The position numbers were made by a program, and so were the translations under genes. This document shows positions 1-64,000 of a DNA stretch of 64,000 nucleotides, in pieces (position 1 is the stretch's first letter; each line of letters begins with the position of its first letter). The notes under the pieces are model-generated. The model had not been told where the DNA came from, did not search any database, and saw only the letters and a program-made list of their open reading frames with translations. Origin of the DNA: Roseofilum casamattae BLCC-M143 (GTDB lineage Bacteria; Cyanobacteriota; Cyanobacteriia; Cyanobacteriales; Desertifilaceae); assembly GCF_030068455.1 (NCBI RefSeq), contig NZ_JAQOSQ010000007.1, positions 62,001 through 126,000 on the forward strand. The letters run 5' to 3'.

Positions 1-2
1 GG

Positions 3-3000
3 GGGCCGGCGCGCCAAGACCACCCGAAAGCGGTAGAATCTCTACGACGGCTGAATCGTCCTTACATGGTGGCTCTGCCTTTGGTCTTCCAAACTACGGA
101 AGAGTGGGAAGCTTCCGAGTTGGGACTGCACCCGGTACAAGTGGCTCTGCAAATTGCGATTCCGGAACTCGATGGGGCGATCGAACCGATTATTTTGTCG
201 GGACGGGATGGCGCAACTGGGAAGGCGATCGCCCTGCAAGATAGAATTGAATCCGTTGCCAGTCGTGCCATGAAGTGGGCGAACCTGCGCCGCAAACCGA
301 AACTGGAGAAAAAAGTCGCCATTACGGTCTTTAGTTTCCCTCCGGATAAAGGGAATGTGGGAACCGCCGCATACCTGGATGTATTTGGCAGTATCTACGA
401 AGTGGTACGAGCATTGCGCGACAACGGTTACGATATTGGCGAACTGCCGGAATCTCCGCAAGCAATGATGGAAGCAGTAATTCACGATGCTTCTGCACAA
501 TATGCGTCTCCAGAGCTGAATGTGGCTTATCGCATGTCCGTGCAAGAATACGAGCGCCTTACTCCTTACTCCGAGCGCTTGGAAGAAAACTGGGGTCCCC
601 CTCCTGGAAACTTGAATAGCGACGGACAAAACCTGCTGGTTTATGGTAAGCACTTCGGCAACCTGTTTATTGGGGTACAACCTACTTTCGGGTATGAAGG
701 CGATCCCATGCGCTTGCTCTTCTCCCGTTCGGCTTCTCCCCACCACGGGTTTGCTGCTTACTATACCTATCTGGAGAATATCTGGGGAGCCGATGCGGTA
801 CTCCATTTCGGAACTCACGGTTCCCTCGAGTTCATGCCTGGTAAGCAAATGGGAATGTCCGGCGAGTGCTATCCAGATAATCTGATTGGTTCGATTCCCA
901 ACTTGTACTACTATGCGGCCAACAACCCTTCCGAAGCAACGATCGCCAAACGTCGCGGTTATGCTGCCACCATTTCTTACCTGACTCCTCCTGCTGAAAA
1001 TGCCGGTTTGTACAAAGGATTGGCAGAACTGAGCGATTTGATTGGTTCTTATCAGCAACTGAAGCATACTCCCCGAGGCGAGCAAATCGTTCTGACGATT
1101 ATCGAGAAATGCCGCCAAGTTAACCTCGACCAAGATATTGTTTTACCAGATACCGTAGGGGCGGGTTCTGCAACCTCTGACTCTTCCAACCAAAATGTCA
1201 GTGAACCCGCCCCTACAGCGGGCCTGTCTTTGGAAGAGCGCGATAACCTGGTGGGTGCGGTCTACAACAAGTTGATGGAGATTGAGTCGCGCTTGTTGCC
1301 TTGCGGTTTGCATATCGTCGGGAAACCGCCAACAGCGACGGAGGCGATCGCAACTCTCGTTAATATCGCCAATATCGATCGCCCGGAAGATGGCATCGAG
1401 TCCCTTCCTCGGATTATTGCTCGCAGCATCGACCAAGATATCGATCGCATCTACGAAAGTAGCGATCGCGGCATCCTGGAAGACGTGGAACTCTACAACC
1501 AAATCGTACAAGCGACTCGGTTGGCCGTCACCGCTCTAGTGGAAGAACAAACTAATGCTGAAGGTCGGGTATCTCTGGTCTCCCGGTTGAACTTCCTCAA
1601 TATGGGTAAAAAAGCGCCTTGGGTGCGCGCGCTCAACGATCTCGGATATACCAATCTGGATACGGAAGCGCTGAAAACTCTGATGGAATATCTGGAGTTC
1701 TGCTTGGAGCAAGTCTGCGCGGATAACGAGTTGGGCGGCCTGTTGCAAGCTCTGGAAGGAGAATACATCCTTCCCGGCCCCGGAGGCGACCCCATCCGCA
1801 ACCCGGATGTGCTGCCTACTGGTAAAAATATCCACGCTCTCGATCCCCAGTCTATTCCGACAGAAGCAGCGATTAAATCTGCCAAGCGCGTCGTAGACCA
1901 ACTGCTGCAACGCCACCAGATGTCTAACGACGGTCAACTTCCGGAAACCATTGCAACGGTTCTCTGGGGAACGGATAACATCAAAACCTTTGGCGAATCT
2001 TTGGCGCAAATCCTCTGGTTTGTCGGTGCGAAACCGGTTCCTGACGCTCTCGGACGGGTGAATAAGCTAGAGTTGATTTCCTTAGAAGAGCTGGGACGGC
2101 CGCGTATCGATGTCGTCGTCAACTGCTCCGGTGTTTTCCGCGACTTGTTTGTCAACCAAATGGCGCTAATGGATAAAGCGGTGAAAATGGCCGCCGAAGC
2201 AGACGAACCTATTGAGATGAATTTTGTGCGGAAACATGCGATCGCGCAAGCTGAAGAAATGGGCATTAATCTCCGTCAAGCAGCCAGTCGCATCTTCTCT
2301 AATGCCAGCGGTTCCTATGCCTCCAACGTCAACTTAGCAGTAGAGAACTCCTCTTGGGAAGAAGAATCTGAGTTGCGCGATATGTATCTCAACCGCAAGT
2401 CTTTTGCCTTTGATGCCGATAATCCCGGAATCATGAAGGAAAATCGCGCAGTCTTCGAGTCTTCCTTGAAGTCCGCAGAAGTTACATTCCAAAACTTAGA
2501 TTCTTCCGAGATTAGTTTAACTGACGTATCCCACTACTTCGACAGCGACCCCACCAAAGTGGTAAGTTCTTTGCGCAAAGATGGCAAACAACCGGCCGCT
2601 TATATCGCCGATACGACGACAGCGAAAGGTCAAGTGCGATCGCTGTCGGAAACCGTTCGTCTGGACGCGCGCACGAAACTGCTCAATCCCAAGTGGTATG
2701 AGGGAATGCTCTCCCACGGTTACGAAGGAGTGCGCGAGTTATCCAAGCGTCTGGTGAATACCTCCGGATGGAGCGCCACTGCAGGTGCGGTAGACAACTG
2801 GGTTTACGAAGAAACCAACGACACCTTCATTAAAGATGAAGCCATGTGTCAGCGCTTGCTCAATCTCAATCCCCATTCCTTCCGCAAAGTAGTCAGCACT
2901 CTACTGGAAGTGAATGGTCGCGGATATTGGGAAACGAGCGAAGAAAATCTGGATCGCCTGCGCGAGCTATACCAAGAAGCGGAAGACCGCATCGAAGGTG

Positions 3001-3011
3001 TAGACGTTTAG
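3..3011 (+). CDS. chlH: Magnesium chelatase subunit H, partial (5' end outside window)
   Basis: This is the large porphyrin-binding subunit of Mg-chelatase, which with ChlI and ChlD inserts Mg2+ into protoporphyrin IX, the first committed step of chlorophyll synthesis. The reading frame is open to the left edge and starts [20 protein letters not shown], so the first methionine (66) is internal. About 1002 residues are present of roughly 1330 usual for the family; the N-terminal quarter is missing. Family landmarks visible are the [15 protein letters not shown] stretch and the C-terminal segment [28 protein letters not shown]. An unusual linker after DQDIVLP is encoded by an inverted repeat (see 1155-1216). 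The identity is very secure; only the missing start limits it. Confidence 0.97.
1155..1216. repeat. Palindromic REP-like repeat inside chlH
   Basis: Two perfect 14-bp inverted arms, GTAGGGGCGGGTTC (1155-1168) and GAACCCGCCCCTAC (1203-1216), enclose 34 bp. The 62-bp unit lies within the chlH coding sequence and is translated in frame, giving a Ser/Asn/Pro-rich linker ([13 protein letters not shown] and following). The arms resemble the outer arms of intergenic repeats at 3026-3070 and 19697-19724, so it looks like a dispersed repeat that landed in a tolerant loop. Confidence 0.8.
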
Positions 3012-3025
3012 GTTAGCTACCACGG

Positions 3026-3070
3026 GTAGGGGCGAAAGCCGTTTCGCTTTGCGACATGGAACGCCCCTAC
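3026..3070. repeat. Palindromic REP-like repeat after chlH
   Basis: Outer arms GTAGGGGCG (3026-3034) and CGCCCCTAC (3062-3070), with a nested GCGAAA/TTTCGC pair inside. It lies 15 bp after the chlH stop, so its hairpin could also act in 3'-end formation, though there is no U-run. It belongs to the same family as the repeats at 1155 and 19697. Confidence 0.7.
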
Positions 3071-3139
3071 AGGTTAATATGGCTTTTTGTCGTGCGGAAT
3101 GTGGGCTATATCTCTGATTTTGGAGATACCTCTTCTGTG

Positions 3140-4011
3140 ATTACTCGACACTATCGGGATCGACTCCTAATTGTCGCAGGCGATCGCGCAACTTTTCTAC
3201 TGTATCTTGTGCTTGTTCCTTCTCCTGGCGTTCGCGATCGCGTTCTGACTCAGCAACATTGGCTCTACGTCGCTCGCTGTTAGCACGCTGGCGCTCCAGC
3301 TCCTTATCCAGGCGTTCCCGCTCTTTTTCTAGGCGTTGGCGATCGCGATCTTGCGCCAAATCCACATAAGTTTCTAACCGCTCGCCATCCCGAGCAAACA
3401 GCCGTAGTTCCCCCGAAACTGTAGTAAAACTTACTCCCAAGCGCGGACTCGTCCATCCCTCCATTTCCGCAATCTTTTCTAATTTATCGCCGCTTCTGAG
3501 CCATCCTTCCAGACGATTTCCCTTGGGGTTATATGCATAATATTCTTCCACACCATGAGTCTGATAAAACTCAAACTTCTTATTCATCTCCTCCTTACTA
3601 TTGCTTGGAGAAATAATCTCAAAAACAACTTGCGGCGCAATATCGTCTTCTTCCCATTGTTTATAAGAGGGACGATCTTTCTTCCTGACGCCAAATACCA
3701 CCATTATGTCAGGCGCTTGTCGAGAAGGCTTTTTCTGCTGAGAGATCTCCTCTTCGGTAAGCTGAACGGGATACCAGAATAAATCCCCGGCAACAAAGAC
3801 ATCTTCTACATCTTTAAACAAAGCATCGAGTCCGCCTTGAATCATCATAATTAAGCGGAACTGTGTTGTATTCTCACCCACAGGCTGACCGTCACTTTCT
3901 GGATAGAGGGAGTCATCGTCAATGAATAGGGTTGGCGGTTTGTATACCATGTCTTTGCGCCTAGTCAGTCGATTCAATCTTATTATAGGCGATCGCCCCC
4001 AGCCCCGTTCC
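3140..4011. repeat. Long direct repeat, copy 1 (contains Uma2 copy A)
   Basis: About 872 bp that match 9671-10563 almost base for base, in the same orientation. They cover the whole Uma2 gene and its 5' flank, up to the shared GTTCC after which the two copies diverge. The only sizeable difference noticed is a 21-bp tandem unit in the second copy. The two copies bracket the STAND-WD40 operon. Confidence 0.9.
3141..3950 (-). CDS. Uma2 family (DUF820) PD-(D/E)XK nuclease-like protein, copy A
   Basis: This 269-residue protein belongs to the Uma2/DUF820 family, a PD-(D/E)XK nuclease fold greatly expanded in cyanobacteria and of unsettled physiological role. Visible landmarks are the Asp in APDIMVVFGV, the Glu in VVFEIISPSN and the segment GVEEYYAYNPKGNRLEGWL. 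A highly charged coiled coil rich in Arg and Glu follows (about residues 190-255), ending GVDPDSVE. The open frame extends upstream to a TTG at 3977, but the ATG at 3950 gives the usual start (MVYKPPTLFIDDD). It is almost identical to the gene at 9672-10502, which has one extra 21-bp unit in the coiled coil. Confidence 0.85.
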   Translation of the reverse strand: MVYKPPTLFIDDDSLYPESDGQPVGENTTQFRLIMMIQGGLDALFKDVEDVFVAGDLFWYPVQLTEEEISQQKKPSRQAPDIMVVFGVRKKDRPSYKQWEEDDIAPQVVFEIISPSNSKEEMNKKFEFYQTHGVEEYYAYNPKGNRLEGWLRSGDKLEKIAEMEGWTSPRLGVSFTTVSGELRLFARDGERLETYVDLAQDRDRQRLEKERERLDKELERQRANSERRRANVAESERDRERQEKEQAQDTVEKLRDRLRQLGVDPDSVE

Positions 4012-4302
4012 CTTTGGCTTGTTGTCGGATCGCGATCGCTGCACTCTAACTAGCCAGCCATGCGATCGCACAACGTCACCCATGCGGCAAGCACTTGCGG
4101 GATCTCAATCAGTATAATAATCATGAAAGTAAAGCACCATTTGTACTTGCGACAGTTGCGCGCATTTCGATTTCGGTGTTTTAGCTGGCGACGACGGACG
4201 CTCATTGGCTTGTCCTCAATTCATTTATAGTTTTAGTGTGCAATAGATGAATTGAAAATAGGTTCCCGTGAAATCTATTTTTTGAGCGGCAAAGTAGCAG
4301 CG

Positions 4303-4358
4303 AAGTCTAAAGTCTACTTGAAGTCTAACCGAAGTCGGAATAGTGTAAACAAAGTCTA
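4303..4358. promoter_or_regulatory. Phased AAGTCTA motif cluster (possible operator)
   Basis: AAGTCTA occurs at 4303, 4310, 4321 and 4352, with a near match (AAGTCGG) at 4332. From 4310 the spacings are 11, 11 and 20 bp, close to one or two helical turns, which would place sites on one DNA face. It lies about 110-160 bp before the STAND operon, so it may bind its regulator, possibly the HTH domain of the first gene. This role is inferred from spacing only. Confidence 0.4.
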
Positions 4359-4405
4359 AATCTCGCAACACAGCCATGACTTTATAGTAACATAGACGTG
4401 AGGTT

Positions 4406-4438
4406 AGAAGCCGGGTTTCTTTGAGAAACCCGGCTTCT
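4406..4438. repeat. Perfect hairpin, AGAAACCCGG repeat family
   Basis: Perfect 15-bp arms AGAAGCCGGGTTTCT (4406-4420) and AGAAACCCGGCTTCT (4424-4438) with a 3-nt loop. Its half-sites resemble those at 36433-36495 and 50874-50936, so it belongs to a dispersed repeat family. It ends 25 bp before the ATG at 4464, so it would form a very stable structure in the leader and could limit translation of the operon. Confidence 0.75.
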
Positions 4439-4463
4439 GGACAACATCGTGGGGCAACAGAGT

Positions 4464-5900
4464 ATGACAATAAGTTGGGAAGAGTTTATCAAAGATATTG
4501 CTGGCAAGCGCGGGTTATCTGTTGAGGAAGAACAGATGTTATTGGCGCGATTTCCGAGTGCAGATGAACGTGTAAGCGAACGGCGAGTTGCCGGACAATT
4601 TCCTTGTTCTGAGGGAACAGTTAAGAAGACAATGGGAGATATTTACTCTAAATTTGCAGGAGTTTGTACTGACTTAGTTAATCGCGAGGGGGCTGGAAAG
4701 AATCTTATCTTGCATAATTTTCTCCGGCAGGAATATCGCAGTGGCGGTGGTTCTTTGATTTGGAGGAAGCCAGGAGAAATAGGGTACTCGGAGGAATTTA
4801 AGGCGCTGATTATAGAGAAGATTAAACAGTTTTGCGGGCGCGAGTTCGTCTTTGCCGAATTTGACCGGTTTATGGAAAAGTACGATAAAGGATATTTTAC
4901 CGTTATTGGCGATGCGGGTATGGGGAAAACGGCTCTCTCGGCCAAATTAGTATCGGAGCGCCACTATCTTCATCACTTTAATATTTTGAATGAGAACCGC
5001 AACACCTCAGACTTTTTTCTGCGGACGATGCGCCAGCAGTTAATACGGCAGTATGAGTTAGTCGATGCGGAAACGGATAATTTGCCGACGTTGTTGGAAA
5101 AAGCGAGGCAGAAACTTCCCACCGGACAGTCGCTGATTTTAGTCGTTGATGCCTTGGATGAAGTGAATCAGGAGCCAGGGGGAAACTTATTAAATTTACC
5201 GATGAATTTGCCAGAAGGGGTTTATTTTTTCTTGACGCGCCGACCCTATACCATACAGAATAAGCGCTTAACAGTTTCCCCGGAAGTTCCCTGTTCTGAG
5301 TTGGACTTGCGGGAAGAGAAATACATGCAATTTAGCGAAAAGGATATTAAAGCTTATATTCGTTTAGTGTTGCAAGACCAGGAGTTTGCGGAAAGGTTGC
5401 AGGGTTGGATTGCAGAGCGCAACACGACAACGGACGAGTTTGTGAAGCAGATAGCCGCGAAAAGCGAGAATAACTTTATGTATTTGCGCTATCTGTTACC
5501 GGCTATTGCCGAGGGTCAATATAATGATTTGCAGTTGGCTGAGTTACCCCAGGGTTTAGATGGGTATTATCAAACCCACTGGCAGCGCATGGGGATGGAG
5601 TCGGAGCCGCAGAAGTTTATGGTGATTATTCTGTTTATTCTCACGGAAGTTGGGACACCTATTCCTTGTGATATGATTGCCAAAATTGCCAAGCAAGATG
5701 AAGTAGAAGTCGAGAACGTTTTAGAGCGTTGGATTGAATATTTAAGAATCCAGCATAAAGATGGGGAGTGTTGCTACAGCATCTATCATGCCAGTTTCCT
5801 CAGATTTCTGGAGAACCAGAGAGAGTTGAAACACAGTCGCGAGTTATTTCGGGAAGTCAATCAACGCATTGATGATTATCTGGAAGAGGAAATGGAATAA
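4464..5900 (+). CDS. STAND-type NTPase with N-terminal HTH-like domain
   Basis: This 478-residue protein resembles the NTPase half of cyanobacterial STAND (NLR-like) proteins. Residues 1-90 form an HTH-like domain (SERRVAGQFPCSEGTVKKTMGDIYSKF), as seen at the N-terminus of many such proteins. A Walker A motif GDAGMGKTA lies near residues 149-157, and Walker B LILVVDALDEVN is around D229. The C-terminal part (IPCDMIAKIAKQDEVEVENVLERW, then YHASFLRFL) matches the winged-helix/helical relay seen in these ATPases. It has no sensor repeats of its own; the WD40 protein starts 5 bp after its stop. A GTG at 4449 would add five residues; the ATG is preferred. Family assignment is firm; the function is unknown. 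Confidence 0.8.
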   Translation: MTISWEEFIKDIAGKRGLSVEEEQMLLARFPSADERVSERRVAGQFPCSEGTVKKTMGDIYSKFAGVCTDLVNREGAGKNLILHNFLRQEYRSGGGSLIWRKPGEIGYSEEFKALIIEKIKQFCGREFVFAEFDRFMEKYDKGYFTVIGDAGMGKTALSAKLVSERHYLHHFNILNENRNTSDFFLRTMRQQLIRQYELVDAETDNLPTLLEKARQKLPTGQSLILVVDALDEVNQEPGGNLLNLPMNLPEGVYFFLTRRPYTIQNKRLTVSPEVPCSELDLREEKYMQFSEKDIKAYIRLVLQDQEFAERLQGWIAERNTTTDEFVKQIAAKSENNFMYLRYLLPAIAEGQYNDLQLAELPQGLDGYYQTHWQRMGMESEPQKFMVIILFILTEVGTPIPCDMIAKIAKQDEVEVENVLERWIEYLRIQHKDGECCYSIYHASFLRFLENQRELKHSRELFREVNQRIDDYLEEEME

Positions 5901-5905
5901 GCTCA

Positions 5906-7993
5906 ATGAAAACCGTGCAGAGACAAACTATTGCTGAGAAACTGGCAACCAAAAAATCTTCCTTCCGACGAGTGTATCTGGGGAAGCGTCCCTGTGTATA
6001 CGCCCGGAAAGAGAAATGGGAAAAGTATCGCGAGCTGTTAACCAACTTTGAGTTTATCGAAGCGAAGATTAACCATCCGGAATTTGGCGTGCAGGCGCTG
6101 ATTGAAGATTATGAGTTAATGGGTGCAGAGACCGAAAACACGAAGGCGCTGCAATTGGTGCAAGGAGCGCTACGGCTGTCGGCCCACGTGTTGCAGCAAG
6201 ATAGCAGCCAACTGGTGGGACAACTCCTGGGACGGATGCAGGGATTGAAACATCGAGAGATTCAACAGTTGCTGACCCAAGCCAACCAGAGCCAAACCCC
6301 CGGTCTGCGTCCCTTAACCCCAAGTTTAACCCCTCCCGGAGGCCCGCTGCTGCGCACTCTGGAAGGTCATAGCTCCTTTGTTAATGCCGTAGCAGTAACC
6401 CCAGATGGAGAGCGCCTCATTTCCGCTTCCCACGACCAGACAGTGAAAATCTGGAAATTGTCGAGTGGGGAATTAGAGAAGACCCTCACCGGTCATAGCG
6501 ATGATGTTAATGCCGTAGCGGTAACCCCAGATGGAGAGCGCCTCATTTCCGCTTCCCACGACAAGACGGTGAAAATCTGGAAGTTGTCGAGTGGGGAATT
6601 AGAGCAGACCCTCACCGGTCATCGCTTCTCGGTTAATGCCGTAGCGGTGACCCCAGATGGAGAGCGCCTCATTTCTGCTTCTACCGACAAGACGGTGAAA
6701 ATCTGGAAGTTGTCGAGTGGGGAATTAGAGCAGACCCTCACCGGTCATAGCGACGCGGTTACAGCCGTAGCGGCAACCCTAGATGGAGAGCGCCTCATTT
6801 CCGCTTCCACCGACAAGACGGTGAAAATCTGGAAATTGTCGAGTGGGGAATTAGAGAAGACCCTCACCGGTCATAGCTTCTATGTTAGTGCCGTAGCGGT
6901 GACCCCAGATGGAGAGCGCCTCATTTCTGCTTCTACCGACAAGACGGTGAAAATCTGGAAATTGTCGAGTGGGGAATTAGAGAAGACCCTCACCGGTCAT
7001 AGCAACTATGTTAATGCCGTAGCAGTGACCCCAGATGGCGAGCGCCTCATTTCTGCTTCCGACGACCAGACAGTGAAAATCTGGAAATTGTCGAGTGGGG
7101 AATTAGAGAAGACCCTCACCGGTCATAGCAACTATGTTAATGCCGTAGCAGTGACCCCAGATGGCGAGCGCCTCATTTCTGCTTCCTGGGACAAGACGGT
7201 GAAAATCTGGAAGTTGTCGAGTGGGGAATTAGAGCAGACCCTCACCGGTCATAGCAACTTGGTTAGTGCCGTAGCGGTGACCCCAGATGGAGAGCGCCTC
7301 ATTTCTGCTTCTACCGACAAGACGGTGAAAATCTGGAAGTTGTCGAGTGGGGAATTAGAGCAGACCCTCACCGGTCATAGCAACTTGGTTAGTGCCGTAG
7401 CGGTGACCCCAGATGGAGAGCGCCTCATTTCCGCTTCCGGGGACAAGACGGTGAAAATCTGGAAGTTGTCGAGTGGGGAATTAGAGAAGACCCTCACCGG
7501 TCATAGCAACTGGGTTAATGCCGTAGCAGTAACCCCAGATGGAGAGCGCCTCATTTCCGCTTCCTGGGACGATACAGTGAAAATCTGGAAGTTGTCGAGT
7601 GGGGAATTAGAGAAGACCCTCACCGGTCATAGCAACTGGGTTAATGCCGTAGGGGTGACCCCAGATGGAGAGCGCCTCATTTCTGCTTCCAACGACAAGA
7701 CGGTGAAAATCTGGAAGTTGTCGAGTGGGGAATTAGAGAAGACCCTCACCGGTCATAGCTCCTCGGTTAGAGCCGTAGGGGTGACCCCAGATGGAGAGCG
7801 CCTCATTTCCGCTTCCAACGACAAGACAGTGAAAATCTGGAAGTTGTCCAGTGGGGAAATCATTGCCAGTTTTTCTGGAGATGTGTCTATTAACTGCTGC
7901 GCTATTTCCCCAGATGGCAAAACTATCATTACTGGCGACTTCTCCGGCCGCTTACATTTCCTGCGCCTAGTAGCATTGGAGCCAAACTCATGA
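5906..7993 (+). CDS. WD40 repeat protein with 12 near-identical repeats
   Basis: This 695-residue protein has a helical N-terminal region (1-150) containing FEFIEAKINHPEFGVQALIEDYELM and LVQGALRLSAHVL, the linker usually found between the NTPase and WD40 parts of single-chain STAND proteins. From residue 154 it carries twelve 42-residue WD40 repeats plus a degenerate thirteenth (GDVSINCCAISPDGKTIITGDF). The repeat consensus is GHSxxVxAVAVTPDGERLIS, then AS, one variable residue, D, K or Q, and TVKIWKLSSGELEKTLT. It most likely forms the beta-propeller sensor of a complex with the flanking NTPases. It starts 5 bp after the upstream stop and its own stop overlaps the next start (ATGA at 7990). 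It could also be the separated second half of an originally fused gene. Confidence 0.88.
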   Translation: MKTVQRQTIAEKLATKKSSFRRVYLGKRPCVYARKEKWEKYRELLTNFEFIEAKINHPEFGVQALIEDYELMGAETENTKALQLVQGALRLSAHVLQQDSSQLVGQLLGRMQGLKHREIQQLLTQANQSQTPGLRPLTPSLTPPGGPLLRTLEGHSSFVNAVAVTPDGERLISASHDQTVKIWKLSSGELEKTLTGHSDDVNAVAVTPDGERLISASHDKTVKIWKLSSGELEQTLTGHRFSVNAVAVTPDGERLISASTDKTVKIWKLSSGELEQTLTGHSDAVTAVAATLDGERLISASTDKTVKIWKLSSGELEKTLTGHSFYVSAVAVTPDGERLISASTDKTVKIWKLSSGELEKTLTGHSNYVNAVAVTPDGERLISASDDQTVKIWKLSSGELEKTLTGHSNYVNAVAVTPDGERLISASWDKTVKIWKLSSGELEQTLTGHSNLVSAVAVTPDGERLISASTDKTVKIWKLSSGELEQTLTGHSNLVSAVAVTPDGERLISASGDKTVKIWKLSSGELEKTLTGHSNWVNAVAVTPDGERLISASWDDTVKIWKLSSGELEKTLTGHSNWVNAVGVTPDGERLISASNDKTVKIWKLSSGELEKTLTGHSSSVRAVGVTPDGERLISASNDKTVKIWKLSSGEIIASFSGDVSINCCAISPDGKTIITGDFSGRLHFLRLVALEPNS
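6365..7876 (+). repeat. Tandem array of twelve 126-bp WD40 repeats
   Basis: The period is exactly 126 bp from the GGT of the first GH pair (6365), with strong nucleotide identity between units, including synonymous sites. Amino-acid differences are concentrated at repeat positions 4, 5, 7, 23 and 25 counted from G of GH. Observed residues at 4-5 are SF, DD, FS, DA, FY, NY, NL, NW and SS; at 23 they are H, T, D, W, G and N. Such homogenised repeats imply frequent recombination and could collapse in assembly. Confidence 0.92.
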
Positions 7994-9051
7994 ACGCAAT
8001 AACCCTCCTGTCCGCTACCCCTAGGGAATTTCACGCCCATTTGCAGAAAGCGCTAACCCATTTCCAGCCCCGTCCCCAGCTCTTGGCTGCCATCGATCGC
8101 TTTTATACTCGCCACCCGCGCGGCTATTTCACCCTCATCGGCCCTCCAGGCACGGGAAAAACCGCTCTCCTCGCCCGCTATGCCACCACCCATCCCCGCG
8201 TCATCTACTACAGCGCCCAACTGCCGGGAAAAAACCAAGCGGAGACGTTTCTGCTCGCGCTCTGTCGCCAACTATCGCAGCTTGCCCAAACCCAAGGCAT
8301 CCCCGTCCCGGAGACCGCCAGCAGCGAGAGTCCCCAGTTTCCGAGCAGTCGGTTTGCTTACCTGCTGCAAACCCTGAGCGACCATCTCCCGCTGCGAGAA
8401 AATCTGGTTATTGCTATTGATGGTTGCGACAATATTGACCGCTGCCAGCAACCCCCCGGCACTAACCTCTTCTATCTCCCGCGCTATCTCCCGAATAGAG
8501 TCTATATTCTCCTCGCTCGCCGTCCCTTCCCTCCCAGTCAGTCCGGACTCTTCAGCGAAAGTCCCCAGCAGTCTTTGCATCTCCTCGACTATCCCGACAG
8601 CACCAGGGAGACCGTTTGCGCCTATGTGGATACCTATTTCGCCACCCATGCTCCCCAGTTGCAGAATTCCCGACTCTCCGACGAGTTGGTTAATGCCAGC
8701 GAGAATAATTTCACGTTCCTCAGCCAAATATTACCGGCAATTACGCAGAATTACTCTAGCAATTCCTTCCACCGGCAACCCCCACCACCGGGTTTAGCTG
8801 CTTACTATCAACAGCACTTAACCCAGATGAATTTAACCGCGTCTCCCCTGAAACCCACTCTCTTGCAACACCTAGCCGCGGCCACGGATGCGCTCTCTGT
8901 CGAGGACATGGCTGCTGCTCTCGATGAAGACGAATACGACATCGAAACCATCTTAGAGGAATGGACTCCCTTTTTAATCGCGGAAGAGAGTGCCACAGAG
9001 CCCAAGTATCGGTTGTATCATCGCCATTTCGCCGAATTTATTAACTATTAA
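7990..9051 (+). CDS. STAND/AAA-type NTPase, second of the operon
   Basis: A 353-residue P-loop NTPase. Walker A is GPPGTGKTA (residues 51-59) and Walker B LVIAIDGCDN has its Asp near 144. It is recognisably related to the first gene of the operon: FTLIG, the ARRPF/TRRPY stretch after Walker B, NNFTFLSQILPAI against NNFMYLRYLLPAI, and a C-terminal YHRHFAEFI. It lacks both the HTH domain and any sensor repeats, so it is a reduced paralogue. The ATG overlaps the WD40 stop by the usual ATGA, implying translational coupling. The most natural inference is a partner in a three-component complex. The role is unknown. Confidence 0.78.
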   Translation: MNAITLLSATPREFHAHLQKALTHFQPRPQLLAAIDRFYTRHPRGYFTLIGPPGTGKTALLARYATTHPRVIYYSAQLPGKNQAETFLLALCRQLSQLAQTQGIPVPETASSESPQFPSSRFAYLLQTLSDHLPLRENLVIAIDGCDNIDRCQQPPGTNLFYLPRYLPNRVYILLARRPFPPSQSGLFSESPQQSLHLLDYPDSTRETVCAYVDTYFATHAPQLQNSRLSDELVNASENNFTFLSQILPAITQNYSSNSFHRQPPPPGLAAYYQQHLTQMNLTASPLKPTLLQHLAAATDALSVEDMAAALDEDEYDIETILEEWTPFLIAEESATEPKYRLYHRHFAEFINY

Positions 9052-9059
9052 ACTGGCGA

Positions 9060-9656
9060 TTAAATTGACGAGCGGAATGTCTTGGCTGCTTCCAGATGAG
9101 ACGTTTGCGCCATCAACACGCACCGGGTAAGCAGTTCCATATCTAGGTGGCTCAGTTCCGGGATTTCGCTGCGAGAAATTTGCCTGTAATCTTCATCTTG
9201 CAATCGATATAGGCTAAATACACCGTCTTCCCAAAACCAGACTTCCGAGATACCGAGAGCGCGATAACGTTGCAGTTTATTCAGACTGCCGCTGGTAAAA
9301 ATAACTTCGATCGCTAAATCTGGAGTCGGTTTAGAATTGCCGAAACAATAGGATTCGTCTGGCTCAACCGCAACCAAACCTTCGCGCTCCTGAGTCGTAG
9401 AGCCAAGGGGTTCAAATTCTATACCCATTTCCAGACAATATAACCCAATCAGAAATCCAATTAAGCGACTAAATAGTTCATGTTCTCGTCCCGGCATGAG
9501 AATTTCTACGGTATTTTGATAGTAAAATAACTGCACGTTGCGGCGATCGCCAAACCCAGATCGAATCCATTGAAATTGCTCCCAACTAATCCCGGAATGG
9601 ACGATCCGTTGGTCGGGAGATGTTCCCTCGAGTTGTTTGGATTGCAGTTGAATCAT
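9060..9656 (-). CDS. Uma2 family PD-(D/E)XK nuclease-like protein
   Basis: A 198-residue Uma2/DUF820 protein of the compact type without a coiled-coil tail. The core motif appears as KPTPDLAIEVIFTSGS, with the Asp and the ExI pair, followed by YRALGISEVWFWEDGVFSLYRL. It is convergent with the STAND operon, ending 8 bp past its last stop, and lies 15 bp before the stop of Uma2 copy B on the same strand. It is not closely similar to the neighbouring copies, so it is a different lineage within the family. The biological role of the family is not settled. Confidence 0.82.
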   Translation of the reverse strand: MIQLQSKQLEGTSPDQRIVHSGISWEQFQWIRSGFGDRRNVQLFYYQNTVEILMPGREHELFSRLIGFLIGLYCLEMGIEFEPLGSTTQEREGLVAVEPDESYCFGNSKPTPDLAIEVIFTSGSLNKLQRYRALGISEVWFWEDGVFSLYRLQDEDYRQISRSEIPELSHLDMELLTRCVLMAQTSHLEAAKTFRSSI

Positions 9657-9670
9657 AAGCTGAAACTGAG

Positions 9671-10563
9671 ATTACTCCACGCTATCGGGATCGACTCCTA
9701 ATTGTCGCAGGCGATCGCGCAACTTTTCTACTGTATCTTGTGCTTGTTCCTTCTCCTGGCGTTCGCGATCGCGTTCCGACTCAGCAACATTGGCTCTGCG
9801 TCGCTCGCTGTTAGCCCGCTGACGCTCAAGTTCCTTATCCAGACGTTCCCGCTCTTTTTCTAGGCGTTCCCGCTCTTTTTCTAGGCGTTGGCGATCGCGA
9901 TCTTGCGCCAAATCCACATAAGTTTCTAACCGCTCGCCATCCGGAGCAAACAGCCGTAGTTCCCCCGAAACTGTAGTAAAACTTACTCCCAAGCGCGGAC
10001 TCGTCCATCCCTCCATTTCCGCAATCTTTTCTAATTTATCGCCGCTTCTGAGCCATCCTTCCAGACGATTTCCCTTGGGGTTATATGCATAATATTCTTC
10101 CACACCATGAGTCTGATAAAATTCAAACTTCTTATTCATCTCCTCCTTACTATTACTTGGAGAAATAATCTCAAAAACAACTTGCGGCGCAATATCCCTT
10201 TCTTCCCATTGTTTATAAGAGGGACGATCTTTCTTCCTGACGCCAAATACCATCATTACATCAGGCGCTTGTCGAGAAGGCTTTTTCTGCGCGGAGATCT
10301 CCTCTTCGGTAAGCTGAACGGGATACCAGAATAAATCCCCGGCAACAAAGACATCTTCGACATCTTTAAACAAAGCATCGAGTCCGCCTTGAATCATCAT
10401 AATTAAGCGGAACTGTGTTGTATTCTCACCCACAGGCTGACCGTCACTTTCTGGATAGAGGGAGTCATCGTCAATGAATAGGGTTGGCGGTTTGTATACC
10501 ATGTCTTTGCGCCTAGTCAGTCGATTCAGTCTTATTATAGGCGATCGCCCCCAGCCCCGTTCC
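9671..10563. repeat. Long direct repeat, copy 2 (contains Uma2 copy B)
   Basis: About 893 bp, nearly identical to 3140-4011 and in the same orientation. It differs mainly by a 21-bp tandem duplication around 9840-9885, where the motif coding for ERLEKER occurs twice. With copy 1 it forms direct repeats spaced about 6.5 kb apart, around the operon. Confidence 0.9.
9672..10502 (-). CDS. Uma2 family PD-(D/E)XK nuclease-like protein, copy B
   Basis: This 276-residue protein is a near-identical duplicate of the gene at 3141-3950, with the same MVYKPPTLFIDDD start, the PD and VFEIIS catalytic-core motifs and a C-terminal Arg/Glu coiled coil. It has seven more residues than copy A because a 21-bp unit coding for the heptad ERLEKER is duplicated, which fits slippage in a coiled-coil heptad. 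The open frame continues upstream to an alternative start at 10595, but the extra residues are not conserved in sense and the ATG at 10502 matches copy A. Confidence 0.85.
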   Translation of the reverse strand: MVYKPPTLFIDDDSLYPESDGQPVGENTTQFRLIMMIQGGLDALFKDVEDVFVAGDLFWYPVQLTEEEISAQKKPSRQAPDVMMVFGVRKKDRPSYKQWEERDIAPQVVFEIISPSNSKEEMNKKFEFYQTHGVEEYYAYNPKGNRLEGWLRSGDKLEKIAEMEGWTSPRLGVSFTTVSGELRLFAPDGERLETYVDLAQDRDRQRLEKERERLEKERERLDKELERQRANSERRRANVAESERDRERQEKEQAQDTVEKLRDRLRQLGVDPDSVE

Positions 10564-10610
10564 TTCTGATTCTTTGCAAACTTGCGATCGCGCAAAGTCC
10601 AACTCTAAAT

Positions 10611-11714
10611 CTAAAGGTGTTTATCGAGGCGATCGCACTGATAGCGACCATCCGGTAAATAGTGACCATAGATGCGATCTCCTCGGTCCCCCCAAACATC
10701 ACATTCATGGGTAGAATCAGCAAAAGGCTTACCCTTGAGCTTTTTAAAGTCCAGCTTCGGAGGGTTATCATTTCCGTGGCTGTCAAGGTACTGACTCAGG
10801 TCGTCCAACCGTTCATTGAGGATATGAAGACGATCTGGTTGTATGCCTTTGACTGACTGCTTAAATTTGCTAGAGTAAATTAGTTGTGAACTTAAGGGAG
10901 GCAAAAGCTCTCGTTCATAATACTTGGGCTTCCCCTGTTTCCAAATCAGTTTTCCCCACTCAGATAAACCGGCAAAATCTTTATCTTGAAACAGCAAAGT
11001 TTCCGGAATTCCTTGACAATCGCTCAGAGCTACTTGGTCTTGTTGTTGCAGTTGGCGAAAGGTGGTTAAGTGCTTTGCAATGATACCATCGGTATCGAGA
11101 GTAATGGGTAACCGAGGGATTCGCAAAAGTTGGGAACTGCCTTGAAAAATATAGATGCACTCATCGGCATAAAACATCCCTGCTGCTTGTAGAAAGCCGT
11201 TGACACTCTTAAATCCTCCAGTTAGGTTAAAGATGACCTGATAGTAATCTTGAGCTTGATAGCCTCCGAGGGATCGATCGCACCACTCAATGAGGTCAGA
11301 CATAGCAGCCCGAAAGCAATCTAAGTTTTTGGTAGCCAAGTCTTGAATGGTGTGGGATTGGGCATTTAAACCGCGATCGCGCAACCAAGTCACTACCATA
11401 TCCGCAACTGCTTCGCCTTGATAAGTATCGGTTCCTAAAATGTAATGCAGATCTTCCCCAGAAGAGGGCAGAGAGTCTTCATAATAGGTCACAATTCCAT
11501 TGAGTTCAGCACTCAAGCGTTTGATTTCAGACAAGCTAGCATTTTGTAACAGTTGAGTCCTAGTTTGAAGGTGTTTATCAATGGTCGCTTTGTCCTCGGA
11601 CGCTAACTGTGTTTCTTTTTCGTTACTTGTAGAGATCAATAAACTCCGTAGAGAATTATCAGCTCCATTGGTTAACAAACTTGTACCACAAGCAGACACA
11701 AAAACCTTAGGCAC
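10611..11714 (-). CDS. CARF-domain protein (APE2256/Csm6-like), possible CARF-RelE effector
   Basis: This 367-residue protein begins MPKVFVSACGTSLLTNGA, the nucleotide-binding signature of CARF domains of the APE2256/Csm6 group. Residues 160-180 carry FNLTGGFKSVNGFLQ, the second CARF motif. CARF domains bind cyclic oligoadenylates made by type III CRISPR complexes. After a middle region, the C-terminus (ECDVWGDRGDRIYGHYLPDG, ending QCDRLDKHL) looks like the final strands of a RelE-type mRNA interferase, which suggests a Cami1-like CARF-RelE effector. That part is a tentative reading. The start is GTG with an upstream AGGAG. No cas gene or CRISPR array is in the window. Confidence 0.75.
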   Translation of the reverse strand: MPKVFVSACGTSLLTNGADNSLRSLLISTSNEKETQLASEDKATIDKHLQTRTQLLQNASLSEIKRLSAELNGIVTYYEDSLPSSGEDLHYILGTDTYQGEAVADMVVTWLRDRGLNAQSHTIQDLATKNLDCFRAAMSDLIEWCDRSLGGYQAQDYYQVIFNLTGGFKSVNGFLQAAGMFYADECIYIFQGSSQLLRIPRLPITLDTDGIIAKHLTTFRQLQQQDQVALSDCQGIPETLLFQDKDFAGLSEWGKLIWKQGKPKYYERELLPPLSSQLIYSSKFKQSVKGIQPDRLHILNERLDDLSQYLDSHGNDNPPKLDFKKLKGKPFADSTHECDVWGDRGDRIYGHYLPDGRYQCDRLDKHL

Positions 11715-11799
11715 GATCGTCTCCTCAATCAGGTATTTTTAGTATACTTTCTAATCGAAAAATGGTACACTAATGTTTGTCTAATTTACCAAGACATAG

Positions 11800-13392
11800 T
11801 TACTCCAGTTCTAGTTCGGCTAAGTAAGCTTCTGGAGACTCTTCTGAAGGACTTTGTACGGGAATAGCGGAAACGATCGCATCTAACACGCGACCTACTG
11901 GAATCACGGTTAAGCCTAAATCGGGTAAAGATTGACCTTTCGGCACGATCGCCCGTTTAAAGCCGAGTTTTGCGGCTTCTTTTAACCGCAGTTCTAATTG
12001 CGACACGGCGCGCACTTGGCCGCCCAAACCAACTTCGCCGATAATCACCGTGCGCGCATCGACAAAGCGATCGCGAAAGGAAGCCACCACTGCGACAGCA
12101 ATCCCCAGATCGGCTGCCGGTTCTTCAACGCCCAATCCTCCCGCAGAGGCGACGTAGGTATCTAATTTCGAGAGGGGAATTCCGACCCGCTTTTCCAATA
12201 CCGCTAAAATTTGCAACAAGCGGTTATTGTCTACCCCTGTCGTTGCCCGGCGCGGAGAACCGTAGCTGGTGGGACTCACCAAGGCTTGCAACTCCACGAC
12301 AATGGGACGAGTCCCTTCGCAAGCGACAATCGTACAAGTTCCGGAGACATTTTCATCGCGATTTCCTAAGAAGAGTTCGGAAGGATTGGGGACTTCGGCT
12401 AACCCCGCCGCCACCATTTCAAAGACACCGATTTCATGAGTGGCGCCAAAGCGGTTTTTCATCGATCGCAACAAGCGATGAGAGGCAAAGCGATCGCCTT
12501 CAAAATACAATACCGTATCGACCAAATGTTCTAATACCCTCGGTCCGGCGAGCGCTCCATCTTTGGTAACATGTCCGACAATAAAGAGCGTTATATTCTC
12601 CCGTTTCGCCACCTGCATTAGAGCTGAGGTACATTCGCGCACCTGAGCGACAGAACCGGGAGCGGAAGAGAGGGATGGGAAATAAATGGTTTGAATACTA
12701 TCAATAATGGCTAAATTTGGTTTCAGAGATTCTAACTCTCGGAGAATTTCTTCTAAGTCGGTTTCCGGGAGTAGGAAAAACCGCGACACTGAATTATTTG
12801 CCGCGCTCTCTTCTGCTGGCGGGGGGGGCGCAATCAAGGCTTCAAATCCGCTGGGTGAAAGTTTGGCAAGCTTGCCCGAGACACCATTTTCTGATTCCTC
12901 GTCATCGTCATTCTCCACCTCGCCAACCCCTAAGCGAGCGGCGCGCAATTTCACTTGTTGTCCCGACTCTTCTCCGGAAACGTAAAGGACGGAATCCGTT
13001 TGTGCCAGTTGATTGGCCACTTGCAAGAGAAGAGTGGATTTTCCAATTCCCGGTTCGCCACCAATGAGAACCAGGGAGCCATGGACGATGCCACCTCCCA
13101 AAACGCGATCGAGTTCTGAATATCCGGAGTTCATGCGCGCGACGGCAGCATCGGAAATTTGATCGAGGGTAATGGCGGCGCGGGGTTTGCCGCCTTGACT
13201 TTCCGCGATGGCTCTGCCGCCCTCCTTGCGCCATTGCTGACTTCCGGCCGCGAACCGACTGTTGTTCGAGCTGCTGGCGTTCATTTGCTCGATGAGGGAG
13301 TCCCAGCTACCGCAGGCCGAGCATTTGCCAAACCATTGGGAAAATTCGGCACCGCATTGATTGCAAACGTAGAGAGTTCGAGATTTAGCCAT
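11800..13392 (-). CDS. radA: DNA repair protein RadA/Sms
   Basis: A 530-residue RecA-like ATPase that helps branch migration and processing of recombination intermediates. The N-terminal zinc finger is CNQCGAEF...CSACGSW (8-31), Walker A is GEPGIGKST (about 111), the RadA-specific KNRFGATHEIG is present, and a Lon-protease-like C-terminal domain follows. An acidic and proline-rich insert (VENDDDEESENG and PPPPAEES) lies between the Walker A region and Walker B; it is not part of the family core. Upp follows it on the same strand, 44 bp past its end. Confidence 0.95.
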   Translation of the reverse strand: MAKSRTLYVCNQCGAEFSQWFGKCSACGSWDSLIEQMNASSSNNSRFAAGSQQWRKEGGRAIAESQGGKPRAAITLDQISDAAVARMNSGYSELDRVLGGGIVHGSLVLIGGEPGIGKSTLLLQVANQLAQTDSVLYVSGEESGQQVKLRAARLGVGEVENDDDEESENGVSGKLAKLSPSGFEALIAPPPPAEESAANNSVSRFFLLPETDLEEILRELESLKPNLAIIDSIQTIYFPSLSSAPGSVAQVRECTSALMQVAKRENITLFIVGHVTKDGALAGPRVLEHLVDTVLYFEGDRFASHRLLRSMKNRFGATHEIGVFEMVAAGLAEVPNPSELFLGNRDENVSGTCTIVACEGTRPIVVELQALVSPTSYGSPRRATTGVDNNRLLQILAVLEKRVGIPLSKLDTYVASAGGLGVEEPAADLGIAVAVVASFRDRFVDARTVIIGEVGLGGQVRAVSQLELRLKEAAKLGFKRAIVPKGQSLPDLGLTVIPVGRVLDAIVSAIPVQSPSEESPEAYLAELELE

Positions 13393-13436
13393 GGATGGGG
13401 TCGCCGGTTACGAGGTTTGCCAGTCTAAATACCAGT

Positions 13437-14087
13437 CTAAGTACCAAACGTGCGATCGCCTGCATCTCCGAGTCCGGGTACGATAAACCCACGATCGTTT
13501 AGTTCTGGATCGATGCAAGCGGTGTAGATTTTTAGGGCACTGTACTGTTTATTCAGTTTATCCAGAGCTGGAGGAGCGGCGACGACGGAAACGATCCGGA
13601 TAAATTCGGGATTAATCCCGCGTTTGGTGAGTTCTCCTAATGTATAGATAATGCTGCCGCCAGTGGCCAGCATGGGTTCGGGAATCAGAATTCGGGTTTG
13701 CGGCGCAAATTGTTCTGGCAGTTTATTCAGGTAACAATTGGCTTCCAGAGTTTCTTCATCGCGCGCGAGTCCCAGATGGTAAACTTTGGCGAGAGGGAGC
13801 AGAGCTTGGGCGCCATCGAGGAGGGCGAGTCCGGCGCGCAGAATGGGAACCACAGCCACGGGGATTTCCGGATTGACCAGAGTTCCCGCACAGGGCGCTA
13901 GGGGCGTTTCGATGGTGGTGTCAAAGGTAGGCAGCCAGTCCCGGATTGCTTCGTAGGTGAGCCATCGCCCCAGTTCGGTCATGGCTGTACGAAACAGAGC
14001 GCTGGGGGTTTGGCGATCGCGCGATACAGCGAGCCAATGTTGAATGAGGGGATGAGGCGGAACGTGGACGTGCAGTTGAGAGGTCAT
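13437..14087 (-). CDS. upp: Uracil phosphoribosyltransferase
   Basis: A 216-residue enzyme that converts uracil and PRPP to UMP for pyrimidine salvage. It shows the type I PRTase fold, with VVPILRAGLALLDGA, a PRPP-loop equivalent EPMLATGGSIIYTL where most family members have DPMLATGG, and the family C-terminus GDAGDRTFGT. The start MTSQLHVHVPPHPLIQHWL is typical. It lies downstream of radA on the same strand and diverges from crtH across about 100 bp. Confidence 0.95.
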   Translation of the reverse strand: MTSQLHVHVPPHPLIQHWLAVSRDRQTPSALFRTAMTELGRWLTYEAIRDWLPTFDTTIETPLAPCAGTLVNPEIPVAVVPILRAGLALLDGAQALLPLAKVYHLGLARDEETLEANCYLNKLPEQFAPQTRILIPEPMLATGGSIIYTLGELTKRGINPEFIRIVSVVAAPPALDKLNKQYSALKIYTACIDPELNDRGFIVPGLGDAGDRTFGT

Positions 14088-14185
14088 AAGTTAAGGCGAT
14101 CGCATCTGCTCAATTCTAGTTTACAATGAGCAGAAGAGGTCGCTATTTTTATTTCTTAATTTTTAACGTTTAATTAAATCGGCTC

Positions 14186-15694
14186 ATGTCTGTTGAATCT
14201 TCTTCTCATTTTGATGCGATCGTCATTGGTTCTGGCATTGGGGGCTTGGTTACGGCCACTCAATTAGCCGCGAAAGGGGCGCGAGTTTTGGTGTTAGAGA
14301 GTTATTTAATTCCCGGAGGAAGTGCGGGCTATTTCGAGCGCAATGGCTATCGGTTTGATGTGGGCGCTTCGATGATTTTTGGCTTTGGCGATCGCGGAAC
14401 GACAAATTTATTAACTCGCGCTCTAGAAGCCGTCGATACGAGCATAGAAACGATTCCCGATCCGGTGCAAATTCACTATCATTTGCCGGAGGATCTGGAG
14501 CTGAAGGTACATCGCGAGTATGAAGATTTTGTCGGCGAATTGAGCGCTCTTTTTCCCCACGAGAAAGAAGGAATTCGCAAGTTTTACGACGAGTGCTGGC
14601 GGGTATTTAATTGTCTCAATGCCATGGAGTTGCTCTCCTTGGAAGAACCGAGATATTTAATGCGGGTCTTTTTTCAACATCCCCTCGCTTGTTTGGGTTT
14701 GGTGAAGTATTTACCGCAAAATGTGGGAGACATTGCTCGCCGTTATATTAAAGATCCGACTCTACTCAAGTTTATCGATATTGAATGCTATTGTTGGTCG
14801 GTGGTTCCTGCCGAACTGACGCCGATGATTAATGCCGGAATGGTGTTTTCCGACCGTCATTATGGCGGCATTAATTATCCGAAAGGAGGCGTCGGACAAA
14901 TTGCGCAAAAGTTGGTGGAAGGACTGGAGAAGAAAGGCAGTACGATTCTGTATAAGTCGCGAGTGAAACGAATTCTGGTTGAGAATAACCGAGCCGTTGG
15001 GGTGGAATTGGTCAATAATACTCGTTACTATGGCGATCGCATTGTTTCTAATGCCACGCGCTGGAATACGTTCCAATCTTTGTTGCCCGAGGAGATGTTA
15101 CCGGCCTCGGAAGAGCGCTGGCAAAAACGCTATCAAAAATCCCCCAGCTTCGTCAGTTTGCATTTAGGTGTCGATGCTTCCGTATTGCCGGAAGGAACAG
15201 AATGCCATCACATTCTTCTGGAAAATTGGGAGAAAATGGAAGAGTCTCACGGGACGATTTTTGTTTCGATTCCAACTCTGCTCGATCCGGATTTAGCCCC
15301 TTCCGGCCATCACATTATTCATACCTTTACTCCCAGTTGGATTAACGAGTGGAAAGGGTTAAGCTATTCCGACTATAACGCGAAGAAAGAGGAAGTTGCC
15401 GACCGAATAATTAATCGCCTGGAAGCTATTTTTCCCGGCTTGAATGCGGGGTTGGATTATCAAGAAGTGGGAACGCCGCGCACCCATCGTCGCTTCCTCA
15501 ACCGCCAAGATGGAACCTACGGCCCCATTCCCCAGCGCAAGTTATTGGGATTACTTGGAATGCCGTTTAATCGAACTGCAATTCCCGGATTATATTGCGT
15601 TGGCGACAGCACGTTTCCCGGACAAGGATTAAATGCGGTGGCGTTTTCCGGGTTTGCTTGCGCTCATCGGATTGCGGTGGATTTGGGATTGTAG
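14186..15694 (+). CDS. crtH: Carotenoid (prolycopene) isomerase
   Basis: A 502-residue flavoprotein of the CrtISO/CrtH group that converts poly-cis lycopene to all-trans lycopene in carotenoid synthesis. The N-terminal FAD-binding motif is [21 protein letters not shown] (written as two parts: [10 protein letters not shown] and [11 protein letters not shown]), followed by [19 protein letters not shown]. The C-terminal flavin motif [20 protein letters not shown] is typical for the isomerase. Length and both termini agree with the cyanobacterial family. Confidence 0.93.
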
Positions 15695-15750
15695 GTAGGC
15701 TAAAATTGAGTGAAAACCATTCAGTCGAGATGCGATCCTATAATTGTAAC

Positions 15751-16557
15751 TTATCGCCGAACCGCAGGTGGCGTAAACCTGATTTCAATGCGCCGCCTGT
15801 TGGGATTATCCAGACCATTAGTTGGCGAAAAGTTGCCGGATACGCCGTATAATTGGGCGGCAGAATAGGCCTTAAATTGTAATCCTAGCGATCGCAAACG
15901 CCGATTTTGTTCTAATGCTTTCACTACGGCAACGGCGCGCATTAACCCCAGATCTGCATTGGAGCCGGGATTTAAACGAGATATAGAGGTTTGTCCGCTA
16001 ATCACATTTTCTAATGTCCCATCCAAGTTACTAATACTTCCCGTATTTTCCTGTCCGTCTGTATGGCCGATGACTTCCACTATATAGCCTTGATAATTTT
16101 CGGCAAACCCTTCAATTTGTTTGACTAAATCCTCGCGAATATAGCGTTGAAAATCTGGCGCGAGTTCTGCACTTCCAGAGGGGAAACTGCGAGATTGAGA
16201 TTCTTGCAAAACAATGATTGGAGGGGACTTTAAACGTTCGACTTCTCCTTGCAGGTTTTGCACCACATTTTCTCGCCGTTGCAGCTCGTCTTGTAAGTTG
16301 GCGACTTGTCCTTCTAGTCCTTGTACGGCGCTGGTTTGGTAATCGAGTTGCAGTTGCAAACTGGCGAGCTGGGATTCTAATTCTTGCGATCGCGTTTCAT
16401 TTGCTTCCGATACAGATTTGAGGAATACGGATTTAATCAGTGCTAATAACAGAAATAAGGTTAAGATCATGAAGGCATTGGACATCAAATCCGTAAATGC
16501 TGTCCAGATTTTCAGGTCTTCTTCTGAGGAAATAGCGCGGGAACGACGACGAGACAT
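15751..16557 (-). CDS. MotB/OmpA-like stator subunit (ZorB-like)
   Basis: A 268-residue inner-membrane protein. One transmembrane helix near residues 20-45 contains an Asp (D23 in FTDLMSNAFMI) placed like the proton-carrying Asp of MotB, TolR and ZorB. A coiled coil follows (about 52-108), and then an OmpA-like peptidoglycan-binding domain (VEVIGHTDGQ near 165, NRRRIEIRF at the end). It lies 64 bp downstream of the MotA-like gene on the same strand, so the two form a proton-driven channel pair. A TTG at 16563 would add two residues. It could serve antiphage defence, envelope dynamics or gliding; the sequence alone does not decide. Confidence 0.8.
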   Translation of the reverse strand: MSRRRSRAISSEEDLKIWTAFTDLMSNAFMILTLFLLLALIKSVFLKSVSEANETRSQELESQLASLQLQLDYQTSAVQGLEGQVANLQDELQRRENVVQNLQGEVERLKSPPIIVLQESQSRSFPSGSAELAPDFQRYIREDLVKQIEGFAENYQGYIVEVIGHTDGQENTGSISNLDGTLENVISGQTSISRLNPGSNADLGLMRAVAVVKALEQNRRLRSLGLQFKAYSAAQLYGVSGNFSPTNGLDNPNRRRIEIRFTPPAVRR

Positions 16558-16621
16558 GGTCAATTAATAATGAATAATAAACAATTAGTTTGAGGTTGAG
16601 AACCTAGATTGGTGCTGGAAG

Positions 16622-17959
16622 TTATGGTATCGAATTGTTTTGAGGAGATAGGCGATCGCCAATTTTTTCCATACTGTGTTGCATGGTACGAGTGACTCCA
16701 TTCAACGCGACAGCAACTTCTTTTAATTCAGTTTGCAAATTGTCTAAGTCTTCGGCTTTCGCAATACTGCGTCGTTGCAATTTATCGATCGCATTTACTG
16801 CCATTTTTAAGCCTTGACTGCCCGATTGTAATTGCGAGATGAACTCCTGCAAAGACTCTTGGCTTTTCTGTTGACCTTGAATGACTTGCAACGAACTCGT
16901 CTGACTTTGACTTAATTGGTCGCCAAACTTAACCATGCGTTTGCTATAACTTTGCAATTCTAATGCAGCAATTTCAATGGTTTGTACCGATGTAGTTAAG
17001 CTCTGAATCGATTGCTCGAAGCTTCGCTGTAGGTGTCCTAAGCTTGCCGTTGCCGAAGATAAGCTTTGTGGAAATGGACTATTATCGAGCTGTTGCGCTA
17101 CCGCCAAAAAGCGATCGGCTGATTGTTTAAACTCGGTCGTGCTTTCGCTAATGGTTAATGTGGCTTCCGTTAACCGACTATATACTTTTTCGGCAAGTTC
17201 GGCAGCGCGCTTATTTTCATACGCCAGTTCTTGCACTTTTTCCTTGAGCGCGAGTTCTACAGACACGCTCACCATCTGTCCGAACCGATTCAAGAAACCT
17301 TCAAAGGACGCATTCATACCTTGAATAACTCGGTCGAATCGAGTGGTATTTTCCAAGGTTTGCAGATAAACATTATCGAGATAGTCTTCCAGGGTGTTGA
17401 CCAATTTACTTTTTGCGATCGCCGTGTTAAACATTCCATTAAAAACTGTCAAAACCGCACTAAAGAAAATCGAAATTAAGCTACTGACAAAGGCAATTCC
17501 CATTCCTTGCAATGGTTGTTGGAGAGCGGCGAGTAAACCGTTAATATCAACGGCGGTGGTATTGCCAATCGTATTGCTCAGAGAGGTTAAGTTAATCGTA
17601 ATTCCAATAAATGTGCCTAACAGACCGAAAGATAACAATAAATTAGGTAAAATTTTACCGATATATTCAATTTGCTCGCAGGAGAGAAAGACGACTTTCT
17701 CTTGACTGTAAATATGGTCGATTAATGCTCCTGTATTTACATGTTCCAGTCGCGCAATTGCTTCTCCATATCGTTGTTCGAGATATTCGACAATACGAGG
17801 TTTGCGATCGACGGCTTGCCAATGAATCAACCGCCGCACTTTATGGGTGAGAAGGGTAAGATGCCAATGCAAAGCCATTCGCAAAATTATGGCCATCATC
17901 GAAGGCACGATAACCAATATTGTGGTAAAGGCAATTAGGTAGATAGGTACGGGAGGCAT
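16622..17959 (-). CDS. MotA/TolQ/ExbB-like proton channel protein with long coiled-coil tail (ZorA-like)
   Basis: A 445-residue protein with three predicted membrane helices: residues 4-30, about 104-127 (LLLSFGLLGTFIGITINL) and about 150-175 (MGIAFVSSLISIFFSAVL). The second and third match the conserved MotA/TolQ/ExbB channel core. From about residue 200 the protein is a long cytoplasmic, largely helical tail rich in Gln, Ser and Thr. That arrangement resembles ZorA of the Zorya antiphage system more than flagellar MotA. The OmpA-like partner follows directly, but ZorC, ZorD or ZorE are not adjacent. Confidence 0.78.
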   Translation of the reverse strand: MPPVPIYLIAFTTILVIVPSMMAIILRMALHWHLTLLTHKVRRLIHWQAVDRKPRIVEYLEQRYGEAIARLEHVNTGALIDHIYSQEKVVFLSCEQIEYIGKILPNLLLSFGLLGTFIGITINLTSLSNTIGNTTAVDINGLLAALQQPLQGMGIAFVSSLISIFFSAVLTVFNGMFNTAIAKSKLVNTLEDYLDNVYLQTLENTTRFDRVIQGMNASFEGFLNRFGQMVSVSVELALKEKVQELAYENKRAAELAEKVYSRLTEATLTISESTTEFKQSADRFLAVAQQLDNSPFPQSLSSATASLGHLQRSFEQSIQSLTTSVQTIEIAALELQSYSKRMVKFGDQLSQSQTSSLQVIQGQQKSQESLQEFISQLQSGSQGLKMAVNAIDKLQRRSIAKAEDLDNLQTELKEVAVALNGVTRTMQHSMEKIGDRLSPQNNSIP

Positions 17960-18104
17960 AGATTTGGAAGAAGCCAGTATAAAGTAGAGTCGATCGCTGC
18001 TGCAAATTAGTTCCCACGTTTCTGGGTTATGCCATTATGGTAACCGGCAAGCTGACAGCAGCGTTTAAGAAAAGCTGAATAAAAATATCGAGTCTTATGC
18101 CCGG

Positions 18105-18419
18105 TTAACCCTTACAATTGGAAAGGACGGTGTCCAATAATCCGGGAAATAGCCGGTCTAAATCGTCTCGTCGCAATGAGTTCAGGTGTTGCGTCCCTGA
18201 TTTTTCTGAATAAATGACTCCAGACTCGCGCAAAATTTTGAAGTGATGGGAAATGGTAGATTTGGCTAAACTACAATTGAAGGCGCTGCACGGTTGTTCT
18301 CCTCCTTTTGCCAACAGTTGCAAGATCTCCAGGCGCACCGGATCTCCAAGAGCGTAGAGAACTCCAGCTAAGGTAATGCGATCGCAACTGGGATGATAAA
18401 GAGGTTTCATATCTTGCAT
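18105..18419 (-). CDS. ArsR-family transcriptional repressor
   Basis: A 104-residue winged-helix regulator. The HTH reads GDPVRLEILQLLA then SLAKSTISHHFKILRESGVI, and the wing is SEKSGTQHLNSLR. Cysteines at CDRI, PCSAFNC and near the C-terminus could serve redox or electrophile sensing. It is divergent from the ene-reductase gene across 66 bp that contain a perfect inverted repeat (18441-18475), so it very likely represses both. The ATG at 18419 is used; the internal ATG at 18410 is equally possible. Confidence 0.88.
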   Translation of the reverse strand: MQDMKPLYHPSCDRITLAGVLYALGDPVRLEILQLLAKGGEQPCSAFNCSLAKSTISHHFKILRESGVIYSEKSGTQHLNSLRRDDLDRLFPGLLDTVLSNCKG

Positions 18420-18440
18420 TATGACATATTCTTGCGCTAT

Positions 18441-18475
18441 AGTTCAATTGTTCGATAAAGTTGAACAATTGAACT
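18441..18475. promoter_or_regulatory. Inverted-repeat operator between arsR-type gene and ene-reductase
   Basis: Perfect 13-bp arms AGTTCAATTGTTC (18441-18453) and GAACAATTGAACT (18463-18475) around 9 bp. The size and position are those expected for an ArsR dimer site. It ends just before the AGGAG ribosome site (18476-18480) of the ene-reductase, so binding would block its transcription. Confidence 0.8.
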
Positions 18476-18485
18476 AGGAGATTGA

Positions 18486-19607
18486 ATGATGTCCGTTTCC
18501 ACCACCGCCGCACCGACTGACGCATCTCTATCCGTACTTTTTGAACCGTTAAGCCTGGGTGCTATTACGATTCCCAACCGGATTATCATGGCTCCTCTGA
18601 CGCGAGGACGCGCCGGAGAATCCCGCATTCCCAATGAATTAATGGTCGAGTATTATACTCAACGCGCCAGTGCCGGATTAATTATTACGGAGGCCACGCA
18701 AATTTCCGAGCAAGGAGCTGGGTGGGAGCAAAGTCCCGGTATTCATACAGCCGAGCAGGTAGCAGGCTGGAAAAAAATTACCGAAGCTGTCCGTGCTCGG
18801 GGAGGGAAAATTGTCCTGCAATTCTGGCATACGGGACGAGCTTCCCACCCCGATTTCCAGCCCGGAGGCGCTCTCCCGGTTGCTCCGTCCGCGATCGCGC
18901 CGAAAGGAGAAGTGCATACCCCGTTTGGTAAAAAGCCTTACGTGACTCCTCATGCTCTTACTGTAGAAGAAATTCAGGATGTAATCGAACAATATGCGAT
19001 CGCCGCGCGCAATGCCAAAGAAGCTGGATTCGATGGGGTGGAAGTTCATGGTGCGAATGGCTACCTTCTCGATCAATTTCTCCGAGATTGCTCCAACCAG
19101 CGGGACGATGAATATGGAGGTAGCATCGAAAACCGAGTGCGGTTGCTGCTGGAAGTCACCGAAGTTGTCGTGAAAGAATGGGGAAGCGATCGCGTGGGCG
19201 TGCGCCTTTCGCCCTATAATCCCTTTAACGACATGAGCGACAGCAACCCCATTGCCCTCTTTACCCATACCGCTGCGGCACTCAAACCGTTCAATCTTGC
19301 CTATTTGCACATTATGGAACCCTTACCCGGCCATTTCTTTGGCGTTGATGGAGTCGAGCGCGCTGCTCCCTACATGCAAAAAGAATTCCAGGGGCCGATT
19401 ATTCTCAATGGCGGTTATGATGCTCAAAAGGGTGCGGCTGCGATTAATAATAAGGAAGGAGATGCTGTTGCCTACGGTATTCCCTTTATCTCCAATCCCG
19501 ATCTCGTCGAGCGCTTCCACCAAGGCGCGCCCCTCAACGAAGCCGATATGTCCACATTTTACACCCATGATGCCAAAGGTTACACTGATTATCCGGCATT
19601 AAGTTAA
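18486..19607 (+). CDS. Old Yellow Enzyme family ene-reductase
   Basis: A 373-residue FMN-dependent alkene reductase (NemA/OYE class), which reduces activated C=C bonds with NADPH and detoxifies electrophiles. It starts LFEPLSLGAITIPNRIIMAPLTRGRA; the active-site segment VEVHGANGYLLDQFLRD and the FMN-binding FQGPIILNGGYDA are present. An AGGAG lies 5 bp before the ATG at 18486 and 8 bp before the ATG at 18489, so the second may be the true start. Control by the divergent ArsR-type repressor suggests induction by a reactive compound. Confidence 0.92.
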   Translation: MMSVSTTAAPTDASLSVLFEPLSLGAITIPNRIIMAPLTRGRAGESRIPNELMVEYYTQRASAGLIITEATQISEQGAGWEQSPGIHTAEQVAGWKKITEAVRARGGKIVLQFWHTGRASHPDFQPGGALPVAPSAIAPKGEVHTPFGKKPYVTPHALTVEEIQDVIEQYAIAARNAKEAGFDGVEVHGANGYLLDQFLRDCSNQRDDEYGGSIENRVRLLLEVTEVVVKEWGSDRVGVRLSPYNPFNDMSDSNPIALFTHTAAALKPFNLAYLHIMEPLPGHFFGVDGVERAAPYMQKEFQGPIILNGGYDAQKGAAAINNKEGDAVAYGIPFISNPDLVERFHQGAPLNEADMSTFYTHDAKGYTDYPALS

Positions 19608-19623
19608 CGTCCGTTTTGGTTAA

Positions 19624-19724
19624 TAGGCTATAGTTCCCTGTTCCCTTTTTTTCGCGTTTTTTTATTCAAAACTGAGGTTAAGTATAGCCTATGCTTGTAG
19701 AGGCGAGCTGTTGTTCGCCCCTAC
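19624..19724. repeat. Nested inverted repeats between convergent genes
   Basis: TAGGCTATA (19624-19632) pairs with TATAGCCTA (19683-19691). Immediately after, GTAGAGGCGA (19697-19706) pairs with TCGCCCCTAC (19715-19724) with one mismatch. The second pair belongs to the GTAGGGGCG repeat family. Located between the ene-reductase and the DUF2470 gene, it may double as a terminator for both. Confidence 0.6.
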
Positions 19725-19790
19725 AGATTGGTCAACACGCCAGCAAAGCATCGCAAATTAATCAATCATTCTCGTCTCCCCATCCGGAGA

Positions 19791-20075
19791 TTACGCTTTA
19801 ATCCCTCTCGCTTGCTTCACCATATCCACCAGAGTATGATGAGCATCCTCAGCATTCGCCAGTTCATGGTCAAATACGACACGCACGGGAACCGCCGCAC
19901 CATCTACTTGCGCCGTCAGATCCATTCCCAAAGCATCAATTTTATCCATCGTCGCCGCCGTGGCAGCGGGAGTATTGCCAAACGTGCGGGCGTATAATGC
20001 GATCGCATCTTGGTGGTCTTCGTTCATATGCTTGCAAATGCGATCGCTAATTTCTGGAGTAAATGCGTCAGACAT
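19791..20075 (-). CDS. DUF2470 domain protein
   Basis: A 94-residue stand-alone DUF2470 protein. In larger proteins this domain is found at the C-terminus of heme-iron-use proteins such as HugZ/HutZ. The signature HMNEDHQDAIALYARTF and the DKIDALGMDL segment are clear. The charged residue pattern and size match cyanobacterial single-domain homologues. Function is not established; a heme- or flavin-related role is only inferred from the family. Confidence 0.85.
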   Translation of the reverse strand: MSDAFTPEISDRICKHMNEDHQDAIALYARTFGNTPAATAATMDKIDALGMDLTAQVDGAAVPVRVVFDHELANAEDAHHTLVDMVKQARGIKA

Positions 20076-20200
20076 ATTTCAATCAATTGCTACGAGTGCT
20101 AATGACAATATTGTAGATTATATTGTGCTGAATTTGACAGATTCTTGTGGTGGGCATTACCGGCTTGCGAGCGGCTGTCTGCAAGACGGGTGTCTACATT

Positions 20201-20536
20201 TTATATAAACTCAATTTTTCCATAAATTTCTTCTGAATCTAAATACTCCCAAATCAGAATCAGACTGCGAACGATCTCGCCGATAGAACGGTTATTTTGC
20301 TGACAGTAAACAATTCCTGCATGATTTCTTCCTGCGTTATCGAGGCGCAAAAAATCTGCATCCTGAGTGAAAATAACTCGCCGTTGCTCGAGGGCAAATT
20401 CTATATGCTCTTCATCCGAGCCACCCATCAGTTCGGCTTGGAATGAAGTGGTTACATCAATCCCGCGCCGCCGCAAACCTTCAGCTACAGCATTGCTAAC
20501 ATTTTCATCCAAATGAAACCTAATTTCCCGAGCCAT
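20201..20536 (-). CDS. DUF5615 PIN-like toxin component
   Basis: A 111-residue PIN-like (Mut7-C type) protein with FHLDENVSNAVAEGLRRRGIDV at the start and a central TQDADFLRL, whose acidic residues match the family's putative nuclease site. It overlaps the upstream DUF433 gene by 17 bp, an arrangement typical of DUF433/DUF5615 toxin-antitoxin pairs. The toxic activity is inferred from the family; it is not visible in the sequence. Confidence 0.85.
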   Translation of the reverse strand: MAREIRFHLDENVSNAVAEGLRRRGIDVTTSFQAELMGGSDEEHIEFALEQRRVIFTQDADFLRLDNAGRNHAGIVYCQQNNRSIGEIVRSLILIWEYLDSEEIYGKIEFI

Positions 20537-20840
20537 GGCGATTTTTCAACTTTCCTTTGAGGAGTGAGGGGGTCTGCTCTCGCAGTTGGCGAACCCAAAC
20601 TTCATCGGAACGAATGTCTTGTCTAATTTCTTCGCGATGGTCGTGATAATAGGTTAACGCTGCATAAACATCCGCTAATTCGATCGACGGGTAATGATAA
20701 ACAATTTCATCTGGACTCATACCCATGTCCTCATGCCAGATAACAATATCTTGAACTTTGATTCGGTGTCCGGAAATGTGAGGTTTTCCACCACACATCC
20801 CAGGCAAAATCTGGATATGTTCCGAAATTACAGCTACCAT
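20520..20840 (-). CDS. DUF433 antitoxin component
   Basis: A 106-residue DUF433 protein, a small HTH-type domain. Typical elements are LPGMCGGKPHISGHRIKVQDI and GMSPDEIVYHYPSIELADVYAALTYY (shown in two pieces: GMSPDEIVYHYPS, IELADVYAALTYY). It is the first gene of the pair with the DUF5615 toxin and probably autoregulates the operon while neutralising the toxin. Confidence 0.85.
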   Translation of the reverse strand: MVAVISEHIQILPGMCGGKPHISGHRIKVQDIVIWHEDMGMSPDEIVYHYPSIELADVYAALTYYHDHREEIRQDIRSDEVWVRQLREQTPSLLKGKLKNRHGSGN

Positions 20841-20911
20841 AATTTGCTACTTAGTCCTGGAAAATCCCTAACATTTATTATAACAGATAGAAACCGATCG
20901 CCCGATTTTTC

Positions 20912-21955
20912 TTAACTCCACTGCGGCCAACTCTTTATGGGATCGGTGGATTGCACTCGGTGCATTCCGGCTTCGGCAAATCGGGAAAAGGCGGCATTTG
21001 CGCGATCGCTAAAATCAATGACACCGGGAACCACAACTGGCGAGGTACAATCTTCCAACAGATAAACTTTTTTGGCTAATTGCGGATCGATCGCCAAAAT
21101 TTCATCGAGTAAGTCCGACACCGTCCATGCCACGCAATGACTTTTGGCTTGACCGGCAATAATCAGGCGATCGAAATCTAGTAATTTCTGTAAAAATTCC
21201 ATATTTTTATTCGCAATAACTTCGCCATTTTCTCGCCGTAAAACTTCGGCGCGCAAGACTGAATAGTTCTCCGTTAAAGGATGGTTTCCTTTCAGTTCAA
21301 ATAAGGTTTGTTGCGATCGCGCGATCGCGTGAAAAAAACAGGCTTCTTCAACAGCAGAAACCAACGCATGACCGATGCCGCCTAACATGGAATGATACGG
21401 CCAAATCGTCAGCGGATATTTACCTTCCTCGCTCAATGTCCGCACGTAATGCAGGGCGTAACTCTCCAGCGCCGCAATATCCCCATTCATCACGCTATCG
21501 GCAACGGCAGAATTGGCTCGCCAGTGACCGGCTTCCACGTCATCTAAGGTAATATTAGTTACTGCTGGCACGGGATGCTCTCCCGCACCATTGACCCAAA
21601 AGCACGGATGAAAAATCTGCATCGCCGTATGAGTATCCATGGTTGGGGCGATCGCCGTTACCGTTCCCAAGTTACGATAAATAAACTCGCATAACCGCTG
21701 GTTATCCTCCACCGCACCCATGCCCGATGCACCGCCAACGAATAGCTCGAACTCCGGCAAACAAAACGTATTCTGCACGTCAATTGCCAACAAACAGACC
21801 CGCAGGCGATCGCGAGCTGCTGGTAGAATAGAATACTGTTGCGCCCATTCTCGCGCGCGATCGGCAATATTTTGGTAATTCACGCGCCAGACTCGAGCCA
21901 CCTTCTCGGGATCGAACAACGGCGGAATAGCGTATTCATCGGCGGTTCCAGACAT
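20912..21955 (-). CDS. Isochorismatase-superfamily cysteine hydrolase
   Basis: A 347-residue protein of the cysteine hydrolase (nicotinamidase/isochorismatase) superfamily. The catalytic Asp is in CLLAIDVQNTFC and the nucleophile Cys in IIAGQAKSHCVAWTVSDLL. It is much longer than nicotinamidase (about 210), with an N-terminal extension and a central insert. The substrate is unknown. A strong GGAGG ribosome site precedes the ATG at 21955. Confidence 0.85.
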   Translation of the reverse strand: MSGTADEYAIPPLFDPEKVARVWRVNYQNIADRAREWAQQYSILPAARDRLRVCLLAIDVQNTFCLPEFELFVGGASGMGAVEDNQRLCEFIYRNLGTVTAIAPTMDTHTAMQIFHPCFWVNGAGEHPVPAVTNITLDDVEAGHWRANSAVADSVMNGDIAALESYALHYVRTLSEEGKYPLTIWPYHSMLGGIGHALVSAVEEACFFHAIARSQQTLFELKGNHPLTENYSVLRAEVLRRENGEVIANKNMEFLQKLLDFDRLIIAGQAKSHCVAWTVSDLLDEILAIDPQLAKKVYLLEDCTSPVVVPGVIDFSDRANAAFSRFAEAGMHRVQSTDPIKSWPQWS

Positions 21956-22062
21956 CAGAAAATCCTCCCAGAAGTCGAAAAAGTCAATTGGCTAGTTTGG
22001 CAGAGACCCTCAAAGCCGCTTAAAATTTAAGCTACCACCGATCCCGAAACGCAAAACCATCC

Positions 22063-22953
22063 ATGAGCGACTGTAGTTTAGACTTGAGTTTAGCCAGCAT
22101 AGGACTACCCCAACTTTGGCTCCCCATTAATGAGATGGCACAGCTTCCTCCAGCCGCATTACCAATGCAAAATGCGATGGTGAGCGTGGTTGCTCTCTTT
22201 GGACTAATAATCTCCAGTGTAATGTACTTCAGAGCCTATGGGATAAGTCGAGTGCCCGTCCTGATTAAACCGCAAGGGCGATCGCAAAAATCTCTCGATG
22301 CCTTTTGGTATCCTTACAAAGGAACGGCACCATACCGCATGTCTTGGCAATATACCTATTGGGGATCGTTGTGTCTGATCTCATCTCTCACCCTAATAAT
22401 CGCAGCCGTTTCCCCCATAGCCTATGCTGGATTAACCGTAGTGGTGGCGATCGGTTGTCTGCTTACCTTTATCTGCTTCGTCTTTCTCAATGCTCATCTG
22501 GCAGAAATTCTACTCTGGTGTACGAGCTTAATTGCTTGGCCTCTGGTTTTGGTTCTCGTCCAGTCCGTCGTCGGAGCGCCAGTATTCGCCGCCTTAGCCG
22601 CCGGTCTCTTCAGCGCTCTCATTGCTCTGCCTCTTTCCACAACCGTGATGAAACGACTGCGATCGCATCCCAACTTCTGGTGCGCCACCTGCAAAAAACC
22701 CTTGAAAGCCATGCCGCCACAACAGCTCTCAGATTATCTAACCGTCTCCGATCGACTCGCACAACAACAAGGACGAACCATCTTTGAAGGACTAGAATGT
22801 CTCAATTGTAGCTATCCAAACGATTGTAATGGGATTCATCTCCGAGCCTATATCCGGCCCTCCTTACCTTCAGTCCCTCGCCTTCCTGCAGCTCGACCCT
22901 TAACTTGGCAACAACGATTAATGACTGCCATCAACCGTAGGGTGCATTATTAA
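22063..22953 (+). CDS. Membrane protein with C-terminal zinc-ribbon
   Basis: A 296-residue protein not assigned to a named family. About five hydrophobic segments (residues 37-57, 100-120, 122-146, 148-168 and 170-190) form a membrane part. A cytosolic C-terminal region then has CATCKKPL and CLNCSYPNDC, four or more cysteines spaced like a zinc ribbon. Its stop codon lies inside an inverted repeat shared with the end of the convergent flavodiiron gene. Confidence 0.7.
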   Translation: MSDCSLDLSLASIGLPQLWLPINEMAQLPPAALPMQNAMVSVVALFGLIISSVMYFRAYGISRVPVLIKPQGRSQKSLDAFWYPYKGTAPYRMSWQYTYWGSLCLISSLTLIIAAVSPIAYAGLTVVVAIGCLLTFICFVFLNAHLAEILLWCTSLIAWPLVLVLVQSVVGAPVFAALAAGLFSALIALPLSTTVMKRLRSHPNFWCATCKKPLKAMPPQQLSDYLTVSDRLAQQQGRTIFEGLECLNCSYPNDCNGIHLRAYIRPSLPSVPRLPAARPLTWQQRLMTAINRRVHY

Positions 22954-22963
22954 CGCACCCTAC
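22937..22963. terminator. Inverted repeat between convergent genes (putative bidirectional terminator)
   Basis: Arms GTAGGGTGC (22937-22945) and GCACCCTAC (22955-22963) around 9 bp. It overlaps the 3' end of the membrane protein gene, whose stop is 22951-22953, and lies 7 bp from the flavodiiron stop. It could terminate both; it also resembles the dispersed GGGTGC repeats common in cyanobacteria. Confidence 0.6.
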
Positions 22964-22969
22964 CTTACG

Positions 22970-24703
22970 TTAATAATAGCTGCCCGTTTTCCGATGGTGA
23001 ACTGCCGTCACTCCACTGGGATCGAACAGTTGGCCGCTTTCCACAGTAGCGTACACCATCCAATGATCGCCGCATTCGAGGCGATCGCGAACCGTACATT
23101 CCAGATACGCTAAAGCACCGGTGAGAATTTTCCCACCATTGCTCGCCGTTTCCGTTTCCACTCCCACAAACCGGTCTTCACCGGGAGCAAAAGTCTTCGT
23201 AAATTGCCGGGCTAAAGAACTATTTTCGGGCAAAATATTTAACACGAATTTATCCCCCGTATGAGTCACCGATTCCATGGCCCGATCTTTGGCCACGGCT
23301 ACCGTAATTCCCGGAGGATTAAACGTCGCTTGCGATACCCAACTGGCGAGCATGGCACTGTGCAACTCTCCGCGATGGGCCGAGACAATACAGAGGGAAC
23401 CGACCACGCGGCCGACAGCCTGAGCCGTGCGATCGCTACTGGAAACATTCACCGATCGCTTCGGCGTCCGTCGTTTCAAATTTTTCTTTAACTTCTGGGC
23501 AAAATCAATGCCAGCTTCCTTACATTCTTGAATAATGGCATCCGTTGGCGCAAACTTAACTCGGATCGGTTCAAAACCAAAATTATACCCGGCATCCCGC
23601 AGCTTGCTCTCCAGAATATCGATCGCCTCTCCACTCCATCCAAAGGAACCAAACACCCCAGCTAACTTAGTTTTCGCGGCAGTAGACATAACAATTCCTA
23701 ACGCTGTTTGCACCTGAGTCGGTGGATGTCCGGCCAATGTTGGAGAACCTAAAATAAACCCATCGCACTTTTCTACCCGAGCTTGAATATCGCTCGGATC
23801 GACTTGTTCGCAGTCAATTAATTCTACTGCAACTCCCGCTTTCGTAATGCCGCGAGCGATCGCCTGAGCCAAGGTTCCCGTATTCCCATAGGCAGACGCA
23901 TAAATCAGCGCTACAGATAATTCTTGTCTGTTTTGTTTCTCGCTCCACTGGTGATATAACTGGGTTAACTCTTGCTTGCCATAACGCAACAGAGGGCCGT
24001 GCGCCGGAGAATAAAAGCGCGCCGGTTTATCCTGCAGGCGTTTGAGCGCACTAAGCACCTGCTGGGGTTGAGCGGCATGAACGCAGTCGTAATAATAGCG
24101 TCGGTCTTCGCTGTAAAATTTCCAGCCTTCATCAAACACTTGATCGCCGCAGACATGAGCGCCAAAGAACTTATCCGTCCACAGAATTTGCGACTTCGGA
24201 TCGTAAGTACAAATGCCGTCAGGCCAGCGCGGTGTCGGAGTTAGAGTAAATTGCAGATTATGGCCGCTACCGAGGTCGAGATCTAAGTCTCCCCGGTTTA
24301 TAATCTGAATGTTCGCTGCGATGGGTTCTTCGTTCCAGAGTTTATCCATGGCTAGCTTCGCCGCTTTCGAGCAAACAATGGTAACGTGCGGAGCTAGAGC
24401 GACTAAGGCTTTGAGGGTTGCGGCTCGGTTGGGGTTAAAGTGCTGCACGATGATATAGTCGAGAGACTTTAAATCCAGCCGTTCTTGCAATGCTTGGATA
24501 TAGTTCTGCGAAAATGACTCTCCGGGAGGATCGATCAGAGCGATCTTATCGCCTTTAATCAGAAACGAATTAGCGGTGGTTCCCTTTTGCAAGGAATATT
24601 CCACTTCAAACTTAAGACGATCCCAAGTGCGCGATCGCAATAATGTGGTGTCATTATCGAGATAAACGACCTGAACGTCGCGAGGTTTGGTGAGAGGAGC
24701 CAT
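22970..24703 (-). CDS. flv1: Class C flavodiiron protein with altered metal ligands (Flv1-like)
   Basis: A 577-residue diflavin flavoprotein with the three cyanobacterial modules: metallo-beta-lactamase-like (1-255), flavodoxin (about 265-410, SVALIYASAYGNTGTL) and flavin reductase (about 430-577). Such proteins reduce O2 downstream of photosystem I. The usual diiron ligand set HxExDH is replaced: the segment reads QHFNPNRAAT, and the next His position reads TPRWPD. This matches the Flv1/Flv2 subgroup, which pairs with Flv3 or Flv4. The gene stands alone rather than in an flv4-flv2 operon, so flv1 is favoured. The frame reaches TTG at 24721; the ATG at 24703 gives the expected MAPLTKPRDVQVV. 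Confidence 0.88.
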   Translation of the reverse strand: MAPLTKPRDVQVVYLDNDTTLLRSRTWDRLKFEVEYSLQKGTTANSFLIKGDKIALIDPPGESFSQNYIQALQERLDLKSLDYIIVQHFNPNRAATLKALVALAPHVTIVCSKAAKLAMDKLWNEEPIAANIQIINRGDLDLDLGSGHNLQFTLTPTPRWPDGICTYDPKSQILWTDKFFGAHVCGDQVFDEGWKFYSEDRRYYYDCVHAAQPQQVLSALKRLQDKPARFYSPAHGPLLRYGKQELTQLYHQWSEKQNRQELSVALIYASAYGNTGTLAQAIARGITKAGVAVELIDCEQVDPSDIQARVEKCDGFILGSPTLAGHPPTQVQTALGIVMSTAAKTKLAGVFGSFGWSGEAIDILESKLRDAGYNFGFEPIRVKFAPTDAIIQECKEAGIDFAQKLKKNLKRRTPKRSVNVSSSDRTAQAVGRVVGSLCIVSAHRGELHSAMLASWVSQATFNPPGITVAVAKDRAMESVTHTGDKFVLNILPENSSLARQFTKTFAPGEDRFVGVETETASNGGKILTGALAYLECTVRDRLECGDHWMVYATVESGQLFDPSGVTAVHHRKTGSYY

Positions 24704-24795
24704 AAGGTCTTGGTTATTCAATACTTAGTACAAGTTTACCAAAAAAACGGGTTTAAAGCCCCGCCCTTCTAGGGCGGCTTTTTTCAGTATTGTGC

Positions 24796-24801
24796 TATAA
24801 T
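24796..24801 (+). promoter_or_regulatory. Extended -10 promoter element of tnpB
   Basis: TATAAT preceded by TGC (24793-24795), an extended -10 motif, 24 bp before the tnpB ATG and just inside the left-end hairpin. Confidence 0.5.
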
Positions 24802-24825
24802 TTTAGCATAATTAATAGCAGATAA

Positions 24826-26043
24826 ATGTTAGTCTACGAAGCCAAGCTAAAAGGGAAACAGTATCAGTATGGACGGCTCAACGAAGCTATTCGTACTGGT
24901 TTATTTATCCGTAATTCTTGCCTTCGTTATTGGGAAGACGGTCAAGCTAAGAGTCGCTATGATTTATACAAATATGTCACCAAATTAGCCAAAGACAGCG
25001 ACTTCCCTTGGGCTGGCAAACTCAACTCTCAAGCTCGGCAAGCGATGGCGGAACGTACCTGGGCAGCTATTTCTCGATTCTTTGATAACTGCAAAAAGCA
25101 GATACCAGGAAAGAAAGGCTATCCCAAGTACAAGAAAAACAGACCAAATCATGGCTCTGTGGAGTACAAAGTAACAGGTTGGAAGCTATCTGAAAACCGA
25201 GATAGGATAACTTTCACTGATGGTTTTAAAGCGGGTGAGTTTAAACTTTACGGCAGCCGAGACTTAAATTACTATCAACTTGAGCAAATTAAGCGGGTTA
25301 GGGTAGTAAGAAGAGCTGATGGCTATTATGCTCAGTTTTGCATCGACCATAACCGTATTGAAGAAAAGCCCCCAACGGGTAAAACCATAGGTCTTGATGT
25401 GGGCATTTCAGCCTTCTATACAGACTCTGATGGCAAAAAAGTTGTTAACCCTAAGTACCTGAGAAAATCGGAGAAGTCCCTCAAACGACTACAGAAACGA
25501 GTTTCTCGGAAGTTCCTGAAGGGTCAACCACAGTCAAACAGCTACAAGAGGGCTAAGCAAAAACTGGCGAAGAAGCACCTAAAAGTAAGTAGGCAGCGTA
25601 AAGATTTTGCTGTTAAGTTGGCAAGATGCGTAGTCGAGTCTAACGACTTGGTAGCCTATGAAGAGTTGAAAGTGCGGAATCTGGTCAAGAACCATTGTCT
25701 AGCTAAATCAATATCAGATGCTAGCTGGGCAATGTTTAGGACATGGATAGAGTATTTCGGGAAGGTATTTGGCAGAGCAACTGTTGCTGTACCTCCCCAC
25801 TACACCTCTCAAAACTGTTCTAACTGTGGCACTACAGTTAAGAAATCCCTCAGTACTCGTACCCATAGATGTAAGTGTGGAACCGTGCTAGATCGAGACG
25901 AAAATGCCGCAGTGAATATTCTCAAGTTAGGTCTGCGTACCGTAGGGCATACGGAAACGCTCCAGGAATACTGGATCGACGCTTCTGGGCAGCTCGCCCT
26001 CTTTTGTGTTGATGAAAGTCAATACTCTAAGGTGTCTGGATGA
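24826..26043 (+). CDS. tnpB: TnpB RNA-guided nuclease
   Basis: A 405-residue TnpB protein, the IS605-family RNA-guided nuclease ancestral to Cas12. RuvC-like catalytic residues are all present: D191 in GLDVGI, a Glu at 279 or 280 in AYEELKV, and D358 in DRDENAAVNIL. The zinc finger is CSNCG...CKCG (about 332-350). The protein appears intact and is followed by a well-preserved right end, so it may be active in producing a guide RNA and cutting donor sites. No tnpA is present. Confidence 0.93.
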   Translation: MLVYEAKLKGKQYQYGRLNEAIRTGLFIRNSCLRYWEDGQAKSRYDLYKYVTKLAKDSDFPWAGKLNSQARQAMAERTWAAISRFFDNCKKQIPGKKGYPKYKKNRPNHGSVEYKVTGWKLSENRDRITFTDGFKAGEFKLYGSRDLNYYQLEQIKRVRVVRRADGYYAQFCIDHNRIEEKPPTGKTIGLDVGISAFYTDSDGKKVVNPKYLRKSEKSLKRLQKRVSRKFLKGQPQSNSYKRAKQKLAKKHLKVSRQRKDFAVKLARCVVESNDLVAYEELKVRNLVKNHCLAKSISDASWAMFRTWIEYFGKVFGRATVAVPPHYTSQNCSNCGTTVKKSLSTRTHRCKCGTVLDRDENAAVNILKLGLRTVGHTETLQEYWIDASGQLALFCVDESQYSKVSG

Positions 26044-26100
26044 AGGAAGAATCCCCGCCCTTGAAGGGCGGGGAGTGTCAAAAAGAAATGGCATAGCCTT
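25900..26100 (+). ncRNA. Putative TnpB guide RNA (reRNA/omegaRNA) at the right end
   Basis: The 3' part of tnpB and the sequence to the right-end hairpin correspond to the scaffold of the TnpB guide RNA, as in other IS605-family elements. The scaffold would end at GTGTCA (26075-26080), and the next bases outside the element (from about 26081, AAAAGAAATGG) would be the guide. Boundaries are estimated by analogy. Confidence 0.4.
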
Positions 26101-26161
26101 ATGGCGCCAGGGAGCGATCGCCAGGCCTGCGCTAAAATCGAGAAAACTCTTGGCGAACTCT

Positions 26162-26914
26162 ATGCTGCTAGAATACAACCCCAGAGCTGGCTTACCTTCG
26201 GCGCAAGACTTACCCGACTCTGACGATACTCCTGTGGATAATTTACTGCAACATCTCATTCCCATGCTTCTGGAAATTATCTTAGACTCAATTTGGTCGG
26301 AGAGAATAGATTGGTTTTTTGGCGTGAATATGGGTATTTATTATGACCCAGAGGAACCTGCTATTGTCCCGGATGGTTTTTTGAGTCTTGGTGTTTCCAG
26401 AACGAGCGAGATTGGTATGCGCCCATCTTATGTGCTTTGGGAAGAGAGACAAGTACCAACTTTGGTGTTAGAAGTCGTCTCAAAAACACGAGGAGGAGAG
26501 TATAGCCGTAAAAAAGAGCAGTACGCACAAATGGGAGTCCTCTATTATGTCATCTATAATGACCTGCGGAAAAGGAAGCCGAAACTAGAGGTTTATCAAC
26601 TAGAAGGGAATGAATATCGATTATTATCGGGGGACATCATCTGGTTTCCCGAGTTACAATTGGGTATTGGTAGAGCCGAGGGAAAATTTCAAGGAACGAC
26701 CAGAGAATGGCTCTATTGGTACGATGAAAATGGAGAGCGCTATCCAACTCCAGACGAAAGAACCGAACGGGAGCGACAAAGAGCTGAGATTGCCGAAGCA
26801 GAACGCGATCGCCAACAAGAAAGAGCCGAGGCAGCAGAGTCCGCACTACAAGAATTGCGCGATCGCCTGCGACAATCAAACATCGATCCAGATTCTCTAC
26901 TGGGTTTCGGTTAA
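26162..26914 (+). CDS. Uma2 family PD-(D/E)XK nuclease-like protein
   Basis: A 250-residue Uma2 protein. Core motifs are IVPDGFLSLGV (Asp), LVLEVVSKTRGGEYSRKK (Glu and Lys) and LYYVIYNDLRKR. A charged coiled-coil tail runs from residue 200 and ends RQSNIDPDSLLGFG. The frame is open back to 26006 inside the IS right end, but those residues are IS sequence; the ATG at 26162 agrees with the paralogue at 28529 (MRLEYDPRACLPSAEDLPDSD against MLLEYNPRAGLPSAQDLPDSD). The insertion sequence ends about 80 bp upstream, so it may have replaced the promoter. Confidence 0.85.
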   Translation: MLLEYNPRAGLPSAQDLPDSDDTPVDNLLQHLIPMLLEIILDSIWSERIDWFFGVNMGIYYDPEEPAIVPDGFLSLGVSRTSEIGMRPSYVLWEERQVPTLVLEVVSKTRGGEYSRKKEQYAQMGVLYYVIYNDLRKRKPKLEVYQLEGNEYRLLSGDIIWFPELQLGIGRAEGKFQGTTREWLYWYDENGERYPTPDERTERERQRAEIAEAERDRQQERAEAAESALQELRDRLRQSNIDPDSLLGFG

Positions 26915-27000
26915 TTCTTTAGAAAATTAAGTTGAGGATTGAAAAAAAGGAAGCTTAACTCTCCCTTAAACTCGATCGGGAATAATAATGCTGGTTTCTA

Positions 27001-28380
27001 ATGAAGCGATCGCATTTAATTATGATGAAGAGAGTTCAAACGTTCCTATTGAGTAGCATTATTAGTGGTGTGCTGATTAGTTCTGCAGCACTGCTAGCCC
27101 ATAAACCGAGTTGGGGAGAGCGGATCGCACAGCGGGGCATTACACTGGGTAAGGTTTTCCGTTTGCCTCCTTTGAGTTTAAGAACCGTCCAAAATAATGC
27201 CATTCCCAATCAAGTTAGCGACGATCGCCGCATTCGCATTGGCGGACTTTTTTCGGGATTAGACCATTCACCCAGTGACCCGGATAATGTATTTTATGCG
27301 ATCGCCGATCGCGGGCCGAATGACCGGATTACAGTAGATGGAGAAAAGCGGCGCACATTCCCAGTTCCCGATTATACTCCGGTTATCTACAAGCTGGCAG
27401 CAAATAACGGCCAATTAGAAATCCTCGATTCGATTCCCATTCGCAACCAAGCTGGCGCACCAATTACCGGGTTGCCGAATACCAGCAATGATGAAGTTCC
27501 TTATGATTTTAGCGCGCAAGTGCAGTTAAGCTTAAATCCGAATGGCTTGGATACAGAAGGGATTGCGCGATCGCCAGATGGCACATTTTGGCTCTGCGAT
27601 GAATACAGTCCCAGCGTCTCCCATATTGCCCCAAATGGCACTATGGTAAGGCGCTTAGTCCCCAAAGGGGTATCTTTAGATGCCGCAACTGACGTGCGCC
27701 AGGTATTACCCGCCATTTACAGCAACCGCCGGCTCAATCGCGGTTTTGAAGGAATTGATACTAATTTAACTGGCGATCGCTTATTTGTCGCCCTACAAAG
27801 TCCTTTAGATTTCCCCACCAAAAAGATTGGACGCGCTTCACAAATGATGCGCTTGTTGGTGATTGATACCGAAACCTTGCAACCCATAGCCGAATATGTT
27901 TATGTGGCGGAAACCGCCAGCTCCTTTGCGACCGAGAAACAAGGAGATCTGAAATTAGGCGGAGTAGCTTATGTTAATCCAACTACCCTATTGCTCATTG
28001 AACGCACGGATAATGTCGCCAGAATCTATCAAGTCGATCTCAGTGGCGCCACCAATATTTTGGGCAGTCAATGGGACGATCCGAGCAATACTGCCAATCC
28101 TTTGGAATCCCTCCAACCTGTCGATCTCGCGACCCAAGGAATTATTCCCGTGCGGAAAAATTTACTGGTAGATTTGGGTGAATTTGCAGAAATTCCTGGT
28201 AAAATCGAAGGGTTAGCAATTATTGATGCCAGCACAATCGCGATCGGCAATGATAACGATTTTGGCTTTGATTCCTTTGACGATCGCGGACAAGCTGTGA
28301 ATAATTCTCGCGCAAACATGCTGGCGATCGTGGAATTGGATCGACCCTTACCTTACGAAGGGTTAAGCCAGCTTTACTAG
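27001..28380 (+). CDS. Secreted esterase-like/phytase-like family protein
   Basis: A 459-residue protein of the 'esterase-like activity of phytase' family, a beta-propeller hydrolase type. The N-terminus has a signal peptide (KRVQTFLLSSIISGVLISSA region), so it is probably periplasmic or secreted. Family segments are GLFSGLDHSPSDPDNVFYAIADRGP and GIARSPDGTFWLCDEYSPS (each abridged here by motif), with a C-terminal AIGNDNDFGFDSFDDRG. The substrate is unknown; phosphate scavenging is possible. The first ATG is used, but ATGs at 27022 and 27025 would give a more standard signal peptide. Confidence 0.82.
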   Translation: MKRSHLIMMKRVQTFLLSSIISGVLISSAALLAHKPSWGERIAQRGITLGKVFRLPPLSLRTVQNNAIPNQVSDDRRIRIGGLFSGLDHSPSDPDNVFYAIADRGPNDRITVDGEKRRTFPVPDYTPVIYKLAANNGQLEILDSIPIRNQAGAPITGLPNTSNDEVPYDFSAQVQLSLNPNGLDTEGIARSPDGTFWLCDEYSPSVSHIAPNGTMVRRLVPKGVSLDAATDVRQVLPAIYSNRRLNRGFEGIDTNLTGDRLFVALQSPLDFPTKKIGRASQMMRLLVIDTETLQPIAEYVYVAETASSFATEKQGDLKLGGVAYVNPTTLLLIERTDNVARIYQVDLSGATNILGSQWDDPSNTANPLESLQPVDLATQGIIPVRKNLLVDLGEFAEIPGKIEGLAIIDASTIAIGNDNDFGFDSFDDRGQAVNNSRANMLAIVELDRPLPYEGLSQLY

Positions 28381-28446
28381 CGATAACCATCCCTCATTCG
28401 TAAAGAGAACCCCTCGGTAAATGTTGGGCTATTGATGGGCTTTAGG

Positions 28447-28480
28447 AGGAGAACAGCTCTATTGGTATGGCTGTTCTCCT
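28447..28480. terminator. Hairpin after the phytase-like gene
   Basis: Perfect 11-bp arms AGGAGAACAGC (28447-28457) and GCTGTTCTCCT (28470-28480) with a 12-nt loop, 66 bp after the stop and followed by a pyrimidine-rich stretch. Probably a terminator; no long U-run. Confidence 0.55.
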
Positions 28481-28528
28481 TCCTAGTCCTTGAGGACGAT
28501 AGAATAAAGAGAAACCCTCGACGAACTT

Positions 28529-29251
28529 ATGCGACTCGAATACGATCCCAGAGCTTGCTTGCCCTCAGCCGAAGATTTACCCGACTCTGACGACACTCCT
28601 GTGGATAACCAATTACAACATCTGATTCCCGTACTGCTGGAAATAATACTTGGCAGCATTTGGCTGGAGGCTATGGATTGGTTGTTTGGGGTCGATATGG
28701 GGATTTATTATGACCCCGATGAACCCGCTATTGTCCCCGATGGCTTTCTGAGTCTTGGCGTTCCCAAAATGCTCGACCCCAGTTTACGCCCCTCTTACGT
28801 CCTCTGGGAAGAGAGAAAAGTGCCAATTTTAGTGTTAGAAGTCGTTTCCCGAACGCGAGGTGGAGAATATAGCCGGAAAAAACGGCTGTATGCAGAACTG
28901 GGAATTCTCTACTACGCTATTTATAACGACCGGCGCAAAAGAAGACCGAAGCTAGAAGTTTACCGACTCGAAGAAGGGGAATATCGATCGCTATCTGGGG
29001 AACCGGTATGGTTGCCGGAGCTACAGTTGGGTTTGGGTAGAGCCGAGGGAACGTTTCAAGGAATGACGAGAGAATGGCTCTATTGGTACGATGAAAATGG
29101 AGAGCGCTATCCAACTCCGGGCGAAAGAACCGAACGGGAGCGACAAAGAGCTGACACAGCCGAGGCAGAGCGCGATCGCATACAATTGGAACTGCAAGAA
29201 TTGCGCGATCGCCTCCGACGATCAAACATCGATCCAGATTCTCTGCTATAG
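28529..29251 (+). CDS. Uma2 family PD-(D/E)XK nuclease-like protein
   Basis: A 240-residue paralogue of the gene at 26162, similar over its whole length. Core motifs are IVPDGFLSLGV, LVLEVVSRTRGGEYSRKKRLY and LYYAIYNDRRKRRPKLEVYRL, followed by a shorter coiled-coil tail than the upstream copy, again ending SNIDPDSLL. The two genes flank the phytase-like gene, and a deleted third copy follows at 29347. This is a locally duplicated cluster. Confidence 0.85.
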   Translation: MRLEYDPRACLPSAEDLPDSDDTPVDNQLQHLIPVLLEIILGSIWLEAMDWLFGVDMGIYYDPDEPAIVPDGFLSLGVPKMLDPSLRPSYVLWEERKVPILVLEVVSRTRGGEYSRKKRLYAELGILYYAIYNDRRKRRPKLEVYRLEEGEYRSLSGEPVWLPELQLGLGRAEGTFQGMTREWLYWYDENGERYPTPGERTERERQRADTAEAERDRIQLELQELRDRLRRSNIDPDSLL

Positions 29252-29336
29252 CGATCCCAAATCCGTTTTATTGCAGATATTTTCGGGGTCTGCCGTAGAG
29301 ACAAGGCATGCCTTGTCTCTACTGGATTTGGTATGA
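29252..29336. repeat. Composite palindromic element (MITE-like)
   Basis: A perfect 28-bp palindrome (29295-29322) with half-site GTAGAGACAAGGCA, nested in an outer inverted pair CCAAATCC (29257-29264) / GGATTTGG (29324-29331). The element lies at the junction between an intact Uma2 gene and a deleted copy, so it may mark the deletion breakpoint. Confidence 0.75.
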
Positions 29337-29346
29337 CTTAATTTCT

Positions 29347-29694
29347 CCCATAATTTGGTCGGAAAGAATGGACTGGTTCTTTGGCGTTCGTATGGGAATT
29401 TATTACCATCCTCTGGAGAAACCGGAGTCGAAATTAGAAGTTTATCGGCTTGAAGATGGGGAATATCGATTGCTATCTGGAGAACCGGTATGGTTGCCGG
29501 AATTGAATTTAGGCATTGGTAGAGCGGAAGGAAATTTCCTGGGAGTTACCCGAGAATGGCTCTATTGGCACGATCGCAATGGCGATCGCTATCTGACTTT
29601 AGCTGACAAAAGAAAACAGCGCCAGCGAATAGTCGAAATGGAGGCGGAAATCGAACGGTTGCGTGAAATTTTGCGACAGAAAAACCTCGATTAG
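29347..29694 (+). pseudogene. Internally deleted Uma2 gene
   Basis: The encoded sequence starts like its neighbours (IIWSERMDWFFGVRMGIYY) and then jumps to the tail part ESKLEVYRLEDGEYRLLSGEPVWLPELNLGIGR (abridged). The central roughly 80-90 residues carrying the PD and LEVVS catalytic motifs are missing, and the N-terminus is replaced by palindromic-repeat sequence. The remaining frame is open to 29694 and could still encode a short protein, but not a nuclease. Confidence 0.75.
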
Positions 29695-29781
29695 TATCCT
29701 CTATTATAGAAACTTAAACCTTGGCTATGTAAGTCAGTTTAGATGTTATAATTAAATGATAAAAAATTGAGGATAAAGAAC

Positions 29782-30036
29782 ATGGCGGTAGAACGTTGGA
29801 CCGATGAAATGTTGGATGAACTGGCTTCGAGTATCCGCGAAACTCAACAGACAGTTCAGGGTTTGACGGTGACAGCTCAGGCACTGATGCAAGTGGCGGC
29901 ACAAAACCAAGAAAAAATGAATCGATTTGAAGACGAAATGGAATCGCTGAAACAACGGCAAGCGGAAAGTGACGAGCGGTTTAATGTTTTGTTAGAAGAA
30001 GTTCGTTATCTGATTCGTGGAACTCGAGACAATTAA
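29782..30036 (+). CDS. Small coiled-coil protein
   Basis: An 84-residue protein, almost entirely helical: MAVERWTDEMLDELASSIRE, followed by a Gln/Glu/Met-rich heptad region and a basic end RYLIRGTRDN. GAGG at 29769-29772 precedes the ATG at 29782, which is better than the upstream ATG at 29767. Similar short proteins are common in cyanobacteria; I do not know a function. Confidence 0.65.
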   Translation: MAVERWTDEMLDELASSIRETQQTVQGLTVTAQALMQVAAQNQEKMNRFEDEMESLKQRQAESDERFNVLLEEVRYLIRGTRDN

Positions 30037-30196
30037 TTGGGAGCAGGATATCGGGAGAGGGCGCGCTCCACAGCAGTCATCAATCGCGATACAATAGCCG
30101 TAAGCCCAGCGTCACAATGAGATGGGATATGGGCGAGAGGCGATCGCATCATCATGGATCGCCCAGCAGGTTGAACGGTTTATTTGTAATTGACTT

Positions 30197-33100
30197 ATGG
30201 CAAAAGATGCAGCCTACTACGCCGCTCTAGAGAAGATCGAACAAGCGCGGGAGAGCCGGGCAACTAAACTGGATTTGAGTAATATGGGATTGACTGAGTT
30301 GCCGGATGCGATCGGTCAATTGGTTCATCTGCAAGAGCTTGAGCTCGAGGTCAACCAACTGAGGAGCGTGCCGGAGGGCTTGGGGCAACTGGTCAATTTG
30401 CAACGGCTTAACCTCAGTGGCAACGAACTGAGGAGCGTGCCGGAGAGCTTGGGGCAACTGGTCAATTTGGAATGGCTTCACCTCAGTAGCAACGAACTGA
30501 GGAGCGTGCCGGAGAGCTTGGGGCAACTGGTCAACTTGCAAGGGCTTTACCTCGTTAGCAACCAACTGAGCAGTGTGCCGGAGAGCTTGGGGCAACTGGT
30601 CAACTTGCAAGGGCTTGACCTCGGGAGCAACCAACTGAGCAGTGTGCCGGAGAGCTTGGGGCAACTGGTCAACTTGCAAGGGCTTTACCTCGTTAGCAAC
30701 CAACTGAGCAGTGTGCCGGAGAGCTTGGGGCAACTGGTCAACTTGCAAGGGCTTGACCTCGGGAGCAACCAACTGAGCAGTGTGCCGGAGAGCTTGGGGC
30801 AACTGGTCAACTTGCAATGGCTTGACCTCGGGAGCAACCAACTGAGCAGCGTACCGGAGAGCTTGGGGCAACTGGTCAACTTGCAATGGCTTGACCTCGG
30901 GAGCAACCAACTGAGCAGCGTACCGGAGAGCTTGGGGCAACTGGTCAATTTGCAATGGCTTGACCTCGATCGCAACCAACTGAGCAGCGTACCGGAGAGC
31001 TTGGGGCAACTGGTCAATTTGCAAAAGCTTGACCTCGATCGCAACCAACTGAGCAGCGTACCGGAGAGCTTGGGGCAACTGGTCAACTTGCAACGGCTTA
31101 ACCTCCATAGCAACCAACTGAGCAGCGTACCGGAGAGCTTGGGGCAACTGGTCAATTTGCAAGGGCTTTACCTCCATGACAACCCCCTCAACCCAGAACT
31201 GCAAGCGGCCTACGACCAAGGACTTGATGCCCTTCGAGCCTACTTGCGCTCCCTGGCAGCGGCGAAAGTTATCCTCAACGAAGCCAAACTCATCCTCGTG
31301 GGTGAAGGAGCAGTGGGGAAAAGCTGCTTGCTCGGTGCCTTGTGCGGCGATGCTTGGCGAGAGCGAGACTCGACTCACGGCATCGAAATTAAATCGGTGC
31401 CAGTCACTCATCCCCAGAGCGATACCGAAATCACCCTCAACAGTTGGGATTTTGGCGGGCAAAAAGTCTATCGTCCCACCCATCAGCTCTTTTTTACCGC
31501 TCCCGCTATCTATCTCGTCGTCTGGAAATCCAGGGACGGAATCGAACGATGTCGGGTCAAAGAATGGATAAAGCTAGTCAAACGGCGAGCAACTGATGCC
31601 AAAATCCTGGTGGTTGCTACCCACGGTAGGGAACGGCAACCGGATATTAACCGCCAAGAAATTATCGACGAGTTTGGTGCAGAAACGATCTGCGGTTTCT
31701 TGACTGTCGATAGCAAACCGGACGAAACGACCGGAGACTGTCTGGGAATTGCGCAACTGAAAACGGCTATTGCGCAAGTTGCTGCCACTCTGCCGGAAAT
31801 GGGAAGAGAAATCCCGGCATCCTGGAAGCGCATCCGCGATAAATTAATGGCTATCGAGCAACCTTACCTCTCCTCCCCAGAAGTCATGGCACTTTGCACC
31901 GAGGAAGGAGTCGAAGAAACAGATGCAGAGTTATGCTTGCGGATTTATAACGATTTGGGATATCTGATTTACCATCACCAGGACTCCCTGCTCAACCGCA
32001 TGATTATCCTGAAACCAGAATGGCTGGCAAAAGCGATTAGTTTCGTTCTCGATAACTCTACCATTCGCGAGAACGAAGGTTGGGTGGAGTTCGGCACCCT
32101 CAGCCAGCTGTGGAGCCATCCTCGTGAAGGCGAAACCGGCTACCCGAAAGAGCTACACCCCACCTTCGTCCGGTTGATGGAGCATTTCGACCTCTCCTAC
32201 CAAGTCTCCAGAGACCTCCCCCACAACCAAACCACTCCCATTCACCTCATCGGCCAGCTCGTCAGCGATATCCGTCCGCAACCGTTTCCTTGGGACGCGG
32301 AAGTACCTGCGGGAGAGCAAGAGCAAACCCAACTCTGTCGTATTTGCGATCGCAACGGCGTATCTGCCAACGCTGAAGGCATCTTCTATCAACTTATCGT
32401 CCGCTTGCACAAATATTCCCTCGGTCGCCACAACTACCGAGACAGCATCCACTGGCAAAACGGCCTCATCCTCGATGACGACTACAACGGCCGCGCTTTA
32501 CTCGAGCATATCGGTAACGATATTCGCATTACCGTCCGGGCCGTCTATCCGCCGCGCTTCCTCTCCCTACTGACTGAAGAAGTGCGATGGTTAGTGGCAA
32601 ATTTCTGGCAAGGATTAGAATGCCATATCTATATTCCCGGCATTGCTCCTTGTTGTCACCATCATCGCGTTCAAACTGGTTCTGGGTGGGTTGAGTTGGC
32701 AGAACTATTAGAATACAAACGCGACGGTAGAAGTCAAATCAAGTGCGATGCTTTTCGATGTCGGTCTTGGCTTGAGGTAGATGCTCTTTTGCAAAGTATC
32801 GAAGTCCAACCTTTAAGTAATGATATTTTGTTGCGAGAAATTCGGGAACTCAAAAAAGAGATACGCCAGCAACCCAAGCAACCAGACGCGCCAATTTCTC
32901 CGAACGATTTTACCAATGCTGAAAAAGTGACTTTAAGTCAGCTTAACGAACAGTTAGACCGAGCGCTGACCACTTTAAATGATGAAGCCAAAGACGGGCC
33001 GCGCCTCTTCAGTTTAAAGGCCGTTGACCCCGGATTTTTCGATCGCCCCCAATGGATAAGCGCCAACTTTCGCCTCACTCTCTGGTGCGAGCATTCCGGT

Positions 33101-33535
33101 CAGCCTCTCCCTATTCTCAATCCCGATAATCCCGCTCTCGGCGTCTACAAAGTCAACTTAAACCGCAAGTGGTTTCGCCAAATGGCTCCCTATCTCAAAT
33201 TTATGACCGGAACTATGGGAGTTCTGCTGCCTTTATTGTCATTAGGCGGCCGCTTTTTCTTGGATGAAAACACGTATGCTGGCATCGAACAAGAAATGAC
33301 GTTTTACGACACTGCCGTTCAATTCTCCATTCAAGGAACGGACATTACTCCCAGTTGGGAAAATCCAACCACTCCAGAGTATGGAGAAAGGCGGCAAGCA
33401 CAAGGTCCCATGTTACGGCAGTTGCACAAAATCCTCCGGGAGACAGACCCCAGTTTTGGCGGTTTGGTGCGCGTGCAAAATAAACGAGGAGAATACTTCT
33501 GGGTGCATCAAAAATTTCAGAGAGAATATCGCTAG
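30197..33535 (+). CDS. ROCO protein: LRR - Roc GTPase - COR - C-terminal domain
   Basis: A 1112-residue ROCO-family GTPase. Residues 39-337 are thirteen 23-residue LRRs with the pattern LGQLVNLxxLxLxxNxLSSVPES. The Roc domain has a P-loop GEGAVGKS (369-376), the switch motif DFGGQ (D418) and a VATHG segment near the guanine-specificity site. The COR domain spans roughly 530-760 (IRDKLMAIEQPYLSS onward, WLAKAISFVL). A coiled coil (about 870-895) leads to a C-terminal domain with PQWISANFRLTLWCEHSGQ, possibly the effector part, which I cannot name. ROCO proteins are sensors with NLR-like layout. The gene stands alone. Confidence 0.9.
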   Translation: MAKDAAYYAALEKIEQARESRATKLDLSNMGLTELPDAIGQLVHLQELELEVNQLRSVPEGLGQLVNLQRLNLSGNELRSVPESLGQLVNLEWLHLSSNELRSVPESLGQLVNLQGLYLVSNQLSSVPESLGQLVNLQGLDLGSNQLSSVPESLGQLVNLQGLYLVSNQLSSVPESLGQLVNLQGLDLGSNQLSSVPESLGQLVNLQWLDLGSNQLSSVPESLGQLVNLQWLDLGSNQLSSVPESLGQLVNLQWLDLDRNQLSSVPESLGQLVNLQKLDLDRNQLSSVPESLGQLVNLQRLNLHSNQLSSVPESLGQLVNLQGLYLHDNPLNPELQAAYDQGLDALRAYLRSLAAAKVILNEAKLILVGEGAVGKSCLLGALCGDAWRERDSTHGIEIKSVPVTHPQSDTEITLNSWDFGGQKVYRPTHQLFFTAPAIYLVVWKSRDGIERCRVKEWIKLVKRRATDAKILVVATHGRERQPDINRQEIIDEFGAETICGFLTVDSKPDETTGDCLGIAQLKTAIAQVAATLPEMGREIPASWKRIRDKLMAIEQPYLSSPEVMALCTEEGVEETDAELCLRIYNDLGYLIYHHQDSLLNRMIILKPEWLAKAISFVLDNSTIRENEGWVEFGTLSQLWSHPREGETGYPKELHPTFVRLMEHFDLSYQVSRDLPHNQTTPIHLIGQLVSDIRPQPFPWDAEVPAGEQEQTQLCRICDRNGVSANAEGIFYQLIVRLHKYSLGRHNYRDSIHWQNGLILDDDYNGRALLEHIGNDIRITVRAVYPPRFLSLLTEEVRWLVANFWQGLECHIYIPGIAPCCHHHRVQTGSGWVELAELLEYKRDGRSQIKCDAFRCRSWLEVDALLQSIEVQPLSNDILLREIRELKKEIRQQPKQPDAPISPNDFTNAEKVTLSQLNEQLDRALTTLNDEAKDGPRLFSLKAVDPGFFDRPQWISANFRLTLWCEHSGQPLPILNPDNPALGVYKVNLNRKWFRQMAPYLKFMTGTMGVLLPLLSLGGRFFLDENTYAGIEQEMTFYDTAVQFSIQGTDITPSWENPTTPEYGERRQAQGPMLRQLHKILRETDPSFGGLVRVQNKRGEYFWVHQKFQREYR
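30311..31207 (+). repeat. Tandem array of thirteen 69-bp LRR repeats
   Basis: Exact 69-bp periodicity with near-identical units at DNA level. Repeats 4-5 recur as 6-7, a recent 138-bp duplication. Differences fall at repeat positions 9, 11, 13 and 14 (x in LxxLxLxxN), the exposed residues of the concave LRR face; the scaffold positions hardly change. Confidence 0.9.
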
Positions 33536-33602
33536 GGAAGATAGGGAAATTGCTACGATTGAGAGAGCGCGATCGCTTAACTTCGATAAAATCATTAAAA
33601 CT

Positions 33603-33830
33603 ATGCCCGAGCTAATGACCTTTCAAGAAATGGAGCATCATTATCAAGGAGAATGGTTGCTCATTGCTTATACCGCACTGGACGATCGGATGCAGGTGAC
33701 TGAAGGAGAAGTGCTTGCCCATTCTCCCAACCCATCTCATATCTATGACGTTTTAGCTTCTATTCCCGAACAACCTCTAGCAATTGAATATGTCGGGCAA
33801 ATGCCGGAAGATGTGGCCTTTATTTTATGA
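33603..33830 (+). CDS. Small protein, first gene of a two-gene unit (DUF5678-like)
   Basis: A 75-residue protein, MPELMTFQEMEHHYQGEWLL then a compact beta-rich sequence ending MPEDVAFIL. It resembles the small DUF5678-type proteins often encoded before aspartyl proteases in cyanobacteria. The frame is open upstream into the ROCO gene, but ATG 33603 is the sensible start. It overlaps the next gene by 4 bp (ATGA at 33827), so the two are translated together. Confidence 0.65.
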   Translation: MPELMTFQEMEHHYQGEWLLIAYTALDDRMQVTEGEVLAHSPNPSHIYDVLASIPEQPLAIEYVGQMPEDVAFIL

Positions 33831-34231
33831 GTTCTCGGAGAACCTATCGTCTTAATCGGCACGGAAATTTACTTTGGTTGAGAGCATCGGTAGGACGCGA
33901 TCGGGAAAACCCGGTTATTTTACGATTATTGGTCGATACCGGCTCGAGTTATACCGTGCTACCCCGACAAATTTTAGAATATTTGGGGTGCAACCTACAA
34001 CAACCCGTGCAAACGACCAGGATTGTCACCGCTTCAGCTATGGTAGAAATGCCGATTGTTTTGGTTCCTTGGTTTAATTGCCTAGGAGTCCGTAAAGAGA
34101 ACTTTTCGGTAGTAGCAATGGATTTACCTACGGGTTCTTTTGCTAATGGATTACTAGGAATTGATTTTCTCAGACAAGAGAAAGCCATTATTAATATTTT
34201 TAAAGGAGAAATTCACTTAGATGGGGAATAG
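33827..34231 (+). CDS. Retropepsin-like aspartyl protease
   Basis: A 134-residue single-domain aspartyl protease of the retroviral type. The catalytic motif is LLVDTGSSYTVLP (Asp near residue 43), and the hydrophobic GLLGIDFLRQ near the C-terminus corresponds to the family's second conserved glycine region. As a single lobe, it must dimerise to be active. Together with the preceding small protein it may be a proteolytic module; the target is unknown. Confidence 0.82.
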   Translation: MSSRRTYRLNRHGNLLWLRASVGRDRENPVILRLLVDTGSSYTVLPRQILEYLGCNLQQPVQTTRIVTASAMVEMPIVLVPWFNCLGVRKENFSVVAMDLPTGSFANGLLGIDFLRQEKAIINIFKGEIHLDGE

Positions 34232-34287
34232 ACTTTGTCACGACATGCTGAAACCAAGAATAATTGTGTTAGCAACGCTTGAATGCT

Positions 34288-34932
34288 CTATCTACGGCGT
34301 TCTTGCAGTTTCCGATAAACATCTTTCAGGGGAACATTATGGTGAGCCAAAGCCACCAGAGTATGATAAAATAAGTCGGCCGCTTCCCCAGCAATGCCAT
34401 CGGCATCGTCGTCTTTACAGGCCATCACCACTTCGGCGCTCTCTTCCCCAATCTTCTTCAAAATCTTATTATCTCCTCCTGCCAATAACTTGCAGGTATA
34501 GGACTCCGGCGAAGGGTTATCCCGACGATCGCAAATCACATCGTACACTTGCGATAGAGTATCGGCAGGCGGCGCAACAATCGTGCCATGGACTTGATGA
34601 AAACAACTGCGCTCTCCGGTATGGCAAGCAATATCGCCAATTTGTTCCACGGTAATTAGCAGGGCATCGCTATCGCAATCGTACCGCAGCGATCGCACTT
34701 TCTGGATATGTCCCGAAGTTTCGCCTTTATGCCAAAACTGCGATCGCGAGCGACTCCAAAACCAAGTATCTCCGGTATCCAACGTCTTTTGTAGGGATTC
34801 TCGATTCATCCAAGCCATCATCAACACCGTACCATCGAGATAATCTTGGATAATGGCCGGAACCAACCCGCGATCGTTATATTGAATAGCATCAACAGCA
34901 ATAGCTTCTGAAGGAAAAGACTCAAAAGACAT
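34288..34932 (-). CDS. hisIE: Bifunctional phosphoribosyl-AMP cyclohydrolase / phosphoribosyl-ATP pyrophosphatase
   Basis: A 214-residue fusion that performs steps two and three of histidine synthesis. The HisI part (1-115) has [22 protein letters not shown] (in family form), TWFWSRSR and the metal-binding segment CDSDALLI...[10 protein letters not shown]. The HisE part (about 120-214) has [15 protein letters not shown] and [10 protein letters not shown]. The frame reaches a GTG at 34959, but the ATG at 34932 matches homologues ([20 protein letters not shown]). Confidence 0.95.
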
Positions 34933-35111
34933 AAACAAAGAACAGCTTGGGGTACGCACCCATCGATTTTACCGGTTTTCTGACCCAAAAGATTTAACGA
35001 TTGATGAACGCGATCGCTTCTCGATAAATTTTGGTGTAACCTAACCGTTATTGCCAAACAGACTGACCCACGTCAGTATCGCTAATTCATCTTTTCATCA
35101 AGGAGATTGCC

Positions 35112-36416
35112 TTGACTGCAACCACACTAAACACCACAAAATCCACTGAAATTTTTACCGCCGCCCAAGGCCTGATGCCCGGTGGCGTCAGCTCCCCAGT
35201 CCGAGCCTTCAAATCTGTGGGCGGCCAGCCCATTGTTTTCGACCGCGTGAATGGAGCATATATCTGGGATGTGGATGGGAACAAATACATCGACTACGTC
35301 GGTACTTGGGGTCCTGCTATTTGCGGCCATGCCCATCCCGACGTCATCTCCGCCCTGAAAACTACCCTCGATAATGGCACCAGCTTCGGAGCACCTTGCG
35401 CTCAAGAAAACCTACTCGCCGAAATGGTGATTAGTGCCGTGCCCAGCATTGAAATGGTGCGGTTTGTGAACTCCGGAACCGAGGCTTGCATGTCCGTTTT
35501 GCGACTGATGCGCGCTTTCACCGGACGGGATAAAATCATCAAATTTGAGGGATGCTATCACGGCCATGCCGATATGTTCCTGGTGAAAGCCGGTTCTGGA
35601 GTCGCAACCCTGGGACTGCCCGACTCTCCTGGAGTGCCGAAAACCACCACCGCCAATACCTTAACGGCTCCCTACAACGACCTGGAAGCGGTGAAAAAAC
35701 TCTTTGAGGAAAATCCCGAACAAATCGCCGGGGTTATTCTCGAACCCGTTGTGGGTAACTCTGGATTTTTACCTCCCGATGCCGGTTTCCTCGAAGGCTT
35801 GCGCGTTTTAACTGAAGACAATGGTGCATTGCTTGTCTTTGATGAGGTGATGACTGGGTTCCGCATTGCCTATGGCGGCGCGCAAGCGAAGTTTAACGTC
35901 ACTCCCGATTTAACCACGTTGGGTAAAGTCATTGGTGGCGGGCTGCCCGTGGGCGCCTATGGCGGTCGCAAGGATATTATGTCTATGGTAGCTCCAGCGG
36001 GACCGATGTATCAAGCGGGAACCTTATCTGGAAACCCCTTAGCGATGACCGCTGGGATTAAAACTCTCGAAATTCTGAACAGAGAAGGACAATACGAGTA
36101 TCTGGAGAAAGTGACCTCGAAACTGATTGCTGGATTGCTGGATGTAGCAAAAGAAACGGGTCATGCGGCTTGCGGCGGCTCCATTAGCGGTATGTTCGGT
36201 TTCTTCTTTACGGAAGGCCCCGTTCATAATTTCGACGATGCGAAAAAATCGGATACGGCGAAGTTCGGCAAATTCCATCGCGGCATGTTAGAGCATGGGG
36301 TTTATTTGGCTCCGTCTCAGTTTGAAGCGGGCTTTACTTCCCTGTCCCATACCGATGTGGAGATCGACAAAACCATCGATGCGGCGAAAAAAGTGATGAG
36401 TTCTCTAGAGAGCTAG
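35112..36416 (+). CDS. hemL: Glutamate-1-semialdehyde 2,1-aminomutase
   Basis: A 434-residue PLP enzyme making 5-aminolevulinate for heme and chlorophyll. The signature [20 protein letters not shown] is near the start, and the PLP lysine is in [18 protein letters not shown]. Translation starts at a TTG at 35112, supported by AAGGAG (35099-35104) 7 bp upstream and by the conserved N-terminus [14 protein letters not shown]. It is divergent from hisIE across about 180 bp and belongs to the same tetrapyrrole pathway as chlH. Confidence 0.96.
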
Positions 36417-36432
36417 GCTCCCCCTGAGTCCG

Positions 36433-36495
36433 GAAACTGGGTTTCTGCCATCGATGCGACTTTTGGTTTGCGCTGGAGTTAGAAACCCGGTTTCT
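36433..36495. repeat. AGAAACCCGG-family repeat after hemL
   Basis: Ends are GAAACTGGGTTTCT (36433-36446) and AGAAACCCGGTTTCT (36481-36495), each itself nearly palindromic, around a GC-rich spacer containing GCGAC and GCTGGAG. A second copy with the same layout and spacer motifs is at 50874-50936; the hairpin at 4406 is a compact version. Confidence 0.75.
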
Positions 36496-36586
36496 TTAGT
36501 GCGCGGCGATCGCGCTATAATCTGTAGCAGGCAACTTGCATCTCCCATATAACCAAGTCGCCATGAGGCAGGAGCTAGGATGACGA

Positions 36587-37309
36587 ATGAAGGTTAACCG
36601 CACGAGGAAATCGCGATCGCCAGCATCGGGACGTTGGTTATTTTTCCTCACCCTCATTACTATACTCATTGCTTGGAACTGGCAACTGTTATTGGCCACC
36701 AGTTTGGGTATCGCCATGATGGTATTGCTCTACCGGATGCAAGCTTGGAACTGGGAAAAAGTGGCAACCGATACGCGCCGCTTGCTCGCAGGTCCCAACC
36801 GTCAGTTAACCTTAGCCGTTACCGGTGGCGGACTCTTTACCTTGGGCACATATATGGCCATTTCCGTTTGGCTGGAGGCAGAAAATGGTTGGGTGGCAGC
36901 GAGCCAAATTTTGCAAAGCTTGGGTATTGTCGCCATTCTAGCATTCTTAGTCGGACGGGCGATCGCCTCCCCAACTCAGCAGCAAGAGATAGAGCTGGAT
37001 GCTTTGCTCATGGATTTAACTCATGGACAACCCTTGCGCCGTTTGCTGGCCGTGCGCCGGATTAATCGATTTATTTATACTCGTCACGGGAAGCAAGAGC
37101 GTCCGGTGGTGTTGTCAGCGCTGCGGTTGATGTACTCGCGAGAAGAAGAAGCGGCCGTGCGAGATGCTATTTTGGATACAGTGAAAGGTATTTCCGGGCG
37201 ATCGCCTCTATCCCAAGTTCCGGCTTCCAGTTCGCCATTGTCTATTCCGCTGAATCTGCGATCGGAATCTCGGTTATCCGTTTCGGCGACAGAAGACACT
37301 CTCCACTAA
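36587..37309 (+). CDS. Conserved cyanobacterial membrane protein (armadillo-fold type)
   Basis: A 240-residue protein with two membrane helices near the N-terminus (WLFFLTLITILIAWNWQLLL and following) and two more around residues 78-120 (LAVTGGGLFTLGTYMAI and SLGIVAILAFLVG). A soluble helical C-terminal part then contains PLRRLLAVRRINRF and REEEAAVRDAILDTV. It resembles conserved cyanobacterial proteins annotated as armadillo-type fold. No function is known. Confidence 0.75.
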   Translation: MKVNRTRKSRSPASGRWLFFLTLITILIAWNWQLLLATSLGIAMMVLLYRMQAWNWEKVATDTRRLLAGPNRQLTLAVTGGGLFTLGTYMAISVWLEAENGWVAASQILQSLGIVAILAFLVGRAIASPTQQQEIELDALLMDLTHGQPLRRLLAVRRINRFIYTRHGKQERPVVLSALRLMYSREEEAAVRDAILDTVKGISGRSPLSQVPASSSPLSIPLNLRSESRLSVSATEDTLH

Positions 37310-37381
37310 TGCCGCGACATCGCTAAAATTTGGAAGTAAAAGCCCTTTGTTGAAAATCTGGCAGATTAAGAAGAGGTCACC

Positions 37382-38002
37382 ATGGTACAAACGCCAATCA
37401 AACCAGAAACGGAAACTCTATTGCTAACACTGCCGAAAACCCTCAAGTTGTACGTGACTCAAGAGCAGTTTGTCGCTCTTGCTGCGAGCAACAGAGAGCT
37501 ACGACTAGAAAGAACCGCAGAAGGAGAACTGATCGTGAATCCACCAACAGGTTGGGAAACTGGAAAACGCAATGTCAGTATCCTCAAACAATTAGGGTAT
37601 TGGCATGACAATTATCAAGAAGGAGAGATGTTTGAAAGTTCTACTGGATTTATTTTACCGAACGGTGCCACTATCTCTCCGGATGCGTGTTGGGTGAGTC
37701 CAGAGCGTTGGGATGCGCTGACGGCGGAGGAAAAGGGAACGTTTCCACAGATTTGCCCGGATTTTGTCGTGGAGTTGCGCTCCAAGTCCGATACTCTGAA
37801 GTCTTTGCAAGGGAAAATGCAAGAATATATGGAGAATGGCGCTAAACTCGGTTGGCTCATCGATCCGCAACATCGAACGGTGGAAGTGTATCGAGCGGGT
37901 GTAGAGACACAAGTGTTGTCTAATCCCGCTGAGTTGTCGGGAGAGGACGTGTTGCCGAGTTTTGTCTTGGATATGCGTCGAGTTTGGGGCGATACTCATT
38001 AA
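37382..38002 (+). CDS. Uma2 family PD-(D/E)XK nuclease-like protein
   Basis: A 206-residue compact Uma2 protein without a coiled-coil tail. Core motifs: ISPDACWVSPERW (Asp), PDFVVELRSKSDTL (Glu and Lys), YMENGAKLGWLIDPQHRTVEVYR. It belongs to a different subgroup from the 3141/9672 and 26162/28529 copies, closer to the commonest cyanobacterial Uma2 type. It precedes ureF but is probably separate from it. Confidence 0.87.
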   Translation: MVQTPIKPETETLLLTLPKTLKLYVTQEQFVALAASNRELRLERTAEGELIVNPPTGWETGKRNVSILKQLGYWHDNYQEGEMFESSTGFILPNGATISPDACWVSPERWDALTAEEKGTFPQICPDFVVELRSKSDTLKSLQGKMQEYMENGAKLGWLIDPQHRTVEVYRAGVETQVLSNPAELSGEDVLPSFVLDMRRVWGDTH

Positions 38003-38078
38003 AAAGGCTTGTCTTAAAATTGGGTCTTATCCTTTTTATCTCAAATTGGGATAAGGTCTAGAATCAATGGAGCGAGGA

Positions 38079-38777
38079 ATGAATTCTAGTGCCTTATTGT
38101 CTTTGTTGCAGTTAGCCAGTCCAGCTCTACCTGTGGGAGCTTACAGTTATTCCGAAGGTTTGGAAATCTTAGTCGAGCAAGAAATAATTACCGATGTGGC
38201 AACTCTAGAACAATGGTTGCGCGATGCTTTAAAGTTTGGTTCCCCTCGCCTCGATGGCGCGCTGTTACATAGAAGTTACGCAGCTATGGAAGATCGGGAT
38301 ATGGAGCAGTTGCGCTACTGGAATCATTGGTCTCTCGCCATCCGCGAAACGGAAGAACTGCGCCAGCAAACTGCACAAATGGGGCGATCGCTCTCTGGGT
38401 TGCTTCAGGAGTTAGACTCTAGTTTAGGACTCGTATTGCAAGAGTTGCTCTACCAGGACACAGGAGAACCGGGATACGATCTCAGTTATACCACCGGTTG
38501 GGCGATCGCCTGCGCTCATTGGCAGATTGTCATAACCGATGCCATTCTCGCATATTTGCACGGTTGGGTTGCCAATGCGATCGCCGCTGGAGTGAAATTA
38601 ATCCCCCTCGGACAAACCAGCGGACAAAAACTCTTGTTCCAGCTCCATCCACAGATTGCGGAAATTGTCCCGGAAATTCTCGCTTTAGACGAGACGAACC
38701 TATATAGTTGTAGTTGGGGGTTCGCCATGGCGAGTACTGCCCACGAAACTCAATATACTCGACTGTTTAGAAGTTAA
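38079..38777 (+). CDS. ureF: Urease accessory protein UreF
   Basis: A 232-residue nickel-insertion accessory protein. It starts MNSSALLSLLQLASPALPVG then AYSYSEGLE, typical for UreF. In the UreF-UreG-UreD complex it acts as a GTPase regulator for Ni delivery to urease. The open frame begins at ATG 38067, but GGAG (38069-38072) fits the second ATG (38079). UreG follows after 42 bp. The urease structural genes are not in the window, as is common in cyanobacteria. Confidence 0.93.
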   Translation: MNSSALLSLLQLASPALPVGAYSYSEGLEILVEQEIITDVATLEQWLRDALKFGSPRLDGALLHRSYAAMEDRDMEQLRYWNHWSLAIRETEELRQQTAQMGRSLSGLLQELDSSLGLVLQELLYQDTGEPGYDLSYTTGWAIACAHWQIVITDAILAYLHGWVANAIAAGVKLIPLGQTSGQKLLFQLHPQIAEIVPEILALDETNLYSCSWGFAMASTAHETQYTRLFRS

Positions 38778-38819
38778 TGTTATGAATCGTAGTGTATTAA
38801 CCTTAATTGAAATCACTCT

Positions 38820-39413
38820 ATGACTCATTTGCGTGTCGGAGTAGCCGGCCCGGTCGGCTCGGGGAAAACGGCCCTAGTTAATCTATTATGCCAAAGTTTG
38901 CGCGATCGCTATCAAATTGCCGTCGTCACCAATGATATCTACACTCAGGAAGACGCCCAATTTCTGGTACGCTCCGGTGCTCTGGAAAGCGATCGCATTA
39001 TTGGTGTTGAAACTGGAGGCTGTCCCCATACCGCCATTCGCGAAGATGCCTCGATTAACTTGGTTGCGATCGAACAATTGGAACGGAAATTTCCCGACTT
39101 AGAATTATGCTTTGTCGAGAGCGGCGGCGACAATTTAGCCGCAACCTTCAGTCCCGAACTCGTCGATATTACTATCTATGTCATCGATGTTTCTGCCGGC
39201 GACAAAATTCCCCGTAAAGGCGGCCCCGGCATCACCAAATCCGATCTATTGGCGATCAATAAAATCGACCTTGCGCCCTTAGTTGGAGCCAACTTAACCG
39301 TCATGGAACGAGATGCAAAAAAAATGCGCGGCGACAAACCATTTATCTTTACCAACTTGAAAACTCAGCAAGGTCTGAGCGAAATTATTGCATTTATTAG
39401 TAGCTATATTTAG
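38820..39413 (+). CDS. ureG: Urease accessory GTPase UreG
   Basis: A 197-residue SIMIBI-class GTPase. Walker A is [10 protein letters not shown] (residues 10-19), the Ni/Zn-binding motif is CPHTAIR, the Walker B-like [16 protein letters not shown] is present, and NKIDLA gives guanine specificity. It works with UreF to insert nickel into urease, and the pair is probably one operon. Confidence 0.97.
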
Positions 39414-39450
39414 TTAGTCCACATACAAAAAAATCGGAGAGACAATCATC

Positions 39451-41415
39451 ATGAAAAGCCTGTGGAGCGATCGCGAAGCCGCTGAATACACCACCGACTT
39501 GGCGCAACGAGTTTACACCTCGCAGCTATTAGGAAAAGATCCCTCATTGGTGCTCCATGGCGGCGGCAATACCTCCGTAAAAGTGCAAGAACCCAACGTC
39601 TTTGGCGAACCAGAAGATATTCTGTACGTGAAAGGCAGTGGATGGGACTTAGCCACGATCGCCGCAGCAGGCTTTTCCCCGGTGCGCATTCCTCACTTAC
39701 TGAAACTTGCAGAACTCGAGAGCTTATCCGATCCGCAAATGGTAAACGAGCTGAAAACGCAGATGACTCGTGCCAGCGCGCCATCTCCTTCCGTGGAAAC
39801 TATTCTCCATGCGATTTTGCCCTACAAGTATGTGGATCATACCCATGCAGATGCCGTCGTTACGGTAACAAATACAGCTAACGGACGGGAGCGAATTGCA
39901 GAAATATATGGCGATCGCCTTGTCATCATTCCCTACGTCATGCCCGGATTCGACCTCGCCAAAGTCTGCGCGCGACAATTCAATGAGGAAGCTGGAGAGC
40001 AGACCTTGGGCATGGTACTGATGAATCACGGTATCTTTTCCTTCGGAGCCACAGCGAAAGAATCCTACGAACGGATGATAGAACTCGTCGGTCAAGCAGA
40101 AGACTATCTGCAAAAGCAAGGAGCAACCATCTCTGTCCCCGAACTCCCTCCTCAGCAAACCCCATCCTTGCGCCAAACTCTAGCACAACTGCGCCACAGT
40201 CTCTCCAAACTCACCCAGTACCCGGTAATTCTGCGCACCTATCGCGACAGTAAATCCCTCAACTTTTCCCAGCGAGAAGATATCGCCGTTATTTCCCAGC
40301 AAGGGCCGGCCACTCCCGACCACGTCATTCGCACCAAACGCCTTCCTCTCATCGGACGAGACGTTGCCAGTTATGCCGCAGCTTATGGCGAATACTTCCA
40401 AGCCAATGCCACAGAAGACTTAACCATGCTCGATCCAGCACCCAGGGTAATTTTAGACCCAGAACTGGGTATGTGTACGGTCGGAAAAACTGCGAAACAA
40501 GCGCAGATTGTTGCCGATATCTACGGCCATACCATCGATATTATTAGCAACAGTACCACTCTCGGCGGCTATCAAGCTCTTTCAGCGACAGATATTTTCG
40601 CCGTCGAATATTGGGACTTGGAGCAAGCAAAACTGCGCCGAGGCGGAACTCCTCCCGTCTTTACTGGAGAAGTTGCTTTAGTTACCGGTGCGGCTTCCGG
40701 TATCGGGAAAGCTTGCGTCGCTTCCTTGCTCGAACGAGGCGCGGCTGTCGTCGGTTTAGATATCGACGATCGGGTGAAAACATTATACAATCGCCCGGAT
40801 TACTACGGAGTCACCTGCAACCTCACCAATGAAGAGGCAATCGATGAGGCGATCGAACAAGCGGTGCAGCAGTTTGGCGGTTTGGATATGTTAATTCTGA
40901 ATGCCGGAATTTTCCATCCAGGATGCGATATTGCCAAGTTTGATAGTGGAGATTGGCGAAAAGTAATGTCCATTAATTTGGATGCCAACTTTGTCTTGTT
41001 GCGCGAGTGCCATCCTTTATTAAAGTTAGCACCGAATGGCGGTCGCGTAGTGCTGATGGGTTCCAAAAATGTCCCCGCTCCCGGTCCTGGCGCAGCAGCT
41101 TATTCTGCCTCAAAAGCAGCTTTAAATCAATTAATGCGAGTGGCGGCGTTAGAATGGGGACAAGATAATATTCGGATTAATACCCTGCATCCGAATGGGG
41201 TCTTCGATACGGCATTATGGACGGATGATGTGCTGAAATCTCGCGCTACTCACTATGGCATGACGGTAGAAGCCTACAAGACCAATAATGTGTTAAAGGT
41301 GGAAGTGAATAGTCATTCAGTGGCAGAGTTGGCGGCGGAGATGTGCGGCCCGTTGTTCGCGAAAACTACTGCCGCGCAAGTTCCCGTTGATGGGGGAAAT
41401 GACCGGGTGATTTAG
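39451..41415 (+). CDS. Bifunctional class II aldolase / short-chain dehydrogenase
   Basis: A 654-residue fusion. The N-terminal part (1-400) is a class II aldolase/adducin domain, with HGGGNTSVK, a metal-binding DHTHADAVV and LMNHGIFSFG. The C-terminal part (about 405-654) is an SDR oxidoreductase, with the Rossmann motif VTGAASGIGKA, NAGIF and the catalytic YSASKAALNQL. It resembles rhamnulose-1-phosphate aldolase/lactaldehyde dehydrogenase-type fusions used in sugar metabolism. The exact substrate is not known from sequence. Confidence 0.92.
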   Translation: MKSLWSDREAAEYTTDLAQRVYTSQLLGKDPSLVLHGGGNTSVKVQEPNVFGEPEDILYVKGSGWDLATIAAAGFSPVRIPHLLKLAELESLSDPQMVNELKTQMTRASAPSPSVETILHAILPYKYVDHTHADAVVTVTNTANGRERIAEIYGDRLVIIPYVMPGFDLAKVCARQFNEEAGEQTLGMVLMNHGIFSFGATAKESYERMIELVGQAEDYLQKQGATISVPELPPQQTPSLRQTLAQLRHSLSKLTQYPVILRTYRDSKSLNFSQREDIAVISQQGPATPDHVIRTKRLPLIGRDVASYAAAYGEYFQANATEDLTMLDPAPRVILDPELGMCTVGKTAKQAQIVADIYGHTIDIISNSTTLGGYQALSATDIFAVEYWDLEQAKLRRGGTPPVFTGEVALVTGAASGIGKACVASLLERGAAVVGLDIDDRVKTLYNRPDYYGVTCNLTNEEAIDEAIEQAVQQFGGLDMLILNAGIFHPGCDIAKFDSGDWRKVMSINLDANFVLLRECHPLLKLAPNGGRVVLMGSKNVPAPGPGAAAYSASKAALNQLMRVAALEWGQDNIRINTLHPNGVFDTALWTDDVLKSRATHYGMTVEAYKTNNVLKVEVNSHSVAELAAEMCGPLFAKTTAAQVPVDGGNDRVI

Positions 41416-41462
41416 AGTATAAGTAATTTAGGGAATAATTTAGGCGATCGCAAGTTAAGATA

Positions 41463-42083
41463 ATGACTGAAAATGAATGGATTGAAGTCGGAAAAATTGT
41501 TGCCGCTCAAGGATTATATGGAGAACTCAGAGTCTATCCAGATTCTGATTTTCCCGAACGCTTTTTGGAACCGGGAACTCGATGGATTCAACGTTTAGGT
41601 CAAGCAAAACCCGAACCTATGGAGTTGATTGACGGACGATTTATTCCTGGGAAAGGATTATATGTTATTGCTTTAGAAGGAATCGAGAATCGTACGCAAG
41701 CCGAAGCTTTAAAGCAGGCAAAATTATTAGTGCCGATTGGCGATCGCCCGCAGTTAGACGACGGAGAATTTCACGTCCGAGATTTAGTTGGTTTGCCTGT
41801 TTTTCAGCAAGATACAGGTGAAGAATTGGGCGTTGTAGTGAACTTAATTCCTGCGGGTAACGATCTCTTGGAAGTTAAACTTAACTCAACTCCAGCAGCA
41901 AAGGTAGAGGAAGAAAAACCAGTGCCTGTCGTTCCGAATCGGAAAAGTAAGATACGCAAAACACGACGGAAATCACCCAAACCAAATACTATTTTAATTC
42001 CATTTGTCGAGGCGATCGTTCCTGTTGTTGATTTGGAGCAAGGTAGAATTGAAATTACTCCTCCTCCCGGTTTAATTGAGTAG
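41463..42083 (+). CDS. rimM: 16S rRNA processing protein RimM
   Basis: A 206-residue ribosome maturation factor needed for 30S assembly, binding S19. The N-terminal RimM barrel is [21 protein letters not shown], and the PRC-barrel follows ([12 protein letters not shown], ending [20 protein letters not shown]). A basic, Pro/Lys-rich insert of about 30 residues ([20 protein letters not shown]) splits the PRC barrel, longer than in most RimM. Confidence 0.93.
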
Positions 42084-42303
42084 TTTAAACAACTACGGAA
42101 ATATGTCGAAAACACTTTGGATGTATTCTTAAGATAGTATTAAATTGTTATGATTCAATTTTAGATCGTACAGGTGTATTCATTCACTTCTGAGAGATTA
42201 TCGATCGCGATCTCGACAAAAATAATTAAGATTTTGATTATTTCTATAACAGATCGCTAGCTACATTTTTTCATGCTAGACAAAGAATATTAGATATAAT
42301 TAG

Positions 42304-43119
42304 ATGAATATCAAAAGTCCTTTACGCTACCCTGGAGGAAAATCGCGAGCAATTCAACAGATTATACAACATTTTCCATCAGATTTCTCTGAATACAGAG
42401 AACCTTTTGTGGGTGGCGGATCGTTATTCATTTACCTAAAACAACAATATCCGGAATTGTCGATTTGGATTAATGACCTAAATCCCGAACTATACTTTTT
42501 TTGGCATGTTGCCCAAACCAACTTATCGACTCTGGTAGCAGACATTTGGTACATGAAGAAAACCTGTTTAGATGGTAAAGTATTATTTACTCAATTAACT
42601 CAAATTGAGACAACTCAACTCTCAGATTTAGAGAGAGCCGCGCGCTTTTTTGTCCTTAATCGAATTACCTTTTCTGGAACGGTAGAATCCGGTGGATTTT
42701 CGCAAGAAGCTTTTGAGAAACGATTTACCGATTCCTCCATCTCCCGCCTGGAAAACCTCAGCAGTATTCTCAATAATGTAAAAATTACCAATCTCGATTA
42801 TAGTGAAATAATCGCAGCTCCAGGAGAAAATCCGCTCATCTTTTGCGATCCGCCCTATGTTTCCGCAACTTCATCAAAACTGTATGGGAAAGACGGAAAT
42901 TTGCATACTAATTTCGACCACGATCGCTTTGCGCGCGTCATGGAAAAGTGCCCCTATCAATGGCTCATTACCTACGATAATTGCTCGAAAGTTCGCGAAA
43001 ACTTTGATTTCGCCCGCCAAATCCCTTGGGAATTACAATACGGAATGAATAACTACAAGAAAAAATCAGCAGCGAAAGGGAAAGAGTTATTTATTGTGAA
43101 TTATAAATCCGGAAACTAA
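42304..43119 (+). CDS. D12-class DNA adenine methyltransferase
   Basis: A 271-residue N6-adenine methyltransferase of the D12 (Dam/DpnM-like) class. Motif I region is SPLRYPGGKSRAI with EPFVGGGSLF, and the catalytic DPPY is in IFCDPPYVSATS (D182). Such enzymes often recognise GATC, the core of the HIP1 octamer that fills this genome, but the target is inferred. No restriction nuclease is adjacent, so it looks like an orphan methylase. Its stop overlaps the start of the following transglutaminase (TAATG). Confidence 0.88.
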   Translation: MNIKSPLRYPGGKSRAIQQIIQHFPSDFSEYREPFVGGGSLFIYLKQQYPELSIWINDLNPELYFFWHVAQTNLSTLVADIWYMKKTCLDGKVLFTQLTQIETTQLSDLERAARFFVLNRITFSGTVESGGFSQEAFEKRFTDSSISRLENLSSILNNVKITNLDYSEIIAAPGENPLIFCDPPYVSATSSKLYGKDGNLHTNFDHDRFARVMEKCPYQWLITYDNCSKVRENFDFARQIPWELQYGMNNYKKKSAAKGKELFIVNYKSGN

Positions 43120-43988
43120 TGTATTACAAAATTGTCCATACAACGGCTTATACTTATAGCGAACCCGTTCGACTCAGTCCGCATATTCTCAAACTGCGAT
43201 CGCGCTCGAATGCCGACCAAACCTTACATCGCTTTCAATTAGCGATTAACCCCACTCCGCTCGGACGCTCTTCTCTGCTCGATCTCGATGGAAATAGTCT
43301 CGAGAAAATTTGGTTTGGCGATCGCCAACTGAATCGTCTAGAAATTATTGCAACCTCAGAGGTTGAAACCCATTGCGTCAATCCATTTAACTATATCTTA
43401 GAACCTTGGGCAGTTTCTTTTCCAATTGATTATCCCTCCAGACTTTTAGCACAACTCTATCCTTATCTAAATCCTCGATATTTCTCCAATCAAATCGATC
43501 CAAGAGTTCATCAATTAGCATTAGATATTGCCGCAGCAAACCAGCAACAGATCGCCCCATTTCTAAATAAATTAAACCAACAAATTTATCAAAACTGTCA
43601 ATATCAAATTCGCGAAACGGGCGACCCCTTACCTCCGGGAATCACGTGGCAGCACAAACAAGGAACCTGCCGAGATTTTGCCCTATTATTTATGGAAGCC
43701 TGTCGCAGTCTGGGATTAGCTGCGCGATTTGTCAGCGGCTATCAAGAAGGCGATCGCGACAGCGAAGAAACGCGCTATCTTCATGCTTGGGCAGAAGTCT
43801 ATCTTCCTGGTGCGGGATGGCGAGGCTACGATCCTACCCATGGGTTAGCCACAAGCAACGGCCATATTCCGATAGCTGCCAGCGCGCTCCCCGAACAAAC
43901 CACTCCCATCTCCGGTCATTTACGCAACTCTCGCGTTCAAAGTGAGATGACATTCGATTTAGCCATTGAGGTTATTGACGCAGAGTAA
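43119..43988 (+). CDS. Transglutaminase-like family protein
   Basis: A 289-residue protein with an N-terminal transglutaminase-associated domain (MYYKIVHTTAYTYSEPVRLSPH) and a core with the Cys-His-Asp triad in KQGTCRDFALLFMEACRS, then TRYLHAWAEVYLPGAGWRGYDPT (Cys near 184, His near 225, Asp near 240). Family members are proteases or peptide amidases. It overlaps the methylase stop by one base, so they are co-transcribed although functionally unrelated by known families. Confidence 0.9.
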   Translation: MYYKIVHTTAYTYSEPVRLSPHILKLRSRSNADQTLHRFQLAINPTPLGRSSLLDLDGNSLEKIWFGDRQLNRLEIIATSEVETHCVNPFNYILEPWAVSFPIDYPSRLLAQLYPYLNPRYFSNQIDPRVHQLALDIAAANQQQIAPFLNKLNQQIYQNCQYQIRETGDPLPPGITWQHKQGTCRDFALLFMEACRSLGLAARFVSGYQEGDRDSEETRYLHAWAEVYLPGAGWRGYDPTHGLATSNGHIPIAASALPEQTTPISGHLRNSRVQSEMTFDLAIEVIDAE

Positions 43989-44164
43989 CCCACCCCTGGC
44001 CCCTCCTTGGAAGGGAAAAAGAGGGAACAGAGCGATCGCAGAAATATCGATCCACTGATTCGATCGAGATAGTATAATCGATCCTAGCGCCATACCCAAA
44101 GTTCCCTCCTGGGAGGGGTTAGGGGTGGGTCAAACCTCTCCTCGAAGGGGTTAGAGGTGGGTTA
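43987..44164. repeat. CCACCCCTAACCCCTCC-type repeats
   Basis: AACCCACCCCTGGCCCCTCC (43987-44006) and GGAGGGGTTAGGGGTGGGT (44112-44130) form an imperfect inverted pair. A diverged direct copy of the second arm, GAAGGGGTTAGAGGTGGGT, follows at 44144-44162. Dispersed repeats of this type occur in cyanobacterial intergenic regions. Between the arms, a TATAAT at 44073-44078 is a possible -10 for the M42 gene. Confidence 0.7.
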
Positions 44165-44187
44165 ACTGCCAGGAACTTATCTTGTAT

Positions 44188-45225
44188 ATGGACTTCGATT
44201 CCCTCTTCACCACAATTGAGATGTTAATCATGGAACATTCTCCAAGTGGAGTAGAAGATGCCATTAACCGAGTTCTGCTGGCAGAATTTGCTCGAATTGG
44301 AGTCAGTGTCGAGCGAGATCTTGCCGATAATATTATTGCCAAAATTCCCGGAAAAGACTCCGATCGCGCGATCGCTATTACCGCTCATAAAGACGAAATT
44401 GGTGCCATTGTCAAGCGCATTTTATCGGGAGGACGAGTCGAAGTCGGCCGGTTGGGCGGCTCGTTTCCTTGGGTGTATGGCGAAGGCGTGGTAGACTTAT
44501 TGGGCGATCGCCAAACCATTCCCGGCATCCTTAGTTTTGGCTCGCGCCATGTCTCTCATCAATCTCCCCAAAAAACACAACAAGAAACGACTCCAGTGCA
44601 GTGGGAAAAAGTTTGGATTGAAACCAAATTACACTACGATGAATTAGTCGATGCCGGCATTCGTCCGGGAACCCGCGTTGTCATTGGCAAACATCGCAAA
44701 CGCCCGATTCGACTGCAAGATTATATTGCTGGATATACCTTAGATAATAAAGCTTCTGTAGCCATTTTATTAGCCCTCGCGCAACAACTGGAACAGCCAC
44801 CCGTTGATGTTTATTTAGTTGCTTCCGCTAAAGAAGAAATCGGTGCTTTAGGCGCATTATTTTTCAGTCAACGTCATACTTTAGAAGCATTAATTGCTCT
44901 CGAAATTTGTCCCCTCTCCTCAGAATATCCCGTTGCCGATGGCATCGCTCCCGTGCTGCTCTCTCAAGATAGTTATGGCATGTATGACGAAGGTTTGAAT
45001 GGGGAACTCGAAGAAGCAGCAGAAACCGCTCGCATTCCCATTCAACGAGCCATATTGAACGGATTTGGTAGCGATGCTTCCATTGCGATGAAATTCGGTC
45101 ACGTGCCTCGCGGAGCGTGTTTATCTTTTCCCACGCAAAACACCCACGGCTACGAAATTGCTCATTTAGGCGCGATCGCCAATTGCGTTCCTATTTTACA
45201 TCAATATTGTCAGCACATTCAATAA
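44188..45225 (+). CDS. M42 family metallopeptidase
   Basis: A 345-residue cobalt/zinc aminopeptidase of the M42 (FrvX/glutamyl aminopeptidase) family. Metal-site segments: ITAHKDEIG (His, Asp), GYTLDNKASVAILLAL (bridging Asp) and SAKEEIGALGA (catalytic Glu), with a C-terminal NTHGYEIAHLGAI. A TTG at 44182 lies 7 bp after AGGA, and the ATG at 44188 13 bp after it; either may start. Its last 7 bp overlap the convergent kinase gene. Confidence 0.92.
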   Translation: MDFDSLFTTIEMLIMEHSPSGVEDAINRVLLAEFARIGVSVERDLADNIIAKIPGKDSDRAIAITAHKDEIGAIVKRILSGGRVEVGRLGGSFPWVYGEGVVDLLGDRQTIPGILSFGSRHVSHQSPQKTQQETTPVQWEKVWIETKLHYDELVDAGIRPGTRVVIGKHRKRPIRLQDYIAGYTLDNKASVAILLALAQQLEQPPVDVYLVASAKEEIGALGALFFSQRHTLEALIALEICPLSSEYPVADGIAPVLLSQDSYGMYDEGLNGELEEAAETARIPIQRAILNGFGSDASIAMKFGHVPRGACLSFPTQNTHGYEIAHLGAIANCVPILHQYCQHIQ

Positions 45226-47285
45226 TTTCGTTGCTCGATTAACTTAACAATCTCGCGATCGTTAAACTCGGCAACTAACTCCAAAATGCGATCGCTAAAT
45301 CCCAGATATCGATCGTCCAACTCTCGCAACCGCTTTCCCTCCTGTTCGATCGCCATCACATCGCCAATTTTTGCGGCTCTAAGTAAAACTAATAACTCCT
45401 GCTCCGGTGGAAATATCAGATTTGGCTGTTGCTCGATTTTTTTCTCAACAATTGTCGGTAATTCTGGATAAATCCAGTCTAACTGTAAATGGTCTTGTAA
45501 AGACTCTAACAAACAATCGATATCAATCGGTTTCTCGAGAAATCCATTACATCCAACCTGGAAACTATTAAAGCGATCGCTTGGCAAAATACTCGGCGAG
45601 CAGGCAATAATAATTGTCTCGCAAAACTCTGGCAGATCGCGCAAGTATTTCGTCATCTCAAAGCCATCTAAAACTGGCATCACTAAATCCGTAATAATGA
45701 GATCGGGTTGCCAGGTTTTAGCAAATTCTAACCCTTCTTGGCCGTGACTTGCTTCGTGAAACTTAAATCCTAAAGGAACTAAAATACTCCGCAGAATTTC
45801 TCGATTCTTCAACTTATCGTCTACCACGAGAATCTTCCGCATTTCTCCCTGATATCCCACTGGAGACTGAAGCATTCCTTTTCTGACTTTGATATAATTT
45901 GGAGCCACAATCGGCAACTCTAGATTAAAGCAAAACATACAACCCTGCTGTGGAGTCGTACTTACTTCGATCTGACTATTCATCAAAGCTAGAATTTGAG
46001 CTGAAATCGAACGAGTTAATCCAATATCGTCAGCCTGCTCCGATTCTTCTCCAACCAGCTCAAAAGGCAAACCTATCGCGTCGAGAGGTGGCTTGTTGAA
46101 CTGCACTCTTGTATCTTCAATTGTAAACTTTAAGTTAACCGTTGAAGCATCAGTTTCTGCTAAAGAGTTTGCCGTAATTGAGAATTTGATGAAGCCACTC
46201 TCGGTAAACTTCATTGAATTTCCTAAGAGATGGAGCAGAACTTGGCGCAAGCGTTGGGCATCAAATATCGCTAATTGTGGTAAGTTACGATCGGCGTGAT
46301 AGTGAAAATGAATGCCTTTACAATCGGCATTCATTTGTGATATGCGAGCAATGCCTAATAAAAACGACTGAAGGTGATTTTCTTGAGGATTTAAGTGAAT
46401 TTTCTCTCCAGCAATTTTGGATAAATCGAGAATATCATTAATCAAATTCAGTAAATGATTTCCCGATTGTTCGATCGCATCGATATGATAGCGCTGTTCG
46501 GTATCTAGAGTTGGCGATCGCTTCACAATCTGGGCATATCCTAAAATACCATTGAGGGGGGTACGCAACTCATGGCTCATATTCGCCAGAAACTGCTTTT
46601 TCGCTCGATCGGCTGCCTCTGCTCTGACTCTTACCTGTCGTAGTTCTCGGGCTTGCGCTTTAATAGTTTGCTTGAGTTGACGATAACTTTGGGCATGTTC
46701 CAGAGCCAGAGCGATCTGAGTTCCGAGCAGTAGAAGAACATCTTGCAGATCGGGCGCAAATGCTGATAGCATTTGGTTATTTTCTAAATAGATAATTCCT
46801 ATAATCCGGTCGGACTGCAAGAGAGGAAATCCAAAAATACTCGTAGTATGGTGCGATTGAAAATAGCGATCGCTATTCCAAGAGTTTGCTTGACCGAGAT
46901 CGTCAACAACGACAGTTTCTCCAGTCTGCTGAATATGGCAGACAACAGACAGCGGAACTCGATGGCCGCTCTCTAATAATGGATGCTCCAATTCTCGATC
47001 GCATGAAACTTCCGGTTCGCCCTCTAACGTTGCGATCGCCGCCGCATACCATCGATCCGCAGCCGGTAAAATTACCGCACATTTAGTTGCCCCAGCATAG
47101 TCTCGCAAAACCTTCACCAGCTTTGCAATTAATCGTTCGCGATCGAGTTCGCTTGAGAGTTCTCGACAAAGCGCGATCGCCGCTGCCACATCAAGAGACT
47201 GAGAAGGCCGACCCCTCCCGTTTTGGTTCTCGAAAGTTGTTTGAGTGTTAGATATGGAATTAGCGAACTGGTTTTGAGTACTCAC
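45219..47285 (-). CDS. GAF - histidine kinase - receiver hybrid with degenerate ATP site
   Basis: A 688-residue cytoplasmic hybrid kinase. A GAF domain spans about 35-205, HisKA about 225-290 ([20 protein letters not shown] with the phosphoaccepting His), the HATPase about 335-460 and a receiver about 480-600 (ILVVDDK, phospho-Asp in LIITDLVMPV). In the ATPase domain the G1 box DTGVG reads DTRVQ, and the G2 GTGLGLSIS reads DIGLTRSIS; the N-box LGNSMKFT keeps Asn. This suggests weak or no ATP use. It starts at GTG; no SD is evident. A non-catalytic partner role is possible. Confidence 0.88.
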   Translation of the reverse strand: MSTQNQFANSISNTQTTFENQNGRGRPSQSLDVAAAIALCRELSSELDRERLIAKLVKVLRDYAGATKCAVILPAADRWYAAAIATLEGEPEVSCDRELEHPLLESGHRVPLSVVCHIQQTGETVVVDDLGQANSWNSDRYFQSHHTTSIFGFPLLQSDRIIGIIYLENNQMLSAFAPDLQDVLLLLGTQIALALEHAQSYRQLKQTIKAQARELRQVRVRAEAADRAKKQFLANMSHELRTPLNGILGYAQIVKRSPTLDTEQRYHIDAIEQSGNHLLNLINDILDLSKIAGEKIHLNPQENHLQSFLLGIARISQMNADCKGIHFHYHADRNLPQLAIFDAQRLRQVLLHLLGNSMKFTESGFIKFSITANSLAETDASTVNLKFTIEDTRVQFNKPPLDAIGLPFELVGEESEQADDIGLTRSISAQILALMNSQIEVSTTPQQGCMFCFNLELPIVAPNYIKVRKGMLQSPVGYQGEMRKILVVDDKLKNREILRSILVPLGFKFHEASHGQEGLEFAKTWQPDLIITDLVMPVLDGFEMTKYLRDLPEFCETIIIACSPSILPSDRFNSFQVGCNGFLEKPIDIDCLLESLQDHLQLDWIYPELPTIVEKKIEQQPNLIFPPEQELLVLLRAAKIGDVMAIEQEGKRLRELDDRYLGFSDRILELVAEFNDREIVKLIEQRNY

Positions 47286-47358
47286 GATAGTTGCAGAGGA
47301 CTCAATCCTAACGATCGAGCCATGAAAAATAGTTTACGATCGTCCGATCGGCATCTAC

Positions 47359-47913
47359 TTAGGAACTCCATTGGATGGGGGAACCTACCGATCGCTCTGG
47401 TGTGGTAACCGTTACCGGTCGATTGGCAACGATATTGGCGATCGCCTGCCGTATATCGTCCATCAAACCTTCTACCGCTTCGTCCTCGCTCGAGAGTTGG
47501 CGGCGATAGCACAGTCGTCCTTCATAATTGAGGAGAAAGATATCGGGGGTCTGGTAAGCACCAAAGCACCGAGCTACATCTTGAGTCACATCGCGCAAAT
47601 AGGGAAAATTAAGTTGGCAAGATCGAGCAAAATCCTTCATGCGCTCGAAACTCTCATCCGGAGACTTGCGAGCACTATTCGCATTGATTCCCACCAAAGT
47701 TACCCCTTGAGGCTCTCCTTCATCCTGCAACGTTTTCAGTTCGTCTAACAGACGCTCGACATAAGGACATTGATTTGCCATAAATATTACCCCAATAACT
47801 CGATAGGTTTCGATGTAGCGAGCTAAATGATGCACGCCACCATCAACACCAGGCACTTCAAAATCTGGGGCATAGCTACCGATGGGAGTCCCTGTCTCTT
47901 CGATCGCGATCAT
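47359..47913 (-). CDS. Thioredoxin-fold redoxin-like protein
   Basis: A 184-residue AhpC/TSA-type thioredoxin-fold protein. It starts with YAPDFEVPGVDGGVHHL, the redoxin entry; the active-site area reads FMANQCPYVERLL, so only one Cys of the CxxC pair is kept. GINANSARKSPDESFERM and TPDIFLLNYEGRLCYR are typical of the family. It is probably a thiol-dependent peroxide or thiol reductase, but the reaction is unproven. Confidence 0.85.
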   Translation of the reverse strand: MIAIEETGTPIGSYAPDFEVPGVDGGVHHLARYIETYRVIGVIFMANQCPYVERLLDELKTLQDEGEPQGVTLVGINANSARKSPDESFERMKDFARSCQLNFPYLRDVTQDVARCFGAYQTPDIFLLNYEGRLCYRRQLSSEDEAVEGLMDDIRQAIANIVANRPVTVTTPERSVGSPIQWSS

Positions 47914-48009
47914 ATATCACTCTAAATTTGAGGTTGACAAGATAAATCCGCTGATGAGACGGAATCATTGAAAACTAACAAAGCACCTCGATCCATTACT
48001 CGGGAGGTT

Positions 48010-48033
48010 AGTAACGTATTATATGCCGTTACT
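48010..48033. terminator. Hairpin downstream of speB
   Basis: Arms AGTAACG (48010-48016) and CGTTACT (48027-48033), 30 bp past the agmatinase stop on the minus strand and before the redoxin gene. A plausible terminator, with no strong U-run. Confidence 0.4.
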
Positions 48034-48062
48034 TCCTGTCTATGTTATTATACCAAACTTAG

Positions 48063-48998
48063 TTAATTAGTCATGATGTATCGATCGCTATCGGGTTGCC
48101 AGCCTCGAGCCATTCCATAATAGCCAATCAATTTATACACTAACTTAGCTGCCGTAAACTCAGAGACCACAGAATCAGTAATGGGGGCCAATTCCATGAC
48201 ATCACATCCAATCGCGTCATGGGTGGCAAAGACCCGCCGTAAAAACTCCGTGAGGCTATACCAATTGAGACCCCCAGGTTCTGGCGTACCCACTCCCGGC
48301 AGCAACGTCGGGTCAATGCCATCGAGGTCGATGGTTAAAAAGACCTTCTCCGTCGAGATTGCTGCTAAGGCACGCTCCATCCAATCCGGATGGAGCGCCA
48401 CATCTCGCGCCCAAAATACGGGAAGATTTCGTTGTTTAATCAGATCGGCTTCTTCTTTGCACAGACTGCGGATGCCAATTTGCACTGTCGGCAATCCTCG
48501 GTCGAGAATGCGGTGCATCACGCAAGCGTGGTTATACATCGAGCCTTCATACTCGTCGCGCAAATCCGCATGAGCGTCGATTTGCACCACCGTAAACGGT
48601 TCCGAATAAGCGTGTTGATAGGCAGCGACGACGCCGTCGGTAATGCTATGTTCGCCTCCCAGAGCGATCGCAAATTTGCCATCGTGAATCAAAGTGGCGA
48701 TGGTTTGTTCGGTTACCTGCAACATGTCCGTTGAGGTCACTGCCTCTTGTCGCGTATCGGCGATCGCCTCGCGGGTGTTAATTCCAACATCTTTATAGAT
48801 TTCCCAATCTAATTCGTCATCGTACACTTCTACCTGAGCGGAAGCCTCTAAAATAGCTTGAGGTCCATTAGCACAGCCTTGACGATAGGTGGTGGTTGCC
48901 TCAAACGGAATGGGAACAATCACGGCCCGAGCGCGATCGTAGTCCGTGGCAAATTCCTCGCCTAAAAACGGAATATATAAGGAGGAGCGAGTAGACAT
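48063..48998 (-). CDS. speB: Agmatinase
   Basis: A 311-residue ureohydrolase that converts agmatine to putrescine and urea. Mn ligands are visible: GGEHSI, DAHADLRDEY and LTIDLDGIDPTLLPGVGTPEPGG (shortened here to the DLDGIDP motif). C-terminal CDVMELAPITDS is the family sequence. The frame reaches a TTG at 49001; ATG 48998 is used. The urea produced would be a substrate for the urease assembled by UreF/UreG. Confidence 0.94.
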   Translation of the reverse strand: MSTRSSLYIPFLGEEFATDYDRARAVIVPIPFEATTTYRQGCANGPQAILEASAQVEVYDDELDWEIYKDVGINTREAIADTRQEAVTSTDMLQVTEQTIATLIHDGKFAIALGGEHSITDGVVAAYQHAYSEPFTVVQIDAHADLRDEYEGSMYNHACVMHRILDRGLPTVQIGIRSLCKEEADLIKQRNLPVFWARDVALHPDWMERALAAISTEKVFLTIDLDGIDPTLLPGVGTPEPGGLNWYSLTEFLRRVFATHDAIGCDVMELAPITDSVVSEFTAAKLVYKLIGYYGMARGWQPDSDRYIMTN

Positions 48999-49130
48999 CA
49001 ACTAAACCCTAGATTAGATTGAGACTGAGGAAACCATGAGAAACATGAATCTTTACTATGTACTGTAGCGGAAATTTGTCCTTTGTCCGCAGCAGATAAC
49101 TCAACGACTCATTACTTACAATGGGAGAGT

Positions 49131-49152
49131 GCCGATCTCCGTTCAGATCGGC
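49131..49152. promoter_or_regulatory. Leader hairpin upstream of the cyclase gene
   Basis: Perfect 8-bp arms GCCGATCT (49131-49138) and AGATCGGC (49145-49152) with a 6-nt loop, about 70 bp before the cyclase ATG. It may be a leader structure or a divergent-promoter element. Confidence 0.4.
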
Positions 49153-49220
49153 AAGGTAGAAGAGATTTGGACTAGGGGTTCATTGAGTTTGAGTTTCATT
49201 ATCGGACAAGCGCAATTTTG

Positions 49221-50852
49221 ATGAAGCAACTGAAGCTACGGATACAAGTAGAGGGCAACACCGAAGGCGTCATTGAGGTCGAAACGAACCCTTTTGTTTT
49301 GGGGCGATCGCCAGATTGCCATCTATGCCTCCCTTTTTTTGGCGTTTCTCGCCACCACAGCCAAATTTTGCAGCGCGGAGAAGGCTGGATTGTTGAAGAT
49401 CTGGGCAGCCTCAATGGTACACTGTTAAATGGATTGCCCGTGACCTCGGGGCAATGGATCCATCATGGAGATGTCGTGCAAATTGGCGTTGTTTCCCTGA
49501 TCGTGCTTGCGATCGCAACTCGCCCGCCCAAACCCCCACAAAATTCCAGTCCGCCGGAATTGGGCACAGATAGGACGACTATTTTGCGCAACGTGAAAGA
49601 CTTGCAACAGTTGTGGATTCAACCGGCAGACGAGTCAGATACCAATAGTAGCAACCGCAAGGCGATCGCCCGTCTCAAAGATCTGGTCGATATTAGCAAA
49701 GGACTCAACTCCGCTGGCTCCCTCGAAGGCATCTTTTCCCAAGTCCAAGCAGCCGTTTTCCGAGACCTGAAACGGATCGATCGCTTAGCCCTCTTAATCG
49801 ATATTAAAGCCAATGGGCGTCTGGAAGTGGTTCATCTCGCCAATCGCAGTGCCGCTCAAGCAGTTCAAAACAGCGATGGGAGCTGGATTTCCCACAGCAT
49901 CTGCCAAAAAGTATTCCTCGAACAAGTCGCCATTCAAACCGCCGACGCCCAAGAAGACGAGCGATTTCAAGAAGAGATCAGCATTCTCCATAAAGGTATT
50001 CGTTCGGTGATGGCCGTTCCTCTGTGGGAAGAAGAGCAAGTCTTTGGCGTCCTTTATGCTGATGCCAATGTCTCGTCTCAGTACGCCCCCCCCGAAGCCG
50101 AAGAAGACCTAAGTTTTTTCTCCGCCCTCGCTAATTTAGTCGCCTCGTCCGTGCAGCGCTGGCTTTTGGAAGAAAAACTGAAAGACGAAGAAAATATCCG
50201 CCAACGCCTCGAACGCTATCATACTCCAGCCGTAGTGCAACAAATGATGGCGGCTGGCGCGCTCAACGACGGTCGTTTGCCCCTGGCCGAACATGAAATT
50301 AGTATTCTCTTTGCCGATATCGTCGGGTTTACCGCCCTTTCGGAACGACTGACGCCTTCGGAGATTGCCGAATTATTAAATAATTTCTTTGAAGAAATGT
50401 TGCAAGAAGTCTTTGTCGCGAAAGGGACGTTAGATAAATTTATTGGCGATTGTATTATGGCCTTTTTTGGCGCCCCCGAGTTGCAACCGGATCATGCCGA
50501 TCGTGCCGTCACTGCTGCTCGCGGAATGCTCACCCGTCTGGAGCACTTGAATAAAACCAAACGCTGGAACGAACCGTTGCAACTGAGAATTGCCATTAAT
50601 AGCGGCAAGGCAGTGGTTGGCGATATTGGCAGTTCGCAACGAGTAGACTATACCGTCTTAGGCTCGACGATTAATTTAGCTTCGCGCATGGAAGGTATTT
50701 GTCCTCCCGGAGAATGCGTCGTCAGCGAAGCCACCTACAAGTTGTTGCGCGTGCGCCAGGGTTTTTCGCCCATGGGAAGTTATCGCTTTCGCGGCATCGA
50801 GCGAGCCGTCCGCATCTACCAAACCACTCGCAGCCAGGAAGAGGAGCAGTAA
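49221..50852 (+). CDS. FHA-GAF-adenylate/guanylate cyclase
   Basis: A 543-residue signalling enzyme. An FHA phosphothreonine-binding domain spans 1-100 (VLGRSPDCHLCLPFFGVSRHHSQI, then EDLGSLNGTLLNG). A GAF domain follows (about 170-315), then a class III nucleotidyl cyclase (about 355-535). Metal-binding Asp is in FADIVGFTALS; the substrate motif TLDKFIGDCIM, with Lys, points to ATP as substrate, so adenylate cyclase is favoured. RVDYTVLGSTINLASRM is the second conserved segment. It starts at TTG 49218 or ATG 49221; the ATG is used. Confidence 0.92.
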   Translation: MKQLKLRIQVEGNTEGVIEVETNPFVLGRSPDCHLCLPFFGVSRHHSQILQRGEGWIVEDLGSLNGTLLNGLPVTSGQWIHHGDVVQIGVVSLIVLAIATRPPKPPQNSSPPELGTDRTTILRNVKDLQQLWIQPADESDTNSSNRKAIARLKDLVDISKGLNSAGSLEGIFSQVQAAVFRDLKRIDRLALLIDIKANGRLEVVHLANRSAAQAVQNSDGSWISHSICQKVFLEQVAIQTADAQEDERFQEEISILHKGIRSVMAVPLWEEEQVFGVLYADANVSSQYAPPEAEEDLSFFSALANLVASSVQRWLLEEKLKDEENIRQRLERYHTPAVVQQMMAAGALNDGRLPLAEHEISILFADIVGFTALSERLTPSEIAELLNNFFEEMLQEVFVAKGTLDKFIGDCIMAFFGAPELQPDHADRAVTAARGMLTRLEHLNKTKRWNEPLQLRIAINSGKAVVGDIGSSQRVDYTVLGSTINLASRMEGICPPGECVVSEATYKLLRVRQGFSPMGSYRFRGIERAVRIYQTTRSQEEEQ

Positions 50853-50873
50853 TATTCATATTCAACATGAAGT

Positions 50874-50936
50874 CAGAAACTGGGTTTCTGCAACGGCTGC
50901 GACTTCGCTGGAGATAACGCAAGAAACCCGGTTTCT
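50874..50936. repeat. AGAAACCCGG-family repeat after the cyclase gene
   Basis: CAGAAACTGGGTTTCTG (50874-50890) and AGAAACCCGGTTTCT (50922-50936) around a spacer with GCGACTTCGCTGGAG. The layout and length match the copy at 36433-36495. Confidence 0.75.
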
Positions 50937-51105
50937 CGGATATCTGTCGAGGGGTAAAATCTCATAGAATCTCGGCTTTATCATTAATAATTCCGGTATT
51001 TTTTTCAAGGTTTCTGTTGATTTGACAAGCCTCCATTCTTTTTGTAGAGTTGTATGGTATTCTTTGCCCTTACTCTGCGCGCAACTCAACCTGGGGGTAT
51101 TTCCG

Positions 51106-52737
51106 TTGTCCATTCCTCTCGATCGCGAACGACTGTTATTCTCCCCTGTATCGCCCGAGACAACTGCCATACCAACCATTTTTGCCTTTCCCAATACTTA
51201 CAGCATTGGAATTACCAGTTTGGGATATCAAACCATTTGGTCGAAGCTTTGCCAGCGCTCCGACGTTGACGTGCGGCGTTTATTTACCGATGGTAGTGAA
51301 TCTTTGCCCAGAGAGCCAGAGTTGGTTGGATTTTCCTTATCCTGGGAGTTAGATTACTCGAATATCCTGATGTTGCTCGATCGCTTGCAAATTCCTCGAC
51401 GATCGCGCGATCGCGGAAACAACCATCCCCTCATCTTTGGCGGCGGTCCCGTCTTAACCGCCAATCCCGAACCCTTTGCCGACTTTTTCGATGTCATTTT
51501 ATTGGGCGATGGCGAGAACCTATTAGACGATTTTATCGATCGCTATCAACAGATTCGTGGAACCTCGAGAGAGCCATGCTTAATCGCCTTAGCAGCAGGT
51601 TCCGGGATTTATATTCCCAGCTTATATCAGGTGAGTTATGCCAACCCTACCGGAGAAATTACAGCCATTCGGCCCCGAGTAGATGGTATTCCCGAAACCA
51701 TTGAAAAACAAACCTATCGCGGAGAAACCTTACTCGCTTCAACGGTAGTTACTCCAGAAGCTGCTTGGGAAAATATCTACATGGTGGAAGTCGTGCGATC
51801 GTGTCCGGAGTTATGTCGATTTTGTTTAGCCAGTTATTTAACTCTTCCCTTTCGCACGGCCAACTTAAATACCGGATTAATTCCCGCGATCGCCAGAGGA
51901 TTAGAAACCACAAATCGTTTGGGCTTATTAGGAGCCTCAGTCACCCAACATCCGCAATTTAACGAACTGCTCGACTACTTAAGCCAACCCGAATACGATG
52001 GGACTCGCGTCTCCATTGCCTCAGTGCGCACCAATACCGTCACCGAGAAATTAGCTAAATTTCTCACCGCGCGAGAGACGCGATCGATTACAATTGCCAT
52101 TGAAAGTGGCTCGGAAAAAATCCGCAGTATTGTCAATAAGAAATTAGCACAAGACGAAATTATTACAGCGGCAGTAAATGCCAAAGCTGGTGGATTAAAA
52201 GGAATTAAGTTTTATGGCATGGTCGGAATTCCGGGAGAAGACGAGGAAGATATCTATCCTACTGTAGAATTAATGCAAGAGATAAAAAAAGCAGCTCGAG
52301 GATTGCGCCTGACTTTAGGATGCAGCACCTTTGTTCCCAAAGCTCATACTCCCTTCCAATGGTATGGAGTCAATCCACAAGGAAAAAAACGCCTGAAAAT
52401 CTTGCAAAAAGAATTAGGCAAAATCGGCATCGAATTTCGTCCGGAAAGCTATAATTGGTCGGTGATTCAAGCTCTCATTTCTCGCGGCGATCGCCGCTTA
52501 TCTCATTTACTCGAATTTATCCAAGATGGCGGCGAAACCCTGGGGACTTATCGCCGAGGATTTAAGGAACTGAAGGGAAAACTTCCATCTCTAGACTATT
52601 ACGTGCATGAAGAGTGGGCGATCGAGCAAATCTTACCCTGGCAGCATTTGCGCGGGCCGTTACCAAAAGAAACATTAAATAAACATAGGAATCGTCCATC
52701 GCAGATAAGAGATGATAGACAATGGATCGTTAGTTGA
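51106..52737 (+). CDS. B12-binding-type radical SAM protein
   Basis: A 543-residue radical SAM enzyme. The N-terminal Rossmann-like part (DERELVGFSLS... with IFGGGPVLTANPEPFADFFDVILLGDGE) resembles a B12-binding fold. The radical SAM CxxxCxxC is CPELCRFC (near residue 235), followed by GLLGASVTQHP and SIAIESGSEKIRSIVNKKL-type segments. The substrate is unknown; tetrapyrrole or tRNA modification are guesses. The frame is open from a TTG at 51022, but the TTG at 51106 gives the usual N-terminus (SIPLDRERLLFSPVSPE). Confidence 0.87.
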   Translation: MSIPLDRERLLFSPVSPETTAIPTIFAFPNTYSIGITSLGYQTIWSKLCQRSDVDVRRLFTDGSESLPREPELVGFSLSWELDYSNILMLLDRLQIPRRSRDRGNNHPLIFGGGPVLTANPEPFADFFDVILLGDGENLLDDFIDRYQQIRGTSREPCLIALAAGSGIYIPSLYQVSYANPTGEITAIRPRVDGIPETIEKQTYRGETLLASTVVTPEAAWENIYMVEVVRSCPELCRFCLASYLTLPFRTANLNTGLIPAIARGLETTNRLGLLGASVTQHPQFNELLDYLSQPEYDGTRVSIASVRTNTVTEKLAKFLTARETRSITIAIESGSEKIRSIVNKKLAQDEIITAAVNAKAGGLKGIKFYGMVGIPGEDEEDIYPTVELMQEIKKAARGLRLTLGCSTFVPKAHTPFQWYGVNPQGKKRLKILQKELGKIGIEFRPESYNWSVIQALISRGDRRLSHLLEFIQDGGETLGTYRRGFKELKGKLPSLDYYVHEEWAIEQILPWQHLRGPLPKETLNKHRNRPSQIRDDRQWIVS

Positions 52738-52752
52738 ACTGACATACAGACA

Positions 52753-53169
52753 ATGGCTAAACCCCTAAACATTTTACGGCAACCAACCAATGCACTCCTC
52801 TTAGGAGCTGTGGCAGGATTAATGACATTAGCAACCGCCGTTGCTCCGGCAGTGGCACAAACGAAAATTGCCCAGCTTCGCAATTACTGCAATAATGGCG
52901 AGAGCTTATATCTTTCTGCGGAAACTCAAAACTTTTGGGTGAATATTTGTGGTGGAGATGCTCCTTATACCTATGTCGGAGTGGATAAGAGTACGGGGGA
53001 TAGTATTCGCCTCAATTTACACGGTTACGAACCAGATGGTAGCTTCTTTGAAGCTTGGAATGGAAATTACAGTTATATTATTTCCTTTGGCGATCGCGGC
53101 GACCATTATTTGGTGGTTTCTCAAGGAGATACGACGATTTTAGAGGAGCGCTTGATTAATTGGGAATAG
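52753..53169 (+). CDS. Secreted hypothetical protein
   Basis: A 138-residue protein with a clear signal peptide (LLLGAVAGLMTLATAVAPAVA, cleaved near AVA-QTK). The mature part has two cysteines (NYCNNG, NICGGD) that could form a disulfide and a beta-rich pattern (YTYVGVDKSTGD, SYIISFGDRGDHYLVVSQG). Not recognised as a named family. It is 15 bp downstream of the radical SAM gene and may share its transcript. Confidence 0.65.
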   Translation: MAKPLNILRQPTNALLLGAVAGLMTLATAVAPAVAQTKIAQLRNYCNNGESLYLSAETQNFWVNICGGDAPYTYVGVDKSTGDSIRLNLHGYEPDGSFFEAWNGNYSYIISFGDRGDHYLVVSQGDTTILEERLINWE

Positions 53170-53214
53170 TTCGCGATCGCGAACATTCAGAACCAACATT
53201 GATGCCCGACTGTT

Positions 53215-53664
53215 ATGCTAAACTTTGAAAAATCTACCCTCATCCATGCCCCAGTCGAAACCGTTTGGCAGTTTCACGAACGCTCGGATGTTTTGCAGAT
53301 TTTAACCCCACCTTGGCAGCCGGTAAAAGTCTTGCACCGAGAAGGAGGATTGGATGTAGGAGCAATAACAGAGTTTGAAATTCAGTTAGGCTTAATTCCG
53401 ATTAAATGGCTTGCCCGTCATACGGACTGCGTTCCCTATCGATATTTTGTCGATCGCCAAATTGAAGGGCCCTGTTATAGTTGGGTGCATCGCCATCAAT
53501 TTGCCGCTGAAGGCAACCGAACGCGATTAACCGATACCATTGACTTGGAGCTATATGGTGGAGAACTAGTCGAGTTTATCTTGGGAGAATTTATTCGCGA
53601 TCGCCTGCACGATATGTTTGTCTATCGTCACCAAACAACCCAAGATTACTGTCAAATTAATTAA
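53215..53664 (+). CDS. SRPBCC (START-like) ligand-binding protein
   Basis: A 149-residue START/polyketide-cyclase-like protein (MLNFEKSTLIHAPVETVWQFHE), with the helix-grip fold pattern ending in EFIRDRLHDMFVYRHQTTQD. Related proteins bind hydrophobic ligands or are predicted to act in cell division/NAD(P)-like cofactor systems. The ligand is unknown. Confidence 0.85.
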   Translation: MLNFEKSTLIHAPVETVWQFHERSDVLQILTPPWQPVKVLHREGGLDVGAITEFEIQLGLIPIKWLARHTDCVPYRYFVDRQIEGPCYSWVHRHQFAAEGNRTRLTDTIDLELYGGELVEFILGEFIRDRLHDMFVYRHQTTQDYCQIN

Positions 53665-53680
53665 CCCGATCGCGATCGAT

Positions 53681-56065
53681 TCAACAGCAGGGATCGCTGC
53701 CTTCTAATATCTCGAGACAAGCCGTCGTTAACTGCACAATGGCAACATCATTAAACTCTTCCAGAAATCGGTCTACGCGATCGCAAAATAAATGATATCG
53801 ATCGCTTTTAGCTTGCAGGGCCTTAATTTCATTCTCAATGGCTTCAATATCCCCCATTTGAGCAACAGTAAGAATACGAGACAAGACCTCTGCTGGAGGA
53901 ACCCCATCTTCTAGCTCCTCATAGTCTAAATTGAGAAGATTGGGTCGGCTAGAAATGCGAGAATTCACGATCCATTCTAACCGCAACCACTGTTGCAAGC
54001 ACTCTAATAATTCTTGTAAATTAATCGGCTTGTGCAAAAAAGCATTGCAGCCTGCAGTTAAACTCGATTGACGATCGCCCTCGAGCACGCTAGCACTGGC
54101 CGCAATAATAATGGTCTCCTGAAACCCAGAGCGCGATCGCAGTTGTTTCGTCATTGCCAACCCGTCCATATTCGGCATCATCAAATCTGTAATAATTGCA
54201 TCCGGTTGAAACTGCTGGGCAATACGCAATCCTATAGCTCCATCTTCAGCTTCGCAACATTGAAAGTCTAAAGACTGCAACAATTCAGCAATGACGCGGC
54301 GATTAATTGCTTTATCGTCAACAATCAAAACCTTGCGGGGGGAACCAACATAGCTAATAATGTCCGCCTCTTTCTTACGGATTGTTATAGAGGATTGAGT
54401 AACTCTCGGTAGTTCCAGATCGAACCAAAACTCGCTGCCTTCTCCCAACACGCTCCTCACCTGAATCTCGCTATTCATCATGGCGAGAATTTGTTGGCTA
54501 ATCGACAACCCCAAACCCGTTCCTGCTGCTTTTTGCAATTGAGAACCCAACTGCTCAAAGGGCAAAAAAATACTCTCCAGTTGCTCTGGCTTCATGCCCA
54601 CTCCAGTATCTCGCACGCAAAATCGCAACCATTGAAAATTCTCCCCCCTTACCGAGCGATCGTCTAAGAGAGAAACGTCCAAGATTGTTCGTCCTTGGTG
54701 GGTAAATTTAATCGCATTTCCCAATAAATTTAATAAGACCTGACGCAGCCGTTTTTCATCGGCGACGATCGCTTGCGGAATCCTTGGATGCAACCGATAC
54801 TCAAACTCAATGCCTTGATGTTCTGCCCGGACTTGAGCCACTTGAGCAATTCCTGACAAAAATGATGGAAAATGCATCTCATGGGGAATAAGCTCTAGTT
54901 TTCGCGCTTCAATTTTGGCCAAATCGAGAATATCATTAATCAAATCTAGCAAGTGGGTGCTGCATTGATGAATGACTTGCAACCCTTGACGTTGGCTATT
55001 GAGATCCCGAGCGCGTTCCATAATTTGCACGTAGCCGAGAATACCATTGAGCGGAGTGCGCAACTCGTGACTCATGCTGGCTAAAAAGTCACTTTTGGCT
55101 TGGTTGGCCGCATCAGCGTCTTGACGAGCCGTTTCTAGCTCCTGAGTATAGTTACTAATCCACTCGACCAGTTGGTTAAACGCCCGAGCAACCGAGGCAA
55201 CTTCATCGCGAGTGGTAATCGGACAGCGGAGATTAAAGTCCGAGCCTTGAGTAATTTCACAAGCTACTCGTTCTACAGATTGTAGGGGAGAAGCGATCGC
55301 CGTACTAGTTAACCAGACCAAGATTCCGGAAAGGAGCAAGGAGATAGTAATACTGGAACCGACAAGCCAGCCACGGAGAGATTGAGCGCGCAACTGTTCT
55401 TGCCTTGCGGTTTGATACTGAGTGTCGATCGCATCTTCAATTAATGCCAAATTTTCCAAAAGTCGGTCGAATTCAATTTCAATTTGAATGGCTGTTTTTT
55501 CAGTTAAGGTTGCGGTAATTGTACTGCGGGCCGGTTCAATTTGTCCGGGAGTTAAACGGGGTGGGTCGATCCGATCCCACAACGACTCGATCAGAGCGCG
55601 ATAGTTTGCACCAACGCGACGATATCCATTGAGAGTTTCTTGCCATCGGGAGTCTTCCACATCAGACTCATCAGCGTGAGTTTTTAAAAATCCTTCTATC
55701 TCGGCAATGGCTTGTTGCAAGCGATTGATATCGACTAAAAATTTATCGGCTTCGTAATGAAACCAAATGGTGTCGCCGAGAACGGCCAGCAAGCGTTGTG
55801 GATGCAAACGAATCGCGATCGCGGAATTTTCTAACTCTTTGAGTAATAGTTTTTGGTGGGAAGCAATCTCCAGTTGGTGGTACGCTCGTTGTTGGTAATA
55901 CTCGCTGACAGATAACCCCACAACCGAACCGCCAATCATGACTCCGAGGGACAAAATGTATCCCATGGCAATTTTCTTGCCAATCCTCCAATGCCCAATT
56001 CTCTCGGTTATGCGATGGCTGAATGACCGGTCCCTCAACCATTGCCGTACTTGCGTAATCCTCAC
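53681..56065 (-). CDS. Membrane hybrid histidine kinase with HAMP and receiver
   Basis: A 794-residue sensor kinase. TM1 lies near residues 32-55 ([18 protein letters not shown]), followed by an extracytoplasmic helical sensor and TM2 ([19 protein letters not shown], about 225-245). HAMP, HisKA ([18 protein letters not shown]), a canonical HATPase ([22 protein letters not shown]) and a C-terminal receiver ([10 protein letters not shown], phospho-Asp in IITDLMMPN) follow. The open frame reaches a TTG at 56134 inside the preceding gene; a GTG at 56065 lies one base after that gene's TAA and is preferred. The adjacent PhnD-like lipoprotein is a likely ligand sensor. Confidence 0.88.
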
Positions 56066-56066
56066 C

Positions 56067-56960
56067 TTATAAAAAATTACCTTCACCAATGGCTCGATAC
56101 ACTTCTCGAATTGAATCGTAGTTACTATCTTCAACCGGAACTAAGGTAGATTGTTGATATTTGAAGTTTTCTGGAGTGGAGCCTAAAGCAGCGACCAGAG
56201 ACTCGCCGTTGACAAGAATGCGATCGCGCAATTGGGCGATCGTCTCCGGCTTCATGCGGCTGCTGACAATTAAGGTATCGCTCGGTAACGGCGGCCCTTT
56301 CTCCAGCAGCGGGAAGGTTACCCCAGAAGATTGCGCATTTTGTAAGTATTTTTGATAGTCGCCGGCCGGCCCGGCCCAAGCATCCACCTCTCCGTTACGC
56401 AGAGCCGCAAAACTCCCCTCCCGACCCAACATCTGCACTTGGTAATCTGTTTTGGGGTTGAGTCCTGCTTCCACGAGGATGTGGGTGGGTCCGAGATGGC
56501 CGCTCGTCGAACCGACCTGATACATGGCAATGGTTTTGCCTTTCAGGTCGGCAACGGATTGAATGGAAGAGTCGGACCGAATTGCGATCGCGGAATAATA
56601 ACCCGGACGGCTAATACCGATCGCGGGAATGGCATTAGTGCGCGCCCTGAGTAAAACATACTCTGAAGGGCCGATTAAAGCAATATCTAATTCTCCAGAT
56701 TGCAAAGGAGCAGCCACTGCTGTATACCCATCCACCGGATAAAATTCGACAGTTCGTCCTAAACTCGCGGCTAAAGCGGCTCGGAATGGCTCGTAGTCTC
56801 TTTGGAGCGCTGCTAATCCTTGTACGTCACTAACAGCAAATTTTAACGGCGTTTTGAGGTCAGTGCCAGAGGTTAATAGACCCGAGCCTGCGTTTTGGTT
56901 CCGAGGATTACAACCGACGGTAATGCCGAGCAACAACCCGACAAAAAATCGTCGTTTCAT
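56067..56960 (-). CDS. PhnD-like phosphate/phosphonate-type substrate-binding lipoprotein
   Basis: A 297-residue periplasmic-binding protein (PhnD/SsuA/transferrin-like) with a lipobox at the N-terminus ([18 protein letters not shown], Cys near 18). Binding-protein landmarks: [35 protein letters not shown] and [12 protein letters not shown]. No ABC transporter genes are next to it; the membrane kinase follows with 1-bp spacing, so it probably presents ligand to the kinase. The frame extends to 57050; the ATG at 56960 has GGAG upstream and yields the signal peptide. Confidence 0.87.
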
Positions 56961-57111
56961 CATTCTCCACTTCATAGTTGCTGTTGGGATTCTCAAATAA
57001 TATGCGGATTGGTCAAACCGAGACATTTTGACCTCTCCGCAATATAACATTTGCCCTCAAGCGAGCAAATGCGATCGCTGTTTTTTAGTTAATCGCTGGA
57101 TTAAGTGTCTC

Positions 57112-57554
57112 TTAAACCTTGGGTAAGACAACGCGATGCTCTTGGTCTTGATATTTCCCAAACCGATCGTCATAAGTGACATGACAAGGTTCTCCTTCTA
57201 AAAAGAGCAACTGTGCAATCCCTTCATTTGCATAAACCCGACAGTCCGCGCTAGAAGAGTTGGATAATTCGAGGGTTAGATATCCCCGCCACCCTGCTTC
57301 GGCGGGGGTCGCATTGAGAATAATGGAACATCGAGCATAAGTGGACTTTCCCAAACAGATTGCGGTAATATTTGACGGAATAGACAATCGTTCTAAGGCA
57401 ACACCCAACCCATAACTATGAGCTGGGATGATAAAAAAATCTCCATATTCATCGTGATGCAGGGGTACGGATTCTAGATTGTCTGAATTAAAACATTTTG
57501 GGTTAACAACTGTCCCAGGAATATGCTTAAAGATGAGAAACTCTTTGGGACTTA
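57112..57554 (-). CDS. dcd: dCTP deaminase, exon 2 (gene split by group II intron)
   Basis: This segment encodes residues 55-201 of dCTP deaminase, from LSPKEFLIFKHIPGTVVNP through FIIPAHSYGLGVALERL and CLGKSTYARCSI to AGWRGYLTLELSNSSSADCR and the end GKYQDQEHRVVLPKV. It begins at T57554, immediately after the group II intron. Joined to exon 1 (60164-60002) the frame is continuous: 163 + 443 = 606 nt, i.e. 201 residues plus stop. Dcd makes dUTP from dCTP for thymidylate synthesis. A start at 57408 is internal and not real. Confidence 0.93.
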
Positions 57555-57560
57555 GTTAAA

Positions 57561-59336
57561 CTAAGCCGGAAGGTCACCCTTCCGACTCGTCTTCAAAACC
57601 GGACGTGAGACTTTCGCCTCATCCGGCTCCTCAAAAATTTGGCTATTGTCATTAGTACTAAAGTCTTGCAATGTTTTGGTATCGTGACAGTGACCGTGTA
57701 ATAGTTGGTAGTTTTTGTACTCATTCTTTCCTCCTTTGGATTTCGGAATGATGTGGTCAACTTCCATTACGTCCCCGTCCTTGAAGGTTAACCCACAGAT
57801 ATTACATTTCCCTTTTTGCTTCTTGAGAAGTTTCGAGATTTTGATCGGCATTTGAGGGTGTCTTCCTAATCGGGTTGCCCAATAGATATCATCTCCATCA
57901 AAAGGCGAGGCATTACCTCTAACCTTTGTATGCCGTTTTATTTCTGTATATCTTGGGTCGATTAGCTCGCAAGTGTCAGGTTCGCCAAATACCCAATTAT
58001 TACCCTCTTTTTGGAACCAATATTTCTTATTGACCCATTGAGAGCTTTTATTGTGATGTCTGCGGAGACCCCATCTTTTCAACTTCCAGAATAGTAAGTA
58101 TTGGATAAGACTAAAGGCTTCGTTGGCACATGATGTTGAATAGTAGTTGCACCAACCCCTAACGATCGGGTTGATTTCTTTTACTAGAACATCTTGTCTA
58201 ACTGCTACCAGTTTTTCTACCTTCGCAGCCAATGTGCGATAGACCCTTTGGATGCTATTCTTCGAGGGCTTGATAATAGTTTTGAACCCCATGAGTTTCC
58301 CCTGAGGGTTCTTACCACTAGTATGTCTGCCATGCTTATATTGCCTGATGTTGAAACCTAAGAAGTCAAATCCGGTTTTTCCGTTATAGGCTTCGTAGGT
58401 GTGAGTTATGCTCGTTTTTTCAGGCTTCAATTCTAGACCAATGTTTTCCAACCATTCCGAGATGATTGCCTTACATTGAAGGATAACTTCTAAGTCGTCG
58501 TGCAGAATAACAAAGTCATCTGCGTACCTGATAAGTTGTAACTTTTTCAGGTTAGTCAGCTTAGTTCCCTTGAGAGTCGTGGCAAATTCCTTAATTCTGT
58601 CTTCCATTCCGTGTAAGGCAATGTTAGCGAGTAATGGGGAAATTGCACCGCCCTGGGGAGTTCCTTCTTCTGTCGGGAACCATGCATTGTTGGACATAAA
58701 GCCTGCCTTGAGCCATACCTTGATTTGCCTCCTTAAGGAAGGGTAGGTATTGAGCTTATCGAGCAGTTTCTTATGGTCTATTTTGTCAAAGCATTGTGCT
58801 ATGTCGGCATCCAGCACGTATTTCGGTTTGAACCTAATTGAGCTGAATATTGCTTCTATAGCATCATGGCATCCTCTACCCGGTCTGAATCCATAGCTAT
58901 TCGGTTCAAAGACGGCTTCCCATTCCGGTTCTAGAGCCAGTTTCACTAGAGTTTGTTTTATCCTATCTTCAATAGTAGGAATACCTAGAGGTCTTTTCTC
59001 CGTTTTCCCTGGTTTTGGAATTTCAATTCTTCTTACCGGTTTAGCTTTACCATCCAGCTTGATGTTGTTAGCGAGTTTAAGTCTATTGCGGGAGTCTATG
59101 GATTTTACCCCATCCACCCCTGCGGTTTTTTTCCCTCGATTATCTTGGGTTACTTTCCTCGTTGCCAACAGCCGAGCAGACCGGGACTTACTGAGTAATT
59201 TCTGGAGCTGGCGAACTAACCTAACATTTCCACGACATTTAGCTCGATAAATTCTCTTTTGCAGCTTGAATACGTTCCGCTCGATTTTACTCCAGGGGAT
59301 AGCATTCCATTTATACCTCAGATTAACTGGGTTCAT
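57561..59336 (-). CDS. ltrA: Group II intron-encoded reverse transcriptase/maturase with HNH domain
   Basis: A 591-residue intron-encoded protein: N-terminal RT domain 0 (residues 1-90), RT core with QGGAISPLLANIALHGM and YADDFVILH (catalytic Asp pair near 270), maturase domain X about 350-440, and an HNH nuclease (CNICGLTFKDGDVMEVDHIIPKSKGG, near 510-540, then HGHCHDTKT). It promotes splicing and retrohoming of the intron. The last 23 or so residues are translated through domains V and VI (reading EEPDEAKVSRPVLKTSRKGD), so the ORF runs into the catalytic core, with its stop 6 nt before the splice site. It looks intact, chloroplast-like class. Confidence 0.93.
   Translation of the reverse strand: MNPVNLRYKWNAIPWSKIERNVFKLQKRIYRAKCRGNVRLVRQLQKLLSKSRSARLLATRKVTQDNRGKKTAGVDGVKSIDSRNRLKLANNIKLDGKAKPVRRIEIPKPGKTEKRPLGIPTIEDRIKQTLVKLALEPEWEAVFEPNSYGFRPGRGCHDAIEAIFSSIRFKPKYVLDADIAQCFDKIDHKKLLDKLNTYPSLRRQIKVWLKAGFMSNNAWFPTEEGTPQGGAISPLLANIALHGMEDRIKEFATTLKGTKLTNLKKLQLIRYADDFVILHDDLEVILQCKAIISEWLENIGLELKPEKTSITHTYEAYNGKTGFDFLGFNIRQYKHGRHTSGKNPQGKLMGFKTIIKPSKNSIQRVYRTLAAKVEKLVAVRQDVLVKEINPIVRGWCNYYSTSCANEAFSLIQYLLFWKLKRWGLRRHHNKSSQWVNKKYWFQKEGNNWVFGEPDTCELIDPRYTEIKRHTKVRGNASPFDGDDIYWATRLGRHPQMPIKISKLLKKQKGKCNICGLTFKDGDVMEVDHIIPKSKGGKNEYKNYQLLHGHCHDTKTLQDFSTNDNSQIFEEPDEAKVSRPVLKTSRKGDLPA
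57596..57629 (-). ncRNA. Group II intron domain V
   Basis: A 34-nt hairpin starting GAGCCGGATGAGG, with the GAAA tetraloop and ending CACGTCCGGTTT, the catalytic domain V signature. Domain VI follows to the 3' splice site at 57555, with hairpin arms around GGAAGG/CCTTCC. It is located inside the intron ORF. Confidence 0.92.
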
Positions 59337-60001
59337 AACTTGTTAACTGTTACTCGACACTTTACCTTCCAAATTTTCGCGAGTCTGTCAGCATATCCAT
59401 CTCCATTACAGAGAGGCTTTCGCTTTTGACTCAATCCTGTCTCTTATGTCCTTGCGCTGGTTACTACTCAACTCTCGACCTGGGTTGAGAGGCGCATAAG
59501 AGATTACCTCGTTCCTAATATCCATTTTTCGTTAACCTTAGAGTCTTCCTTTCCACCGAGAGTTCTTTTTGGGTACTAATAAAGAGATGCACCACCCCTT
59601 CATCTTTTGCTGCATTCTTCGACACAATACAGCCTTAACTCTATTGACTTTTGTCGCGCAGCCTAACAACCCGTTTTGGCTACTTTCTACGTGACGATGG
59701 GTTGTACAGAAGTTCGTCTCCTACTCATAGTTAACCTGCTAGCTGGGATTCTTCATCGGGTTTGAAGTTACCAACATTCCTTCCCGCTTCAACCGAGTTG
59801 ATGACCATTCGCCTCAGTTGGGGAAGTGCTTTCAGCCATGTACCTTGGCGAGAGGAGTTGTCTTATTGACTCACCTCTATGGATATTAAGTTGTCAATGT
59901 GTTGTTTTGATGCAATAAGATTTACTAAATCCTTTACATTGCCTTACACATTGCCCCGCGTCCTTGAGCATTACTACTCATTTAGCGGGAACGAGTCGCA
60001 C

Positions 60002-60164
60002 ATCGCAGATCGTAGCCATAGGAAGAGGCTCCATAACTTAAGACTTTTCTGGTGGTGCGATCGCCAAATTCTTCTGATTCGATGGTGCGGATTAATGATG
60101 GTTCAAAGGGTTCGATCATTCCCCGTTCTGCTTGGTCGGCAATCCACTTATCATTTTTGAGCAT
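60002..60164 (-). CDS. dcd: dCTP deaminase, exon 1 (5' part of split gene)
   Basis: This part starts at ATG 60164 and encodes residues 1-54 ([20 protein letters not shown] to SSYGYDLR). The exon ends with CGAT at 60002, where the intron GTGCG begins. Reading on into the intron gives the six residues CATRSR and a stop, so unspliced transcripts would yield only a 60-residue fragment. The last bases before the junction are the putative intron-binding site. Splicing is therefore required to make this enzyme of the dCTP-to-dUTP pathway. Confidence 0.93.
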
Positions 60165-60481
60165 ATCAATTGTTTTCTCAACCTAAACCTAGCCATCATA
60201 ACCGAAATGTTACCCTTGCCCTCTGTCGGATGAACCCCGAGGCAGAGAGAAATTCTAAGTGTAAAGATATGTTACAAAACCACCCATCTTGCATAAAAAC
60301 AGCTGCAAAAACCTGAGAACTCTATAGGAGGGGATATGCACTCATCCCACCGCGAGCACTGATTACACGAGCCACTACCTCTATGGTGGCTCTTCTTTCA
60401 TTATTGCCGCTGCCCGAACTCCGAGCAATTGGCGATCGCTTTTTTTGCATCTTGTCTAGCTCCAGCGCTATTACCGCGATC
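60165..60481. other. Intergenic region between dcd and the M50 protease gene
   Basis: About 320 bp. It holds the dcd 5' flank on the minus side and the leader of the M50/HlyD pair on the plus side. A hairpin with arms GAGCCAC (60369-60375) and GTGGCTC (60386-60392), followed by a pyrimidine-rich run, resembles an attenuator. No gene was recognised. Confidence 0.5.
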
Positions 60482-61945
60482 ATGAACTCCGAACCTTTAC
60501 CTTCAGCATCTATTCCCAACCCACTTATCTGCCCCAATTTAGGAGCCTATTGGAAACTGGCCAAACTGAAAGACTCCGATCGCATTATACTCAAAGCCGA
60601 CGGCCATCAATTCACTTTTTCCCGCGAAGAAGGTTATGCCTTGCGCTACTTTACCGGGCAATTCGGGATTGAAGCGGTGCAAAAGGCTTGTCAACAAGAA
60701 TTTGCCAATGAATTACCGGCAAACTTTGTTCGAGAGTTGTTAGCAAAACTTCTCGACTTTGGTATTTTAGCCGTTGATGAGGGGGAGGAGCAAAACAGCG
60801 ATCGCGATCGGGAAGAGACGGCTCAGTTATCCAACTCCCCATCCCCAACCTCTTCTCAGCTTAAACCCTGTTTGCAATGGATCGATCGTGGCGAGCATTG
60901 GATACTGCGCAACCCGGAAAATGTCACCTGTTTGCAAGTCAATCATCAGGACAAAACTATTATCGAACAGCTCGATTTGCGCCCTCCGCAAGCCATTATT
61001 CAAGAATTTTGTATCTCCCCCGACCATTTAAAAAAACTGATGCAAATGCTAGCTGCTACTGGGATGTTGGTGGGAACCGAACCCGCCAAGCCCCGTAGAG
61101 GCAAATTTACGCCCTTGCAACTGCTCTTTTTCCGCACTCCTCTGTTTAATCCCGATCGCTTTCTCAGCACCCATATCGAGCAAATTCGCTGGATATTTTC
61201 CCCGCTTTTTGCCTTTGTCCTGCTCGTATTTCTCGGATGTTCGGCTGCCCTCGGACTCTATCATCGCGGCACCATTCTCTACGACGGACAAATGCTGATG
61301 GAAACCTATCAAAGTAGCTTAATGGTTCCCTTTATTCTCTGTAGCGTGTTAGTCGTCACCCTACACGAGTTCGGTCATGCCTTTACCTTAAAACATTATC
61401 GAGGTATTGTCCCCGAAATTGGCTTGCTCTTTATGATGTTAATTCCGGCAGCCTATACCAATACTACCGATAGTTACTGCTTGCCTCGCTGGAAGCGCAT
61501 GTTAGTGGTTGGTGCGGGGATTTTAGTGCAGTTAATTCTGGCCGCGATCGGGTTCTGGATTTGGCATTTATCCACTCCCGGTATTTGGTTGCACGCCAGT
61601 AGTTTTCTCTTAATGGCAGCCGCTTTATTTACTCTCGCGCTCAATCTCAACCCCGTCGCTAAATTTGATGGATATTATCTTGCCGTTGCAGCGAGTGGTA
61701 TTAATAATTTGCGCGGCCGTGCCTTTGGTTTATATCTCAATTTTCTCACCGGACAACCCTTACGCGAGCATCCGAAAGATATCTGGATTTTAGCGCTCTA
61801 TGCTCCTTTTAGTTTGCTCTACATTTGGTTTGTTTTTGGCTTTCTATTTTGGAGGATTTTTACCTGGAGTTTTACCAATATGCCAATGACTGCCTTAAGT
61901 TTATTTGCACTTTGGGCGATTTACTATTTCTGGCCTCGAGACTAG
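60482..61945 (+). CDS. M50-type site-2 protease/peptide export protein
   Basis: A 487-residue membrane protein. N-terminal 1-100 is a soluble PqqD-like/HTH-like region; about 130-215 is a soluble binding region; the rest has about eight membrane segments. The M50 zinc motif is VVTLHEFGHAFTLKHYRG (HExxH), with NLNPVAKFDGYYLAV giving the third-ligand region. Such genes occur next to HlyD adaptors in peptide-export clusters. The HlyD-like gene follows after 63 bp. The ATG at 60482 is preferred over the upstream ATG at 60383. Confidence 0.85.
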   Translation: MNSEPLPSASIPNPLICPNLGAYWKLAKLKDSDRIILKADGHQFTFSREEGYALRYFTGQFGIEAVQKACQQEFANELPANFVRELLAKLLDFGILAVDEGEEQNSDRDREETAQLSNSPSPTSSQLKPCLQWIDRGEHWILRNPENVTCLQVNHQDKTIIEQLDLRPPQAIIQEFCISPDHLKKLMQMLAATGMLVGTEPAKPRRGKFTPLQLLFFRTPLFNPDRFLSTHIEQIRWIFSPLFAFVLLVFLGCSAALGLYHRGTILYDGQMLMETYQSSLMVPFILCSVLVVTLHEFGHAFTLKHYRGIVPEIGLLFMMLIPAAYTNTTDSYCLPRWKRMLVVGAGILVQLILAAIGFWIWHLSTPGIWLHASSFLLMAAALFTLALNLNPVAKFDGYYLAVAASGINNLRGRAFGLYLNFLTGQPLREHPKDIWILALYAPFSLLYIWFVFGFLFWRIFTWSFTNMPMTALSLFALWAIYYFWPRD

Positions 61946-62008
61946 TAGAAATGAGTTGGTTCATCAGCTAAGTAATGTTTTTAATTGGAATGAATTTGGT
62001 ACGATCTC

Positions 62009-63475
62009 ATGACTAATACCCCAGACCGCAAACCTCCTGCTTTGAAAGTTGTGCCACCTCAGAAGATTAAATCTCCTGAGTCGGAACGACCGGTATCGGT
62101 TGCCTCTTCGCGAGAAACTCCGGCTCAAGAATCCATGCCGGTTCCGAAACAAAATGGCATGAATTGGGGACGACTTTTCCTCATCTTGGGAGTCATGGGA
62201 GGTGGCGTTTGGTTATCGCAATTGGAAGTACCTATTTCAGTGCGCGGACAAGGAAAATTACAGCCTTTGCCGGAACAGTTGCAATATGTTTATTTAGAGG
62301 AACCGGGCAGAATTATTGATTTTATGGTGCAAGATGGCGATCGCGTGAATGTGGGGACGGCTTTGGCACAAGTGCAGAGCCAAGATTTGCAAGATGAAAT
62401 TGATGCAGAAAAGCGAACCTTAGCCCAAGAAGATATTAAGTTAACGGTGGCGCGGGAGAAAGTTTCCGTGTTAATTGCCCGAGAGACTGTGGCACGGCAA
62501 CAAGTCCGCTCGAACCGCGATCGCATGGAGAATATGCGCGAGGATGTTTCTCGTTTCTTCGGCGAAGTACCGCCTCCGGAAATCCAGCGCATTTATTACC
62601 AAATTGAGGCATTAGATAGCCAGATTTCGGGACTGAAAAATCGGATGGTTCGTCAAGACGATCGCGTGGAAAATTATCAGAATGAAATTGCCGATTTACA
62701 GGATGCAATTGATGAGGGAGCGCTGTCGCGAAGTTATCTTATCGATCTCAATCAAGAGTTATCTCTAGCGGAGGAAGAGTTACAGAGTAGCGAGGATCGA
62801 ATTCAGGATTTACAAGCGCAGCAAATGGCATTGCGATCGCAGATTTCTGACCTGGGAGAACGGTGGCAAGAAGAGTTGGAATATCTGGAGAATAACGTGC
62901 GCGAGGAGGAGGCGAATTTAGCGATCGTCGAGCAAGAGTTAACCGCCGCGAAGGTAGAACAGGTAGAACAACTGGAAATGGTGAATTTGGTACAGGCAAA
63001 AATTGAGGATTTAGAGTCCAAACAATCGGCGAATCGGCAATTAGAATCTCCGATAAGTGGAATTGTTTTTGCCCAAAACTTATCGGAAAATAAGGGAAAA
63101 TGGCTCGACCGAGATTCGCCAATTTTACAAGTAGCGAATCTCGATGTACTGCAAGCAGAAATTAAGTTTCATCAAGCCGATGCCGATCTGATTCAAGAAA
63201 TTATCAATCTCGGTTCGGCTGAGGTGGAAATAAAACCGATGCAACCGGAATACGAAACGGAAGTGGTGGAAGTGCGCAATATGGATAAAGCTATGCGTCC
63301 CGATCCTTCGCAACAAAGCCAACAGTTGGTGTTAACGGCGACGGTGGATAATGCGGAACAGAAAGGTTTGATAAATTCCGAATTTCATGCAGAAGTTCAA
63401 GTAGGTAAAATGCCCATTTATAAGCGAGTGCAACGGGAGTTAATGAAGGTGCTCAAACTACGGCAATATTTCTAA
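62009..63475 (+). CDS. HlyD-family secretion adaptor
   Basis: A 488-residue membrane-fusion protein. A disordered N-terminus (1-50, Pro/Glu-rich) precedes one TM helix (WGRLFLILGVMGGGVWL, near 53-70). Then come the lipoyl half (VQDGDRVNVGTALAQVQSQ), a long alpha-helical coiled coil (about 125-335) and the second half (LESPISGIVFAQNLSENKGKWL, about 340-375). It pairs with the M50 protein upstream as part of an export system; no ABC exporter gene is in the window. Confidence 0.87.
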   Translation: MTNTPDRKPPALKVVPPQKIKSPESERPVSVASSRETPAQESMPVPKQNGMNWGRLFLILGVMGGGVWLSQLEVPISVRGQGKLQPLPEQLQYVYLEEPGRIIDFMVQDGDRVNVGTALAQVQSQDLQDEIDAEKRTLAQEDIKLTVAREKVSVLIARETVARQQVRSNRDRMENMREDVSRFFGEVPPPEIQRIYYQIEALDSQISGLKNRMVRQDDRVENYQNEIADLQDAIDEGALSRSYLIDLNQELSLAEEELQSSEDRIQDLQAQQMALRSQISDLGERWQEELEYLENNVREEEANLAIVEQELTAAKVEQVEQLEMVNLVQAKIEDLESKQSANRQLESPISGIVFAQNLSENKGKWLDRDSPILQVANLDVLQAEIKFHQADADLIQEIINLGSAEVEIKPMQPEYETEVVEVRNMDKAMRPDPSQQSQQLVLTATVDNAEQKGLINSEFHAEVQVGKMPIYKRVQRELMKVLKLRQYF

Positions 63476-63517
63476 CCTGAATTTGGGTTAATGGGCTATG
63501 ATGCAGTGCTTTACTTT

Positions 63518-63602
63518 GGGGAACGGGGAACAAGCAAGATTCTACTAGACTCTATCTTGACTTCTTATAGAGTTATTAGCTCGCTGATGTTCCCCATTCC
63601 CC
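63518..63602. repeat. Inverted repeat between convergent genes
   Basis: GGGGAACGGGGAACA (63518-63532) and TGTTCCCCATTCCCC (63588-63602), with one mismatch, flank about 55 bp between hlyD-like and the TauE/SafE gene. It may act as a terminator or a dispersed repeat. Confidence 0.6.
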
Positions 63603-63668
63603 GTTTCCTAGCAACATCATTTAATCGATCGAATGGACTTGAGATAAAACAGTCGAGAATGCGATCGC

Positions 63669-64000
63669 CTAAGCCCGATCGTTCTGATAGATATTCGTCC
63701 GGTACATCCAGTAATTCAGACCTGAGAACACCAACATTGCAAACAAGCTGGAATAAACGGCAAGAGTGCTGACATGGACGAGCAATAGGGAACTAAGGAT
63801 CTCGACACAAATCAAACCGATCAAAATATTGGCAATGGTTTGCCGATTTAGGAGATTGCATAACATGGCACCGAGAGGAGCGCCAACTACGACCACCGGA
63901 ATTGCTGCCAACCAATAGCTTTGTACTGGCTCCATAAAGCTATCCAAAATAAATGCATGAAATGCAAAACCAAAAACAGCATTAGTTGCCATTAAAATCA
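63669..64000 (-). CDS. TauE/SafE-family sulfite/anion exporter, partial (C-terminal end)
   Basis: The minus-strand frame is open to the right edge and the sequence ILMATNAVFGFAFHAFILDS is in the middle of the family's membrane core, so the ATG at 63992 is internal and the 5' part lies outside. Visible are VVVVGAPLGAMLCNLLNRQT, the TauE signature, and at least three membrane helices. It ends NIYQNDRA. The N-terminal portion is missing. Confidence 0.85.
   Translation of the reverse strand, partial: ILMATNAVFGFAFHAFILDSFMEPVQSYWLAAIPVVVVGAPLGAMLCNLLNRQTIANILIGLICVEILSSLLLVHVSTLAVYSSLFAMLVFSGLNYWMYRTNIYQNDRA

Follow-up and report, generated by a model that had tools for sequence, protein, structure and literature searches.

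A group II intron in the Roseofilum dCTP deaminase gene: probable single insertion, vertical descent and precise loss

The dCTP deaminase gene (dcd) of Roseofilum casamattae BLCC-M143 is split by a group II intron. The gene lies on the minus strand of the 64,000-nucleotide stretch of DNA that we analysed (hereafter the window; contig C7 of genome G000). In our view, it is highly probable that the intron stems from one old insertion and has been inherited vertically while its mobility decayed. It would have been lost precisely at least twice, and dcd would depend on its splicing.

Exon 1 runs from 60164 to 60002, the intron from 60001 to 57555 and exon 2 from 57554 to 57112. Exon 1 provides codons 1-54 and the first base of codon 55, ends ...SSYGYDLR, and is homologous to the intronless 198-codon genes of three relatives (G006-G008). 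Exon 2 provides the remainder of codon 55 to codon 201 and the stop, with a GKSTYAR motif inside. Joined, the exons form 606 bases, or 201 codons and a stop, without internal stops. The split reported in the initial annotation, including its seamless join, is thus correct at every coordinate. When two cuts were translated, only that after 60002 kept the frame; in the unspliced gene, the frame of exon 1 meets a stop after 60 codons. The joined protein matched the Pfam DCD profile (80.9 bits, cut-off 27) and TIGR02274, dCTP_deam (109.8 bits, cut-off 92.8). Its closest PDB chain is 4dhk (E 1.2e-49). By family profile, the joined exons encode a dCTP deaminase of predicted activity.

The initial annotation proposed that enzyme supply depends on splicing, and pointed to an intact second dcd elsewhere as the observation that would contradict this. 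We looked for such a copy across the assembly (5.1 Mb, 74 contigs, 98.22% complete). The Pfam DCD profile gave one match, exon 2, and the joined protein gave two, the two halves; the assembly yielded no other dcd. As far as the assembly goes, dcd seems to be single-copy. For exon 1, dN/dS was 0.03-0.17 across 15 genus pairs; for exon 2, it was 0.01-0.05 across 14 of the 15, the remaining pair being saturated. These ratios are rough, as many dS values exceed 1. The values indicate that both exons are under purifying selection in intron-bearing lineages. Selection in the carriers, together with the failure to find an intronless copy, argues for the proposed dependence.

The intron (57555..60001, minus strand) has 2447 bases, GTGCGAC...TTTAAC, with limits defined by the exact empty site in three relatives. 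Its ends, GTGCG...AAC, agree with the group II pattern (5' GUGYG, 3' AY). Catalytic domain V lies at 57592..57632, identified by Rfam RF04357 (60 bits) and covariation. Rfam RF00029 (D5-D6) matched 57631-57555 with 57.2 bits (E 1.3e-8). Within this match, the domain VI region and 3' splice site (57555..57591) fold, by pair counts, as a stem with one bulged A. The predicted branch-point A is 57562, the eighth base from the intron 3' end, and is bulged in the fold of all three copies of this intron. The Rfam matches and the domains of the intron-encoded protein (IEP) bear out the earlier description of a full group II intron. The element probably belongs to the CL class; according to PMC4424553, CL2 introns are almost confined to cyanobacteria. 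The window's genome has one full copy, together with a 3' fragment of 80 bases and two pieces that match more weakly.

Across 15 introns that we chose, D5/D6 positions paired in 99.1% of 450 cells, compared with 47.1% at most when the structure was slid out of register. The model is the window intron's own fold, which biases this score upward but leaves two-sided changes unaffected. Changes on both sides were seen for 13 pairs, and none of 500 shuffles came up to this result. Such covariation indicates that the D5/D6 structure is maintained.

We also sought pairings between the intron and its 5' exon. IBS1 (CTGCGAT, 60002..60008, minus strand) forms the last bases of exon 1. Candidate EBS1 (GGTGCAT, intron 409-415, 59587..59593, minus strand) pairs with it at 5 of 7 positions. 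Candidate EBS2 (ATTGTG, intron 374-379, 59623..59628, minus strand) pairs with IBS2 at 6 of 6. Scored over three aligned introns, the EBS1 candidate came first among 563 7-mers, with 18 of 21 positions paired. The EBS2 candidate, about 30 bases away, ranked top of 1854 placements scored on G000 and G009. The candidate pairings differ between species, with G-C versus C-G at -5. In the window itself, the 5/7 pairing of EBS1 is not distinctive, being reached by 53 of 674 7-mers in the first 680 bases of the intron. This candidate pairs equally well with the G009 exon, and the G005 intron forms more pairs with the G009 exon (7) than with its own (6). Hence, these pairings are weak evidence: chance gives the window's EBS1 score commonly, and swapped exons and introns score about as well.

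The IEP (57561..59336, minus strand) has 591 residues and comprises RVT_N, reverse transcriptase (RT; RVT_1, YADD), maturase X (GIIM) and HNH domains. It matched TIGR04416 with 325.2 bits (cut-off 300), and its RT and HNH motifs are intact. In G005 and G009, the RT motif is YADN rather than the YADD of the window. Among 111 RT motifs of relatives that matched our search pattern, a count that excludes the window and G009, 110 are YADDF or FADDF; the single YADNF is that of G005 (L017). Judged from the motif, this change should block mobility by the intron's own enzyme. The G005 IEP also has a 149-base insertion in its HNH region, and a 27-base deletion in the G005 intron removes candidate EBS2. 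Loss of the latter stretch could impair splicing in G005. The dN/dS ratio of the IEP was about 0.1 or less, RT and HNH regions included, and so does not show relaxed constraint on the mobility domains. Constraint on the maturase only was considered and set aside: dN/dS by domain failed to separate RT and HNH from X, which was saturated in both pairs with G000. Against the view that mobility is decaying, the window's intron, with intact RT and HNH motifs, could still move. As a separate observation, the IEP frame reads through D5 and D6 and ends at UAG (57563-57561), the A of which is the predicted branch point. The IEP stop falls within the last 12 intron bases in 21 of 83 scorable related introns. 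Conservation of the RNA alone may account for this.

An empty site in related strains was among the checks suggested at the outset. We compared six genomes of Roseofilum (family Desertifilaceae): G000, G005, G006, G007, G008 and G009. The intron occupies the identical base in G000, G005 and G009. The exact empty site, CGAT|TAAG, is continuous within the 198-codon dcd of G006, G007 and G008. In the same family, G001, from another genus, has an intronless dcd and G002-G004 gave no dcd match. Besides this intron, the dcd of G005 has another of group II, of 2445 bases (GTGTG...TAAT), which lies between GIA and QLL and leaves the gene in three pieces. The second intron is unrelated to the first and its IEP belongs to a distant lineage.

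Genomes with and without the intron are intermingled in the rpoC1 tree, ((((G006,G007),G005),(G008,G009)),G000), where the position of G005 has a support of 68. Supports in the dcd exon tree were 36-81. The IEPs of the three copies of the first intron group together with a support of 1.0; within this clade G005 pairs with G009, in agreement with rpoC1. Identities to G000 were 0.818-0.819 for the intron, 0.780-0.802 for dcd exons and 0.812-0.814 for rpoC1. Between G005 and G009, the corresponding values were 0.873, 0.886 and 0.918, the intron being below rpoC1. We then considered sites at which the exons of G005 and G008 differ. Up to 100 bases from the junction, G009 agreed with its sister G008 at 25 of 28 such sites; the figures were 5 of 7 for the nearest 30 bases and 55 of 68 for all sites. 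Hence, G009 bears no co-conversion tract from a G005-like donor, which argues against recent homing from one. Outside the genus, the closest IEP (L254) lies upstream of another gene, without an open 3' exon. A one-insertion history has points against it: two losses are needed in six genomes, and tree supports are modest.

To place dcd in its pathway, we searched for neighbouring enzymes. None of 10 family genomes matched the dUTPase family PF00692, against 11 of 14 genomes in the control. PF08761 gave 0 of 10 as well, but this search is weak, its control matching in only 1 of 14 genomes and nowhere above the cut-off. Both searches could miss a dUTPase that is split or diverged. With neither dUTPase family found, dcd may matter more in this family. 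The initial annotation's label of an essential-type gene is overstated: of 291 genomes in the order, only 148 gave a dcd match, which in a few was weak. Of the 10 family genomes, 7 yielded a ThyX. It is in two pieces within one long frame in G000, G006, G008 and G009, and whole in G005, G007 and G001. ThyX of G000 contains the intein splicing domain PF14890 (49.1 bits, cut-off 35.8) and an HNH domain (37.8 bits, cut-off 21.4). Hence, given the thyX intein and the dcd intron, both steps of the predicted dTMP route in the window's genome would need self-splicing. The ribonucleotide reductase domain PF02867 occurs once, full length and stop-free, in each of the six Roseofilum genomes; none was found in G001. 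Inteins may also interrupt dcd. At least 14 of the dcd-matching genomes of the order have half of dcd embedded in a long open frame, an intein-like pattern. We tested three, finding PF14890 in two and only a LAGLIDADG domain in the other.

Group II introns home site-specifically. Closely related introns could have reached this dcd site in three separate events, one each in G000, G005 and G009, with the intron-free relatives never invaded. The intact RT and HNH domains of the window's IEP and the interleaving of occupied and empty genomes fit this account, but we consider it unlikely. The IEP tree agrees with the host tree, intron divergence is near that of the exons, and the RT change common to G005 and G009 should stop the intron moving by its own enzyme. 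In addition, the co-conversion trace is absent from G009, and the window's genome has no other full copy. It is scarcely credible that dcd is a decaying pseudogene, broken by a mobile element and dispensable to the cell. Such dispensability would agree with the 143 of 291 genomes of the order, and G002-G004 of the family, in which dcd was not matched. Against it, both exons are intact in the three intron-bearing genomes with dN/dS of 0.01-0.17, joining restores the frame exactly, and two-sided changes preserve the intron structure.

Compatible with one insertion is the notion that the intron is a control point, whereby splicing efficiency sets dUMP and dTTP supply according to conditions. The seemingly single-copy dcd, the dUTPase family not found and the intein in thyX, which puts both steps under self-splicing, lend this some appeal. 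However, three of the six Roseofilum genomes manage without the dcd intron, and thyX is uninterrupted in G005, whose dcd has two introns. We regard regulation of this kind as quite improbable. A broader reading is possible but tentative. In Roseofilum, a bacterial group II intron may have passed, as in organelles, from mobile element to immobile, vertically inherited resident that only splices. In the window's genome, the predicted dCTP to dUMP to dTMP route, needing both RNA and protein splicing, could then act as a thymidylate switch. Under the same tentative reading, the stages of decay would be visible: intact in G000; RT changed in G009; RT changed, HNH broken, EBS2 deleted and a second intron gained in G005; and precisely lost in G008 and in G006/G007.

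Under the favoured history of one insertion and vertical descent, a CL-type intron would have entered codon 55 of dcd once, in the ancestor of the Roseofilum-type genus, and descended vertically since. The dcd transcript would have to shed the intron before complete dCTP deaminase is made. We infer that this happens in vivo by lariat splicing, aided by the maturase domain of the intron's own protein. The intron would thus persist as a splicing-competent resident, kept so because dcd is apparently single-copy and under selection. Its mobility functions look dispensable, being intact in the window, altered at the RT motif in G005 and G009, and broken at the HNH region in G005. The probable order is one gain, the RT change in the ancestor of G005 and G009, and then loss in G008 and in the ancestor of G006 and G007. 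Most simply, the intron would have been lost when cDNA of spliced mRNA, or an intronless allele, recombined with the gene.

Of the 291 genomes of the order, 189 contain relatives of the IEP (E 1e-60). We surveyed the host genes of 107 IEP loci; 87 had D5/D6 and a candidate 5' site, and 48 of the 87 kept 25 or more codons open to either side of the join. The survey picked the 5' site giving the longest open join, and at least 4 of the 48 are spurious (L156, L181, L240, L261), the left side itself being IEP sequence. Conserved cyanobacterial genes with related introns include nrdB, dnaB, thyX, dut, ssb, truB, cutA and pdxJ. At L023, thyX (two intron ends) and dut are interrupted side by side, and at L021 ssb is interrupted twice. 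By eye only, at least a dozen hosts are TnpB-like genes. We scanned 20 hand-picked proteins with Pfam in two sets of 10, the second including two that are 3' exons only. In the first, a domain above cut-off spanned the junction in 9 of 10, the exception being nrdJ (23.8 versus 26.4). In the second, the junction was spanned in 6 of 10 (thyX, dut, ssb, an FAD protein, an AsnC-type regulator and DUF2887) but not in mgsA or a PMT_2 protein. Exclusive targeting of DNA-metabolism genes was not supported as a rule: hosts include nrdB twice, dnaB, nrdJ and mgsA, yet also truB, cutA, pdxJ, a desaturase, an aminotransferase and ferredoxin twice. The 26-member IEP clade containing the dcd introns (support 0.853) also has thyX, ssb, parA, nrdJ, truB, cutA and intergenic introns. 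The initial annotation held that group II introns avoid housekeeping genes. This stands as a general bacterial rule, but PMC4424553 names cyanobacteria and the CL and ML lineages as exceptions, and related introns here occupy many conserved genes.

Insertion at unusually conserved positions was not significant among 30 Dcd proteins. The two intron sites ranked 0.349 and 0.282 (P 0.17), and four intron and intein sites together gave P 0.21. A phage vehicle for the intron was not supported either: no IEP relative was found in viral contigs, none of 3 pattern hits being confirmed. At 32 viral dcd loci (of 38 pattern hits), matches spanned 480-627 bases, too short for an intron or intein.

In the open-access literature that we searched, we found no prior report of the Roseofilum dcd intron. 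The dcd intron is a well-documented new case of a phenomenon already known in cyanobacteria. With it, dcd joins nrd, thyX and dut as cyanobacterial dNTP genes with group II introns. It offers a natural experiment on the taming of a group II intron in bacteria: at one site in six related genomes, the states range from intact and degraded to doubled and lost. It also carries a warning for annotation: dcd in the order and thyX in the genus, broken by introns or inteins, may be called pseudogenes or missing.

A 2003 paper reportedly described several group II introns within a dNTP gene of Trichodesmium. In both cases, group II introns lie within a dNTP gene, and one gene can hold several. The difference is that the host here is dcd, and that presence, absence, RT change and losses can be traced within one genus. 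Liu and Yang in 2004 are said to have described a bacterial ThyX with both an intein and a group II intron. That gene acts in the same pathway (dUMP to dTMP), and the thyX introns of L023-L025 fall in the 26-member IEP clade; in contrast, the window's genome has the intein in thyX and the intron in dcd. Cyanophage vB_AphaS-CL131 has an intein in its dCTP deaminase at residues 132/133, according to PMC6293099, which also cites MacGregor 2013 in connection with an intron-containing dCTP deaminase. The cyanophage gene, too, carries a self-excising element, but one removed by protein splicing at 132/133 rather than by splicing of RNA at codon 55. The group II introns that organelles carry in housekeeping genes, as portrayed in PMC4424553, resemble the dcd intron in vertical inheritance, loss of mobility and constraint on splicing. 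They differ in that the host here is bacterial and the maturase is still encoded within the intron.

The reading frame for the intron-encoded protein (IEP) of the dcd intron passes through both domain V (D5) and domain VI (D6). The predicted branch-point adenosine falls within the stop codon of this frame (window positions 57563-57561, minus strand). Among the 83 related introns scored, 21 have a frame that ends within the last 12 bases of the intron.

Sequence resembling the dcd intron was also identified elsewhere in the R. casamattae genome. It is a D5-D6 remnant of 80 bases (contig C19, positions 2105-2184) that matches the 3' end of this intron at 90% identity. In the same-genus relative G005 (locus L032), the HNH region of the IEP of the shared dcd intron carries a 149-base insertion. 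By eye, a short direct repeat, ATATCAT, is seen on both sides of this insertion, which resembles a small transposable element in this.

The surroundings of dcd are not alike across the genus. In G006 and G007 (loci L034 and L035) the neighbouring gene is rpoC1, whereas in R. casamattae, G005 and G008 it is an M50-like gene, a label assigned by eye.

Related introns occupy other settings. Many are hosted by TnpB-like transposase genes, recognised by eye only (for example, at loci L155, L157, L159 and L185). One intron, at L152 of genome G035, has a holA-like 5' flank and a gnd-like 3' flank, again read by eye. Such flanks may reflect recombination between introns or misassembly of the MAG.

Genes of nucleotide metabolism other than dcd are also interrupted by introns. 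In a Microcoleaceae MAG (L023:5003-11487), thyX contains two group II intron ends and the adjacent dUTPase gene holds a third intron. At another locus (L146:891-1556), a group II intron lies inside the gene for the ribonucleotide reductase small subunit. Approximately 290 bases past the end of this element there is a group I intron, perhaps within the same gene.

Inteins were found in this group of genes. The R. casamattae thyX gene (contig C22, positions 24384-26381; locus L263) bears an intein that includes an HNH domain; boundaries read by eye are SFDVQ/CLAAN and VVHN/SNRY. At L264 and L265 (genomes G047 and G103), an intein-bearing dcd adjoins thyX. By eye, the thyX frame too enters intein-like sequence. 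The dcd insert of G047 is at a second site, TPAEA/C.
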